Source: Hydra vulgaris
Lineage: Eukaryota > Cnidaria > Hydrozoa > Anthoathecata > Hydridae
Assembly: GCF_038396675.1 (NCBI RefSeq)
Contig: NC_088922.1
Location: 62,995,001-63,059,000 of the forward strand
Direction: 5' to 3'
DNA length: 64,000 nucleotides
The notes under the pieces were generated by a model. That model was not told where the DNA came from and searched no databases. It saw nothing but the letters and a program-made list of their open reading frames with translations. Within the stretch, counting starts at the first letter, position 1, and each line of letters opens with the position of its first letter. Shown here piece by piece: positions 1 through 64,000 of the stretch. The position numbers and the translations under genes are program-made.

Positions 1-378
1 AATAGACAGAGAAAAACAATCACGTGCTTGTAAAGATGACAGTTGAGTAATAGTGTCGTGACAAGATGGCTTCCAGAAATGTCAGGGATGCCAATAGTAA
101 AAAAAAATCTGAAGAAATTAACTTTATACATAATTGACTTCTTATTAATAATACATTTAAAATAAATTACATTGCTTTTCAATTGTTAAATTCAACTTGA
201 ATAAGAAAATATGAAAAAAATATTTATAGCACTAATAAATTATCATGGGACTGTATATTAGGATAGGTGAAAAGAAATAGATTTTGAAAGTTGCATTTGT
301 CTGCAAAAATACATGATTCTTTATAAAAAAAATTGAAAAATTGTTTTCATTATATAATTAGCTAACTGTCTTGTTACT
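1..378. other. AT-rich, no gene seen
   Basis: No convincing coding region, splice-bounded exon or repeat boundary is visible in this stretch on either strand. Confidence 0.5.
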
Positions 379-661
<283 letters not shown>

Positions 662-1869
662 GTTGTGCTAAATCAGCAAGTATTGTTATTTATTGACACT
701 TTGTTTTACCAAGCCTTTTCCTGAAGTTTAGAAATTTTATTTGAATTTGTTCTTTTTACTTATTTTTATGTACATATATTGAACTTCTGGAGTAATATTT
801 ATGTGTTGACAGCTACCATAAAGTTTTAAAAACGGCTTCATTTTAAATATATTAGACTTTTGTCCTATTCCTACGAAAGAACTTTAAATTATTTTGCATC
901 GCCTTCAAAGTTATAAAACTGCATCGATGTCTGAAGCAATATTGATAACTCTGCAGCATCCTAAAATTCTTTTGCGCGTGAAACTTTAAATTGTACTATT
1001 TTAAAGTAAATGAAATTTTTATTCGCATTTTATTTTTTTAAATACTTTCGATGTCAAGTGACCTAATGCAAGTTGCATAAGGAATCATTCTCTAGTAAAG
1101 AAATTTGATATTATTAATTGTAAAATGTATAATAACATTATTTGTGTAAATTGCATTAATTTATAATAACATTAATTGTTGTTGAGCAGTTGCTGTCTAT
1201 TTTTGAAATAAAATTTTCCAAAATGACCCAAAGAATAATTAAAAAATGTGATGATGGCATGTAAACCAGAAGTTTTTGTAAATTTGCATTTAACCGTTCA
1301 TAGATTTTTAATCTCAGAATCTCAATTGAAAATGAATTTTTATAAATTATCTATCTTGTTTATTTAAACAGTTTCACATCTATCCTGCCTATTCATCTAG
1401 TTTTAACTTTTTTTAGCTGTAAACTAGACAATCTTATCCCGAATTGATCTGTTTTTAACATAAATTTTATTTGGAAATTGAATACCAAAAAGATTATCCA
1501 TTGATTGTTTTAACAAGTAAATTTTCTTTTTTAAATTGTTTTTTTATTTATTCCTATCCACAGTTTGCCAATTTTGACCCTAATACTCAAATTGAAGACT
1601 AAAAAAGTGACAATATGTCAAGCTAAAAAATTTCTGAGTACTTTGCAACTTTCTTTCATGAATCTTAAACATCACTAGTATTACAGGATTTTCTGTAAAA
1701 CAAACTTCTCACATTAGAAGAACAGATATATAAAACTCTATAAAATTATATTTTGTGTCATATGTCAACAATTTCGAAAAAGTTTTTCCATGAATTAATA
1801 AAAGTTCATTCGTATGATAAAGTAGATCTTTCCGCCCTGCAACAACATTAAAGTCAGGTAACGTTTGTA
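662..1869. other. AT-rich intergenic, nothing recognised
   Basis: No open frame with recognisable composition, no long repeat and no transposon end was found here. It lies downstream of the minus-strand gene at 1870-2451 and may hold that gene's 3' untranslated region. Confidence 0.4.
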
Positions 1870-2451
1870 TTAGCCAAAAAAATCCGGAAGATCAAACGCA
1901 ATATCGTGCAAACTAGCATTGCTGTTGCTGAATATTTTTTGACTAGTGGGAACCCGTTTACTAACATTTTGCACTTGCCTAATACTTCTAGAAATGACAT
2001 TTATGTTTTCTGCACTTGTTACTGAATTTTTGATTGCTATAAAAGAAAAATGACAAAAAGTCAAGGATGATCAGCTGTTTTATGTGATTTGATTATTAAT
2101 TCATCGATAACCATCGGCCATCCAATCGTCTAAAAATTAAAAATTAATTCTTTTTTAAAAATATAGCGAATCTCATTGGATCTTGATATTGAAACTAACA
2201 CAAAAAATATTTCATATTTATGTATCCTTTCGTAAAATTTACAAAACTAAAACAAGTAATTTAATAAATTGCGTACCTTTATTAGCGTTTCCTTGATATT
2301 GATATACAAAAACGTCTCCTCCTTTTGGCTTTTAGGCAGTTTTCTCTTACACATGGTTTTCATTAACGTTTGCTAAACACTCAAGTATCTCGTTAATACT
2401 TACCATTTTCTTGCGCGCAAAATATGGCTTAGCGTAAACGGTAGGCTCCAT
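1870..2451 (-). CDS. Small three-exon gene, unidentified 88-residue protein
   Basis: Three minus-strand exons join in frame. Exon 1 is 2451-2404: ATG in a good context, starting MEPTVYAKPYFARKK, then the donor GTAAGT. Exon 2 is 2328-2277: after an AG acceptor, reading PKGGDVFVYQYQGNANK, then the donor GTACGC. Exon 3 is 2036-1870: acceptor TTCTTTTATAG, ending SLHDIAFDLPDFFG and a TAA stop. Exon lengths of 48, 52 and 167 nt give one 88-residue frame without a stop. The protein is basic and Ser/Asn-rich, with no signal peptide or membrane segment. I do not recognise the family. The C-terminal AFDLPDFF resembles a PCNA-interacting (PIP) box, Q-x-x-L-x-x-F-F, but lacks the Gln. The gene has no transposon-like features and is probably a host gene. 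The structure is inferred from splice signals and frame only. Confidence 0.6.
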
Positions 2452-2622
2452 TTTATTTCTGTTGCACTCCTAAGTAATTTTTTGAAAATACAGTTAAAAT
2501 TATTTTTTAAGTATTATATAAACCCACACACAAACGTATTGGTTTCAGTGATTATCTCATCGCTTATAAATAATGCAGTAAAAGCCGTACAATTTACCGT
2601 ATAATACAAACACTTCAAAGAA

Positions 2623-2686
2623 TTTTTTTTACTAACTACTTCCTTTTACATAAAATGTAAAAGGAAGAAGTTAGTAAAAAAAAAAT
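2623..2686. repeat. Near-perfect hairpin palindrome
   Basis: Two arms of about 29 bp, bounded by runs of T and A and with ACTAACTACTTCCTTTTACA in the left arm, face each other across a few bases. One of at least eight such snap-back sequences in the window. Confidence 0.85.
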
Positions 2687-2805
2687 GCTAAAAAGACTTT
2701 TAAAAATTTGTAAAGCTTTAATAATAAAAAGGTTAACAAATGTATTTCTTTTGCAAAAACAAAGACATTTTAGTAAAATAAAGAAAGGTCAGCTTTAAGT
2801 TGCTT

Positions 2806-3084
2806 TTAATATATATACATATTCATATATATGTATACATATATATGAATATGTATATATACTCATAAATATGTATAAATACATGTACATATTCATATAT
2901 ATGTATATGTATGCATATATTTGAATATGTATATATATTCATACATATATATGAATATGTATATATACTCATATATATATATAAATACATGTACATATTC
3001 ATATATATGCATATGTATGCATATATTTGAATATGTATATATATTCATACATATATATGAATATATATACATATTCATATACAC
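2806..3084. repeat. AT minisatellite, about 120-bp higher-order unit
   Basis: The array mixes ATATTCATATATATG and CATATATATGAATATG blocks, which are each other's reverse complement. The block from about 2880 is repeated nearly exactly from about 2990. Related sequence resumes at 4457 on the far side of the Tc1 element, so the element inserted into this array. Confidence 0.85.
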
Positions 3085-4456
3085 AGTATGCGACAAAAGT
3101 TTTTACATATTTTTGAAAAATATTCTTTTTCAAAATTTTACAATACTTCTTGTATTCTTCAACAGTTATCGAACTCCAAACATACTTAACTCGTTCCCAT
3201 AATTCTTTTCGACTGGCTGCTCTTGTTTCATAATTATAAACTCGATTCTTCTCAATAGACCAAAGATTCTCGATCGGGTTAGGATCGGGACTTTGCGCAG
3301 GTCACTCTAGAATCTTAAATTTCTTCGAATTTAGGAATTCTAATGTGATTTTTGCCTTCTGCTTTGGATCATTGTCTTGCATAAAAAGTGTCGAACGAAT
3401 TTGCTTTCGCCATCCTCGTAAACTAGGCAAATAGCCATTGTTTAAAATGTCAATATAATGTTTCGCGTCCATTATTCTATCAATTTTTACGATTTTACCA
3501 ACACCAGACGAAGAGAAACATCCCTAAAACAACAACTTTCCGCCGCCATATTTTACTGTTGGAATAAAGTCACGATCAGAAATTCCTTCTCCAGCTTTTT
3601 TCCATACATATCGAATGCCATCAGAGCCAATCAAGTAAATCTTGCTTTCGTCTGTCCAAATCACCTTACTCCACTCAGCAAAAATCCAGTTTTCATACTT
3701 CTTTGCAAATTCCAATCGTTGTTTACGATATTTCGGTGTTAGTAGTGGTTTCTTGATCTTCTTTTTTGCCTTGAATCCAATTCTCTTGAGTTCTCTCTGT
3801 ACTGTTCGAGTACTTACCACTGTACCTTGAGCATTATTTAATTGTTTCTTTACATCGTATGCTGATTTTTGCTTTATTTGTCATGATTATTCTAGAAATT
3901 GTTCTCTGATCTCGAGTAGTGAAAATTTTCTTGCGTCCATTTTTGTTGCATTTCTCCTCTATATCGTTTCGCTTCTTAGTTTTATAGATTAAACAATAAG
4001 ATATATTAAGTTCTCGTCCTATCTCACGAAGAGACAATTCTGATTTAAGCGTCTGAACAGCTAAATTTTCAATTTCTTTCGACACTTTTTTCATTCTTTC
4101 AATTATAGTTTTTCTGTTGTTTACATTACGACTTTTAAGTTTAAGTAAACCGTTTATTACTAATTGAGATATGTTTTATTTAAGCAAATTAAAAATATAG
4201 CCACAAAGTATTAATTTTGCATTAGAATTAATAATAGCATAAATCGCGACAAAACTGTTTACATCTGACATTTTGTTTCAATAAATAATTTGCTATAAAC
4301 ACTTCTCATTCATTTAAATTCAGGCTCAAAACATGAAACAACAATGAATTACCTTTATTTTGGTATATATATATTGATATATAAAAATGTATTTCAATCA
4401 TTTATTTTAAAAAAGAATATTTTTCAAAAACATGTAAACACTTTTGTCGCATACTG

Positions 4457-4459
<3 letters not shown>
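3083..4459. mobile_element. Tc1/mariner element 1, about 1.38 kb, decayed
   Basis: The left end carries ACAGTATGCGACAAAAGT (from 3083) and the right end carries its reverse complement ACTTTTGTCGCATACTGT, ending near 4459. Both ends abut TA-rich DNA, as expected for TA target insertion. The interior holds a minus-strand transposase pseudogene. The length and short terminal repeats fit an ordinary Tc1-like element. It is inserted in an AT minisatellite that continues on both sides. Confidence 0.9.
3095..4094 (-). pseudogene. Tc1-like transposase, DD34E, broken
   Basis: The amino-terminal part (4094 to about 3870) encodes a helix-turn-helix DNA-binding region, with SLREIGRELNISYCLIYKTK. The frame shifts near 3865-3875, and the catalytic part continues with STRTVQRELKRIG and then VIWTDESK, which holds the first catalytic Asp. 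Further down are QDNDPKQKAK (second Asp) and SPDPNPIENLW (Glu), 34 residues apart, which is the Tc1 spacing. Two Trp codons have become stops, one just after GGGKLLF (TAG) and one in the W-P-A-Q-S-P motif (TGA). With one frameshift and two nonsense codons it cannot make active enzyme. The family cuts and pastes DNA at TA sites. Confidence 0.9.
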
Positions 4460-5017
<558 letters not shown>

Positions 5018-5195
5018 GAAACTTGCCAATGATAACATTTTAGATGGAGTGCTTGATAGTAACTTTTTGCCTTATTTGCTCTGCACAGAATATAAAAGGC
5101 CCTTTTTGAGAATTTAGCCTTTATTACTTCCGTTGTCATTCTCTAATAGTTTTCTCAGCCCAACAAGGGAAACTCAACCAACGTACCTAAACTGA

Positions 5196-5266
5196 ATCAG
5201 TGTTTTATAAAAGGGTGGATTTGCTCAAGAAGTTTTGAGCAAATATGCCCTTTTAAAAAACACTGA
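5196..5266. repeat. Hairpin palindrome
   Basis: TCAGTGTTTTATAAAAGGGT with a following GGATTTGCTCAA is mirrored by TTGAGCAAAT and CCCTTTTAAAAAACACTGA across about 4 bp. Arms are about 33 bp with a few mismatches. Confidence 0.85.
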
Positions 5267-5974
5267 CTCGTCTATAAAGGAGGTAGATCCTTGTATTATT
5301 TTACAAGTATGTAGTATGTATCAAGTTTTACCAAGATGGAATTTTGGATAAAAATAGGAGATAAGCATGGTTCAAAAATCCTATACCAATGTTAAAAGTT
5401 TTGTAGATTTTTTTTTTATAGACTCTTTTTTGAAAGTTAGGGATATAAAAAGCAGATAAACTTTTAGTCTACCACTTGCATATATTCTTACCAACACTGC
5501 AAATCACTACAATGTAATATTTGAGAAAAAAAGGTTTGGTGTACAAGGCAAAAATTAGTATCAAAGTATCTACGTACAGAAAAAGAAACGTTACCCTACC
5601 TTTTTTTTAATATTTAGTAAATCATATAAGTCAAGTTCCATATGAAATTCGACCAATTGCAACTTGCATATCATACATACATGGAATTGTAACTATAACA
5701 TTTACCTATTTGGCCCTTTACCACAATAACACTGCACACTATTAAAAATTATTATCTAAAATAGATATGTGGTAAACATAGCAAAACTATAGGATAAAAA
5801 CATCGCATCATTTTGCAATCTGTCTAAAAATAACTTTTTACATTAAAATCCAAGACAGAAAGAAATGAGAAAATATAAAAAACGCACCTAAGACTAAGTG
5901 ACAGTTTTTTCAGCCATCATCAATTCTATATTTTGCTAGTCCATGTCGTTTTACACAGGTAATAGATTATGCCA
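5267..5974. other. AT-rich, no gene recognised
   Basis: No open frame with recognisable features and no transposon end are visible in this stretch. Confidence 0.4.
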
Positions 5975-6163
5975 TTACACTTGGATTACAGTTGACGCTA
6001 CTAACGAAGTTTGGTCAATAGCAGCTTTTCTATAACTTTTCAGCTTATTCTCAATGTTATCTAAACAATTTCTAATCTTTTTAATATCGTAACGTACATC
6101 ATTAAGAAGATCTAAGCATGACTTTTCAAATGCTACAAAAGTAAAAAATACTGGTCCAAGCAA
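5975..6163 (-). CDS. Uncharacterised coiled-coil-like open frame
   Basis: A 62-residue minus-strand frame includes CLDLLNDVRYDIKKIRNCLD followed by a charged heptad-like stretch (NIENKLKSYRK), so a short coiled coil is plausible. It lies downstream, on the same strand, of the transposase remnant at 6420-7400. In related cnidarian and insect elements I recall a second protein with similar heptads before a DUF4806 domain. That link is a guess; nothing after the coil supports it. It could equally be a chance frame or an isolated exon. Confidence 0.3.
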   Translation of the reverse strand: MLGPVFFTFVAFEKSCLDLLNDVRYDIKKIRNCLDNIENKLKSYRKAAIDQTSLVASTVIQV

Positions 6164-6419
6164 GAGATGCAGTTATTAAAAGAAAGAAGTTAAAAAAGAA
6201 TAATCTTTTTTTTTAACAAATTACTAATTTCTCCAATATTTGCGAACAACAAAGTTTTAATCTCTTGGTATTAGCTTAAAAATGTTAGTTACTGGAAATG
6301 TTTGTTACTGGAAAAACAAAAAACTCATTTCACAAATTTGTGACACGATAAACTTGAAACAGTGAAGATTTACAAGGTTATTAATAAAAACTTTTTTGTT
6401 TAAAAATATTCGACATAAT

Positions 6420-7400
6420 AACATAATGTTTGTCATTGCCAATTATGTTATCAATAACAATAACTTTTCCATCTCTAAGTAGCCCACAGTTGTTGCAGTT
6501 ATCTGTACAAAATAAAAAATGTCCATGTACTGTGTGCCTTGATTACCTAACGTTGGTTTTTTGGAGTGTTGTTTAGACTGTTGAGAAATTGGCCTGAAAA
6601 ACACAAATCGCTTTTCACCAAGTTCAGATAAGCGCCTGCATATTTGTTTTAAAGGGAGTTTGTCAGTACTAATCTTTTTGTTTACATACCTAATACGTTT
6701 TCAAAAAAAAAACACTGTACTTATCTAGAGTACCAAAGTGTCTAACATCAAAAAACAGACATGGATAAGACCATGTATTGTATATATAACTGAAGAATCA
6801 CCATGTGGTTTAAACATCTGGTCAACAAACTTTTTTAAAAGAATTTCTGCATAATTACAGTACACATTTAACATCGAATTGCTTGAAAGAACTTACATCT
6901 GCAGCATGCATTAACATAAAGTGATGGTATCGTCGTGGTGGGAGATGACTTGGTAAAACTGGAGATCCAAGATAACATTAAAAATCCTAATTTTAGTTGC
7001 TTTCCAACCATCAATATCATTTAAAATTCTTGATTTACGACCTAACTCCGTCGTGATGTATATAGCTATATTTGTTATTTCACATGATATTGCATCTGCA
7101 ATTTGCATACTAATTTTTACTTTTCATTTACTACGTAAAAGATGCATTTATATACGAATAGATCAAATGCATATATTACAAAGGAACTTGAGACACTGCA
7201 TCAATGCCAAATTTAAGTAACATTGATAAAGAATTATTCTTGTAATACTGTATTTGTTTTTGACTAGAGAATGAAGAACCACATCGTTTTTCTGCGTTTA
7301 ACAAATGAAAAATCATTCTATGATCAATTCTAATCCTTTTTTGAGCCCTTCAGTGAAAAAGTGGGCCATGTCCATAATATCACATTTGAAAATAACTGCA
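6420..7400 (-). pseudogene. DDE-type transposase remnant (DYMHL / GWKATEFR family)
   Basis: Reading the minus strand across frames recovers ordered motifs of a transposase-like family common in cnidarians and insects: KFGIDAVSQVPL-stop-YMHL, then ELGRKSRILNDIDGWKAT with FRIF, then NYAEILLKKFVDQMF with the HGLIH block, a decayed LDKYSVFFFEN-like stretch, and LPLKQICRRLSEL. The longest single frame is 6911-7108. The order matches the family from its middle to its C terminus, but several stops and frameshifts interrupt it, so it is dead. I recall the family as CACTA/EnSpm-like but am not sure of the superfamily. No flanking terminal repeats were found. Confidence 0.6.
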
Positions 7401-7685
7401 CTTGTTTAAAAAATTGTTTTATATCATACATGATGAAATACAATACACGCTATAACTACATTATTAGTTACATGGGAGTGTCAGTAACATAAGGAAAATG
7501 TAGTTGTGTAAAGAAATGCTTTTGATTGGTTGTATGAGTAAAAAATTACTACTCTTTCAATTGCCAAACGGCAAAACATCAGGTGAAATTGGTCCTTGTC
7601 CATATTTTTCATGTCCACTTTTCACATCATACACCTTTAATGACATAACATACCACAACCTTAACTAAATGACATTTCCTTTGCA

Positions 7686-7853
7686 TTAAACACTTATATC
7701 TTCCTCGTCCTCCTCTATGGAAATATCTTCATTTTGACATGTGAGATTTTGAAAAAAGCTGTAGTGCACTCGAGGTATATAAGTAAGAAATTGCTTGAGA
7801 TCCTTCAATTTAGCTTCAGAGAGTTGTGTTCCTTCTGAATTTATAATTAGTAA
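7686..7853 (-). CDS. Exon-like frame ending in an acidic tail
   Basis: Next to the TA array a minus-strand frame reads [20 protein letters not shown] and then [14 protein letters not shown], ending in an acidic [12 protein letters not shown] and a TAA stop. Its composition is protein-like, unlike its surroundings. Upstream it runs into (TA)n, which has probably replaced its 5' part. It may belong to the transposase remnant next to it or to a separate element. No family is recognised. Confidence 0.35.
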
Positions 7854-7863
7854 TACATATATA

Positions 7864-7915
<52 letters not shown>

Positions 7916-7975
7916 TATATGCATATATGTATATATGTATATGCATATATGTATATATGTATATGCATATATGTA

Positions 7976-8034
<59 letters not shown>

Positions 8035-8035
8035 A
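7853..8035. repeat. (TA)n with GCATATAT units, left flank of the hAT element
   Basis: Pure TA alternates with a GCATATATGTATATATGTAT motif repeated several times between 7912 and 7984. It stops exactly at the hAT left end. Confidence 0.95.
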
Positions 8036-8384
8036 CAGGCCCGCCGTGAGCCTTTGCGGCGCCCAGGGTCAAAATTTCGCAAGCGCCCTATTGAAAGTGA
8101 AAGCTGATCTAATGATCCATAATTCAATACATATAATAAGCCATTTGATATCAAATCAAAGAGGATAAAAGAATATAGAATTTTTTAATTTTAATTAATG
8201 AACATTTGAACAGTTTATTTCTAGATAATTGCAATGGTCTTTTGACTTGGTTATACACTCATACATAAAATGATAAAGTCGACACTAGAACATGGTAGAA
8301 ACAGACCAAAGACAATCATTAAACACTATTGGATGTTAAGAGCAAAATTTTGTCTAGAATACAACAGCTATTGTTGTTTCAACT

Positions 8385-11300
8385 TCAGAGGAAATTGATC
8401 TTTCGAGCTTTACTCATGGCGAATTTGGAAATCACTTCACCGTAGCACAACTTTTTGGCAAGATCATGCTCAATGGAAATAACCAGAAGATTCGTGAGTC
8501 GTTCTTGGCTCATTGTAGACCTTAAAGCTGTCTTAACTAGAGCAAGCTTACTAAAAGATCTCTCGCCTTCCGCAACAGAAACAGGGATGGTGTTGAAGAT
8601 GCGCAGCAAAATGCAGACTGATTCGAAGAGCGGCTGAAGACCTTTCTGGTATATTCCATTCAATAACGTCATGGAAGTGAGAGATTCTTTAGGACCAAAA
8701 AGATTGGATCGCTTCAGAGCATCGAGGTGGCGGACCTCTTTAATAAGTTTCTCTTCCTCAACATCGGTCGCGTAGATTTGTGCCAAGACCTTGCATTTCT
8801 CCTCCAATTGGATAGATGCTTCAACACTTTCTTCTGATTCTTCTTCATTTGACATAACAAGAGATTTCAATGACCACAAGAAGGAAAACATATTCGTCGT
8901 CTTCTCAGCAGCTTGGAATCTATCGCTGACCTGCTGAATAAGAGTATCAAAAGCGGTATTGAATACGCTCACCTCAAACTCTTTTGCTTCGTCTTCATGG
9001 AAATGAGCGGTGTTCCTCACCTCTTCGTGAAAGGTCTTCCTTTTTTTCGTCCTCTTCTTCACAAATTCTGATTGAAAACCAAAAGAAGCAAGACCAGATG
9101 CTATCAAACGTGCCTCATTAAGGATGCTGGTCCAAGATGATCTCAGTCGATTTAGATCTTCAATAAGAGTCTTAATGAGTTTCATCTCGTCGTCCAAGGA
9201 TATATTTTCTGATTGGAGTGCAAGGCTCACGTAGTTGATTGATTGAAGCGTTTTATACCAAAAGGTTGTCATTACGATGAACTCGAATGAATGAACCCAC
9301 TTCTCCAGAGATTTTACTTCATTCAATTGATCAGCTGTTAGATCAAAATCGCGGAGCTTTTTCAAAGATTCGAGGATTTCCCTGGATCGCTTGACTAACG
9401 GCTTCACGGCCTCGATTCGCGCACTCCATCTGGTTTGCGACGTTTGATGACGGGACAAACCAGTGGTTTCAATCAAGACTTTCCACCGACTAGGGCTTCC
9501 AGTGAAAAGATTGTAAATAGACAGGACTCGGCCAAAGTAGTTCTTGACTTCAACCAAAGATTCAGCAGAATGAACACCAGCAAGGTTGAGACTATGAGTG
9601 CTGCATGGCATATAGAGAGCTTGAGGATTTTTTTGCAGTATAATCGCCTGTACTCCTTTGTATATACCGGACTTGTTCGCTCCATTGTCATATCCTTAAC
9701 CTCTGCAGTTTTTGAGTTCGATTCCATTTTGTTCTAAGACGTCCATAATAAGCTTGGCAATGTCAGCACCTATCTTTTTTTCAAGATTCTCGACCCTCAG
9801 AAAGCGCTCCTTCACGGTCCATTTTTTGTCATTACCAAAGTATACAAAGCGGAGAACAAAGGTGATTTGCTCGGTGTGAGAGACGTCCGGAGTCCCGTCC
9901 ACAAGAATGGAATAGTAGATGGCCATATGAGCTTCGTTGATGATGGCACCGTGAACGATTCCTCCGCACTCTTTGATGAATTCATTTTGAGTGCTCCAGC
10001 GCAAGTAATGGGCATTCATTTTGTTACCTTCTTGTTGGCAGCGGGAAACTTCTTCTAAGTGTAGTTGGAGAGTCTTGTTGTGCTTGGCCAAGAGCTCTAG
10101 GATAGCTAGAAAGTTACCATTGTCGTCTTCTCCAATCATTTTTGATAAACCTAAAAATTATAATAATAAGACAGATTTATTTAAAACAATAAAGAAGCAT
10201 TTGTTTTATTTTATGATGATTCTATGATGATTTTATATTATGATTTATGAATATTATAACATATTTATTTAAAAGAATAAAGAAGGATTTGTTTTATTTA
10301 ATGATTTCCAAAATATCTAGTTAATCTTATAAATATAAGCTAAATAGATTTAAAGATAGTCGGTATCACAATAGAATAATTGTAAATAGATTTACCTCTG
10401 AAACTAAGGTTTCGTGACGCTAAAAAAAGAGTAACATCTAAGATGCATCGTGGAATTTCACGCCACCTGGCTGCTTCATTTCTTATCGAGTTTTCAAGAG
10501 CTGCATCTATTCCGCTTTGATTTTCTAAGCTTTCTAGCGCCGTTTTCCATTCTATGTAAAAGTTTCGATGCTGGGTGTTATTCTGGGGACTTTTGACTTT
10601 CTCAGGTAGCTTGTGCCAGTTGCAGCTTATTCCATCATTCCATCTTAGAAGGTGCGACTGGTGTCCGATCCCAAAAGATTGTTTGCTTCCAAACAAAGAA
10701 CACGGAAAGCACATAAATGATTTCTTAGATACACTCCAGACCAGCCAATCTCGGCATGTCTTCTCCCCGTTGAGAAAAGTTTCGTAGAAAATTGATTCAG
10801 GAACCTTCTTCTTATTAGAATCTTTCGGGAAAGCTGAAGGATTTCGAGGAAGCCCCTGTAGAAGCACAGAATCTCTTTCCACTTTGGAAAGATGTGCTGC
10901 CCACAAAGCAGGATCATTGGAAAGAATGGTAGCGATGGGTTCTTCTGTTGGCAACACCTGAGAATAAATTTTAAAAAATCTTATTTTATTGTTTAAAAGT
11001 TTATTGACATCATTTCTTTTAAAGAGGTAGAACTTACCAAAATATTCTCTTCATTCACAGCTACCATTCCGACTTTTGATAGGGGCTCTCCCGAGCTTTC
11101 AGAAATGTCAGTGACATCGTTTTCAGTTCCAACCTATAAAAAAAACTTAAAAATTTATATAACATTGAATTAATCAAATGGGAAAATATCCTTTCACGGG
11201 GAAAACTATTTACTACTTGAATCGATTGACTTGGCAGGAAAGAGTTTGAAGCAGTAGGACTTTCATCTTCTCCTTTTTTTGTAACTGTAATACCACAGTC

Positions 11301-11396
11301 TTAAAGAGTGCGTTTGTTCTTTTCCTCATTCGCAGTTCTTTGAGCAGCATTCTTTCTTACTTGACAACCAGAATCTTTCTTTTTAAAACCAGACAT
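8385..11396 (-). pseudogene. hAT transposase, four exons, two nonsense codons
   Basis: Exons are 11396-11214, 11133-11038, 10957-10396 and 10150-8385; all splice junctions are GT-AG and keep phase, giving 869 codons. Exon 1 starts MSGFKKKDSGCQVRK. Exon 3 has a TTF-type zinc-finger region (DWLVWSVSKKSFMCFPCSLF) and ends in SFRG. Exon 4 carries the DUF4371 region with the first catalytic Asp (DGTPDVSHTEQ), the second Asp (YDNGANKSG), the C-x-x-H signature in MPCSTHSLNL, and the C-terminal dimerisation region with the likely Glu in GERSFSKL. It resembles ZMYM1-like hAT proteins. Only two defects are visible: TAA at 11301-11303 in exon 1 and TAA at 9696-9698, where Gln would be expected just before the second Asp. 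The copy is therefore young. The family moves DNA by cut and paste with 8-bp target duplications. Confidence 0.88.
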
Positions 11397-11757
11397 ATTT
11401 TAATTTTTTTTGAAACAGCATCCGCTCATAAGCAAAGAACTGTTTGAATTTCTTCTTGATTGGGTCTATCAGACTATCACATCGATATCACGTGTTTCAA
11501 AATTGTTTCAAATTTGAGAGATTTTAAAAATTAGAGAAATAAATTTAATAAAATTGTTTTAATATTTTATATCAATATCAAACTACTTGGATTTAATCTA
11601 ATCTCTCTTTTTAATAAAGTAAAAAATCTCCGTTTTTAATTGAATGAAAATCTCCTTGTACTAAAGTTGTTTTAAACATTTACTTCAGCGGGTTGTTAAA
11701 TTAATCATTAGTATTCACTTTATTTGCGAGTTTCCGCTATATAAAAAGAATCGCTTT

Positions 11758-11906
11758 ATTTAAAACTAATGTTTTAAAACTTTTAAAACATTAGTTTTAA
11801 ATACAATAAAAAAAGTAATTAATGCTTTAAAACTAAGAAATTAGCATTACTTTCAAATTGAAAGTAATGCTAATTTCTTTGTTTTAAAGCATTAATTACT
11901 TTTTTA
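11758..11906. repeat. Two adjacent long palindromes inside the hAT element
   Basis: The first (11758-11801) has 21-bp arms of TTTAAAACTAATGTTTTAAAA. The second (about 11807-11906) has arms of nearly 50 bp containing TTAGCATTACTTTCAA and its mirror. They lie between the gene's 5' end and the right terminus. Subterminal palindromes can bind hAT transposase in other systems, but here that is speculation. Confidence 0.85.
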
Positions 11907-12183
11907 TATAAAAAGTCCAGTTATGAAGCACTTCATCACAAAGTTGAAAATTTAAACTAAAAAAAATTGACCGGCCAATAAAAGCAATTGACCGTCTATT
12001 ATATGTTTTAGCTGGTCAAATTGACCGGCTGCTTTTGATTTCTTATTTTCCACGCTGCTTCCCAGTACTTCATCTTTTTTTTAAATAAACATGAAAAAAA
12101 TATTATTTATATTCGGCTTCGTGCGCCCCTGTCGACCTGGCGCCCGGGACAAAACAACCCAGTAGACCCCCCTCACGGCGGCC

Positions 12184-12536
<353 letters not shown>

Positions 12537-12639
12537 CTTTGGAAGTCATTTTCTTGTTATACGTTAAAATATGGGTAGAATTCAATAAATACGGCTACTT
12601 ATAAACTTTTTTAAATATATATATATTTTTAATAATATA

Positions 12640-13700
12640 TAATTATTTCGATATTTCGCTGATCTATCGTGATCAGCGTCAAAATATAATACAAAAATTT
12701 TTTTTCTTAAACAACTGACGTCAGCGCCAAAATATAATACAAAAAATTTTTTTCTTAAACAACTGACGTCAGCAGATTTTATTAAAAAATGGCCCCCAGG
12801 TTTTAGTTGTCACGTTTTTACCGTCATCCCGATTGAGAACCACATCACCATTTCTCAACTCCTGTCGAACCCTAGCTTTGCTTTTTTCGAGTGACTCTCT
12901 GATTTTCCGAGTTCGATATTTTGGGGCTACAGCTAATGTTTTGGGGTGCAACCAATCAAACTTACCCTGGCATGTTTTGGAATGTTTAGTTGCACCCGAA
13001 CTGGACCATTTTTCTTTTAAGCTGTTTTTCTGGTGTTCAATACATCTCGATATCACCGTCTTTTTAGTTTCACCAATGTATATCGAACCGCATGAACATT
13101 TTAGCTGGTATACGCCAGGGTTTTTGTTTAGTGGTAGTTTAGTTTTATTGTTGCAAAAAATACTTTTTAAATTGGGAGTTGATGTGAAAATAACCTTTAT
13201 ATTTTGTTTTCGAAATTCTTGTCGAAGTTTTGGACCAATAATTGGTATCCAAGGTAGTTTTATAAAGGGTTGGGTATCTAATGGATGACATGTGGTGTTT
13301 TTTGAACCGCTTTTTAATTAGTCTATAGTAATATTATTTAGAATGTTCTTGTCGTGGCCATTTTCAACAAATATGTCTATTAGAAAATCAATTTCTTTTT
13401 GAAGGTGTTTTTGAGAGCAAATTCTTTTTGCACGACATAAAAAATTTTTTGAAAACGCCAATAATAATGTTAGGAATGATGTTTTCGATATTAGTTATAA
13501 TATCCATATAAAGAATTTTTTTCTGCAGTGGTACAAAATTTGGACCTAAATTGAGTAGCTCAGTTGTTGATTTATCCAGAGTAACATTAGTTAAATTGAG
13601 TAAAGCAGGTTTAATAACTTGATTGGAAGGATCAAAAGTATTTTTTATAATCGGTGTAATTTGTAATTTAAAATATTTTTCTTTCATTTATGTTTTTTTC
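12640..13700 (-). mobile_element. Penelope-like element family A, copy 1, RT core deleted
   Basis: On the minus strand, 13687-13388 encodes the N-terminal region of a Penelope-like protein (LLNLGPNFVPLQKKILYMDI). The text then jumps near 13440 to sequence that normally lies after the reverse transcriptase, and continues in broken frames to the GIY-YIG endonuclease: [18 protein letters not shown] near 13080, then [20 protein letters not shown] and a basic tail to 12769. The whole RT core is missing, so this is an internal-deletion copy. The endonuclease half keeps a long open frame (13056-12769). In intact elements the two domains together carry out target-primed reverse transcription. The 3' side holds a duplicated 48-bp block and part of a hammerhead-like motif. 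Confidence 0.85.
12675..12772. repeat. 48-bp tandem duplication in the Penelope 3' region
   Basis: Two copies, at about 12675-12722 and 12724-12772, both contain AAAATATAATACAAAAA and CTTAAACAACTGACGTCA with few differences. The + strand partner at 14.7-14.8 kb lacks this duplication. Confidence 0.85.
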
Positions 13701-13787
13701 TTAATATAATGGTAATTTTTTGATTTGTTGGTTATACTATTAATTAACTCATAATCGTGTAATCTTACTTTTGTCTGAAGAAATATG

Positions 13788-13840
13788 TTTAATTAATTAA
13801 TTAATTTCTTACTTGAATATGTAAGAAATTAATTAATTAA
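13788..13840. repeat. Hairpin palindrome
   Basis: AATTAATTAATTTCTTAC and its reverse complement face each other across TTGAATAT. It sits exactly between the two inverted Penelope copies, just before the TA arrays. Confidence 0.85.
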
Positions 13841-13853
13841 TAAATATATTTTG

Positions 13854-14375
<522 letters not shown>

Positions 14376-14377
<2 letters not shown>

Positions 14378-14850
14378 TGGTGAAACTAAAAAGAAGGTGA
14401 TATCGAGATGTATTGAACACCAGAAAAACAGCTTAAAAGAAAAATGGTCCAGTTCGGGTGCAACTGAACATTCCAAAACATGCCATGATAAGTTTGATTG
14501 GTTGCACCCCAAAACATTATCTGTAGCCCCAGAATATCGAACTCGGAAAATCAGAGAGTCACTCGAAATAAGCAAAGCTAGGGTTCGACAGGAGTTGAGA
14601 AATGGTGGTGTGGTTCTCAATCGGGATGACAGTAAAAACGTGACAACTAAAACCTGGGGGCCATTTTTTAATAAAATCTGCTTACGTCAGTTATTTAAGA
14701 AAAAAAATTCTTGTATTATATTTTGGCTTTTTAGTGTTATCTTTTTAACGGTATGTTTTTACTATAACGATTTCTTTGAAACTATTTTATTTATTATACC
14801 TGATGACGCTGATCACGATAGATCAGCGAAATATCGAAATAATTATATAA
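14376..14850 (+). mobile_element. Penelope-like element family A, copy 2 (3' part)
   Basis: The plus strand continues from the TA arrays into [20 protein letters not shown] and [20 protein letters not shown], the GIY-YIG nuclease core, then [18 protein letters not shown] and a tail into the 3' untranslated region. It is the inverted partner of the copy at 12640-13700, with close similarity. Everything 5' of the YIG motif is replaced by TA repeats. The tail holds the hammerhead-like motif at 14800-14830 and ends at about 14850, where a different repeat begins. Confidence 0.85.
14800..14836 (+). ncRNA. Hammerhead-ribozyme-like motif in the Penelope 3' region
   Basis: CTGATGA (14800-14806) is followed by one C, a perfect 7-bp stem (GCTGATC / GATCAGC, loop ACGATA) and GAAA. 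That is the conserved core of a hammerhead ribozyme with stem II, apart from the single extra C. Penelope-like elements are known to carry hammerhead motifs in their terminal regions. The stem III side (ATATCG) is weak, so self-cleavage is uncertain. The minus copy at 12649-12678 keeps stem II and GAAA but lacks CTGATGA. Confidence 0.45.
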
Positions 14851-15172
14851 CCCTAAGCCGTAACAAAGGGCTCAAAATGTGGTCTCGGCAATGCACACGA
14901 ATAGTACAGAGACTCTATTCATGCGCAACAGGGCTCTGTTAGTACTTTAACAATTTACAGCTGTTGGTAGAATTAACCTCTCTATGAGCTACCTCACAGT
15001 TCAGGAAACTAGCGGTCGGCCTCGGAACCAGAAAACTGAACTTTTGAGCTGTACCCTCATTAGGAGAAAATAGAATAAGTTGCCTAGTCATAAAAAGAGA
15101 GTCACAAGCAAAACTTATGGATTCAGTCCAAAAGATCAAGCATTCAACATTCTAAAACCTAACGCTAATATT
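14851..15172 (+). repeat. 320-bp dispersed repeat, copy 1
   Basis: From CCTAAGCCGTAA to AACCTAACGCTAATA this matches, inverted, the segment 26913-27240 over its whole length at roughly 70-75% by eye. Shared landmarks include GAGCTGTACCCTCATTAGGA and CAACATTCTAAAACCTAA. Both copies end in TA/TAA simple repeats, which suggests a SINE-like retroposon or the 3' tail of a LINE. No clear tRNA promoter boxes were seen. Confidence 0.7.
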
Positions 15173-15174
15173 GC

Positions 15175-15268
<94 letters not shown>
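15173..15268. repeat. (TA)n microsatellite
   Basis: About 95 bp of TA between the 3' end of the 320-bp repeat and the 3' tail of the next Penelope copy. Confidence 0.97.
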
Positions 15269-15272
<4 letters not shown>

Positions 15273-16107
15273 ATGAGAAAAAGCATCATGTACGATTATA
15301 ATTATTTTTATTATTCAATAGTAATATTTCGGCTTGTATAGAATGAGCCATTATCAAACTAAAAAAACCGTTATACAAAATTCATAAAAGTTACAATAAA
15401 AATGATGTCATTGCCAGGTAACAGATTCAGACTTGTTAAGCTTAACAAAAAGTGGTAGAGCATTGCAAACGTTGTATTTTAATTGCATAGCAAATCTTAC
15501 GCGTATCCTTACCCGTAACGGAAATTATTCTTGATTTTGTTTCAGTTAATTGAACCACTTTAATGTTGAGCGTGTTTGACTATACCTGATGATTTCTAGT
15601 TACCTTTAGTTATGTTTCTCTTGTGTTCATTAACGCGAGTGAATACTTTCTTGTTTGTTTCACCGACCTATCTTGCACCACATAAACAATCCAATTGGAA
15701 GACACCAGGATAACTATTTGGATGCAATATTGTTTTATTGCGACATAAAATGTTAAGTAAATAATTTTCGTTGCGAAAAACGGTTTTTATGCCTACCCTA
15801 CGAAACCACCTTCTAAGCATAATGCTAAGTTTTGGTATCCACGGCAGTATGGCAATTTTTCCAGGGTCCATTTGCTAGTTTCTTGGATTTTTATGTGATA
15901 GTTTAGGCGATAACTGAACATTGTTTGTATGAGTGTCCATTTTGCGAAAACACATTAACAAGAAACTCAATTTCATTTTGAATATTTTGTTCTCAACATA
16001 TTTTATATGCTCTTGAAAAAAAATCTTTAAAAATACTTATTGCTCCATTAGGTGAAATTGAAGAACTGGTTTAACTAATACATAAGTAATTGCTTGATCA
16101 TGATATA

Positions 16108-16900
16108 TTAAAAATTCGTATTTATGAAGAAAAATTCGTATTTATGAAGATTCGTGGAAATACAAGCGTCTTGAAAATTTAGTTGATTTTGAGAATTTTG
16201 GTATTTAATAGCGTAATGAATGGCTGTATCATGTGAATTTAAAATATCTAAAAACGAATTTGCATTGTCAATATTAGAAAATCGAGCGTTACTATCAACA
16301 ATGTACCTTTTATATGTTATTGGTGCTGTATTAAAGCTTAAAGCTCGTTGGATAGCATTAAGTTTTATTAATTGTAGATAGGCCTGCGACATAATAACCG
16401 TAATGGAAAAACCAATCGGAATAGAATTTTTTAAGATATCTTTTTTGTATTCCCATAAAAAACAAAATTTACTTACACAAAGATCAATAAGCTTGTGAAT
16501 ATCGATTAATGACAATTTAGTTTGCATCTTAAGATTATCTTTATCTTCATTTAAAATATCAAAATAAGCAGTCGTTGTTTTATCTAGTGGAACAGATAGA
16601 TACAAATAAATATCATCAAACGAAACCTGAATTTCCTTTTTTTTGAATTTTCTTTTAGCCTCAGATACAAATGAAAAAGACTTTTTTAACCTGGATTTGT
16701 TTTTATTAAGTCTATGTTGTATTATTTCAACAAGATGTTACGAAAGTTTATGAGCTAGTGTGCCAATAGTTGAAACTATAGTTTGCATAGGGTAGCCTTT
16801 ATCATTTTTATGTGCTTTAATGCAACTATATAATATAGGTGGAACAGTGTCAGAAGGATATATTTTATGATAACGTATTTTATCAAATTTTTTTTCTTAT
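16108..16900 (-). pseudogene. Penelope-type reverse transcriptase, YIVDS active site
   Basis: Upstream frames give PPILYSCIKAHKNDKGYPM and IVSTIGTLAHKLS, the fingers region of the family. The main frame (16605-16108) continues with IPIGFSITVIMSQAYLQL, then TYKRYIVDSNARFSN, then HDTAIHYAIKYQNSQNQLNF, which is the LNFLD block. Penelope RTs normally have YVDDS at the active site; here the first Asp has become Val (YIVDS). Together with a stop after AHKLS this argues for loss of function. RT normally copies the element's RNA at the nick made by its endonuclease. Confidence 0.85.
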
Positions 16901-17070
16901 TTTAATTTTATCGAGAGTTTGTTGAATTAGAAAAAGAAAGTTTTAAGTAGAATCGATTGCAGAAATTGTTTAATTTTTTTATTGCTGATTTTGAATCTAA
17001 AGTTGCAAATCCAAATCAATAATCAAAAGTGTATATCGTTATTTCATTTAACTTTTTTGGCTCGTTTAAA

Positions 17071-17269
17071 GCTAGATATTTGGATAGCTAGATATTTGGA
17101 TAGCTAGATATTTGGATAGCTAGATATTTGGATAGCTAGATATTTGGATAGCTAGATATTTGGATAGCTAGATATTTGGATAGCTAGATATTTGGATAGC
17201 TAGATATTTGGATAGCTATATATTTGGATAGCTAGATATTTGGATAGCTAGATATTTGGATAGCTAGAT
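17071..17269. repeat. 16-bp minisatellite, about 12 copies
   Basis: The unit GCTAGATATTTGGATA is repeated head to tail with almost no variation (one A-to-T and a final change). It lies in the 5' coding part of Penelope copy B. Because 16 is not a multiple of three, the expansion also destroys the frame. The near identity of units points to recent expansion. Confidence 0.97.
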
Positions 17270-17454
17270 GTTGGTTTGTAGAAAGATTACTACTTACTTT
17301 TACATTTAAAAACTTGTTTAATGTTTGCTTACATTTCGTAACAAAATATTATCTTTTTCAACATTAACATTTTTTTCTAATTTTAAAGCACATTTTTCAG
17401 TTGATGCTATAATGTCCATAAACGGAATTTAATTTTTTGAAGGTATAACTTATG

Positions 17455-17505
17455 AAAATTGAGAAATATTTATTAAATCTATATTTAATAAATATTTCTT
17501 AATTT
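17455..17505. repeat. Hairpin palindrome at the 5' edge of Penelope B
   Basis: GAAATATTTATTAAAT and ATTTAATAAATATTTC face each other across CTAT, extending outward as GAAAATTGA and TAATTTC. It marks the turning point between the minus and plus copies of family B. Confidence 0.85.
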
Positions 17506-17579
17506 CAATTTCATCTAATATTGAAATAAGTATTTTAAAGGTTTTCTTTTATGTTTAAAACAATATAAATAGAACAAAA

Positions 17580-18302
17580 TTGATTTGAACAATGTTCAGA
17601 TATCACCAAAACTATTAGATAAAAATACAATAAACCAGCAAATAGATCCTGGAAAAATTGCCATACTGCCGTGCATACCAAAACTAAGCATTATTCTTAG
17701 AAGAGGTTTCGTAGGATAGGTATAAAAACCGTTTTTCGCTATGATAATTCTTTACTTAATATTTTATCTCGCAATAAATCAATACTGCATCCAAATAGTT
17801 ATTCTAATGCCTATAAGTTAGTTTGTTCATGTGGTGCGAGTAATGTTGGTGAAACAAGAAAGAAAGTATCCACCCGCGTTAACAATAGAAAACTTAACTA
17901 AAGGTAACTGGAAATCATCAGGTATAGTCAAACACGCTCAACATTCTAGTGGTTCAATTAACTGGACTAAACCAAAAATAATTTCTGATACGCGTGACTA
18001 TACGCATAAGATTCGCAAAGCAATTAAAATACAACGTTTACCATGCTCCAAATCTCTGGAAAATGTCTCAAATCGCGAATGTTAAGTTAGTAATGACAGC
18101 TATTGGAGACCACTTTTTGTTAAACTTAACAGGTCTAAATATGTTACATGGCAATGACGTCATTTTTGTTGTAACTTTTATGAATTTTGTATAACGGTTT
18201 TTTTAGTTTGATAATGGCTTATGCTATATAAGCCGAAATATCACTATTCAATAATAAAAATAATATATAACCGTATATCATGTTTTTTATCATTTGTATA
18301 TA
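17580..18302 (+). mobile_element. Penelope-like element family B, copy 2 (3' part)
   Basis: The plus strand encodes, with frameshifts, DPGKIAILPCIPKLSIILRR, then NKSILHPNSYSNAYKLVCSC and GASNVGETRKKVSTRVNN, the same linker and GIY-YIG region as copy 1. The 3' tails of both copies match from the GAAATATCACTATTCAATAA region out to about 18302. The copy starts near 17580, so the RT is absent and the pair forms an inverted repeat. Stops after about 27 residues of the nuclease show it is dead. A hammerhead-like motif is at 18207-18240. Confidence 0.85.
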
Positions 18303-18790
18303 AAATATATTACTAACGACGTCACTTAAACAATAAAAGTTGACCATTTACCCATAACTTGTATACAAACTATGCATCTAAATATTTACAAGCCAAATCA
18401 AAATAAACTAAAAAATATTAGGCAATAAGGTTTTGTTTGAATAATTTTATCTAGAGCTTTATTTTTTGGCTCAAAGTAAACATTATTGTTGAACGTTATA
18501 CAGTAGGGTGCCATATGGCATGATATTTTGTCTGTCATTTTATTAAAAAATTTTTAAGTTTAATGTTTTGGTTTCTACTATAATTTACATCATTACCATC
18601 AATGAGACTTGATACAGACTAAAAGGTAATTTATAAAATTGCATAAAATTTAATTTCTAACAAATTAACTTTTTTTTTTATTATTAAATATTATTTAGTT
18701 TTAAAAACTGGAAATAGTAGGTAAATGCTTCAGAGAATAAAATTTATTCAGTGTTGATAATGAATAACATTTAGTTGTATTTCTCAGAAA
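18303..18790. other. AT-rich, nothing recognised
   Basis: No gene and no repeat boundary apart from an isolated TACAGTAGGGTGCCATATGG near 18500 that resembles transposon ends but has no partner that I found. Confidence 0.4.
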
Positions 18791-18799
18791 AATGTCAAA

Positions 18800-20700
18800 A
18801 GGAAATGTACAAGAAGAACTGTTTTCTTAATTGGGCATCCATGTGATACAATATCTGGTGTTCAACTTCCTTCAGGCCAGGACGTGATTCGTAATTTTAT
18901 ATACTATCATCGTTCGGAGAAACTATCGACTACCAATAAGACAAAAAAATCATATTATTAAGAAAATCAGGGATTTGTATGGAGCACAAGTTATTTGGAT
19001 GAAACATGAAAAAATAACTAGTCCGACAGATCAAGTAAATCAGAGTCGATACACTGAAAAGATAAACAAATTGTTTGATATCAGTCATGCAAATTCAAAG
19101 CAATTAATAAAGATTGAAGAGGATAGGGAATTTTTAAAAATGCAGCAGGAATCTATAACTGGAAAAATTAGAACCTTGTACAAAAATCTCTCAGAAAAAA
19201 GATGAATATTGGCTTTTCCTAAAACTTTTCCTAAAACGTTCAGTGACTGCAATAGAAATAAATGCTTAAACTCAGAACCAATTGTCATCTGAACACCTTG
19301 CAATCCGTGAAAAAGGCAGAAAAATCTAATATCACCATCTATTTTGATTGTATCGGATTGCACAAACCCTAGCATTAGAAATTCAAAATGATTTTAGCAT
19401 CATTGGTTAATGAAGCAAGATGCTCAACTTTTTATGTTCCTTTATCAAAAAGTACTGTACCTCGTTATCGTCAACGTAGTCAAGAAGAAGATTTAAAGAA
19501 ATTAAATCTAGTTATAATACTACAAAATCTGTGGTGCTTTGAGATGGGAAAATGTTTCTAGATGTATTAGAAAAACTAGTCGATAGACTTCTAGTTTTAG
19601 TATCATCACTTGTCGATGGCACAATTAAACTTCTAGGAGACCCTCCATTAACATCCGGGTCGGGCAAGACAGCAGCTGATGCTGTAGTTGATCATCTTAA
19701 GTTATGGAAATGCGATTATCTTGTGGTTAGTATGTGTTTTGATGCCACCGCACCCAAGACAGGACTGAATGAGGCTTGCAATCTTCTTGAGGTCACACTT
19801 GAACGAGATTTGCTGTGGATGGCTTGCCGGCATCATGTTTGAAGTGCTGTTAGCTGATGCATACAAAGTGTGTCTTGAACCATCATCTGGGCATGAAATA
19901 TTAATTTTTAAAAGATTTAGAGAAACTTGGACCGGGCTAAAACACCACAGTCCTATCGAACGAACAACACCTCGTCGCTGGTGCACTGAAATCATTCATA
20001 TCGAATCAGGTATTCGCAAATCATCTTCGGGAAGACTACCAAAAATTTCTTAACGTAAAGGAAATTATGGTTGTATTAAATATTGTGAAAATAATTCGGA
20101 AACCTGGTGAGCTTCTCAGAGCTCGCTGGATGGCAAAAGCCATATACTCTTTGAAGATGGAGCTTCATGTTCAATGGTAATGAGAATGTTATAAATTTCA
20201 AGATCTTCAGCGTTCAACCGTTTTGTGATTCTGATCTATTTTCAGTCTTGGTTTACCAGTCAATCTGCTGTGGATGCTACAATCAATGATATCTATTTAA
20301 TCCAACGGGTAGAAGAATTTGACGATGAAAATTTGCGCAACACTGGTCTCAAGATGATGCAACGTCACTCTTGGTACTTAAATCAGAAACTTGCAACAAT
20401 TGCATTTTTTTCAAAGTTCTTGAAAGCAGATGAAAAAACACATCTTGTAGCTACCATGACACCTGAGCGAGGAAAACATTTGATCAAGATTCTTTATCGA
20501 AATATCTCAGATTTGGGTATTTCTAGCAAATTTTATAGCACAATTGGAATTGACGATAGCTTTCTCAACTTGCCAGTTGATACATGGTCGCAATGTGACA
20601 TATCATGGTCAATAATGTCAGTCATACATGGGTCAATGATGTCAGCCATACAACGATGCCTCGCATATTGTCCACAACTTGGCTTGCATCAATGATTGTG
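18800..20700 (+). pseudogene. Transposase-like gene, DTT...CxxH family, copy 1
   Basis: Ordered blocks on the plus strand: QSRYTEKINKLFDISHANSK with IEEDREFLKMQQES (18975-19205), SLVDGTIKLLGDPPLTSGSG followed by CFDATAPKTGLNEACNLLEV and LLWMACRHHVFEVLL (19552-19900, one frameshift at HHV), then SGHEILIFKRFRETWTGL and a C-terminal block with KTHLVATMTPERGKHL (to 20695). The same blocks recur at 39.9-41.5 and 61.9-63.8 kb. An Asp in D-A/T-T-x3-T-G followed by C-x-x-H fits the (C/D)xxH group of DDE transposases (hAT, P, Kolobok and others). Family name unknown to me. Several stops and frameshifts; no terminal repeats identified. Confidence 0.6.
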
Positions 20701-21064
20701 CGGAACGAGGAGTGGCACTGATGTAAACATTTAACGTGGCAACGAAAGATGAAGTCCAAAAACAGTATTGTAAAAACAGTAGTAATTGCAAGTTGATGAA
20801 GAACACCGAATATAATCCCCTTTGAATAGTTTATGCATATTTAATGTTTTGTCAGCTTGTGTTAATTTATACTAATAGTTTTAATGTCTTTTTTACAATA
20901 ATCTGCTAACTAATGCTATTACCACCACCTACAAAATAGCAAATCCAAAATAAAAAGAGCAAATAAACAAAGAAGGAAAACAAATTTTTACCAACCATAA
21001 GGTATATAAAAAAGTTGAAATAAACAGGTCCTCAATCTGTTTTTGACTTTAAAAGATTGCAAGA

Positions 21065-22065
21065 TAAACTTCGTTAACAACCCATGTGTGCGCCTTTTGA
21101 AGTTTGCGAATCAATAGGTACTATCATACTGTATCCAATTTTACAGCGTAATAACAAAGAAAATTTCGGCTTATATCGTAATGACGTTCTTGCCGTATTT
21201 AAGAACAAAAACGGTTTGCAAATGGACAAAATCAAAAAGCGTATAACACATACTTTTAAAAGAAACAGTCTTCGAATCACCTTTCAATCAAATTTAAAAG
21301 TTGTTAACTACCTCAATGTTAAGTTAAACCTAAATGACAATACGTTCAACTCATGTTTATAAACCTGATCATCAAATAAGGTACGTTCACTCTAATTCTA
21401 ACCACCCTCCAAGCGCAATAAAAGCAATCCCTCGTAATAATGAAGAAAATATATCTTCCATGTTAATTTATAAAACTGTCTTTAAAAGGCTGCTCCACCG
21501 TATGTACATAAATTATTCAACCGACATTTTATTAAGATTAGCTACAATTGCATGCCTAACCTAAAGTCTATCATAAATTTGCATAATTTTAATATTTTGC
21601 ACAACAAAAACCAGTAAAAACCAGCCAGTGTAACTGCGTAGATAAAGCGTTTTAACCTTTGAACAACCAGTGTTAGTCTAACAATATTGTCAACCAAGCA
21701 ACCGTAATTTTCAGTCATTATGATAGTTATTAATTACACTTTGGCATTAGTTATACTCCATTAAAATTAAGATACGCACACCATCTCAAATCATTTGCAG
21801 CAGCTAAGTATAGAAATGACGTAGAACTCTCTAAGAAAATATATTTCTCAAAAGACCAAAATATAAAGCCGATTATTAAATGGAAAATTGTTAAACGTTG
21901 CAAACCTTACAATCTAGCAACAAAGATATGTCACCTTTGTCTCTGCGAAAAATATATTATCTTATCGCATAATGGTAAAAACCTACTGAATAAGTAAAAC
22001 GAAATTGTATCTCAGTTTCGGCATTCAAAAAAATTTTTATTATTTTCATTTGACACAGGAGATTA
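21065..22065 (+). pseudogene. RT + GIY-YIG retroelement remnant, third family
   Basis: The frame at 21084-21362 has FEVCESIGTIIL, then NFGLYRNDVLAVFKNKNG, then NLKVVNYLNVKLNLNDNTF, the palm of an RT that in related cnidarian proteins carries YRDD; here it is YRND. After a frameshift come HSNSNHPPSAIKAIPRN and CMPNLKSIINLHNFNILHNK. From 21800 the stretch ELSKKIYFSKDQNIKPIIKW leads to KICHLCLCEKYIIL and VSQFRHSKKFLL, the typical GIY-YIG-like end of this family. It is related to, but clearly different from, the two Penelope families at 12-18 kb. Several stops; dead. Confidence 0.65.
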
Positions 22066-22132
22066 GTAAACTATAACGGCTTTTTGTTTTTTACTTAGAT
22101 ATGTTTAACGCAATAATATATTATTTAAACTA

Positions 22133-24182
22133 CATACCGTAACTTTGGGTAACTTTGCGCAAAAAGTTGAAATTTTTTGCTTTGTGTTTCTAAAAATTGC
22201 CTTAAAACATCTCTAATATTTATAAAAACTTGCCAAAAATTTTCTTTGTACTATTCAAAAACTGTTATTATTAGAATTTATTTTTTTAACCATTTAAGAA
22301 GGATTTTTTATGGGTGTCTAAATTTTGTTTTAAGTTAACCGGGGTTTTGGATAACTTTGCACTGCCTTATAAAATTTGAAAAAAACTTTACCGTTTATAT
22401 GAATTTTGCTATTTAAACTCTTTTTATTACACTGTTTAAAGGAAATTTTAACAAGAGTTTAATGACGAATAAAAATAAAAATAAAAAAAATCAGATTTAC
22501 CATTGTTTTGGTTAATAAAAAGTTTAACATGATAAAAAAAAAATAACCACTTTAAAAACTAAAAACACAAAATTTCTTTTAATGTAGGCAATTATATATC
22601 TTTAAAATAAAAAATAAAACCTAAATAAACAAACTTCAACAGAAATGAAAGTCTAATAGAGGTACTTTGTAAAGTTCTCTGGTTTAGGTTCTTTTTTGAG
22701 ACTTCTTAATGTGAAACAAATATTGTCCCATTCATAAAAATTTTCTTGTGTGTCAAACAAGCATTTAATATTATTACCATTCGCTTCACATAAGCACTGT
22801 TTTCCTTGGCATTTGTAATTTGTCAAGGAAAAAGTTCACATGTTTCAAATTTTTTGAGCTTGATTTCTCATTCTTATTATATCTGTTTACAAGTTTATTT
22901 TCAATGCTACTCAATGATTTTTAGCTAGAACTGTGATCATGGCACTCTTTCAGATCTTCTTCAGATTGAACTTCTACTTTATGCTCCTCGTGTTTTTATT
23001 CAGTTTTTTTTCCTTTGCAAGCTTTGAGCCAATATCAAAACTGAGAGGATAAGTTATCGCCTAACAAAACTTTAACTCCTGATTTTTTTTTTAAAGAAGG
23101 TAAAACTATAGAAAAAAACCACTCTTCGAAAGCTGCTCCGTCAAACCAACCACTTTTAGTGTTAAAGTATCTGAATTCTTTGGGACCTCCTTCACACCAA
23201 GTTGACCACAGATTTACAGCTTTATAAACTACAAACGGTTTTTTCTTTTTAAAAATGAGTTAACTAAATCAGGTCCAGGAAAGATTTTATACTCTTTTAC
23301 TTTTTTTCCTGAATTAATTAGACAATTATTCATAATATGACGTAAATCTTCTTTACCAATTGGAAATCCAAAATCACTCAATTGAGTAGTACACTTCACA
23401 AAAGCAGCCTCCTCGAATTTGGAAAAGAAGTATGGCTTACCAGGTTTTAAGTTGTGTTTTTCTTTTAATTTATAACAAATTGTTCTTTGACTGATGCCAT
23501 ATTTAGCAGCAGCTTGCTTTTGTGTCAGCTTTTTACATTTTACCTCTTCAAGACATTTGGATCATTATTTGTATAGTCTTTATATTTTCTGGCTTTGTAA
23601 CAACTTGACATCTGGAAAAAACACGAGTGTTATTTAGGAATAAGCAAAAAATGTTAATAAAAACAATAAAAATATATGTAATAATTATGCTTATATATAA
23701 AATTTACTTCAAGTTTTAAAAAGTATTGTTTTTAGATGATTAAAGACAGTTGTGGTAATTTTGCACATTGTGCAAAGTTATCCCAGTTTAGTCCGAAATA
23801 GTAATTTATTTACAAAATTTAGTAATTTTTCTTCACCTATACTGAAAATTACATAAAATAATTCAAATTAATATTATGATGAGCATGTTATGCTGTTTAC
23901 TTACCTTAGGGTCTAATTCTGATTTGCTTAACAGAATAAAGTTGCAAGAAATTATTTGCGTGACTTTTTTCTATGTTTAAGTAAACTTACTTGCGTAGAA
24001 AGAAAACTCGTTAAAATGACTTTTTTACACTATTTTTGTATTAAAACTAGAATAAACAGCTGACTTCAAAAGTGCTTTACAGTTATAGTTAAAATTTTTA
24101 CTGCTAGAGAATAAAATATCTTTGACTTTAGTTGTGCAATGTTATCCACGGTTGTGCAAAGTTACCCAAAATTACGGTATCT
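22133..24182. mobile_element. pogo-like element, about 2.05 kb, internally deleted
   Basis: The ends TACCGTAACTTTGGGTAACT (22133) and the reverse complement of TACCGTAATTTTGGGTAACT (ending 24180) form terminal inverted repeats of at least 25 bp with one mismatch near the tip, continuing TTTGC. TA flanks both ends. A second GGTAACTTTG/GATAACTTTGC motif occurs just inside both ends. The interior holds the two outer parts of a minus-strand pogo-type transposase with the middle missing. Confidence 0.85.
22900..23610 (-). pseudogene. pogo/Tigger-type transposase with central deletion
   Basis: The minus strand starts with MSSCYKARKYKDYTN at about 23612, then KKLTQKQAAAKYGISQRTIC, a psq-type helix-turn-helix, and PGKPYFFSKFEEAAFVKCT. 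At about 23250 the text passes from SFLKRK directly to PFVVYKAVNLWSTWCEGGPK, skipping the region that holds the first catalytic Asp. It then continues with FNTKSGWFDGAAFEEWF and GVKVLLGDNLSSQF, which contains the second Asp, and decays. pogo enzymes transpose DNA at TA sites; this one lacks part of its catalytic core. Confidence 0.8.
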
Positions 24183-24240
24183 AACTTGCGGGATTTTATT
24201 TGGCCGCTTTTTTTGTTTATAACAATAGTCCGCCATATGT

Positions 24241-24721
24241 ATAAAGGGCAAAAGCTTCTCGGATTGCTTCTCGAATTGCTTCTCGGCCTAATGATTAAGA
24301 TCAAGTGTAGTATCTGTTCTTATTTCGGCTCCGGACCATCTCTCAATTGGTTACGGTGTTGTAAGAAAGCAGAAATAGCACAAGATCGAAACCTTGACAG
24401 TGGATAGATGTTCTTGGCGTAGTCGCTTTTTTAGTCTCTCATTCTACGTCCGGAAATCTCAAAGTGATCCGTCACTCCGGACGTTAAATGGAGATAAACC
24501 ATTAAGTTGGCGCTTCTCAGTTTCGGCTGAGTGGCAACTAAACCCTTAAGTAGGCCGTACTAAACCCTTAAATGGGCTATAAAACCCTTAAGTGGGACAA
24601 AATACTGAGTCTCGGCTCCCAAATAACACCTCCTTCTAGGGCCCTGTGTAAGTCTGGTTTCAGCTGCAGGTGTCTCTAGTTGGTCGGTAAAAAAATAAAA
24701 TAAAAATAAAGGGCAAAAGCT
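24241..24721 (+). mobile_element. SINE-like insertion with U2 snRNA-like head
   Basis: The 16-bp direct repeat ATAAAGGGCAAAAGCT flanks the insertion at 24241-24256 and 24706-24721. Positions 24275-24322 match the first 48 nt or so of U2 snRNA, including GCTTCTCGGCCT, AAGATCAAGTGTAG and TATCTGTTCTTAT, with about five differences. The U2 segment that pairs with the intron branch site (GTAGTA) is intact. Just before it the 5' end is stuttered: CTTCTCG occurs three times in about 30 bp. The body (24323-24680) is unrelated to U2 and includes three copies of AAACCCTTAAGT/ATGGGC. It ends in AAAAAAATAAAATAAAAATA. Target duplications and an A-rich tail indicate retroposition. Confidence 0.75.
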
Positions 24722-25282
24722 GAAGCCGAAGTGCGAAATAAAATTTAAAAATGTAAGTCAAAAGTTCCCAATAAATTAAAGATAATTTAAAAACAAATTT
24801 TAATAACTATATAATACTTATAAAAGTTTTTTATGATCCTATGTTTATTAAAAAGTATTTTAATTCTTATAAATGCTTCAAAAATGTTTGTCGTTTTACT
24901 TTTTTTATTCAAAACTTTAATCCCTTTTTAATCGAAAGTAAATTAAGGAATCATAAATTATTATTTTACAAGTATTATAATTTCCGCTTAACACTTTTAC
25001 ATAAATAGTATTTAAATGTAAAAAATATATTTACTTCATTTAAGAAAAAATTGTTAAAAATATTTGTTTACAAATTTAATCTGCCATTTGTAAAAAGGGC
25101 AAAAAGCGGCTTCACTTTTTGGATCGAAGTTAGACATCTAGACATCATTGGCTAAACACGTCAAAACTCTATGTAATTTTTACGTTTTTGTAACGGTTTG
25201 TTTACGTTTTTGTTTGTATTAACGGCTAATGGTTGCTTTCGAGCATGAAACTTTAAGTCTCGCTAATCAGTTGTTTTTATTG

Positions 25283-25294
25283 AATATATATTTA

Positions 25295-25366
<72 letters not shown>

Positions 25367-25372
25367 AATAAA

Positions 25373-25412
<40 letters not shown>

Positions 25413-25446
25413 TGTATATATATATATAAATATATATCAATATATA

Positions 25447-25528
<82 letters not shown>

Positions 25529-25562
25529 TGAATATATATATATATAAATGAATGAATATATA

Positions 25563-25622
<60 letters not shown>
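25283..25622. repeat. Clustered TA arrays with AATGAATG units
   Basis: At least three TA arrays are separated by AATAAATGAATATA or GAATGAATATATA blocks. Confidence 0.95.
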
Positions 25623-25624
<2 letters not shown>

Positions 25625-25824
25625 TTTATTTGTCAAACATTTTGACAAACAGAAACCAAAACAATAAAGTTAGAACGTAGATTCATTCCATTAAAAACTA
25701 ATTGTTTTTAAAATTGTATAATTTTTCTTTTTTGTAATCTTTTCTTTCCTTTGATATGCTACACTTTTTTTCCCTTTCAATTTATATAATAAGACTTTCA
25801 TACTTCTTTATTATCTTTTCCTTC

Positions 25825-25895
25825 TCTTGATATCATTCTTCATCAATATCTTTTCCTTCTCTTGATATCATTCTTCAATTAACTTTGTCATACTT
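25825..25895. repeat. 35-bp tandem duplication
   Basis: TATCTTTTCCTTCTCTTGAT with the following ATCATTCTTCA occurs twice in direct succession. Confidence 0.85.
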
Positions 25896-25928
25896 GGTGC
25901 CATCAAAACTAATCTTGGATTTAATTGG

Positions 25929-26228
25929 ATAGCTATATAACTAATTTTGCCTAGTAACCCTAGGCAGAATTAGTTATATAGCTATCGATAATTCATATAG
26001 AATATTATTTTTGAACCAATTCTTTATCCACTCACATTTAATAAAAAATATGATTTTGTTTATATTTATAATAATAAAGTTCAAGTTATTAAATACTTGA
26101 GGTTTTATAACTTAGAAATAAAATAAAAAAATGTCAAATTTTATTAATAATGCCATATAAGTGGCCCCTAAAATTGGTGGCCCTAGGTAATTGCCAAGTG
26201 TGCTTTAGTGGACAAGCCGGGCCTGCAT
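25929..26228. mobile_element. Palindrome and solitary hAT-like end
   Basis: A palindrome (25929-25985; arms AGCTATATAACTAATTTTGC and CTAG) is followed by AT-rich DNA and then, at about 26162-26227, GTGGCCCCTAAAATTGGTGG down to AAGCCGGGCCTG. Read from the right this is CAGGCCCGGCTTGTCC, which looks like a hAT terminal repeat. No matching left end was found, so it is a truncated or decayed nonautonomous element. Superfamily assigned on the CAGG start only. Confidence 0.45.
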
Positions 26229-26808
26229 ATCAATATAGGCACGTATTAGCATGACGATATTACTTTTATAATGTTTGTCCAATAATGAAATACCAATATT
26301 GAGGCCTTAGTCGCATGGTCATATTAACCAATGTTGATAATTCAATATTGATGCTGTATTGTTTGCCAATATTGACTCATTAGCTTTTTAACATTACCTT
26401 TTCACAAAATTGTACGCATGTGTAACAAAAATTGTTAAGAAAATGTATTGTCCTAACAGTTTTCATTAAATAATGGCTTTGTTGGATTTTTAACTGCTCT
26501 AATCATTCCGAAAACTGGAAAAATTGTTTTAAAGTTTTATATAATTTAATACTAAATATTATTATCAACTATACAGAAAAAAATTTTAAATATATATACA
26601 ACGAAAAATCCCTTTCTCAAAAAGATGTATAAATTGACCCTGTTGTTAAACCGGTTTTATTGAAATATATATGGTAGTTTTGAAAAAATATATATATATA
26701 TTTTTAAAACTCTATTACTACATGTAAATGTTGTTTATTTGGTATGAACTTGTTGAACTATTAATGCTGTTTACGTAATATTCGTTTCGACGTCCTTTCT
26801 TTACGATG

Positions 26809-26811
<3 letters not shown>

Positions 26812-26885
<74 letters not shown>

Positions 26886-26912
26886 TAATAATAATAATAA
26901 CAATAATAATAA
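26812..26912. repeat. Compound (TA)n(TAA)n microsatellite
   Basis: TA array 26812-26880 followed by TAA units to 26912. It abuts the 3' end of the inverted 320-bp repeat. Confidence 0.97.
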
Positions 26913-27240
26913 TATAAGGATTAGGTTTAGGATGTTAAATGTTTGATCTTCTTGATTCAATGCATGGGTTAAGCTTGTGTCTCTGTTTTTATGGCTAGAC
27001 GACTCATCCTATTTTCTCCTAATAAGGGTACAGCTCTAAAACTTAGTTTTTTGTTCTTAGGCCGGCCAGTAGTCAATTTTCCCAAACTGTGTTGTAGCTC
27101 TCAGAGAAGCTGATTCCATCAATAGCTGCAAAATATCAGAGCACTAACAGTGCCATGTTGCTCATAAATGGTGTCCTTCTGCTAACGGTGCATTGACGAA
27201 TCCACATTTAAAGCCCTTTTTTACGGCTTAGGATTTATAT
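26913..27240 (-). repeat. 320-bp dispersed repeat, copy 2
   Basis: Minus-strand counterpart of 14851-15172. Shared blocks include CCTAAGCCGTAA at one end, GAGCTGTACCCTTATTAGGA in the middle, and CATCCTAAACCTAATCC next to the TAA/TA tail. Confidence 0.7.
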
Positions 27241-27479
27241 ATATGAAACAAACAATTTTTATTTAAATGTTTGTTTTCCTATATATGTATTAAAACAAAC
27301 ATTTAAAAAAAAATGAAAAAAGTTTATGAAAAAATTAAAAACTTAAAGTATTAAAAAAGCCGGGCATTTTAAATGGTTTCGCTTTCGCCTGCCAGACAGA
27401 GGACAAAGGAAAAAAAAAAGGACGTCTCCTCCAATATTCTAAATATCGTTTTGATTCAGAATTAATGTAAATCCAAGTT

Positions 27480-30350
27480 TAGAAAACCCACGTTTTAATT
27501 CCAATAATGTGGATCCTTCAACTGTGAACGTTTTTGAAGTGCCGCGCTTGGTGGAAAGATTTCCAGATATTGTAAGCAGACATTTTATGCTACGTGTCTA
27601 CACACTTCTGCAGTTTATGAAGGCAAATGACGAACTGCTTTGAGGAAAACTAATTGACTACTGGTATTGAATTGAATTCCAAAACCGTGGTTCACCGCAC
27701 TTACATATGGTTATTTGGGTTAAAGAAACACCTGAATTTGATACTGAAGAAGAAATATTTCGAATTGATGAATTGAATTGATATCATGCAAATTTCCAGA
27801 ATAAGACTTTCGGATTGTTGTTGAAAACTGCCAAATTCATAATCATGCTATAACATGTCACAAAGGATCTTCAGAGACCGATTGATGTTGTTTTGGCTTT
27901 CCATGCCGGCCATGTGAAAAAACTAAAGTTATCTCGCGCACCTCAGAAGATTTTATCGAAAATAGTGGTCGAATTAGTGAGCTACGTCAAAAAAAATAAA
28001 AGAGTCTGTGACCAATTACAATCCCACGTTACTGATGTTGTGGAAAGGAAATCCGGATATTTAACCATGTAGAAATAATGAGAGCATTGCCAAATATATA
28101 GCAAAATATATTGCTAAAAACGAGCCTATAGAAATTGAAAAAAACATTGATAATACCATTAATCAATTGATGAAATACCATTAATAATTGAGCAAGGCGA
28201 AGAAAACTTTTCCAGAAAACTATTCAAAATCTGTACAGCGTTTTTAAATGAAAAGCAAGTATCAGCAAGTGAATTTTTTTTCCGACTTTGCTATTTAAAA
28301 CTTCGTGACTACTCAAGAAACTGCTTGTTCCTAAATACAAGAAAACCAGATCAACGCTACAAAGTACTAGCATTTCAGAATGATGATCAAGCCTCAGTTT
28401 TCTGCCTCAACATTATTGATAGATAAAAAACCGTCCTTTAGAGCACTTGAATTATGACTTTGAATCAATGAGCCTAATGGAGTTTACAATGCTCTTTGAA
28501 CTATATTATGCTAAATCAAATGATGAGAATGAAGTGGGAATTGATGATGATGTATGTGAAGAAAACGGTCTATAATTTAAGACAAGACTTCTAACGCTGA
28601 TTGATAATGCAAAGATGAAAACAAAATTACGTCCAGTTACAGCGAGAGTTTCGTTCTTTCAGGCTAACATTGATTCTGAAAATTACTACTACAGCTTGTT
28701 AACTCAATATTGCCAATTTAGTAATGAAAGTAAACCGATGGAGGGCTTTGATACAGCAAAAGCGCTTTTGAGCAAGGACGAGAAAATAAAAAAAATCTGT
28801 GCAATGATAGACATTCATACTTTAGAAGAACTCCAGATTGCTGAATTACTGACAGATACTGATTTTGGCTTAACCAAAAGAGCTATAAACATTGGGAAAC
28901 ATGGTTTGTTCAATTACATTACATCAAACATTCGATTGCAACTCAATGGAAACAATAAATGCGTAAAGGTTTTCATACCTGGTGAGGCTGGAACTTGAAA
29001 AACATTCACCTTAAAAATACTTAAAAAACGAATTCAAAGATACTATAGACAAACAAATATTATCTGCAAAGTCTGCGCACTAACAGGAGCTGCCGCAAAG
29101 TTGGTAAACGGAGGAACAATTCATTTTACGCTTAAACTATTGGTTGTAAAAGATTGTAAAATAGTAAATCTTCTTATGCTATCTGGAGACTACCTCAAAC
29201 GAATCGGATAACAATGGCGCGATACAGCATTCTTCATAATTGACAAAATTTTCATGGTTCCTATGAAATGCTATGTATAATTGACAATCGCTTGAAGCAA
29301 CTTAAAAACAGCTCTGAAATATTCGAAGGAATCAACATACTTTTGTTTGGTGATTTGATGCAACTACCTCTTATTTGAGGTAGGCAGTTGTTTAAGCAAC
29401 CAGAAAGAATGCAACCGGCAACACACCTATGGAGATTGTTTACAATGTGTGAGTTATCGGAAAATATGAGAAGGTGACAACACTTTTATTGATATTTTCA
29501 GTAACACGCGTGTTGGAAAAGTGGCTGGTGAAAACATCAATGTTTTACTAACAAAAATTGAGAAAAATGAGGTTGGAGATTTTGCCCTCGGAAAAGCACT
29601 TCGAGTGCATTCCACTATACAGCAAGTTGAAGACCAGAGCAATGCAACTTTAGAGCTTTACGAAAAAACAATACAAAAACGAGCGTTATTCACACTCAAG
29701 ATACAATTGTTGATGCAAAAAAAAGCTTAGAAAATATTGAAATTCGGAAATTGTTACCATTAGACATCAATAAAACTGGGGGACTCCCAAAGGAACTGAC
29801 TATTTTTGAGGGCGCGAAAGTTATGCTACGCTATAACATTGACGTATCAAAAGGATCTAGCAGATCAATTGGTTTCATAAAAAAATTACACTGGCCACTA
29901 TTCCGGCGCAATCAAGTTTATAAAAATGAAATTACGATCTCAGAAGGAATTAAGATTAGAAAAAATGAGTTGCGAAAACTAACATGTAAAACTTTTGCAA
30001 CAAATCTGCTTTGAAAGAAATCGAACGACTAAGAAAACTTCATCATTTTTTGAAGATGAAGAATTAACTGATAAAATTCTTTCACCCACTGTAGATACTA
30101 GTTAACCAGTGAATAAACTTTCTCTAAACTTCAAAATTCTTGCTAAAAATCAAAAAGTATCATCTTTTCCAAAACAGTTAAATACTCAAAGAATAAGCAA
30201 AAGAGCATATAAGAAATGGGAAAACGAAAACAGGAAACCAAAAAAATTCTAGAAAACAACAATTAGAGAAGAAAAACCTCAAAAAGCTAAGAACTTCATG
30301 GCAGTGAACTCTAACAAATTTGTCGTGAATAATCGTAATTTGCACGTTTA
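27480..30350 (+). mobile_element. Helitron remnant (Rep + helicase)
   Basis: The plus strand encodes, over many frames, a Helitron Rep region: FEVPRLVERFPDIVSRHFML, then YWYRIEFQNRGSPHLHMVIW, whose PHLH is the two-His metal-binding motif of rolling-circle initiators, and later blocks to about 28110. The PIF1-type helicase follows: FEL-like blocks, the clean frame 28615-28998 (GFDTAKALLSKDEKIKKICA), and a Walker A motif where GEAGTGKT has become GEAGT-stop-KT. Helicase blocks continue through NVLLTKIEKNEVGDFALGKA-like sequence (29521 on) to about 30010. More than ten stops and frameshifts make it inactive. The 5' TC and 3' CTRR ends were not located. Confidence 0.8.
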
Positions 30351-30359
30351 CAATTTGTG

Positions 30360-31010
30360 ACCAGACAACTCATTTGCTCACGGAATGGTCTGTCTCTTTA
30401 AAACAAATTCAAAAATTGAAAAATACATGAAAGCAAACACACTTTCGTTTTTTAGAAGTTTGACATACATTCATTACTAAATGTCATTCAGGTAACAAAG
30501 CTAAAAAAAATTGGATTTATATCTTTCAAAAGAAGCTAAAAAAGATTCGTAATCAGAGACAGTCAAGATGGTGCCAAAGATAAAATGTATCAAGTTCATA
30601 TGACAAACAATATCGCATTAATGGTTGATGAAATTCTTAAAAGACTTTGTGGTATATAAAACTCTTTGAAAATGCTTTACCGATAGTTGTAACAGTATTC
30701 ATAAAAACAGTTTCTCAGAAATTTCAATAAGAATATTTTAAAATGGTTTGAAGGACATGAAAGATTTGGTACTTAAAACGGTGACACCAGAAAGTCAAAT
30801 ATGTAAAAAATGTAAAGAGAATTATAAAACTCGTGTAAAACTTAATGAATTTGTCTTCATCAGTGTTAATCGATTCGAAACAGATCTTGTAAAGTTTAGT
30901 CGGCATGAAAAGAAAAAATTATCTTTGGAAAGTACCAACGCTATTAAATTGAATCCAGTCTTGCTAATCTATTCTCGATACAGTCAAAACAATTTTTAAT
31001 GAGCTAACAA
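30360..31010 (+). pseudogene. Unidentified coding remnant downstream of the Helitron
   Basis: Blocks such as PDNSFAHGMVCLFKTNSKIE and the frame 30748-30999 (ESQICKKCKENYKTRVKLNE followed by FVFISVNRFETD) look like real protein sequence. C-x-x-C followed by a L-x-E-F-x-F-I-S-V-x-R-F stretch is reminiscent of ubiquitin-specific protease cores. Helitrons often carry captured or accessory genes, so this may be cargo. The likeness is weak and the assignment is inference. Confidence 0.3.
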
Positions 31011-31342
31011 TGTATTTTAAAGACTAAAATTACATGCAACTTATTTTTGAAATAAAAGTGTGAAACAAAACTTATAACGTAATTTTGTTTGATAGTAATA
31101 AAAATATACTACAAATGTGGGGAGGACGAGGGTGGAAAAGCAAATGAAATATTTGTTACTTAATTTTACTTTACTTTTATTTGAAAAATTTCTATCTTTT
31201 GAAAAATAAAAACAAATTCCGTTTCTTTAATCAGGAAAAACTTTGTATCTTTTATAAGGCTAAGAAGCTTGATTTAATTACAAATTTCTTGACAAACGCA
31301 TTGCTAAATATCGTAGCTCAAGACTAAAAGATAGAAAATAAA

Positions 31343-31580
31343 ATATAGCAAAAACATTTGCTAAAAAATATTATCTTTTTTGTACTAAAAAGCGGAAAAT
31401 AAAACTTTTAACTTAAATTTAATAGTTCAGTAAACTAAAGATTGACAAGTTGTATATAAGTCTTGTTCAAACTTGTCAATCTTTAGTTTACTGAACTATT
31501 AAATTTAAATTAAAAAGTTTATTTTCCGCCTTTTAGTACAAAAAAGATTATACTTTTTAGCAAATGTTTTTGCTCTATTT
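31343..31580. repeat. 240-bp foldback with about 110-bp arms
   Basis: Left arm 31343-31451 and right arm 31470-31580 are near-perfect inverted copies across an 18-bp loop. Landmarks are TAGCAAAAACATTTGCTAAA, GTACTAAAAAGCGGAAAATA and TCAGTAAACTAAAGATTGAC and their mirrors. Confidence 0.95.
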
Positions 31581-31698
31581 TTTGTATGTGCATTTGTTAT
31601 ACATGTACAATGTTTTTTATATATTCGGCTCATTATATGTTCGGCTAAAAAATATTTTCATACGGTACTTTTAGAAGACTTCTTATTTTTTTGAGAAA

Positions 31699-32605
31699 GG
31701 GGAAACCGGGCTAGTTGGCCGCAGGGGTAAGTTGACGAACTGCGTTTATCTTCAGAACCTTTCATTAGAAAGTGACAAAAATTACACAGAACCTTCCTAA
31801 TTGACCATTTCATCTTTCACTATAGTGTTGTCAGGATTCGCGATACGTATGGGAGATGTTAAGATTTATGCGTTTTTTTGACAAAAACGTAACTTTTGGG
31901 TCATCGCTTCCTTTTTACTTTACAAAGAAAATAATTAGTCGTATGAAATAAAAAATTATTCTAAAAGTTCCAGTCACAATTGGTTTACTATATCCAGTCA
32001 GAATTTTTTTCAAAGTTGCCGTTTTTCAGGACCTATAGACTGTTTATTGAAAAGAAGGCTTTCGGGGTGAGTGGGCAAAATTTTCTCGGGGTAAGTTGGC
32101 TCATAGTATTTACTACGGAAAAAAAAATATATTTTTATAAAATTAAATTTTTTTTTTTTAATTTTAAACAATATTGAAAAAATTTATTCTCACAAAAAAT
32201 TAAAAAAAATATTTTTTAGATTTTTTTTTCACAGATAAAAAGTGGGCTACTATTTTGGCTGTTATCCGGACTTATATTTGGTACCAGCTAAAAGTAATAT
32301 TAAATTTTGGGATAAAATTAATAGCAAAAAAATTTATATTAATTTTGCACTTGTAAGTGCATTAATAATCATTTTTATAGTTAGCACCAACTTACCCTGT
32401 GGTGGGGTAAGTTAGCACATTTTTTTTTTTATTCTGAGGACCCGGAAAGGCCTCAAGAGTTTTTTTTTGTAAATAAATGCAAACTTTATAAGTCACCCAA
32501 ATTCATACTTTTTATGACTACATTTTAATATTTTTTAAAAAATGTACTGTTAGGGCTACAGAGCTCATAGAGTAAAAACCGAGCCAACCAGCCCCGGTCT
32601 CCCCT
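31699..32605. mobile_element. Nonautonomous TIR element with GGGGTAAGTTGGC repeats
   Basis: GGGGAAACCGGGCTAGTTGG at 31699 is mirrored at 32581-32605, which reads AGGGGAGACCGGGGCTGGTT on the minus strand. Inside are several GGGGTAAGTTGRC motifs (31725, 32088, 32404) in both orientations. There is no recognisable coding region. The design resembles pogo-type MITEs; the superfamily is a guess. Confidence 0.6.
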
Positions 32606-33224
32606 ACTGTTTTGCACTACTACAAGATCAAAAAATTAAAAACTCATGAAAAATGTTTAACTAAAGATTAAGTGAAGCATTTAAATTACATTCTACCTAT
32701 ATATTTCTTAAAACATAGCAATTAAAGTAAAGAAAGGTATTTTCAACATAGTGATTTTGGCACCCTTTCAAAAGGCACCTAAAAATATTTATTTGCTTGG
32801 ATGTTGAAATTATGTTTGTGTATTAAAAAATGCAAAGAATATTCGTAATAAGTAAGGTTTCAACTTCAGTTTTTATCATATAGGTCCGCTGATTTATGAT
32901 TATTATTTTTATCTTTTTCAAAATGTAGAATAAATGATTTTTTTCAATGAATCGTCAGCAAAAAATTTCTTTTATTTCACTCTAAAGTACAAAATGAATT
33001 AAATGCAACCAAAAAACTCCAAGTATATTACAAGATATATAAGCTTCCACCATGACTGCTCTAAGGAAATTATTTCGACTAAAATATCGTTTTTAATTTC
33101 GACAGTGCCAAATTTACAAACCCATGAACTTTTTTTAACATCATTACTTCTAACAAGCCTGCCAGCTACCACTATTAGAGTTAGAAGTTATTGGAAGAGA
33201 AAAGATGAAGTTTATAAAGCAAGA

Positions 33225-34760
33225 TAAAGATTAACAGATGAATTGCAAATTATATGAATCAAGAAAACATAATGAAGGAACAAAATTCCAAAGAACTGAT
33301 GTTCGAAGAAAAAAACTAGACAAATAAGAATTTTTGGCGCTCTTAGGAACAGTCACAGTAAAAAGATAAAAGTTAATTGAATGACGAATAACATGAGAAT
33401 GAATTTTAGAAGATGTCACAAGTGATGCTTGCTCTTTAGAGCAGTGTCCATTCTAATATTTATAGAAAAGAGAATAAGAAGCAACATTACGACGATGTGA
33501 CAATGGTTGAAGGTTGGCTGCAAGCGTTGTAAACTATTATTAAAATGCATTTTTGAACCTTGTCTAAAAGAGAAAGGGCATCATTCGAAGATTCAATACA
33601 AGGACGGATTTGAGATTTATAGAAGTAAAGAATAGAATCCAGAGTAAGAAAATGGCGAGCACGATATAGAGATGGAACCTTATCAGATGCTAATTTTGCA
33701 ATTAATTTGATATAGTTTCCAAAAAAGATTGGAAGTAAAAGGTAATCCTAGAAAAGGAAGGGCAGATTGTAAAAGGGCAGCTGTTTATAAATATATAGGA
33801 AGATCTAGATTATTGTGATAACAATTAGCTGAAAAAAATTCAGTTTTATCTAATTAAAGTTCACCAGCCGCTGAGAGCCCCATGCTGTCGCAGAAGTGAG
33901 ATCCCTTTCAAGCTCAAACTCCCCCTTCAAGCTATTAGAGTGTGTTGGCTTCTCATCAAGACAAGAATAACTAGTAGTATCATCAGTAAAAATCTTAAAT
34001 GTGAGATTTTAAAAAAAAGCCTTGAGGAACCCTTTAAGTTATAGGAAATGAGGAAGAAGGCTTGATCAAAAAATAAGTTATTAGATTGAAGATATAAGAT
34101 TAGGTGAAGGAAATTACTTTAGATGCAGAAGCTGGAGTGATACAAATGTAAAGCTATGAATCAACCTTTTTCTCAGCATTATTAGGTAGGACTTGATTAG
34201 TGGAATTAAGATATAAGCTTTATGAAATGTTCTTAGCAAACAATTTAGCTTTGTCTTTAGGTAAGGTAACAAAATCTGAAACTTGCAAGAGAGGAGGAAC
34301 ATTAGATTTGTCCTTATCATAAACACTGTTAAAGATTCTCCAGAAGCCTCTGGTGCCTAATTTTTGAGATAAAATACAAGATTTTGTGACCTAAGAATAG
34401 TGGGCTTTGGCATTAGATAAAACCTTTTTACAATGGTTTCTGGCAATAGTGAACAGACGTCTGTTTTCTGGAGAATTTTTTTGCTGATAGATATTGAAGT
34501 AATGGTTACAGTCGAAGATGGCAGCAGCACAAGTAGAGGAAAACAATGGAGAAGAGCAAGACTTGACTTGGAATCTTCGAGATGGAATAGAAGATTCCAT
34601 ACCAGCCTGAATCCAAGAAGTTATGCAAGAAATAAATTTATCAGCAGAAAGACAAAAGAAATCTACCCAAGGGCCATAACGAAGAAAATAATGGAAAGAG
34701 TCCCAGTCAGCTTTAAGGTAGTTGTATAAGATACAATGATATTTAGGTAGTTTGTAAAAG
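33225..34760 (-). pseudogene. CR1/Jockey-type LINE fragment, RT core deleted
   Basis: The minus strand reads from SRRFQVKSCSSPLFSSTCAA and HYFNIYQQKNSPENRRLFTI (34600-34391), the linker before RT, through CILSQKLGTRGFWRIFNSVY, and then jumps to the S-F-P-I-T...G-V-P-Q-G block, so most of the RT is missing. The C-terminal block follows: YKS-like sequence, HVIRHSINFYLFTVTVPKSA and FFLRTSVLWNFVPS to about 33230. This order and these motifs fit LINEs of the CR1/Jockey group. Multiple stops; inactive. Confidence 0.75.
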
Positions 34761-35639
34761 ATACTTAAGGTAGTTTTAAAAGATACAACGATGGGATTCT
34801 CATGATAAAGAAGAGATAATAGAAGAAGAATGAGATAATAGTTTTAGAGAGATTTAACCGTGATCAGAAACACCTTAGAATGAAAGCACATAAAGGAATA
34901 GCCGGTGGATTCAAACTTAGTTTCCCGATATATAGGTGAATTCACCTGACGGCATTACTATATAGCTAATTTTCTTACACGGTGCTCAATGAATTCGTTT
35001 GTCTCTCTTAATATGCCAAAAAAATTCTTGACATATTCTCAGAAAACTTGGGATACTCGCGATAACTGCAAAGCTTCGGGTAAGATAGTTTGTGCGATAA
35101 AATTGGTTAATGACTGTGTTAAACAGGCATTTTAATTTAAAAACAACACTTTACAAAATAGGGATCTTTGTTTATCGGATTTGGAGACAAAAGATTAAAA
35201 TTAATAAGCAACAGTTAGAATTACCTAGTAATGTTGTACACGGATGCAACCTTATTTAATAAAAAACCGAATGAACTTTCCGTATTAGCCAAAACTTAAA
35301 TTTCAGAGCAAACGATGCAAAATTTCCGATATCCCCCCTCCCCCTAAAAAAAAAGTGAGAGGGCGGGGGGTTAATTTTGCATGATCATAACTTTTGTAAT
35401 TTACTATATTTTTCTACAAAATTTAAAATCTGTCGATAAATTTAATTTAAGATAGTAAATTTTACTACATTAGTGCCCTCACGTTTGGACAAGGGAGGGG
35501 GGCAAACGTTTGAGGATTTTTGTTCCCAGGCCTCCGCCATCCCAAATTTTTGCAGGGCCTCCTCATTTGGTATAGGTATGAACATAGTTGAGTTTGGAGT
35601 TAGCACAATGTGTGAAACTGTCTTATCTGAAACATGAAA

Positions 35640-36480
35640 AAATCCTGCGGGCGCCTACGGACTCAGTGACAAACCTAAATCGTTTTAATATTTTAAGAAA
35701 AGGATAGAATTAACAGACAAGGTGCTGAAGTATGATGAAGTACAAATGTATTTACAAAATGATCTTATAACTTTTAAAATTAACTCTATTGGATTATTTT
35801 ATCTAAATATTGAACAAATATGGTGTGGACTCAAGCATGAGTTTAAAAAGTTATTAGTGAGATGAGTCGACAGACCTCAAAATTCTGAAAATAATTTAAA
35901 CCTTAGTAAACTGATTCCGGCTGCAAGACGTATTTACAATAAATGTGCTTTTACAGGTTTTTTGTAAGCTGATGATTTTAATTTTTCAAATATGAAATGG
36001 ATTCATGATAGCTAAATTGTTTCATGTTCAAATTAATATAGTTCTGATTTCAATTTTACTGAAACTATAAATGACTGCCATACTTTATCTTATATTTACA
36101 GAAAACTAAAATCGTGTTTCTGAACTTGCATCAAATCCATCCTTTGGGTAAGATCACTCATTTACTTTTTTATATAAAGAATTTAAATTTATTTTAAATT
36201 CTTTATATAAAAAAGGCGACTATATTAAAGTGATACAATATTTTAACTCAATTAATTGGAAAGCATTACTTGGGAATAAAAATATCAATCTGTGTTATGA
36301 TGAATTTTTAGAAGTATATACGATGGCCTGTGATAAGTTTATCCCACTATCAAAAAAGTATGGACAACCACGACAAGCGAGGATTACATCTAATATAAAA
36401 AAACTAATTAATGAAGAAAAAAGCTATGGTCAAAGTTTATTGCTTCAGGTAGAAAATAATAATAATAATAATCATTAATT
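35640..36480 (+). pseudogene. LINE fragment: end of endonuclease and linker
   Basis: The plus strand carries, with frameshifts, ADDFNFSNMKWIHDS and SSDFNFTETINDC near 35960-36075, typical of the apurinic-endonuclease domain of LINEs, then the frame 36230-36478 (FNSINWKALLGNKNINLCYD, FLEVYTMACDKFIPLSKKY), the linker before RT. An Asn run (AAT repeat) ends it. The RT part probably continues at 38.1-38.8 kb beyond the Tc1 insertion. A hairpin lies at 36166-36214 within it. Confidence 0.65.
36166..36214. repeat. Hairpin palindrome within the LINE fragment
   Basis: TTTTTTATATAAAGAATTTA and its reverse complement face each other across a few bases; arms about 23 bp. Confidence 0.9.
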
Positions 36481-36588
36481 ATTAACAAAATACGAACTAT
36501 AACTTAAACTAAAATATTAAAACTATGACTCGAAATTCTATTGATATGGCCTTGAAACAATTCTGCATGTATCTATGCATATTTGCAT

Positions 36589-37960
36589 GTACAGTGCTGG
36601 TCAAAAAGATCCGACCACTAAGGTATTTAGACAGAAACGTAATACCACTTCAATTTAATGATAATATGATTGAATTAAATGCAACAAACAACATTCACAT
36701 AAATCAATGACACACTTTTGAAGAAACCAACAAGAAGTTCAGATCAGAAAAGAGTTTCTAGTACCTCGAATGTCTTCCTGCGGCTTTGAGGACAGCTTCT
36801 CTTCTTCGAAGTATAGAGGCAACAAGAGAGTCACAATAATCAGACATTATTTTTTGGGACCACGCCTCCAGTATAGCCTCCTTTAAAGTTGTCGCCGACA
36901 TCGAGTTTGCTTTTGCCACTTCTGCTTTCAATTTTACCCAGCAATTTTCAATCGGGTTTAAATCGGGTGACAAGCCAGGCCACGGAGAACATTGATGGAA
37001 TTCTCTTAAAATCATCTCTTGACGATCTTTGCCCAATGACATGGCGCGCCGTCATGCATAAAGATGTCACAGTTGCGAGTCGTGAGCCGAGTAGGAACAT
37101 TTACCTTTATTATTTGCAAATAATTAAGAGCATTGATAGTTTCACCTGACGGCATGAGATGGATTCCCGCTCGACCTCTGGCAGTAATTGCTCCCCAAAT
37201 CATAATTGCAGGGCAATGTTTTACCGCTGGAGCAATATAACGGGCATTGTAGCGTGTGTTTGGTGGCCGTCGAATATTCACTTTATGCGTAGCAAATTGT
37301 TTCACTTGCGATTCGTCTGAGAACATGACACGTCGCCACATTGCCACGGTCCAATTTTTAAGCGGTTTACAAAATTTGAGGCGGTCACGAATATTTTTTT
37401 GAGATAGTTGTGGTTTTAATGCAGCGCGATAGGATCGAAGACTGAAATTATCCACAAGGCGTCGCCGAATGGTGCGAGAGCTCACATTTACATCAGGAGG
37501 CAGTTCATTGAGAATTTGTGAAGATGATGACAGTGGGTCTTTCGTGGCTGCACAGCGGATCAGAGCGTCAGTTTTTAATTTGGTACATCTCGGTCTGCCA
37601 CTGGATCTTCCTGAAGCGCGAGTGCTTGTTGACTTTATGTGCTAAATAAAGTCGTGAGCAGTTGTCTTAGGCATTTGTAAACGTGCGGCAATCGCACGTT
37701 CAGACTTTTTGTCTTCCATCAAAAGTTGTATTGCAGCACGTTTTCCAGGTGATGTTGTCGCCTAGTCAAATGCAAATAGTAATTCACTGCCACGCATGCG
37801 ATGGTATATATAACAATAGTACAACTGTTTTGATTAGCTGATAACTAGCCAACCATGCATGCAAAGCATGATGGTGAAACTCCGAGGAAAGCGCCTACAC
37901 TACAATGTACAGACTGAATACATAGATAAACAATGCGTGGTTGGATCTTTTTGACAAATT
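36589..37960. mobile_element. Tc1/mariner element 2, about 1.37 kb
   Basis: The left end carries GGTCAAAAAGATCCGACCAC near 36599, and the right end its counterpart GTGGTTGGATCTTTTTGACA near 37940. TA flanks both sides. The minus-strand transposase fills the interior. It differs from element 1 in both terminal sequence and protein, so it is a separate Tc1 family. It appears to split a LINE. Confidence 0.85.
36758..37800 (-). pseudogene. Tc1-like transposase 2, broken
   Basis: The N-terminal helix-turn-helix region (from MRGSELLFAF at about 37797; SPGKRAAIQLLMEDKKSERA; SGRSSGRPRCTKLKTDALI) has two stops, TAG and TAA. The catalytic frame 37485-37012 contains LKNWTVAMWRRVMFSDESQV (first Asp) and NCDIFMHDGAPCH (second Asp). 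A frameshift near 37030 leads to the last frame, 37042-36758, with PWPGLSPDLNPIENCWVKLK (Glu) and the C terminus. Motifs and order are standard Tc1. Confidence 0.9.
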
Positions 37961-38069
37961 ACATTAGAAGTATTTGATCAATATTTATCAATACAATAAA
38001 GATCAATACTATCAAACGAAAAAAGTAATGTTCTAATTATTTACACTTTATTTTTGACCTTGTACTTAT

Positions 38070-38815
38070 AACATATACTTTAAAGAAGAAGAAAAAAAAA
38101 ACATGCAACTCAAGGAGAAATTAGTCGTAAATATAGAAAATGAAGTAGAAAAACTCAATTGAAATATCAAATAATAATTATTGAATGAAGATTACTTGAA
38201 CATATATTTTGATTTTGAGAAAGTGATATTTATCCAAAAACCACAGACAAAAGTCGCATGACGCGTTTGGACGGCTATGCAATTTCGTTGCAAGCACCTT
38301 TAAGCAAGCAACTTAAAGCTATAACAAAAGAAATGTCTAAGTTTCAAACAGCGGTTCTCTGTAACAAGACCTTAAGGTCTTCTTAGAGTGTCCGCGTTCT
38401 TTATATTTATCCTTAACTTTTTTAAGTGTAATTTTTCTCTTTTATTTTGATATCTTAAACGTTTTTATTTTAAATCATGTAGTGAAAAACAAAAAAAAAA
38501 ATTAGCTAAAAGTTCCTATTGAACGTAATTTTAAGCTATTTCTTGAATTCAGAGAGGTACTAAAACCGTGGAAAGATTCAAACATTGTTCCAACTTTTAA
38601 TAAAAAGCGATAAGTTTAGTCCTTCCAACCATTGATCTGTTTCTCCCTCGTCCGTTATATGTAAAATTTTAGAAAGAATAATAATAAAAACATTCGGCAT
38701 CTTATTGACAATAATTCGATAAATAAAAAACAGCATTACCAGGTAAATCTTCCATTACAAATTTACTGTAAAGCCAAGAAATTTTACCTCTGGTAATGAA
38801 TCAAGATTACTCTAT
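38070..38815 (+). pseudogene. LINE fragment: fingers of the reverse transcriptase
   Basis: Near 38520-38800 the plus strand reads FREVLKPWKDSNIVPTFNKK, then SFQPLI-like and NFRKNNNKNIRHLIDNNSIN, then PGKSSITNLL, which correspond to the W-K-x-S-x-V-x-P-x-F-K-K-G, L-E-R-I-I and N-L-L blocks of LINE RTs. Several stops and frameshifts. Orientation and position fit the continuation of the LINE at 35.64-36.48 kb. Confidence 0.65.
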
Positions 38816-39019
38816 CGCCCCCTCCCCCTTCTTAGATATTTTTGAATAACCTTTTTCTTTAAATTTATATAATTTAATTGAGCAACTGTTTGAAAACAAA
38901 GCAAATTAGGGAGGCATTAACTGTGATAAAATTTTTTAATAAGTTTGTGTGGTGCAAAAAAAAATGGACTAATGAGATAATGATATAAAACGTAATTTTG
39001 CTATACCCCTTTACTTTAC

Positions 39020-39160
39020 TAAATAGTTTAGATTGAACAAACAAACTCCTCCCTCCCCCCCCCCCCTTTACCTTATTATTTCCTAAATGATCTAGAATCA
39101 CTGAATCAAAAATGTTTAAAAATCACCCCCCATCCTTTGTAGATGGTCTGGACCCGCCTC
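39020..39160. mobile_element. Solitary hAT-like end with C-run
   Basis: Read leftwards from 39160 the sequence begins CAGAGGCGGGTCCAGACCAT, followed by G-rich tracts (12-14 C on the plus strand near 39053). This looks like the terminal inverted repeat of a nonautonomous hAT element. I found no matching left end. Confidence 0.35.
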
Positions 39161-39367
39161 TGTGCAGATGATTGCAAAGTTTTCCAGATAATCCGTGATA
39201 ACAGTTGTAATGATCTACAGCATAACACAAATTTTATTTCTTAATTGGTGCAATTGACTGAAGTGTGCAATTAAATACAGAGAAGATAAAGAAGTGCCTT
39301 AATTGTTTTTTTTTTAATGTGTTAACAATTTCTCTATATTTATAAAAATAATGATAATATATTGTAT

Positions 39368-39370
<3 letters not shown>

Positions 39371-39452
<82 letters not shown>
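39371..39452. repeat. (TA)n microsatellite
   Basis: Pure TA with one TTTA interruption. Confidence 0.97.
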
Positions 39453-39456
<4 letters not shown>

Positions 39457-39882
39457 ACACAGCCGATGTTAATAGAATAGCTATTGGCCTAATAATAAAA
39501 CAATGAAAAAGTTTCAACATTGTTCTAATGTGTGTGACCATTGCTTTACTTTTTATTCATTATTTTAATAGCTCGATAAAGTTACCACTTTGCTAAAAAA
39601 AAACTAAAATTGTTAAGATAACATAGATCCTGTGGATTGTATCGAAATTGATTCTAATTTAGGTTTTTTATCACATCCTTGTTATTAAGCACTTAAAATA
39701 TGTAGGTTCAATGCAATATTAGTCAAAGCATTTTCTCAATCCTGAAACACTACTTAACATATATCATGCCGTTTTTTAAATCTTATCTCAGATATGCTTG
39801 ATAAAAATTATTACCACTCTGGAAATCTTCTCTATTTTTATTTTTAATAGAATTGTACAGTTGGGGGTTGACTTTTTTACAA

Positions 39883-41500
39883 CTATACTATTATAACTAT
39901 AATTATAATATTGGATCTCTGAACTCCTTGTATTCTGCTGGGTTCCTGTAACCAAAATCTTTTTAAGGTCTTCATGGAGGAAGTTGAAGTTATTGCTTGT
40001 TCTAAATTTTTAGAATCATGTTTTGAGTATTGCATGTCAGAAAACCATATATCAGAACAAGTTGATGCAATGAAGTTGCAAATCACGCGCAATCGATTAC
40101 TCTCCGATTCAGTTAAAATAAAAGCCTGAAGGACATAGGTTGCTCTTGAATTCCATCTGGCATTGTGCAACAATAGCAGACTTTTGAAGTTTACAGCTGG
40201 AAAGCTGCCATTCACCTTCATGTATAGGTAACTTTGTACCAATTTGAACAAAAACTCCATGTCGTTTCTCCATTTGTTAGTCTTCACTTTAGTTTCTTCA
40301 CCTTTCTTGAAGCTTGACTTCAAGTTTTCATAATTTTTTTGCAGGTTTTGAATAAATTTATAATGTGATTCTGGTAATTTTGACACTCCTTCGTTAAGAA
40401 TTTCATTCGTAGTATGTTTCAAAATTGTGTCTAACACACGATGCTGACAACTAATAAATTGAAATGGTTCAAAAATTTTTCTTTCAAACTCTCTTTGCTG
40501 TTGAATTACAACTCCATTTCTACTCCCAGTTTTCACACTTGTAGTATCAGATATTATAACTTTAATACTACTCCATAGTTGAAATTTATCTAACACTTTA
40601 ACTATTCCACAATACTAATAGCTTTCCCATCATCTAGTTTTAAAATGACTAGTTTCACTTCCTTTTCTACATTTTTTAAAACCAAGACTTGATACTCCTC
40701 TGACATTCTTTTACCATCAAAATGCAACTCCCAATTCTCATTTTTTAAATTACTTACCGTGTGCTTTTCCATTTTTTGAGCTGCTGACATTGTAGCTCTA
40801 TAAACCCCAGATTTAGATGGAGCTTGTACATTGACACCATATTCAGATAAATTTTTGCAAACTTTTGCTGATTTCTTAATACTTAGTTTTGACTTCTTAA
40901 CTTAGTTAACAGCCTCAGTGGTGTTCTCATATTTTCTCTTAACTTTATTGTCTGGAGGAATATAAGTAGAATCTTGTTCATCATTTTGTTCATTGTCTTC
41001 TTCATTGTTGTCACTGATCTCAACTGTATCTGTTTTAAGTATGCAAGGTCTCTTCCAGCCAGCCTTAGATGGATGTACTTTAATATTTTTTGATGTACAG
41101 TAACCAAGTATCCACTTGTAAGAAATAAAAACGCTTTGTCTTCGTTGCTAAGTCAGTTACCATTTACTTTAATTATATCAAATAAATAATCCCACTTTTC
41201 TTCAAGACATTGTTTAGATTTTTGAACTGAGTGATATTTCTTAATGAGAATTTCCACTTTTTTTGTTATAGACTTTTCATTTATTTTTGATAAACTAAGC
41301 TTGAGCCATAAATTAGATAATTCTGCGCCAACTCTTTTACATCTCCAATAAACTGACTTCTCTAAATTTGGAAAGCAAATAAACTGACCAATAACAGAAT
41401 AAGCTTTTTGCATTTTATTCAAATTATCAAGAGGCTCTAAAAACTTTTGGTATGTGAGATCTTGATTTTGATTTCTCAAAGTGGACTAGATTTTGAGACC
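39883..41500 (-). pseudogene. Transposase-like gene, DTT...CxxH family, copy 2
   Basis: Minus-strand blocks in order: YQKFLEPLDNLNKMQKAYSV and LSNLWLKLSLSKINEKSITK (41479-41153), KWDYLFDIIKVNGN, SNEDKAFLFL, and fragments at 41107-40883 and 40790-40602. The main frame 40596-39883 carries SDTTSVKTGSRNGVVIQQQR, the Asp-Thr-Thr motif, then PFQFISCQHRVLD, the C-x-x-H-like signature with the last His changed to Arg, and a C-terminal region ending in an Ile/Val run before the terminal repeat. It is split by stops and is inactive. Function is inferred from motif order and from lying inside terminal inverted repeats. Confidence 0.6.
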
Positions 41501-41939
41501 ATGCTTTGGTATTTACAGGCTTTTCAGCTAACTCGAGCTTATTCTTGACATTTCTAAAATATAAAGTATACGTTATTTATAATTGTAAGTTATATATGAA
41601 GCTTAACATTAAATTTGTTTTAAATTTTAAACACACATAAATAACTTATTTTAATTATATTAAATGTAGATTTTAGTAAACATAAAGTAATCACCTTGAT
41701 TTGACCACGCTCATTTTGACAGAAAACGACAATTAAAGATGTCACTGGCAGAAGCAATTAGTACTTGATAAATTTAAACAATTTATATATAAAATTATGT
41801 ATATTTTACCATTATTTGTATCATGCAAAACAATAAAAAATTATGAAATGTAAAAAAGATTACCTTTTGCGCATGTTCAAAAAAAAAAAATTTAATAAAA
41901 AAAAATATTTCTACGGGGTGTGTTTTTGCAACCAAAGAT

Positions 41940-42100
41940 CTAAAAATGTACCCATTTATTTTTAAAATATACCCATTCCATTTAAAAATTAAAATATACC
42001 CATACCATTTAAAAAATTTAAAACCCATACCCATACCAATACCATTTAAAAATTAAAATATACCCAAACCATTTAAAAATATACCCATTCATTTTTAAGT
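41940..42100. repeat. Imperfect tandem repeats, ATACCCATWCCATTTAAAAA
   Basis: Five or six imperfect units with the core TACCCATACCATTTAAAAAT lie just inside the right terminal repeat of the element. Confidence 0.85.
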
Positions 42101-42123
42101 GAAAAAATTCAAAAGTCAACCCC

Positions 42124-44260
42124 TTATTACAGGTTAATGTTTGCTGGTAGCCCCTTTATCTCATTTTTTAGTATAAAGATGTCAACACCAGTGAATAATG
42201 GCATTCCAATGGGAATAAATGCGGGTAATCTTGTGTTTTTAACAATGAAGTTTAAACTTCTTCTAAATTGTTCACAGAATTTAAACTATCCTGGTTAAAT
42301 CTCTAACGAAAACGGTTTTGAATAGCATCAATCGCTTCAAAATAAGATTTCTTTTGTTTTTGCTCTGATTTGACTGAAACAGTCAAGCTTTTCAATAATT
42401 ACTGAAATGAGTAATGCTTTAGAAATTACTGTTTGACCCTGACTTATTGTATTTTTTGATTCCAGGTTTGTTTTTGATTGCCTTCAAAATTTTATCCAAT
42501 TTCTTATCTTTCTAAGTTCTCTAAATCTTAGAGCTGGTTCCATTGGGTTGGTGTTAATAATAGAATATTGATTAAAAAAAGTTGGATAATAACATGCTTT
42601 TATAGCATTAAAGATTTATCATACCTATTTCGCAGAAATCAAATCAAATGTATTTTTAAATAGATTTTACATTACATGGAGTATTTACATATAGTACAAG
42701 TATTAATATTAAGTAAACACCATAATAATGAAAAATAAAACAAAAAAAAATGTAAAACAGTACAATACTTAAACGAATAACTTTATGGAACAATAATTAA
42801 GTGAAAAGTTTGATAAATTAAGGACAAAATTCAATTTACTTTTATACATCTATCTTGAATAAAAGACTTTTATATACGCAATTAAAATTTAGCAATAAAA
42901 GAGAAGTAGATTATAATAATAAACAGTAACAACATTGTAAATAATATAGTAATATAAGTATCAGTAATAATAATAGGCAATAATAATAAAAACTCCAGTT
43001 ATTGGTAATAATAATCAAAATAATAATAATACTAACGATAAAAATAACAATGAAGAAAGTGGTTGAAAAGAATTTTACAAAGAGCGAAATACGGTACATC
43101 TGCCACAGTACATCAGCCAAAAAGGGCAGGAATAGTAGTTGCTACCATATGCTAACTCTTTCCGGCGTTCCTGCTCACTTTACACAGTATTGTGGTGATT
43201 GACCAACCAATATTGCTACTCTGAAGTTTCTTTTCTAGATTTTTAAATATTAGTTATATTTTGCTTTCTGTTCTTGATAATTTTTTGTTTTATTATTATT
43301 AAATATAAATTTTTACTCTTTTTTTTTTTTTTTTGTTGTAGATTAAGGTGTTGACTTGAAATTAGTACTTGCACCATATGTAAATAATCCGTAAAATGAA
43401 AAATCTATTTCAGAATACAATTGATTAATTGATACTATTTAGGTTAGCTTAGCTTTGGAAATGTTTTCTAGTTAGTTACTTTTAATTACATTGTTTTTAA
43501 CTTTATTTCACCACCGTAGAGATTATTTAAGCTTGGAATTTTACTTTAAAATGATTTTATTTTAATGATTACTCCGCTTAATTGCAAGATTAAAATAGGA
43601 GTGTAATTTGCTTATCTTTTATGGGTGCGTAGGAACTCAACCCCCTCAAAATTAACATATTGAATCCACGGTATGTGTTTATAAGTCCGGTAAAGACATC
43701 AATATAAAAAAAATGGATGATCTTCAGAACACAGAAGAAGTAAGTAAAATCAAGGTTATTATATGTATCAAAAAATAATTTCAATAATATCGCAGTTTAT
43801 CATTGATTAATAATCATTGTTTAATGATGCTGAAAAGCAAAGTTATGTACAATGTAGTTATCTTTTATATAAACTAAAAAAAAGTTTGTATAATAAATTG
43901 TCATGTTGCAAATTATATGAGAATTACTTATCTGTTATTTTTATTCTGAAGGTTTTTACATATCAAAACAATTTATTGTTTTAGCATTGTTTTTGCTGTA
44001 AATCTTTATTAAATAATAGGTAATTAACATTTAGTAGGTACGTGCGTATCTGGCTTTTTACGGCACCGATTTCAAAGTAAAAATGTGTGACCTTTTTTTT
44101 CACAGCGTGCTCGAAGTCGGTGTGGTAAAGATGTATTTATTTGTCTTTTTTTTTAGAATTTTATACCAGCTTAGACTTTATTAAAAAAGTAGAATATTTT
44201 ATCTTGAATAAATTATGTTTTTTTTTTACGTGTAATAAATTTTTCAGTTTTTTTATTGCT
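42124..44260. other. Gene-poor AT-rich stretch
   Basis: Short TAATAATAA-rich stretches near 42905-43060 and a plus-strand frame ending CHSTSAKKGRNSSCYHMLTL near 43085-43200 were seen. That frame has some protein-like composition but no recognisable family or splice signals. Nothing else can be supported. Confidence 0.4.
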
Positions 44261-44269
44261 ATTTAAAAT

Positions 44270-44740
44270 TTCGTTCCTGTTCTGGCACTGCATTGATATC
44301 GAAGGCATGTTGGTACATATTTGAAATTTTCCAGACAACTGTATAGATCTATTTTCTATGTGCCTGCCAAATTTCATTAAAAAATATTCATGACCAAATA
44401 CCGTATTTTTTGACCCAGTGGAGGTACCATTTCCACCTCTTTTTGTGTTGCTGTTACTGTTACACTTTATAAAACTGTTTCTGCTATTGTTACTATTGCT
44501 TTTTGTTATAAATTCTGTAGTTTTTTTTACAGTTTGTGGTTTTCATTCGTTTTTAAATTTTGTTTCTGTTCCGGAGGTGCATTAATATTGAAGGCATGTT
44601 GGTACATATTTAAAATTTTTAAGGCAACTGTATACATCTATTTTCTATGTGCCTGCCAAATTTCATCAAAAAATATTCATGACCACATGCCCTATTGTTC
44701 CGCGCAGTGGAGGTATGTATTTCCACTTCCGTTACATAGT
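44270..44740. repeat. About 165-bp direct duplication, period about 293 bp
   Basis: Segments 44265-44440 and 44555-44735 share long identical blocks (GAAGGCATGTTGGTACATAT, CTATTTTCTATGTGCCTGCC, AAAAAATATTCATGACCA, CAGTGGAGGTA). The divergence of about 15% suggests an older duplication or two copies of a dispersed repeat. Confidence 0.9.
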
Positions 44741-44929
44741 ATTAGGGGGAGGGGCGGTTTTTGACAGTGGAGAATTCAGTATTTTTGATTTTTTTATTCA
44801 TTATAATGATATATTTTATTAGAACTGTTATACAAACTTTATTTTTAATAGCCTTTTACTACTAAGGATATTTGGGTTTTCTCTTTTTAAAATTGTTAAA
44901 TGATGTACACAAAAACTAACAAGTATAAT

Positions 44930-45147
44930 TAGGGTGGTTATATATTAATTTTTTTTTTGATAGCTAACTCTTTTCACCCACCAAAATTAGTGCAAAGGCA
45001 AAATTCTGCCAAATAAAATTTAAAATGCTAAAATTAAAATTGTATAACACTATTTTACGATGATTCTGCATAAAATTCATAAAAAACATAAAACAGCATT
45101 TTCTCAGCTTTTTCCATACCCATAATTTACCATATAGCCACCTTAAG
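44930..45147. mobile_element. Short MITE-like element
   Basis: TTAGGGTGGTTATATATTAA at about 44929 is mirrored near 45125-45147 (minus strand TTAAGGTGGCTATATGGTAA). Length about 220 bp, no coding capacity, AT-rich interior. Confidence 0.5.
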
Positions 45148-45593
45148 CTATATATGATATATAAAAATTATACGTATATTTAAAAAATTTTTTATAGATT
45201 AATGGCGATTTTTTAAATTATTTAATTATGATTAATAGCCGACCCAATTAAATAGTAGTATTATGATTGTTGAATTTAATTTAGTGCATCATGGGACCTC
45301 ACAAGAAAACAAATCTTTTTTATGGTAAAGCTAAAACTTATTTAGCTTGTAATTTTCCAATACCAGCTCATTTAAATATGGCTGTAGAAATGGACATGTA
45401 CTGCATATATTTGCAACTAACAACGATTCATATAAAGTAACTGTAGAACTAATCGGTAAGTATTTTAACATCAAAATTTGTATAAGTCAGATTCAGCAAC
45501 TAGTTAGAACATCGAAAGTCTTTGTAAACCATTTTTCACGAAATTCGAAACCATTTGTTGACATCTGCAACATGCTCTTTGCATACCAAATAA

Positions 45594-48398
45594 CAACATT
45601 TGCTGTGGCACAAACATCGCAATCGAATGCAACCTCAATTGAATTTCCCAACATGTTCTTCATTTTCTTCTCAACAAATCAGTGTTTCTGTATCAAATAG
45701 TGATCACTTATCTCCTTTATCTCGTCCTACTTTAAAAACCTCTTCTCAGGAACCACTATTCAGTTTGAGAGCTTACCAGTTGAGTCCCAGAAAAAAGGTT
45801 ATGAGAAAGAGATTAACCATTTTGGCAAACGAAATGGCAATTAAGAAGAGAAAGCATAAAGAGGATATTAAAGGTTTAAAAGATAGGACAAAGGCTAGAG
45901 CATACAGATTTAAATATCTAAATCAAGTTATTACTCGTAATGAAAAGTTAATTTCTCAACTTAGAAAAAAATTAAAAGAAAAGTTTTTAAATTTACAGTT
46001 GAAAAAACTTCAAAATCATAAAAGAAAATTTTCTTATCAAAAAGCAATGTTAAGCCATCAACTTGCTGAAAAAAATTCTGCAATTCTTGTACTGCAAAAT
46101 GACATTTTGAATTTACAAGAAGAGTTGGAGGAAATTCAGCAAGTAACACAAAACACCAAAAATGAAAAATGCTACTCAGCAGATATTAGGAGACCTATAT
46201 ATGACATGCTTGTGTGCCAAGTTCCTACACAAAATGTGCCATCTCTGCTCCGTAAAATTGGGGAACATACTGGCTATCGATTTAGTCAAATTCTACATCG
46301 TACAACTGTAGAACAAATGATGCGTGAGCTTGGTGTGCTTTCAGACTTACAGGCTGCTCAGATAGCATTTACAACAAAGGATCTGACACTTGGCTTTGAT
46401 GCAACAACCCAGGAGGGTGTTCATGTAAATGCTGTGCTCTTGACAACAGAATCAGTATGTATGGTTGTAGCTATTGATCAACTTCCTGGCGGTACAGCTT
46501 ATGACTATCAGAGTCATATTACAAAGTCTATTGATAATCTCGCTAAGTTATATAGTGATTTCTATCAGCTCAAATATACTGACGTAAGAAGCACTATTAT
46601 TGGGAACATAACAAATACGATGAGTGACAGAGTTGCAACAAACCATGCAACAATCGCAAAGTTAAACCTTGTTTGGCAGAAATCATTAAATGAACTAAAC
46701 TGTCACCTTAACCCCTTAGACACAATGACCAGCTCTTGTAAGTCTTCACTTAAGGCATTAGAGACTTCAAAAGGGAAACTTTTTGGAAGAGACTGCATTG
46801 CAGCAAACATTGTTATACAGCTGAACAAACTTCGCTATAAGGATGCAAAAGGTACTCTAACTAATCTAAACCATTCTTTTACTTAAATATATTTAGTTTT
46901 CTGAATAAAATTTCGAGTTAAAATAAGATATTATAACTAGTGCATGTTTTTATTTCACATTCTTCTTGCAATTGCCAAAATGAGCTTTTTTATGATATTC
47001 ATAGGTGATCCAAAAGGTTTTGTAACCTTTTTGGACCAACACGAGTTGCCCAGAGGATCGCTACCGCGCTATAGAGGCAACAGACTACATATGCTTTTTC
47101 ACACATGTGATATTTTGATCCATCATTATGCCATATTGAAGATATTTCTGTGTTCTGGCTTGGCGTTATGCGGAGGTCTGCGAAATAGTTTATTTCAAGA
47201 CTTTACATCTGAAACAGGTATCTTTTTTCTTTTTAATACCTGTTCAGTTCATTTGATAAAGTGCTACACAATATTATAGGCTATAGAATTAACTACAAAT
47301 AAAGTTACAAATACAAATTACAAATAGACACTTGCAAGATTAACGGGGAGTAAAGACTATTATAAACAAAGATTATTCTTTGTTACTAATTAACTTTTTC
47401 ACCTTAGGTATCCGTGAGTTGTGTGTTTTAGCTTTAATTGGAAAGCTACTTTCTGGTCCTTTGATGACAAAATTTTATATTGCACCAGGTACGGGACTTG
47501 ACTACATATCTGGCATTCAGGTAGTAAAAGATGTTCGGAACACTCTTATTGAGAGCAGCAAGAATCCTTTATCTCTACTTAAAAGAAAAACTGATTTCTT
47601 TGGTAATGATATTGAAGATGTAGTTTTTGATTCAATAATCAGCTTTTGCTTAGTAACTGATGAAATGAGTAAAGCATTAGCTGACTGCCTTAATGCAGTT
47701 ATTAGTGTCATTGACAGGCAGTACAAGCGGCAATTTGAAATGAGTTCTAATGATCACCTTAAAGACCAGACTAAGTCAGCTAGGCTTCACAACATTGATT
47801 CAGAAGAACTTATGGGTATGTTTAGCGCTGCAAAGCACAAAGCTCCAAATACCACTCTTTGTTTTCTTTCTTCAAAACTTCGTGCTTGCAAAAATAAAAC
47901 AACTGCACTGCTATGCAAAAAGCCAAATGAAAACAAGTTGATATTATGGGCTATCTCTAATGCCAGAAAAAGCGGTTTACAAATATGCAATGTCATAATG
48001 ACCTGAAGTTAGAATTGATAAAACGAATAGCAGATAAAATTCAGAAAAAAGAAAACAAAGAACGCAGAAATGTAGAAAAAATATTAAAAAATTGCATGCC
48101 TGATCAGGTAAAAGAAATGTTTCCTGACCTAGAAAATAATGAGGCCTCAGATATTGAAGAAATTCTTATTGGAGCTTCTATTGGAAGAAGTATTTGCCAC
48201 ATGTGGTTCGATAATGCCACTAACACCCAGGATGTATATTACAGCAGAATTGTTGGCATTAAAAAAAAAAAAAGTGATGTATATATAGTTTCTTATTGGA
48301 AACCAAAAGAGAATGAAGATGATGATGGTGTTGAGTATGATGTGAGCAAATATCAACTTTCTGCAGACATAATAAGTGGTGATATGGTGATAACATAA
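45594..48398 (+). CDS. Three-exon transposase-like gene (DATTQ family), one frameshift
   Basis: Exon 1 (45594-46851) encodes a basic coiled coil (about residues 65-185) followed by a domain with LGFDATTQEGVHVNAVLLTT, IDQLPGGTAYDYQSHI, TMSDRVATNHA and LNCHLNPLDTMTSSCKSSLK, then RYKDAK. Exon 2 (47005-47217) continues GDPKGFVTFLDQHELPRGSL and YRGNRLHMLFHTC. Exon 3 (47408-48398) starts GIRELCVLALIGKLLSGPLM. GT-AG junctions at both introns keep phase. One frameshift near 47980 separates NARKSG from NDLKLELIKRIADKIQKKEN. The Asp residues in FDATT and SDR with the C-x-x-H in NCHLNP fit the (C/D)xxH class of DDE transposases. The length is about 820 residues. The family, common in cnidarians as uncharacterised proteins, has no function known to me. 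The true start is unresolved: the frame opens after a stop at 45591, with a Met about 10 codons in, and MGPHKKTNLFYG at 45288 may be an upstream exon. It is either a young element or a domesticated gene. Confidence 0.7.
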
Positions 48399-48399
48399 T

Positions 48400-49960
48400 A
48401 GAAATGTGTAATAAGGTATATGTTATTTTAAATAATAGTATGTCTTATAAACTTGCATTAACAGATATTATTTACAGATAGTAGGTTAATCTTTGTTTTT
48501 TATAATAAATTTTACAGTGCCTAATGTATATCATATTCTCTACCCTCCCCTTTTTTTAAGATAATGAAAAGATTTATTATTATTTAACTTCTTTTTATGT
48601 ATACATATATGTATATAGAAATGTAATTTTAGGTAGTCGGTTAGTTACCGATATCCAACAACCAGGGTTGACCTGGTTGCAACGAGCTATGGGAAACCAA
48701 AGCTCATTTACTATTTGACATAAGCAAATTGCCTTGCTCATGACAATTAATGTTAATCATAATGATGGCTATACATTGTTTCTACCCAGAAAGACAGACT
48801 TTTGCTTGCATGGATTGAGAGATGTAAGTGTTTAGTTACAATAAATCAGTACACTCTAGGCAAATGGCATATGCCATTACCAGATAGTTACGCTAACACA
48901 TAACTTTCCTTTCATTATAACTTATAATCAAATCTATTATATTTCAGGTTAAAAAGTATTGAAGGGTCTACTTCTATCGATTTTTTGGTTTGGTAATGGA
49001 AAATGTGTTGTGTATCAGGAGTTAAGTGATTTTGAATTTTTTTTTAAGTTAAAAAATCATTCTTATCTTCTCTAATTTATAATGGGTTTTTCAGTTATTG
49101 TGCTAAATATCTAATATAATTTCATTTATCTTTTATTGCAAGGTTTTAACTATGATGGCAGCTTGCTGCTGTAGATGTTTATCTTAAAGACCTCAAGATT
49201 ATATTTATTAATTCAGTAATAACAGTTACATGTTAATTTATTATACATTAGTTAATTGTTCGCCTTAATTTTTTTTTTTAATTTTATATATCTGATATAT
49301 TTTATCTTATCTATAATTGCAAGGTTACGCAACATGATGAAAACCACATGATTGATTCGATGGATGTTGATCTTTTTCATATTAAGATTAAACCGGTTCA
49401 AATTTTTTTAGAGATTGATTATGTTTATTAATGCAATAATAACAGTTATATGTTTATTTATTATCCGCGCCATAAGGCATCCTTATTTATTATCCGCGAC
49501 AAAAGGCATCATAAATAGGTATGGCAATATTAATTTAGGGGTTTACTTTATTTTAGATATCATTGGATGTGGTTTCCTTTGCGTACTAAAGAATCGACTC
49601 TTTCTAGCTATGGATGTCACAGTTTTGTTTGCTTCAAAAACTAGACTTTCTTCAAAGCCACAATTCTGTTAAAAACATTATTAAGCAAAAAAGAAAATAA
49701 TTATTATAGTCTAAATTTTTTGTTAAAGAAGTATGTTTTTAAAAAAATTATTTTTATTTGTTGCGGTTTCTTGGAATTTATATATAGTTAGATAGATATA
49801 AGGACTACTGAAAAGAAAATGAAAGAGAGCCGTAGCGGACGTGTCCCCTTCTCCCCCATTGTTTAGATGGATATAGTTTTGTAGGTTTTTAGTTGAACTA
49901 TATGGTGTTTTATGATTATTTTTTTGTACTCCGGCCCCCACTGAAATATCACGCCATTTT
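48400..49960. other. AT-rich stretch with an old duplication
   Basis: No gene recognised. Two similar stretches, about 49100-49250 and 49290-49465, share TTGCAAGGTT and a TTATTAATGCAATAATAACA-like block. The duplicate CGCCATAAGGCATC / CGCGACAAAAGGCATC near 49470-49510 is minor. Confidence 0.5.
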
Positions 49961-49968
49961 CGATGTTA

Positions 49969-50270
<302 letters not shown>

Positions 50271-50595
50271 TTCATTGAAAATCATTAGTAACGATAAAAA
50301 TAAGGCGAAAACGCTAAGGCTTTTAATGTATTTAAAGATCACCTATATGCATTTAAACATACGCTATAGAAATCCTAGCCTTGGTGCATATTTAATAAAA
50401 TAAATATATATACCCTTAACCATAAATATATTTATATATATATATATATTGCAAAAAAACGCGATATTTTTTTATGCATATTTTATAAAATTTTGTTATG
50501 AATTTTACTATTACGTTTTAATCATTAAAAATATTTTGTTACTTAAATTCGAAACTTTTTTAATTACGTTTTTTAATCGTTTTGCACATTTTACT

Positions 50596-50667
50596 ATGCA
50601 AAATCAAGCGCAAATTAACAATGATTCTATTACAAAGCTGCCGTTAGCCGAACGCGAGTTTTATACG
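50596..50667 (+). CDS. Candidate first exon of a host gene
   Basis: ATG at 50596 starts MQNQAQINNDSITKLPLAER followed by EFYT, and the frame ends at a strong donor (ACGTAAGT). Local base composition (GCTGCCGTTAGCCGAACGCG) is far less AT-rich than its surroundings, as expected for coding sequence. No second exon could be matched: the phase does not fit the DYNLT exon at 56888. The protein family is not recognised. Confidence 0.35.
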
Positions 50668-50669
50668 TA

Positions 50670-53640
50670 AGTTGCATTTTTCTTAAGCAATGCATCATAA
50701 AAAATAATGTTACTTAAAAGAGCATAACTTTTTTTGCAATGATTCTTTTTTCATAAATTTTTCACCATTTTATTACAAATTCAAAGCTCTTTCGAACCAT
50801 ATATAAAACTTGAATAAATAAATGGTTTTAAATTTTTACACTACATTTAGTAAAAGTATATTCTTTAAAGATATCATTGTTTTTTTATACAATATACAAA
50901 TTCAGTTTTGCAATAATACTCTTATGACAGTCTTGAGTTCCTGTGGCTCCATTTTTTCAAAATCTGTATTTAGTTAGATGGATCAAAAAACTTTGATAGA
51001 GTATTTTAGTCTTTTGACTTGCACATCTAAACAAATACATTTTTTAGAGTGCATTTTTTTGGTTTTTGGTGCAAGAAAAATATTTTAGGTTCATTAACAT
51101 GCACAATTTACATATACTTATAACATATTTCTTTAATACCCTGTTGGCAAGTTATGCAAACTAAAAGGCAAAGTTATTGGCGCTCTACATGAGACTGTAT
51201 AAAATATCAAGAACAGAAATATTATTAATCTTGAAGGATGTCATGAAATCTTATCATAAATATTAAAGAATAATGTTTGGTAATATTTTTAGATATTGCT
51301 GAGTTTAAGTCGAAATTTCAAAAATTAAAGAAAATTCCTTACACAAGAAACATTCAGCTTATCATTTAACGCGTAAATGTAATCAAATAGATTATTGTTT
51401 GATTAAAAAATAATACTATGCAGTATAGATTTTTTTTATACTTATTAGTTTATATGTAAACAAAATAAACTTTTTGTCTAAGAGAAAACAACGTACCAAA
51501 AGAAGAACAAATAGTTTTGTGTTACTAAAGATAAGAATAAAAAATTTGATTTAGTGGAATAGACCATATTTTTACATTTATTGCCAAACATTTAATTTGC
51601 TAAAAACTTAATGCCGTTTAGAGGCAAAATTTAAGTGGTTTATGACGTCGCAAACAAAGACAAATTTCTTCTTTGAAAATATTAAGTTTTAAAAAATTTA
51701 ATTCTAAGTTTAAAACCTGTATGTTGATAAACTGATGAGTGATAAAGAAAATATATTTTTCGTTTTAATTTTAAAAAAGTGTCACTTTTATTATGTTGGG
51801 TTGTTTCATCTTATTGTTTCATTTTTTTATTTTAGGATGTTTCGATAAGTTTAAGTGACTTATACCAAATAAAGTTAATATATTCAATTTTTTCTTTAAC
51901 AAATTTACATGTCCAAAAGTTTTAGAATTTATTAGTGCACTTAATTATTATTAGCACTTTATTTTATCCTTTTATATATTTTTTCAGCTATTTTTTGTTT
52001 ATTAATCACTATAAAAAATTTAATTATCCTAAATATCCTAAAAATTCGATGCATTTTGATGTAAAGGTTTTCATTCAATAATTTTTAACAAAGTTAGGCC
52101 TAATAAGAAGAAAAAATTTCAGGGATCACAACTTTTGATCCAATTAGATATTTGGGCACCCGAAATTTCTTCTTAAAAAACATGTATAACCCCAACCACT
52201 TTGTAATATGAACACTTTAAATTAGTTCAAAAAAATAAGATTAATAAGTAAAAAAGTACTAACCTGACGGTTATAACAAATTTGTGGAATATAATGATTC
52301 GTTCCTACTAAATTTTTAATTTTACCCTTTTTTTTTTTTTTTTTAAGTTTGTTTATTATTTTTTCAATTTTATTAGCTCAAACCATTAAACAATAATATT
52401 ACAAATTTTTTGAATTTAAATTATAAAAAGATATTTAGTATTGTTAAAATATTAAAAAAATTTACTTTGTTTTGTTTTCATTTATAAAGCAATTAAAACC
52501 ACTGCAATTTTAGGGCTTTAAACTAGCTAATTTCAATAAAAATACTGGGTAATTTAAGCATGCTTATATTATACAAAAATTGTATCTTTAAATAAAATGA
52601 AAAAACTAAATGTTTCTATGCATTGTATTTCAAGCAAAAATGAAAGGGATTTCTAGCTAAAATATTTTTTTTTATGAAAAATTAAGTTTCATTATTTTAT
52701 CATCAAAATTTTGTACCACAGATATATTCATGCATGATGTTTATATTTTAACAACGCAAACAATTTAATAATGTTTTAATTAAATGAGAGCTGCTAATTA
52801 CATCATATAAATTTACGCTAATTATACTGATTTCTTTTATCACCACCTAAAGTTGATTCAAAAAATACAAAGCAACTTTAACTTCACAGCTTGCATCTTA
52901 GAAATCTTTTAGTATGCTCATATTACCAAGTTGCTCATATTACCCTAATTTACCCTAATAATAAAAGATTTCTACATTTTAACTTTTTAAAAGTATACTT
53001 TTTTAATATACCTATTAAGAAAGGTACGTTTTCACAAAGTTTTAAAAATATATAACTGTTGAAAAATGTTTATGTAGAATTGAAAGTTTCTAAATTCTTT
53101 TCTTTGCTTTTACTTTTTTTTAAGAATATCTGATACCTATTTCTGTCACAAGATATAAATATATAAATTTTATAAATATATTTTTACTTCTTATTGAATA
53201 ACGATGAGAATTTGTCGTCAAACGCCTTACAATATCATAATAATTTTTGTCTATAGCAGTTTGGTTTCTTTTAATTTTGCCTCTTTAAATATCTATTTGT
53301 AATTTAATTTGCACAAAGGTTCTAAAGAGTAATAGTCAGCTTTACTTTACTTTTTGACCATTTAAGTTAGGAGGTGAAGTCATGCAAAATAAATAAGGGT
53401 ACTTTGATGATGCAGTGTGTAGGTTATTATCATAACTATAGTTACTGCATATAGTACGTATTGTTACTATAATAACATAACTTGAACTTATCTAAAGTAC
53501 ATTATATATTATTTCAATATTGTTAGCAAAACACAATAGAAAGGTTGTGCATTTTAAATGTACAAATTATAATATGCTTTATTGTTACCAAAAACTACTA
53601 TTTGGGTTATCATTTTATAAATTGAGCAACTTAATAATAT
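50670..53640. other. 3 kb without recognisable features
   Basis: AT-rich, with many short homopolymer runs; no long open frame, transposon end, long repeat or palindrome was seen. It could be an intron of the candidate gene starting at 50596. Confidence 0.5.
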
Positions 53641-53933
53641 TAATGCTCATTCATGCATGTTCGCACAGAAGTCACAACAGCTATTAAATCCAAGTTAATG
53701 CCGAGAAAAAGAAAATTGGAAAAATTAAAAAAAACTTTAACTGAAAAAAATTTTTTTAACTTTTTCAATTTATTTATACTGCAGTATACATTAAAACAAT
53801 ATAATAAATCTGTGTTAGGATTAACAATAATTAAGACCAAGTTGTATTGTTGTACAGAACAATGTAGTTGGACCAGACAGTTTTTAAACACCCATACAGA
53901 TAATACAGATACTACATTTTCCATTAAATTTCA

Positions 53934-54350
<417 letters not shown>

Positions 54351-56127
54351 TAATTAACAGGGCAAGAGTCATAGTAAGCTCTGGATGATCTGAAAAATTT
54401 AATTAAAACCTAATAAAGAAAAATGTTTAAAGAAATTTACAATTTTACAATAAGAAGTATTTAACATTAAAAGTTAAATAAGCACAACTATATTGCATAG
54501 CAGGTATAACTTATAAATGTATTAAAAACCACAATAGACGTTGCTTTTTAACATTAATGTTAACAAGAAACTAGTTTATAAGAATCTGGTACTAAAAGCC
54601 CAAAATCTTAAGAAACTTTTATAACTAAGTTACTTTTCAATAAGAAACTTGTTTAAAAGTTAGCATTATCTACAGGAGAAATTACAGCAACATTACACAA
54701 ACTTTTAATTATCTGCAATGGAGAAATGAGTATTTTATTTGCATATGCAATCGAATAGAATTTTATTGGATTGCAAAAATTTGTTGAGAGTACTTAGTAA
54801 AATAAGAATTCCAAGGTAAAATCAGGGGTTTCAAGTTACTTAACTTAAAAAATATTAAATCTTTTTACTTAAAAATTTGTACCTGGCTATTTTCAGGGAA
54901 GCCGAATCCAATGAAATGATTAGAAAGATGAAAAATTATTTTTAAGTACCTGTATTTATCAATTTAAATACATCAAGGCAGTTTTTTATTTATTTGTTTT
55001 TAATGCTCAAGAATCCTATGTGGCCTTGATGATATCAAAAAAAAAGTTCACACCATTCTATATATATTGATCTTTCAAAAATTATAAAGATTTTGATTGT
55101 AAAAAATTTCATTATTATCATTTTCGCATATAGAGTTTCATTTGTATTTAATTACAGTTTGCTATAAATTACTTTTCTTACTCTATCAATACGTTGCTCA
55201 TTATTGAAACAAAAAAATTGTTACATAAATATGTTAACAAATAAAGTGAACATATTTGACCTACTAAGCTCCCTTGGCCCGTTCTATGGGGCACCTTTAG
55301 CTTTGTAAATAAAGAGTCTTAATGAGAGGGTTGTAATTTTATTATAGCTCTACATTTTAAAAAATACTGAGGGAATTGTAATGCAATTGTCATCTATGTT
55401 AGATATACTTTTGTTATGTGTTTATGTAATCAATTAGATGAATCTGCACATCTAACTCAGTAAAAAAAAAATGCATATATATTCCACTCCCATACATTTA
55501 AGTACTCCCTCCTTCTTTCTTATAAGCTTTATTAACTATCCCTGGAGCAAAAAATTGTTATATTACGGTTAAAATTTATTTTTGTTTAAAAGCCAAATGT
55601 AAATTCATCTTTTAAAATATCAATGCAAGCAGTTTTGATTATTAGCTCTGCTTTATAAATCCCTTGTTGATTTTTTGAGTGGTTTATATTAAGCTTGATC
55701 CAAATTCATTGTGAGATTTCAAATTTCATCAAAAAAAAGAAAGCGGTACTCCTAAATTTTCTGGAAAGAAAAAAGAGTGTAAGCCTTCGAGAATGACTTT
55801 AATACTGTCGTTAGAAAGATAAAATTTAATAATCTTATTTGAATTGTAATTTTAGACTTACTTTAGTTAATGGCACTTTTAAGGATTTTCCAGAAGGCTC
55901 TCTAGAACAAAACATATGATGTGAGATACAAGTAAACTGAGAATATTGGAGCTTAGCACTTGGCTATCAGCATAGAGAGGTAGCAGCTTCCGGAGAAAAT
56001 GTTAGAGATATAAGTAAAAAAACTATAGAGAATACATAACATATGGTATAAACAAGCTTTAGTTAAAGAAAGAAAATACTTGAGATTTTTACATTAGAAA
56101 CAGCTTAAAAGAGGAAGGCTAAAGCTT

Positions 56128-56340
56128 GATGATGATGATCATGGTTTTGATGATGATCATGATCAATATGATCATAATGGTGATGAACATGATCATAATG
56201 ATGATCATGATAACCATTATGATGATGATCATGATGACCATGATCATGATGATTACGATGACTATGATCATGATGACCACAATGACTATGATCATGATGT
56301 TCACGATGACCATGATCATGATGATCATGTTGATCATAAT
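56128..56340. repeat. ATGATCATG minisatellite (His/Asp-rich frame on minus strand)
   Basis: Imperfect ATGATCATGATGACC units occupy about 210 bp. The minus strand (56452-56105) stays open as a His-Asp-Gly-rich frame of about 60 residues followed by unrelated sequence. No splice signals or conserved flanks support a real protein, so this is annotated as a repeat. Confidence 0.85.
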
Positions 56341-56887
56341 AATGTTTATATATAAATATACATGAATTAAAATGTAACATGAACTTCGAATTAAAAAATA
56401 GACTTAAAAATGTATTAATGTTCATGCATCCCCAGTCACAAACCCAACTCAATACATTGTATTAATAAAATAACCCATAGCTAACTGATATTGAATTAAT
56501 GGTATTTAATTATTAGAAAAATCATAAAAAGCAAATATTTGTTCAAATATTTAAGGTTGGTGTAACTCCAGACACAAAGTAATTGTTTTTTGTTTGTTGT
56601 AGTGTGTTTTATTTTATTTTTATTTTTCTCTAGTTACTCTAAATACAAGTTTTCTGCTGCATAACAAATCAAAAATCAGAATTATTTTTTTTTACACCCA
56701 TCTCTCCTTTTTTTTGACACCCATCTCTCCTTTTTTATACCTGAGACAGTTTGGAGTGTTAACTTTTTTTTAGCTTTTAAATATTGAAAAAGCAATAAAA
56801 TGTAAAAAAACATTTAATTAACTTTTTACACTTATTATAAAATGCTTTTTAATAAACTGATAAAAAAAATTTTTACTTATTATAAAG

Positions 56888-59528
56888 GCATCATTTGTGG
56901 TTGAGGAGGTCAGCAACATTATTAAAGAGGTAACACTTGTGACTTAATAAAATTTCTTTATATTCAGATATGTGGTTTTATATTGCCTTTTTTCTTTTTC
57001 ACTGTATTTACCTCCATAAGGCCATGGGGACTAAACTCTGTAACACTAAAATTGATGAACAAGGCTGTTGTGCAGAGAAACAAGTTTGTGAAACATAGTG
57101 GAGATCAAACTCAGTACTTTCTGCTTCTTCTTTACAACGCAAGCACTGTACCTCTACTGCTTTTTTCAAAACTTTATTATAAAATATGCTGTATTTTTTT
57201 ATTATCTATTATTAAATTTTTGTTTTTAAGTCTATAGAAGGTGCAATTGGAGGAAATGCTTATCAACACAATAAAGTGAACCAGTGGACATCCAGTGTAG
57301 TTGAACAGTGTTTAAATCAACTAACCAAACTCGGAAAGCCTTTTAAATATATTGGTAAATCTTTTTTCATTTTTTTAATTTGGTATTTATGAGGTTTTAA
57401 TTTCTACATGACACTATTCAGATAAGTATTTTAGAAAATTATACTAAATATATTCAATGTTTTAACACAAGTCATCTTGTTTACACTTACAATTAACATG
57501 CTATTTATACAATATAAGAATGTTCTATTTTTAAATTTTAACATAGTTATATCTATGCATTGTTGAGATTTATCTATGAAATTTGTATCATTTAATAAAT
57601 AAAAGTATTGTTGCATAAACTATTAAAACTTCTATTATTTAGTGCATTTATATAAATAACATCTAGTTATTTAGATTATTGGGTGCAGAAGCGTAAAAAA
57701 AACATTGTTAAAATCACTGATATTGAAAGGTTGTCAAAAACATTGTGAATCATTTCTGAAGGAACTCAACGCAGTTACTACTTGGCCACTTTCTAATTTC
57801 CCTGCTTTGCTGGAGTTAATTAAAAATAGGTTATATAGCTAAAGATTGTTTCAAAGATAAGCATATAAAGACAAAGTATTTAAGTAAATAAAGGTTTTAA
57901 GTAAAGAAAACTATAATAGTGCTAAGATTGAATGAGAATTTGTTGTGGTTATTTGAGGGCAGTCTATGTGAAGCTTTTGTGAATTTAAAGCCCTGACAGT
58001 AGTTTACATATTTGTCTTGAACCAGCATTTATTTCGGTTGTTATAGACGTTTGCATGTTTTTAAACCACAGGGTTTAACATAAACAGAGCTAAAAAAATC
58101 TTCCTGTTCACTACAGTTTACAAGATTTTCTTAAAAATAAGATTTCTGTGGCTTAAAGAAATAACTTTTTTGATGCTTTGGAAAAAAATTTACTGCATTT
58201 GCAATTTGTGAAAATGGGGTACATCTTTATGAACAGTTGTTTAAAAAAATTGAAATTTGTAGCTTAGGAAAAATCAGTTCTTAAACTCTTAAAATAATAC
58301 AGATAATACTGGATCATAAGTAGAATTAATGACATCTTTAAAATCCTCAAAATAATACAGTACAAAATTGCTTGATATAACAATGGTACATAAATTTATT
58401 ATACAACTCAGCCAAATTTTTTTCAGTTGTTAAAAAAACTTAGTTAAAGGAGTTTTTTCAAGTTTAGGGAAAATCATCCCTTTTAATCCATTTATCTATT
58501 TGTTTAGATATACTTGCACTAATGAGATGCTTGATTAATGGCTTCCAGCAAAATTTACATGATCAAGTAAAAGCTGTCCTGGGGAGTGCAGCAATTTATT
58601 TAGAAAGTAGAAAATTTAAGGCTCTGTTTGGTGGAAAGCAAAAAGGTTTTTTTAATAAAGCAAAAAGTTTCTTTTGACAAAGCAAACTATTTTAACTAAG
58701 TCCAAATAACTGAATTTTATTAATTTCGTTTATCAAAACATTAGTTTGGTGCAATTCATTTAAAGTCTATTTGTGGAAAGTCTGCTTTGTAAATAAGATG
58801 GTTATAAAAACTGCCATATTTGAAAGAGTTATCAATTTAAAGAATTAACTTATGGATTAACAGAAAAAAATTAATATAATGGTTCTCATATTTTTGAACT
58901 CCAAATAATACAAAAAAGTTTTTATAGATAAAAAAATATTTTTGAAGTACAATGAGCCAATCATTTTTTTATTTTAGAACACCAGGTCCCGAAAAATAAA
59001 TTGATCCTTTAGGTCTATAAATCAAAGTAAATTTTAAGCTCAGTTTTTCAAGTGAAAGTCCCCATACCTCTTACTCATAGAGGACACACATCACAGTACT
59101 TTTAGATTTTCTTTTTCCTTTAAATGATTTCTTTTTCCTTTAAATGATTTCTTTTTTACTGTAAAGTACACTAAAAGCTTCTGGTTTACTATATGACTTT
59201 CTATAGACTTTTTGTATATCTATAAATCTTACTAAACGTTTCCTGTTCCACATAAAAATGCCTAATTTAAAAATACTAAATTAATAAAAAAGAGTTGTTT
59301 TAGTGACTTGTGTAATAATGCAAAAGAATGGTGCGGGTCTTCATACTGCAAGCTCGTGTTACTGGGATAATGGCTCAGATGGTACGTGCAATATTTTTTG
59401 GTATTAATTAAAAGTTGATTGGTGTTTTCTTATTTTATCATTTACTTTTATTTATAGGAAGTTGTACTGTAAGATGGGAAAACAAGACTATGTATTGCAT
59501 TGTTAGTGTGTTTGGTTTTGCTATCTAA
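56888..59528 (+). CDS. DYNLT: Tctex-type dynein light chain, exons 2-5
   Basis: Four plus-strand exons join in frame: 56888-56929 ([14 protein letters not shown]), 57231-57354 ([20 protein letters not shown] ... [11 protein letters not shown]), 59304-59381 ([20 protein letters not shown]) and 59458-59528 ([20 protein letters not shown], ending A-I and TAA). All introns are GT-AG and phases agree. The text is very close to vertebrate DYNLT1 over its whole length. The visible part gives 104 residues against 113 in the human protein, so a short first exon of about ten residues, not found here, lies upstream. The protein is a light chain of cytoplasmic dynein that binds intermediate chains and cargo at the motor's tail. 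For exon 57231 the acceptor is TTTTTAAG, not the TATAG six bases later, because only that keeps the family's reading. This is the only confidently named host gene in the window. Confidence 0.95.
57008..57152 (-). mobile_element. tRNA-derived SINE fragment in a DYNLT intron
   Basis: On the minus strand, GGTACAGTGCTTGCGTTGTA resembles the start and A box of a tRNA and GAGTTTGATCTCC, about 35 bp on, resembles a B box. A non-tRNA body (CATGGCCTTATGGAGGTAAA) follows to about 57008. No target duplication was identified. Confidence 0.4.
57727..58650 (+). other. Two exon-like coding segments inside a DYNLT intron
   Basis: At 57727-57828 one frame reads [20 protein letters not shown] then [13 protein letters not shown] and ends at a possible donor (AGGTTATA). 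At 58509-58646, after a TTTGTTTAG acceptor, another reads [20 protein letters not shown] then [20 protein letters not shown] and ends AAAAAGGT, a possible donor. Both look alpha-helical and protein-like. They may be exons of a gene nested in the DYNLT intron, a pseudogene or part of a transposon. No family is recognised. Confidence 0.4.
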
Positions 59529-59757
59529 ATACTTTAATTGTCTGCTTTTAGTAACTAAAAAAATATTTAGCACCTTTTTTCTTTTTAAAATTTCTCTAAA
59601 TCTTTTTCAATGGTTTTTTGCATCATAGTTTTGAAAGTAATAAAATTTTTTGTTCTGTATATATATATAAAAATGTCATATATAATATGTATATATCTGT
59701 GCATTATATCTATGCATGATTATGTGAACTTGTATTATGTTTTGGTTCTTTATATCA

Positions 59758-59763
59758 AATAAA
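59758..59763 (+). promoter_or_regulatory. Polyadenylation signal of DYNLT
   Basis: AATAAA lies 230 bp after the DYNLT stop codon and is followed by T/G-rich sequence (TGTATTTGTTGTTGTTTC). Confidence 0.6.
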
Positions 59764-59945
59764 TGTTTATATGTATTTGTTGTTGTTTCTTGCAATCAAT
59801 TCATTTTTATTTTTAAATTTTCTTAAGTTAAATTTACCCATTTATAAATCCTCTCGGAATTATTTATTGCCCCTACAATTTAAAAATGTTTTTTTAAATC
59901 ATTGGCTATCAAAGTAATGAATCGAAGTAATCAGCCTTTAAAATT

Positions 59946-60372
59946 ATGGTTAGCATTCAGAAATGCCCACTATACTGCCAATCTAAAAATATTTAAGGTC
60001 AGCAAAAAATCGCCAACCTTTGAATCTATGTTTTTTGGTAACACCTTCATGTCAAGTTTTTTTTGCCAACCTGATGCTGACCTCTAACAGTTTTAGATTG
60101 GTAGAAAATTGCCAACCTCAATTTTCCTAATTCCAAGGATTAATGTATATATATATATATATATATATATGAGCCCTCAGAATTAGGAAAACTGAAGTCA
60201 GCAATTTATTGCCAACTTTAAACTGTTGAGGTCAACCTCAGATTGGCCAAAAAAAATTTGAAACAAAGAGGTTACCATAAAACATAGAAACAAGGTTGGC
60301 ATTTTTTTGCACTTTGAGGTTGACAGTGAGGTTGCCATTGCCAAATGTTGACCCTAATTCCTAGGGCTAATA
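59946..60372. mobile_element. MITE with long inverted repeats and a TA core
   Basis: Two arms of about 190 bp are inverted copies, at about 75-80% by eye. Shared blocks are TTGCCAACCT, TCTATGTTTTTTGGTAAC, and TTTTCCTAATTC near the centre, and TTAGC at both edges. A short TA run (60149-60171) forms the centre. There is no coding capacity; the frame at 59902-60087 is accidental. Confidence 0.75.
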
Positions 60373-60486
60373 AGTATGGTATATTTAAGTGAGAGTTGTA
60401 TTAAGATATAAATGTAATTGTTTTATTTTGAAGTTACTTTGTGTAGCACATAAAATTGTTTTTAAGCTAAATTTATTCTTAAAAAC

Positions 60487-60580
60487 ATGCCTCCAAAGAA
60501 CAAAAAGTCAGCAAAAAGTAACAAATCAAAGAAGAAGAAATCTTCTGTTAAATTAGTTTTCAAAGAAGTTGTAATGGCAA
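60487..60580 (+). CDS. Candidate lysine-rich first exon
   Basis: ATG at 60487 starts MPPKNKKSAKSNKSKKKKSS and then VKLVFKEVVMAK. The Lys-rich start and lower AT content are unlike the surrounding DNA and resemble the N terminus of nuclear or RNA-binding proteins. GTAATG at 60571 could be a donor but is weak. The frame then decays into (TA)n. It may be the start of a gene extending beyond the arrays, or a chance frame. Confidence 0.3.
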
Positions 60581-60679
60581 AACAGTTTGTTATTTATTTA
60601 GTGAAAAATAAATTAGAAGTTATATACTATATATACATTAAATGCGTTTATAGACGCTCCCTCTCTATATATGTGTGTG

Positions 60680-61115
<436 letters not shown>

Positions 61116-61117
61116 TA

Positions 61118-61268
61118 AATTAGTAAAAACATTTATCTAATTTTTAGTTTTCTTCAACATTGGTGTTTCTCCATCAGTCGGTTCATCAGGAAGCTTCCTG
61201 ATGAATCTACTGATGGAGAAACATAATGTTGAAAAAAACTAAAAATTAGATAAATGTTTTTACTAATT
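61118..61268. repeat. 150-bp palindrome centred on AAGCTT
   Basis: Arms of about 75 bp meet at AGGAAGCTTCCT (61189-61200) with no spacer and differ at only a few sites. Each arm, read outward from the centre, contains CCTGATGAA then GATGGAGAAACA, which resembles a hammerhead core with a short stem II. It abuts a TA array on its left. Confidence 0.95.
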
Positions 61269-61915
61269 TATTATTGCTCTGTTCTTTAAAATAAGGTCAT
61301 GTCTCCTAAAAAAAAGCCTTAGCTTATCATCTACCCAAACCATGATTTTCTACTTAATAAAAAAAAAAATTTCTAATTTTTGAAAAACCTTAGAGTTCCT
61401 TCAGGGGGTAGATGGGGCAATTTTAAGGGTCTTTTGTACTTCTTTTAAAACTGTTTATAGGGAATCTTGACATTTAAGCTTGATTTTTTTTTAATATATT
61501 TATGTTTGTAAAGACTTATTTAATCTAAATAAAATGGGCTCTATTCTCAGAAAAAATTTAAGATTTATAAAATTTGTTTCAAAAAACCCTAAATATTCAG
61601 AAAAGCTCATAAAAATACACAATATTTGTAAAATTCTCTCATAAAAGCTACATTATTTTTATTTATTTTTGATTAAGTACAATATTGATTTCTCACTTAT
61701 AATCAGCTTCAGGAACTATTCTGGGAAGTATATATAAGAGAGAGGGCCTGTACAGGGATAGAAGGTAGTTAAAAAAAAAAAAAGTTAAATTATAAAAAAT
61801 TTCAACTCAATAGTTCAGTTTCATTTAAATTAAAATACATCAATTCCAGTAAATTTATGAATTTTTTTATTCTTTCTTGAAGAAGTGATATTAACAAAAA
61901 AAAGTGCATAAGAAA

Positions 61916-63770
61916 CTAGAATTTTTTTGTTCTTGTATTATGGGCTTTTTCGTAAGATATTTTATTCTTCCCGTTTCTGTTTTTTTTTGTAACTATTTGT
62001 AAAGAGAATGGTGTCCTACCTTTTTCCTCAGAATATGCTCTATTTATTAGGTCTTGAACTAACTTAACTGCTCTCTCAGAACAGTCATTAACAACATCAA
62101 GTCCCTTAAATTTTGCTCTAAATTCTTGATAAAAATCATTGAATTTCCAAAATTCTGGTGGAGTTTTCATCCATTGAGTTTCTGCATTTCCATGCCTAAG
62201 CATGTCAAAAACTAGCCACGACTTTTCTTTTATTAATAGATTCAAACTAGGAAGGTCATCTTTACTGAAGTTGAGGTTATTCAATATAGTTTAGTGCATT
62301 ACCTGGTGCTCCAAGGGAAAACTGGACATCTTTGTAAACTATACAGTTCTTTTGGCCATATCACCACGTACCCTACATTCTTTATCTGCTAGGGCAAAAA
62401 CTACTAAAGTAGGATCTAGAGACCAAGTATATCTGAGAATAGAGCTTGCAACAGCTTGAGAGCCAAGTAGGTTCCATTCCTCAAACCTTTTCAAAAGCCA
62501 GTAAGCCTAATAAATAATATTGATTAACATTTTGAAATACTTTAATCAATAATGAGCTTTTTAACTTATTGAAAAAATACTAAAAGACTGATACCTGCAA
62601 TGGTGCCAAAGAACTTAACTCTGCTTTTAGAAACCACTCTGTATAGGAAGGACAAATGAATAAAGCCATACCAGTTATTTCTTCTTTATGTTTGTCAGTC
62701 AGGTTTTGGATTTCATTCATTAAAAGATACAATTTTAAGTAGTATAAACCTTTTCCCATAAATCTTGAATAGTGAACTAGTCCTGGTAAGTGAAATTTAA
62801 ACCTATTTGATTATAGAATCATAAAAGTTCAGCTAGCTCATGGTATTCTTTTCTTATATTTCTGTCCTAAAAGGTTTTGGATATGTTATAAATTTGTAAT
62901 AAATGTAACTTTTTAAAAATTAGATTAAATCGAAAATGAATAAAAATAAAAATATTACCTTTTTGAAGATCTTTAAACTAATCACATTATGGCAAAACTA
63001 AACAGCAGCTAGTTTTTGATTACATATCCATGTTCCAGGTGGTATTACTATTCTTTTCAGTTCCTTAGTTTAAGCATCTATACTATTCCAGTTTTTTTTA
63101 GAACTTCAAATAGTTTGTTTTCTGGACCAGAAGTTTCGCGTCTTGGGTAAATCTTCCAGAAATGGGTTATGTGTCACTCAATTACATGATGTCTACATGC
63201 AATCAACAACAAGGGGCGTTGAACTTGTTGAATCAACCTCATGCAAGTACCTCGCCATTTTCTTGTATTTGTTAAAGTTGTGTCAAAACAGAGACATTTA
63301 ACCTTATCTTTTAATCCAAATAATTCCATCAATTCTACAATAGCTTGCTTTTGATTCATCCCTGAACTAGAATCTATTGGAGGAATGCGAAGCAGTTCTG
63401 TTTTCACATCAATCCTTACCAAAACTGCAGTTCTATTATTTTTAAATTGCTTTCCCTTCGTTAATTCATTTACTATTATTCTAATTCATTTACTATTAGT
63501 CTAATTCATTCTTATAATTCTCCTGACGGATTTCTATTTAACTTTGATGTGCATCTTTTACTTCTTACTTATAATTCTACTGACGGATTTCTATTTAACT
63601 TTGATGTGTATCTTTTGCTTCTTGCTACAGAATACTCATATATTTTATCTCTACTTCCAAGACATCCTTTTCTCTCACTAAGCTGGTATTTTAAGAAAGC
63701 AATATCTTCCTCTTTGTCTTTCACTTTTCTTATTTTATCTCTTAATATTTCTTCAAACATAACATGAGGA
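61916..63770 (-). pseudogene. Transposase-like gene, DTT...CxxH family, copy 3
   Basis: On the minus strand: a heptad-like N-terminal stretch (RDKIRKVKDKEEDIAFLKYQ, 63760-63569); the frame 63422-63174 with LLRIPPIDSSSGMNQKQAIV, KCLCFDTTLTNTRKWRGTCM and PLLLIACRHHVIE, the Asp-Thr-Thr and C-x-x-H signatures; TSGPENKLFEVLKK; further blocks near 62830-62300 (HKEEITGMALFICPSYTEWF, DPTLVVFALADKECRVRG); and the C-terminal frame 62284-61916 with KEKSWLVFDMLRHGNAETQW and GLDVVNDCSERAVKLVQDLI. The order equals that of copies 1 and 2. Stops and frameshifts interrupt it, although some gaps could be introns. It is the most complete of the three at the C terminus. Confidence 0.6.
63510..63626. repeat. 58-bp tandem duplication
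   Basis: CTTATAATTCTCCTGACGGA with TTTCTATTTAACTTTGATGT occurs twice in direct succession at 63510 and 63568, with four or five differences. It lies in the N-terminal part of the transposase-like copy 3, next to a triplicated CTAATTCATTTACTATTA (63460-63505). Confidence 0.9.
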
Positions 63771-64000
63771 TGTTCTCCAATTTAAAATACTTTATTCATT
63801 TGTTCTTCAAACAAATGTCTTTTTAATTTCAGCAGGATTTGTTCTGTATCTTTGATCTTTTAATTTCATCCATTCTTTTAACAATTTCTTAATTTTAATC
63901 CTATAAAAATGTTATTTGACAGCATATTTATGGAATAAACATGGATAATAATAATTTATATTGAAAGTATTACTTTAGCTTTTGTATTGTAAGCACTTTA

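Follow-up and report, generated by a model that had tools for sequence, protein, structure and literature searches.

A short SINE-like retroposon of Hydra vulgaris with a U2 snRNA head and a probable home site in the U2 genes

U2 snRNA is transcribed by RNA polymerase II (Pol II) from an external promoter, and a retrocopy cannot carry that promoter with it. How, then, would a retroposon headed by U2 be transcribed? The question arises from a first-pass annotation of a 64,000-nucleotide stretch of Hydra vulgaris DNA on contig C3 (hereafter the window, meaning the whole stretch that was analysed), in which one insert was described as a SINE-like retroposon with a U2 head. Genome-wide searches, which covered 911,502,276 bases of Hydra vulgaris in 15 contigs, placed this insert in a family that also has members inside U2 genes. 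The window copy is very probably an old, dispersed member of a family of short non-autonomous retroposons that is at home in U2 snRNA genes and uses read-through RNA from the U2 promoter as its template.

The annotated U2-headed insertion with 16-bp target duplications and an A-rich tail was confirmed by direct reading. It is 449 bp long (24257-24705), its duplications are perfect, and 46 of 49 U2 nucleotides agree with the host gene (Table 1), the differences being C3T, G20A and C21T. The second-best ungapped match to the 49 nt of the head within the window, with both strands compared, is 27/49. The Rfam U2 family (RF00004) scored 41.2 bits on the window (E 7.5e-5), which is below its gathering score of 46; the U2 portion of this copy is the 5' quarter only. 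The motif GTAGTA, which we take to be the branch-site-pairing segment of U2, is kept in the head. The stutter described at the 5' end is also real, as two partial U2 5' ends stand ahead of the full head: the end of the target duplication with TCTCGG comes first, then ATTGCTTCTCGA, and then the complete head. Partial or double heads occur elsewhere at L029/L101, L110, L068/L071, L074/L075/L077 and L065. In the body, one subfamily of the element has an additional unit of the AAACCCTTAAxTGGGC type (30-copy alignment). A search of the window with the insert revealed no other copy of the element.

Table 1. Parts of the insert and its flanking duplications, in window coordinates.
Feature	Position	Strand	Basis
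5' target site duplication, ATAAAGGGCAAAAGCT	24241..24256	+	16/16 bp identical to 24706-24721
Stuttered 5' end: TCTCGG and ATTGCTTCTCGA, two partial U2 5' ends	24257..24274	+	Direct reading
Head, U2 snRNA nt 1-49	24275..24323	+	46/49 identical to host U2 gene
Element body proper	24324..24632	+	Alignment with copies located in U2 genes
B-box-like GATCGAAAC	24384..24392	+	Pattern match only; also read in window sequence
Run of six T in body	24427..24432	+	Expected Pol III stop
Three tandem AAACCCTTAAxTGGGC-type repeats	24540..24597	+	30-copy alignment
3' tail common to element and U2-inserted LINE	24633..24688	+	Sequence comparison
A-rich tail	24689..24705	+	Direct reading
3' target site duplication	24706..24721	+	Perfect copy of 24241-24256

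Genome-wide, the pattern of the head-body junction was found at 93 places with up to three mismatches, and the reversed control pattern at none. Copies with both the head and the body thus form a family, and the possibility of a single genomic copy, a one-off chimeric retropseudogene, falls away. A search with the insert itself gave at least 47 matches (40 of 349 candidates scored), many of which span U2 nt 1 to the tail. Similarly, a 3' motif of the element occurs at 122 places, with none for its control. Of this motif, 92 rows were paired, 53 with an upstream junction and 39 without a nearby one. Fourteen loci from these 39 rows were read and comprised two LINEs, one truncated copy within a U2 gene, three truncated copies, three loci with the 3' part of an ORF1-only element (discussed below), four that represent one passenger copy, and one headed copy. 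None of the 14 had the body's own 5' end as its start.

Individual examination of 51 copies (30 + 21) revealed three settings: six copies have a U2 upstream region before the head, nine are nested and 36 are dispersed. In five of the six copies with a U2 upstream region, U2 resumes behind the tail; in the other (L106), the tail is followed by decayed target and another element. The nine nested copies begin at AGTATCTGTTCTTAT or a near variant after an A-run and represent insertions into the duplicated target. The dispersed copies start at U2 nt 1-5 in 35 cases out of 36, the exception being L028, which starts at nt 14. Five segmental duplicates (L009, L097, L098, L100 and L101) were dropped, which left 31 independent dispersed copies, 30 with a start at U2 nt 1-5. 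That each copy should have its own target duplication held for most of these: exact duplications of at least 11 bp were found in 16 (among them L096, which is of low complexity) and of 7-10 bp in six (L011 having been read by eye and L029 from its duplicate L101), while none was visible in nine. The target sites gave an unconvincing sign of a U2-like preference, with a mean match of 4.7/14 versus 4.0 for random sites (p 0.05, 16 hand-picked sites). Overall, the general characters of SINEs are present, the element being short, non-coding and multicopy, with an A-rich tail and, in most dispersed copies, target duplications of its own.

Several copies lie in composite surroundings. Passenger copies were seen within three other dispersed repeats (L074/L075/L077; L067/L069/L070; L083/L084/L089/L090), and the four copies of the last group have one common flank and an identical start point. 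At L027 (C2:20573835), telomere-type repeats (GGGTTA) precede the copy, behind another U2-site fragment. Chains of U2-site elements, one behind another, were observed at L022 and L023 (C2:20.6 Mb) and at L025, L026 and L109 (C8:18.9-19.4 Mb). The cluster on C8 is possibly a defunct U2 array; the 46 scored U2 matches (of 87,368 candidates) all fall outside it.

The U2 genes themselves were found as at least 46 matches, all above the cut-off (46 of 87,368 candidates scored), at C2:20.92-21.30 Mb, where they form a tandem array with a 366-bp unit on a chromosome other than that of the window. In 26 kb of this array, analysed in full, 13 units are intact and nine of 22 are interrupted near one site. 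On the 3' side, eight of the nine inserts are followed by U2 from nt 35/36 and the other by U2 from about nt 37. On the 5' side, U2 stops at nt 47-49 in seven; the stop at about nt 41 belongs to a 116-bp scrap and that at nt 28 to a 6.5-kb LINE, which is hence without a duplication. Two of the nine inserts are the short element. The 174-bp U2 upstream region and U2 nt 1-49 stand unchanged 5' of both, and thus what looks like a 'head' in a resident copy is the host gene itself. The target duplication of the U2-resident copies consists of 14-15 bp of U2, AGTATCTGTTCTTAT. Head nt 1-34 were found, with up to two mismatches, at 307 places genome-wide (control, none), and three places in the U2 array hold pairs of heads with a spacing of 77 bp. 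One of these is L065, in which a U2 gene with its own head is followed by 28 nt of scrambled target letters, a second head and then an ORF1-only element. We read L065 as a headed RNA that returned to U2 without pairing of its head.

Two LINEs occupy U2 genes as well. The one at L080 (C2:21.0547-21.0599 Mb) lies inside a U2 gene with its 5' junction after U2 nt 45, and its 972-aa ORF contains endonuclease and RT domains. The comparison with LINE 3' ends, proposed in the first-pass annotation, gave a direct match: the last 61 bp (A's included) of a U2-resident copy of the element are 100% identical to those of the LINE in L080 and L081. L081 is a second copy of this LINE that agrees with L080 in the 61 bp and in the length of the ORF (the domain test covered L080), and the two may be duplicates of one insertion. 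The second LINE in the array is 6.5 kb long and has a 1,181-aa ORF, with endonuclease and RT in the first 846 residues, and a different tail. PF03372 and PF00078 were detected in both LINEs. The LINE sharing the 3' end of the element is, by this resemblance, its likely partner.

The same U2 site also holds ORF1-only elements, which encode an ORF1-like protein of 455-607 aa. Pfam returned no family for the ORF1-like proteins (four LINE and element proteins were tested); the proteins of the ORF1-only elements match the ORF1 of the LINE. One ORF1-only type has 65 bp of tail in common with the short element, at 89-92% identity. The 26 kb of U2 array contain five ORF1-only insertions of three types versus one LINE, and several families of this kind, non-autonomous and with only the ORF1-like gene kept, were observed in the C2 array (L061-L066, L079 and L093). 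The junction of U2 nt 21-49 with an ORF1-only element was found at 40 places, 35 of them on C2 and five elsewhere. Four of the latter five were read; their flanks are not U2, and their first nucleotide is U2 nt 1-4. U2-headed strays are thus not confined to the short element. A 9-bp target duplication is visible in one ORF1-only copy outside C2 (L114, with the 3' end taken as L082).

The site in U2, the tail common to element and LINE, the 5' ends at U2 +1 and the target duplications in most dispersed copies point to the following route as the most probable one, in which we infer the use of the U2 promoter, of the enzymes of this particular LINE and of pairing between head and target. A LINE with APE endonuclease and RT would insert the element at one U2 site, duplicating 14-15 bp (AGTATCTGTTCTTAT). 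The upstream promoter would stay with the interrupted gene, so that transcription would begin at U2 +1 and run into the element. The read-through RNA, with U2 nt 1-49 followed by the element and its poly(A), would be the template for new copies, with reverse transcription starting from the poly(A). On re-entry into U2, the cDNA head would pair with the U2 5' part of the target, usually leaving a single head. Off target, the entire U2-headed copy would be inserted with a target duplication of its own, and most dispersed copies, being without the U2 promoter, would be transcriptionally dead. The stutter would arise by re-copying or jumping at the 5' end of the RNA. The transcription question would accordingly find its answer in a parent copy within a U2 gene, driven by the U2 promoter.

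We also lean, with some reserve, towards a broader description of the system. The element would be a promoterless and headless, target-specific, SINE-like element that parks in an snRNA gene, borrows its Pol II promoter, and uses the 5' end of the gene both as a head and as a homology arm, forming with LINEs and ORF1-only elements a guild that takes up much of the U2 array.

Among the alternatives, it could be supposed that the dispersed copies are themselves competent, with the head inherited in a self-propagating SINE of the SINEU type and residence in U2 only a side line. Such a reading can draw on the 36 dispersed versus six U2-resident copies among those read, and on three head variants that are each common to two or three dispersed copies. 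It can also draw on relationships, since, among the 31 independent dispersed copies, 18 are closest to another dispersed copy, 11 to a U2 copy and two to a nested copy. The tree of copies is, however, nearly star-like, with two of 41 inner branches well supported; as proof that the U2 copies are sources it was discarded as indecisive, and it speaks neither for nor against seeding by dispersed copies. Variation in the head (nt 6-49) was further compared with that in the body across the 31 copies. Private variants amount to 22 of 1,348 letters (1.63%) in the head versus 185 of 10,851 (1.70%) in the body, and shared variants to three states at the 44 sites of the head versus 88 at the 365 of the body (Fisher test by sites, p 0.007). 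A test of shared versus private variants gave p 0.04; without the two most diverged copies this became p 0.21, and the test by sites p 0.039. The head carries little of the body's shared variation, which weighs against inheritance of the head from one dispersed copy to the next and fits, without proving it, a head renewed from conserved U2 genes while the body evolves. In addition, the ORF1-only elements yield U2-headed copies likewise, and an snRNA promoter, being located upstream of +1, does not travel with a copy. Propagation by competent dispersed copies is therefore considered improbable.

A classical SINE transcribed by RNA polymerase III (Pol III) would have its promoter, an A box and a B box, within the body, with the U2 head as a passenger or as a remodelled promoter. 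The B-box-like GATCGAAAC was indeed matched by pattern in two U2-resident copies, but strings resembling an A box follow it instead of preceding it, contrary to the order in such a promoter. In one U2-resident copy, an Rfam search that admitted hits up to E 10 reported U2 and five other families far under their cut-offs, and neither tRNA nor 7SL nor 5S. A run of four to six T interrupts the body in 24 of 27 non-duplicate copies and is absent from L018, L019 and L028. Further, a start at the 5' end of the body was seen at none of the 14 loci read among the 39 rows without a nearby junction, and the U2 nt 1-5 starts of the dispersed copies lie far upstream of any box. Pol III transcription of the element thus appears unlikely on these sequence features, and this origin of the family very improbable. 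A Pol III-gene head with an internal promoter, which defines a SINE in the strict sense, was not found in the U2-resident copy searched, and the element is therefore termed SINE-like. Of the original description, the family and the LINE tail support a SINE-like retroposon headed by U2, but the head differs from an ordinary one with an internal promoter. A tRNA origin, entertained from the A/B-box look by eye, was dropped, as Rfam showed no tRNA; eight calls by ARAGORN under relaxed scoring in two copies overlap, fall on both strands and were taken for chance.

Jumps of R2 to U12 snRNA and a tRNA have been suggested (PMC3414825), and heads that end at the snRNA 5' end, as well as the jump-like extra partial heads at some 5' ends, would suit an RT that jumped from element RNA to U2 snRNA for each copy; such jumping is the least probable origin of the head, since the junction falls at the same U2 nucleotide in 30 of 30 aligned copies, where jumps would vary it, and occurs as an actual insertion in U2 genes, where it is accompanied by the upstream region and a target duplication. 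The template switching at the start of U2 that had been suggested earlier is retained for the stutter only.

The parent copy within a U2 gene, as favoured here, can be set beside several known systems. Kojima reportedly described SINEU in 2015 as SINEs with heads derived from U1 or U2 snRNA and with a Tx1-type LINE as partner, and crocodilian SINEU is said to prefer a Mariner transposon as target. The Hydra retroposon is likewise short and non-autonomous, with a head derived from U2; in contrast, it resides in the same snRNA gene that gives its head. SINEU is cited in PMC5753468, PMC8010984 and PMC4640811. PMC4640811 describes Keno and the unrelated Utopia as LINEs that target U2 genes, and Keno as having an APE endonuclease and occurring in hydra. 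The two Hydra LINEs resemble Keno in their U2 location and in coding for endonuclease and RT. In that text, the U2 flank of Phytophthora Utopia is at nt 39, and the 3' flank of Keno is called identical to that of Utopia; in the Hydra array U2 restarts at nt 35/36. Keno and Utopia are LINEs, whereas the Hydra element is short and non-coding.

R2 elements of 28S genes offer further parallels. According to PMC3414825, R2 SIDEs are short elements with internal deletions that reside in the 28S genes of Drosophila. Similarly to the Hydra element, a SIDE is a short element in the target gene of its LINE and depends on co-transcription with that gene; in that account, however, the R2 ribozyme of the SIDE removes the gene sequence, whereas the Hydra element retains the 5' end of the gene as its head. 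Neither a 5' R2 ribozyme nor an R2 3' end was found here: the element shares its 3' end with an APE-type LINE, and Rfam showed no ribozyme family in a U2-resident copy. PMC3774820 treats R2 elements with a ribozyme that cleaves within the upstream 28S sequence; their RNA has target sequence at its 5' end, for which annealing to the target is postulated, and upstream sequences are duplicated at some R2 junctions, hydra included. Such duplications, as described there, resemble the double head and the stutter of the Hydra element, although the gene and the type of LINE are different and the Hydra element retains the entire U2 5' end from +1. A search limited to a collection of open literature found neither a SINE resident in U2 genes nor a U2-headed SINE of Hydra. 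A SINE-like element whose head is the 5' end of its target gene appears to be a new variant beside the known SINEU, Keno and Utopia.

Copies of the element inside U2 genes would give, in a laboratory animal, a simple and testable answer to the puzzle of snRNA-headed SINEs, and if this is true, the same route could account for the origin of such SINEs generally. In addition, an essential snRNA array is seen here to carry many insertions, with nine of 22 units broken in 26 kb. The tolerance of the host for chimeric RNAs bearing the branch-site-pairing part of U2 thereby becomes a question.

The window contains other features of note. Long hairpins at 60058-60252 and 61141-61245, where microRNA-family matches remain far under cut-offs, are possibly small inverted-repeat transposons. 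Open frames at 12769-13317 and 14147-14686 lie beside long TA-rich repeats, and one of them encodes, as read by eye, a putative GIY-YIG endonuclease of a Penelope-like element. On the minus strand, open frames at 3524-4175, 37012-37641 and 8385-11050 were likewise recognized by eye as putative transposases of the Tc1/mariner and hAT types.
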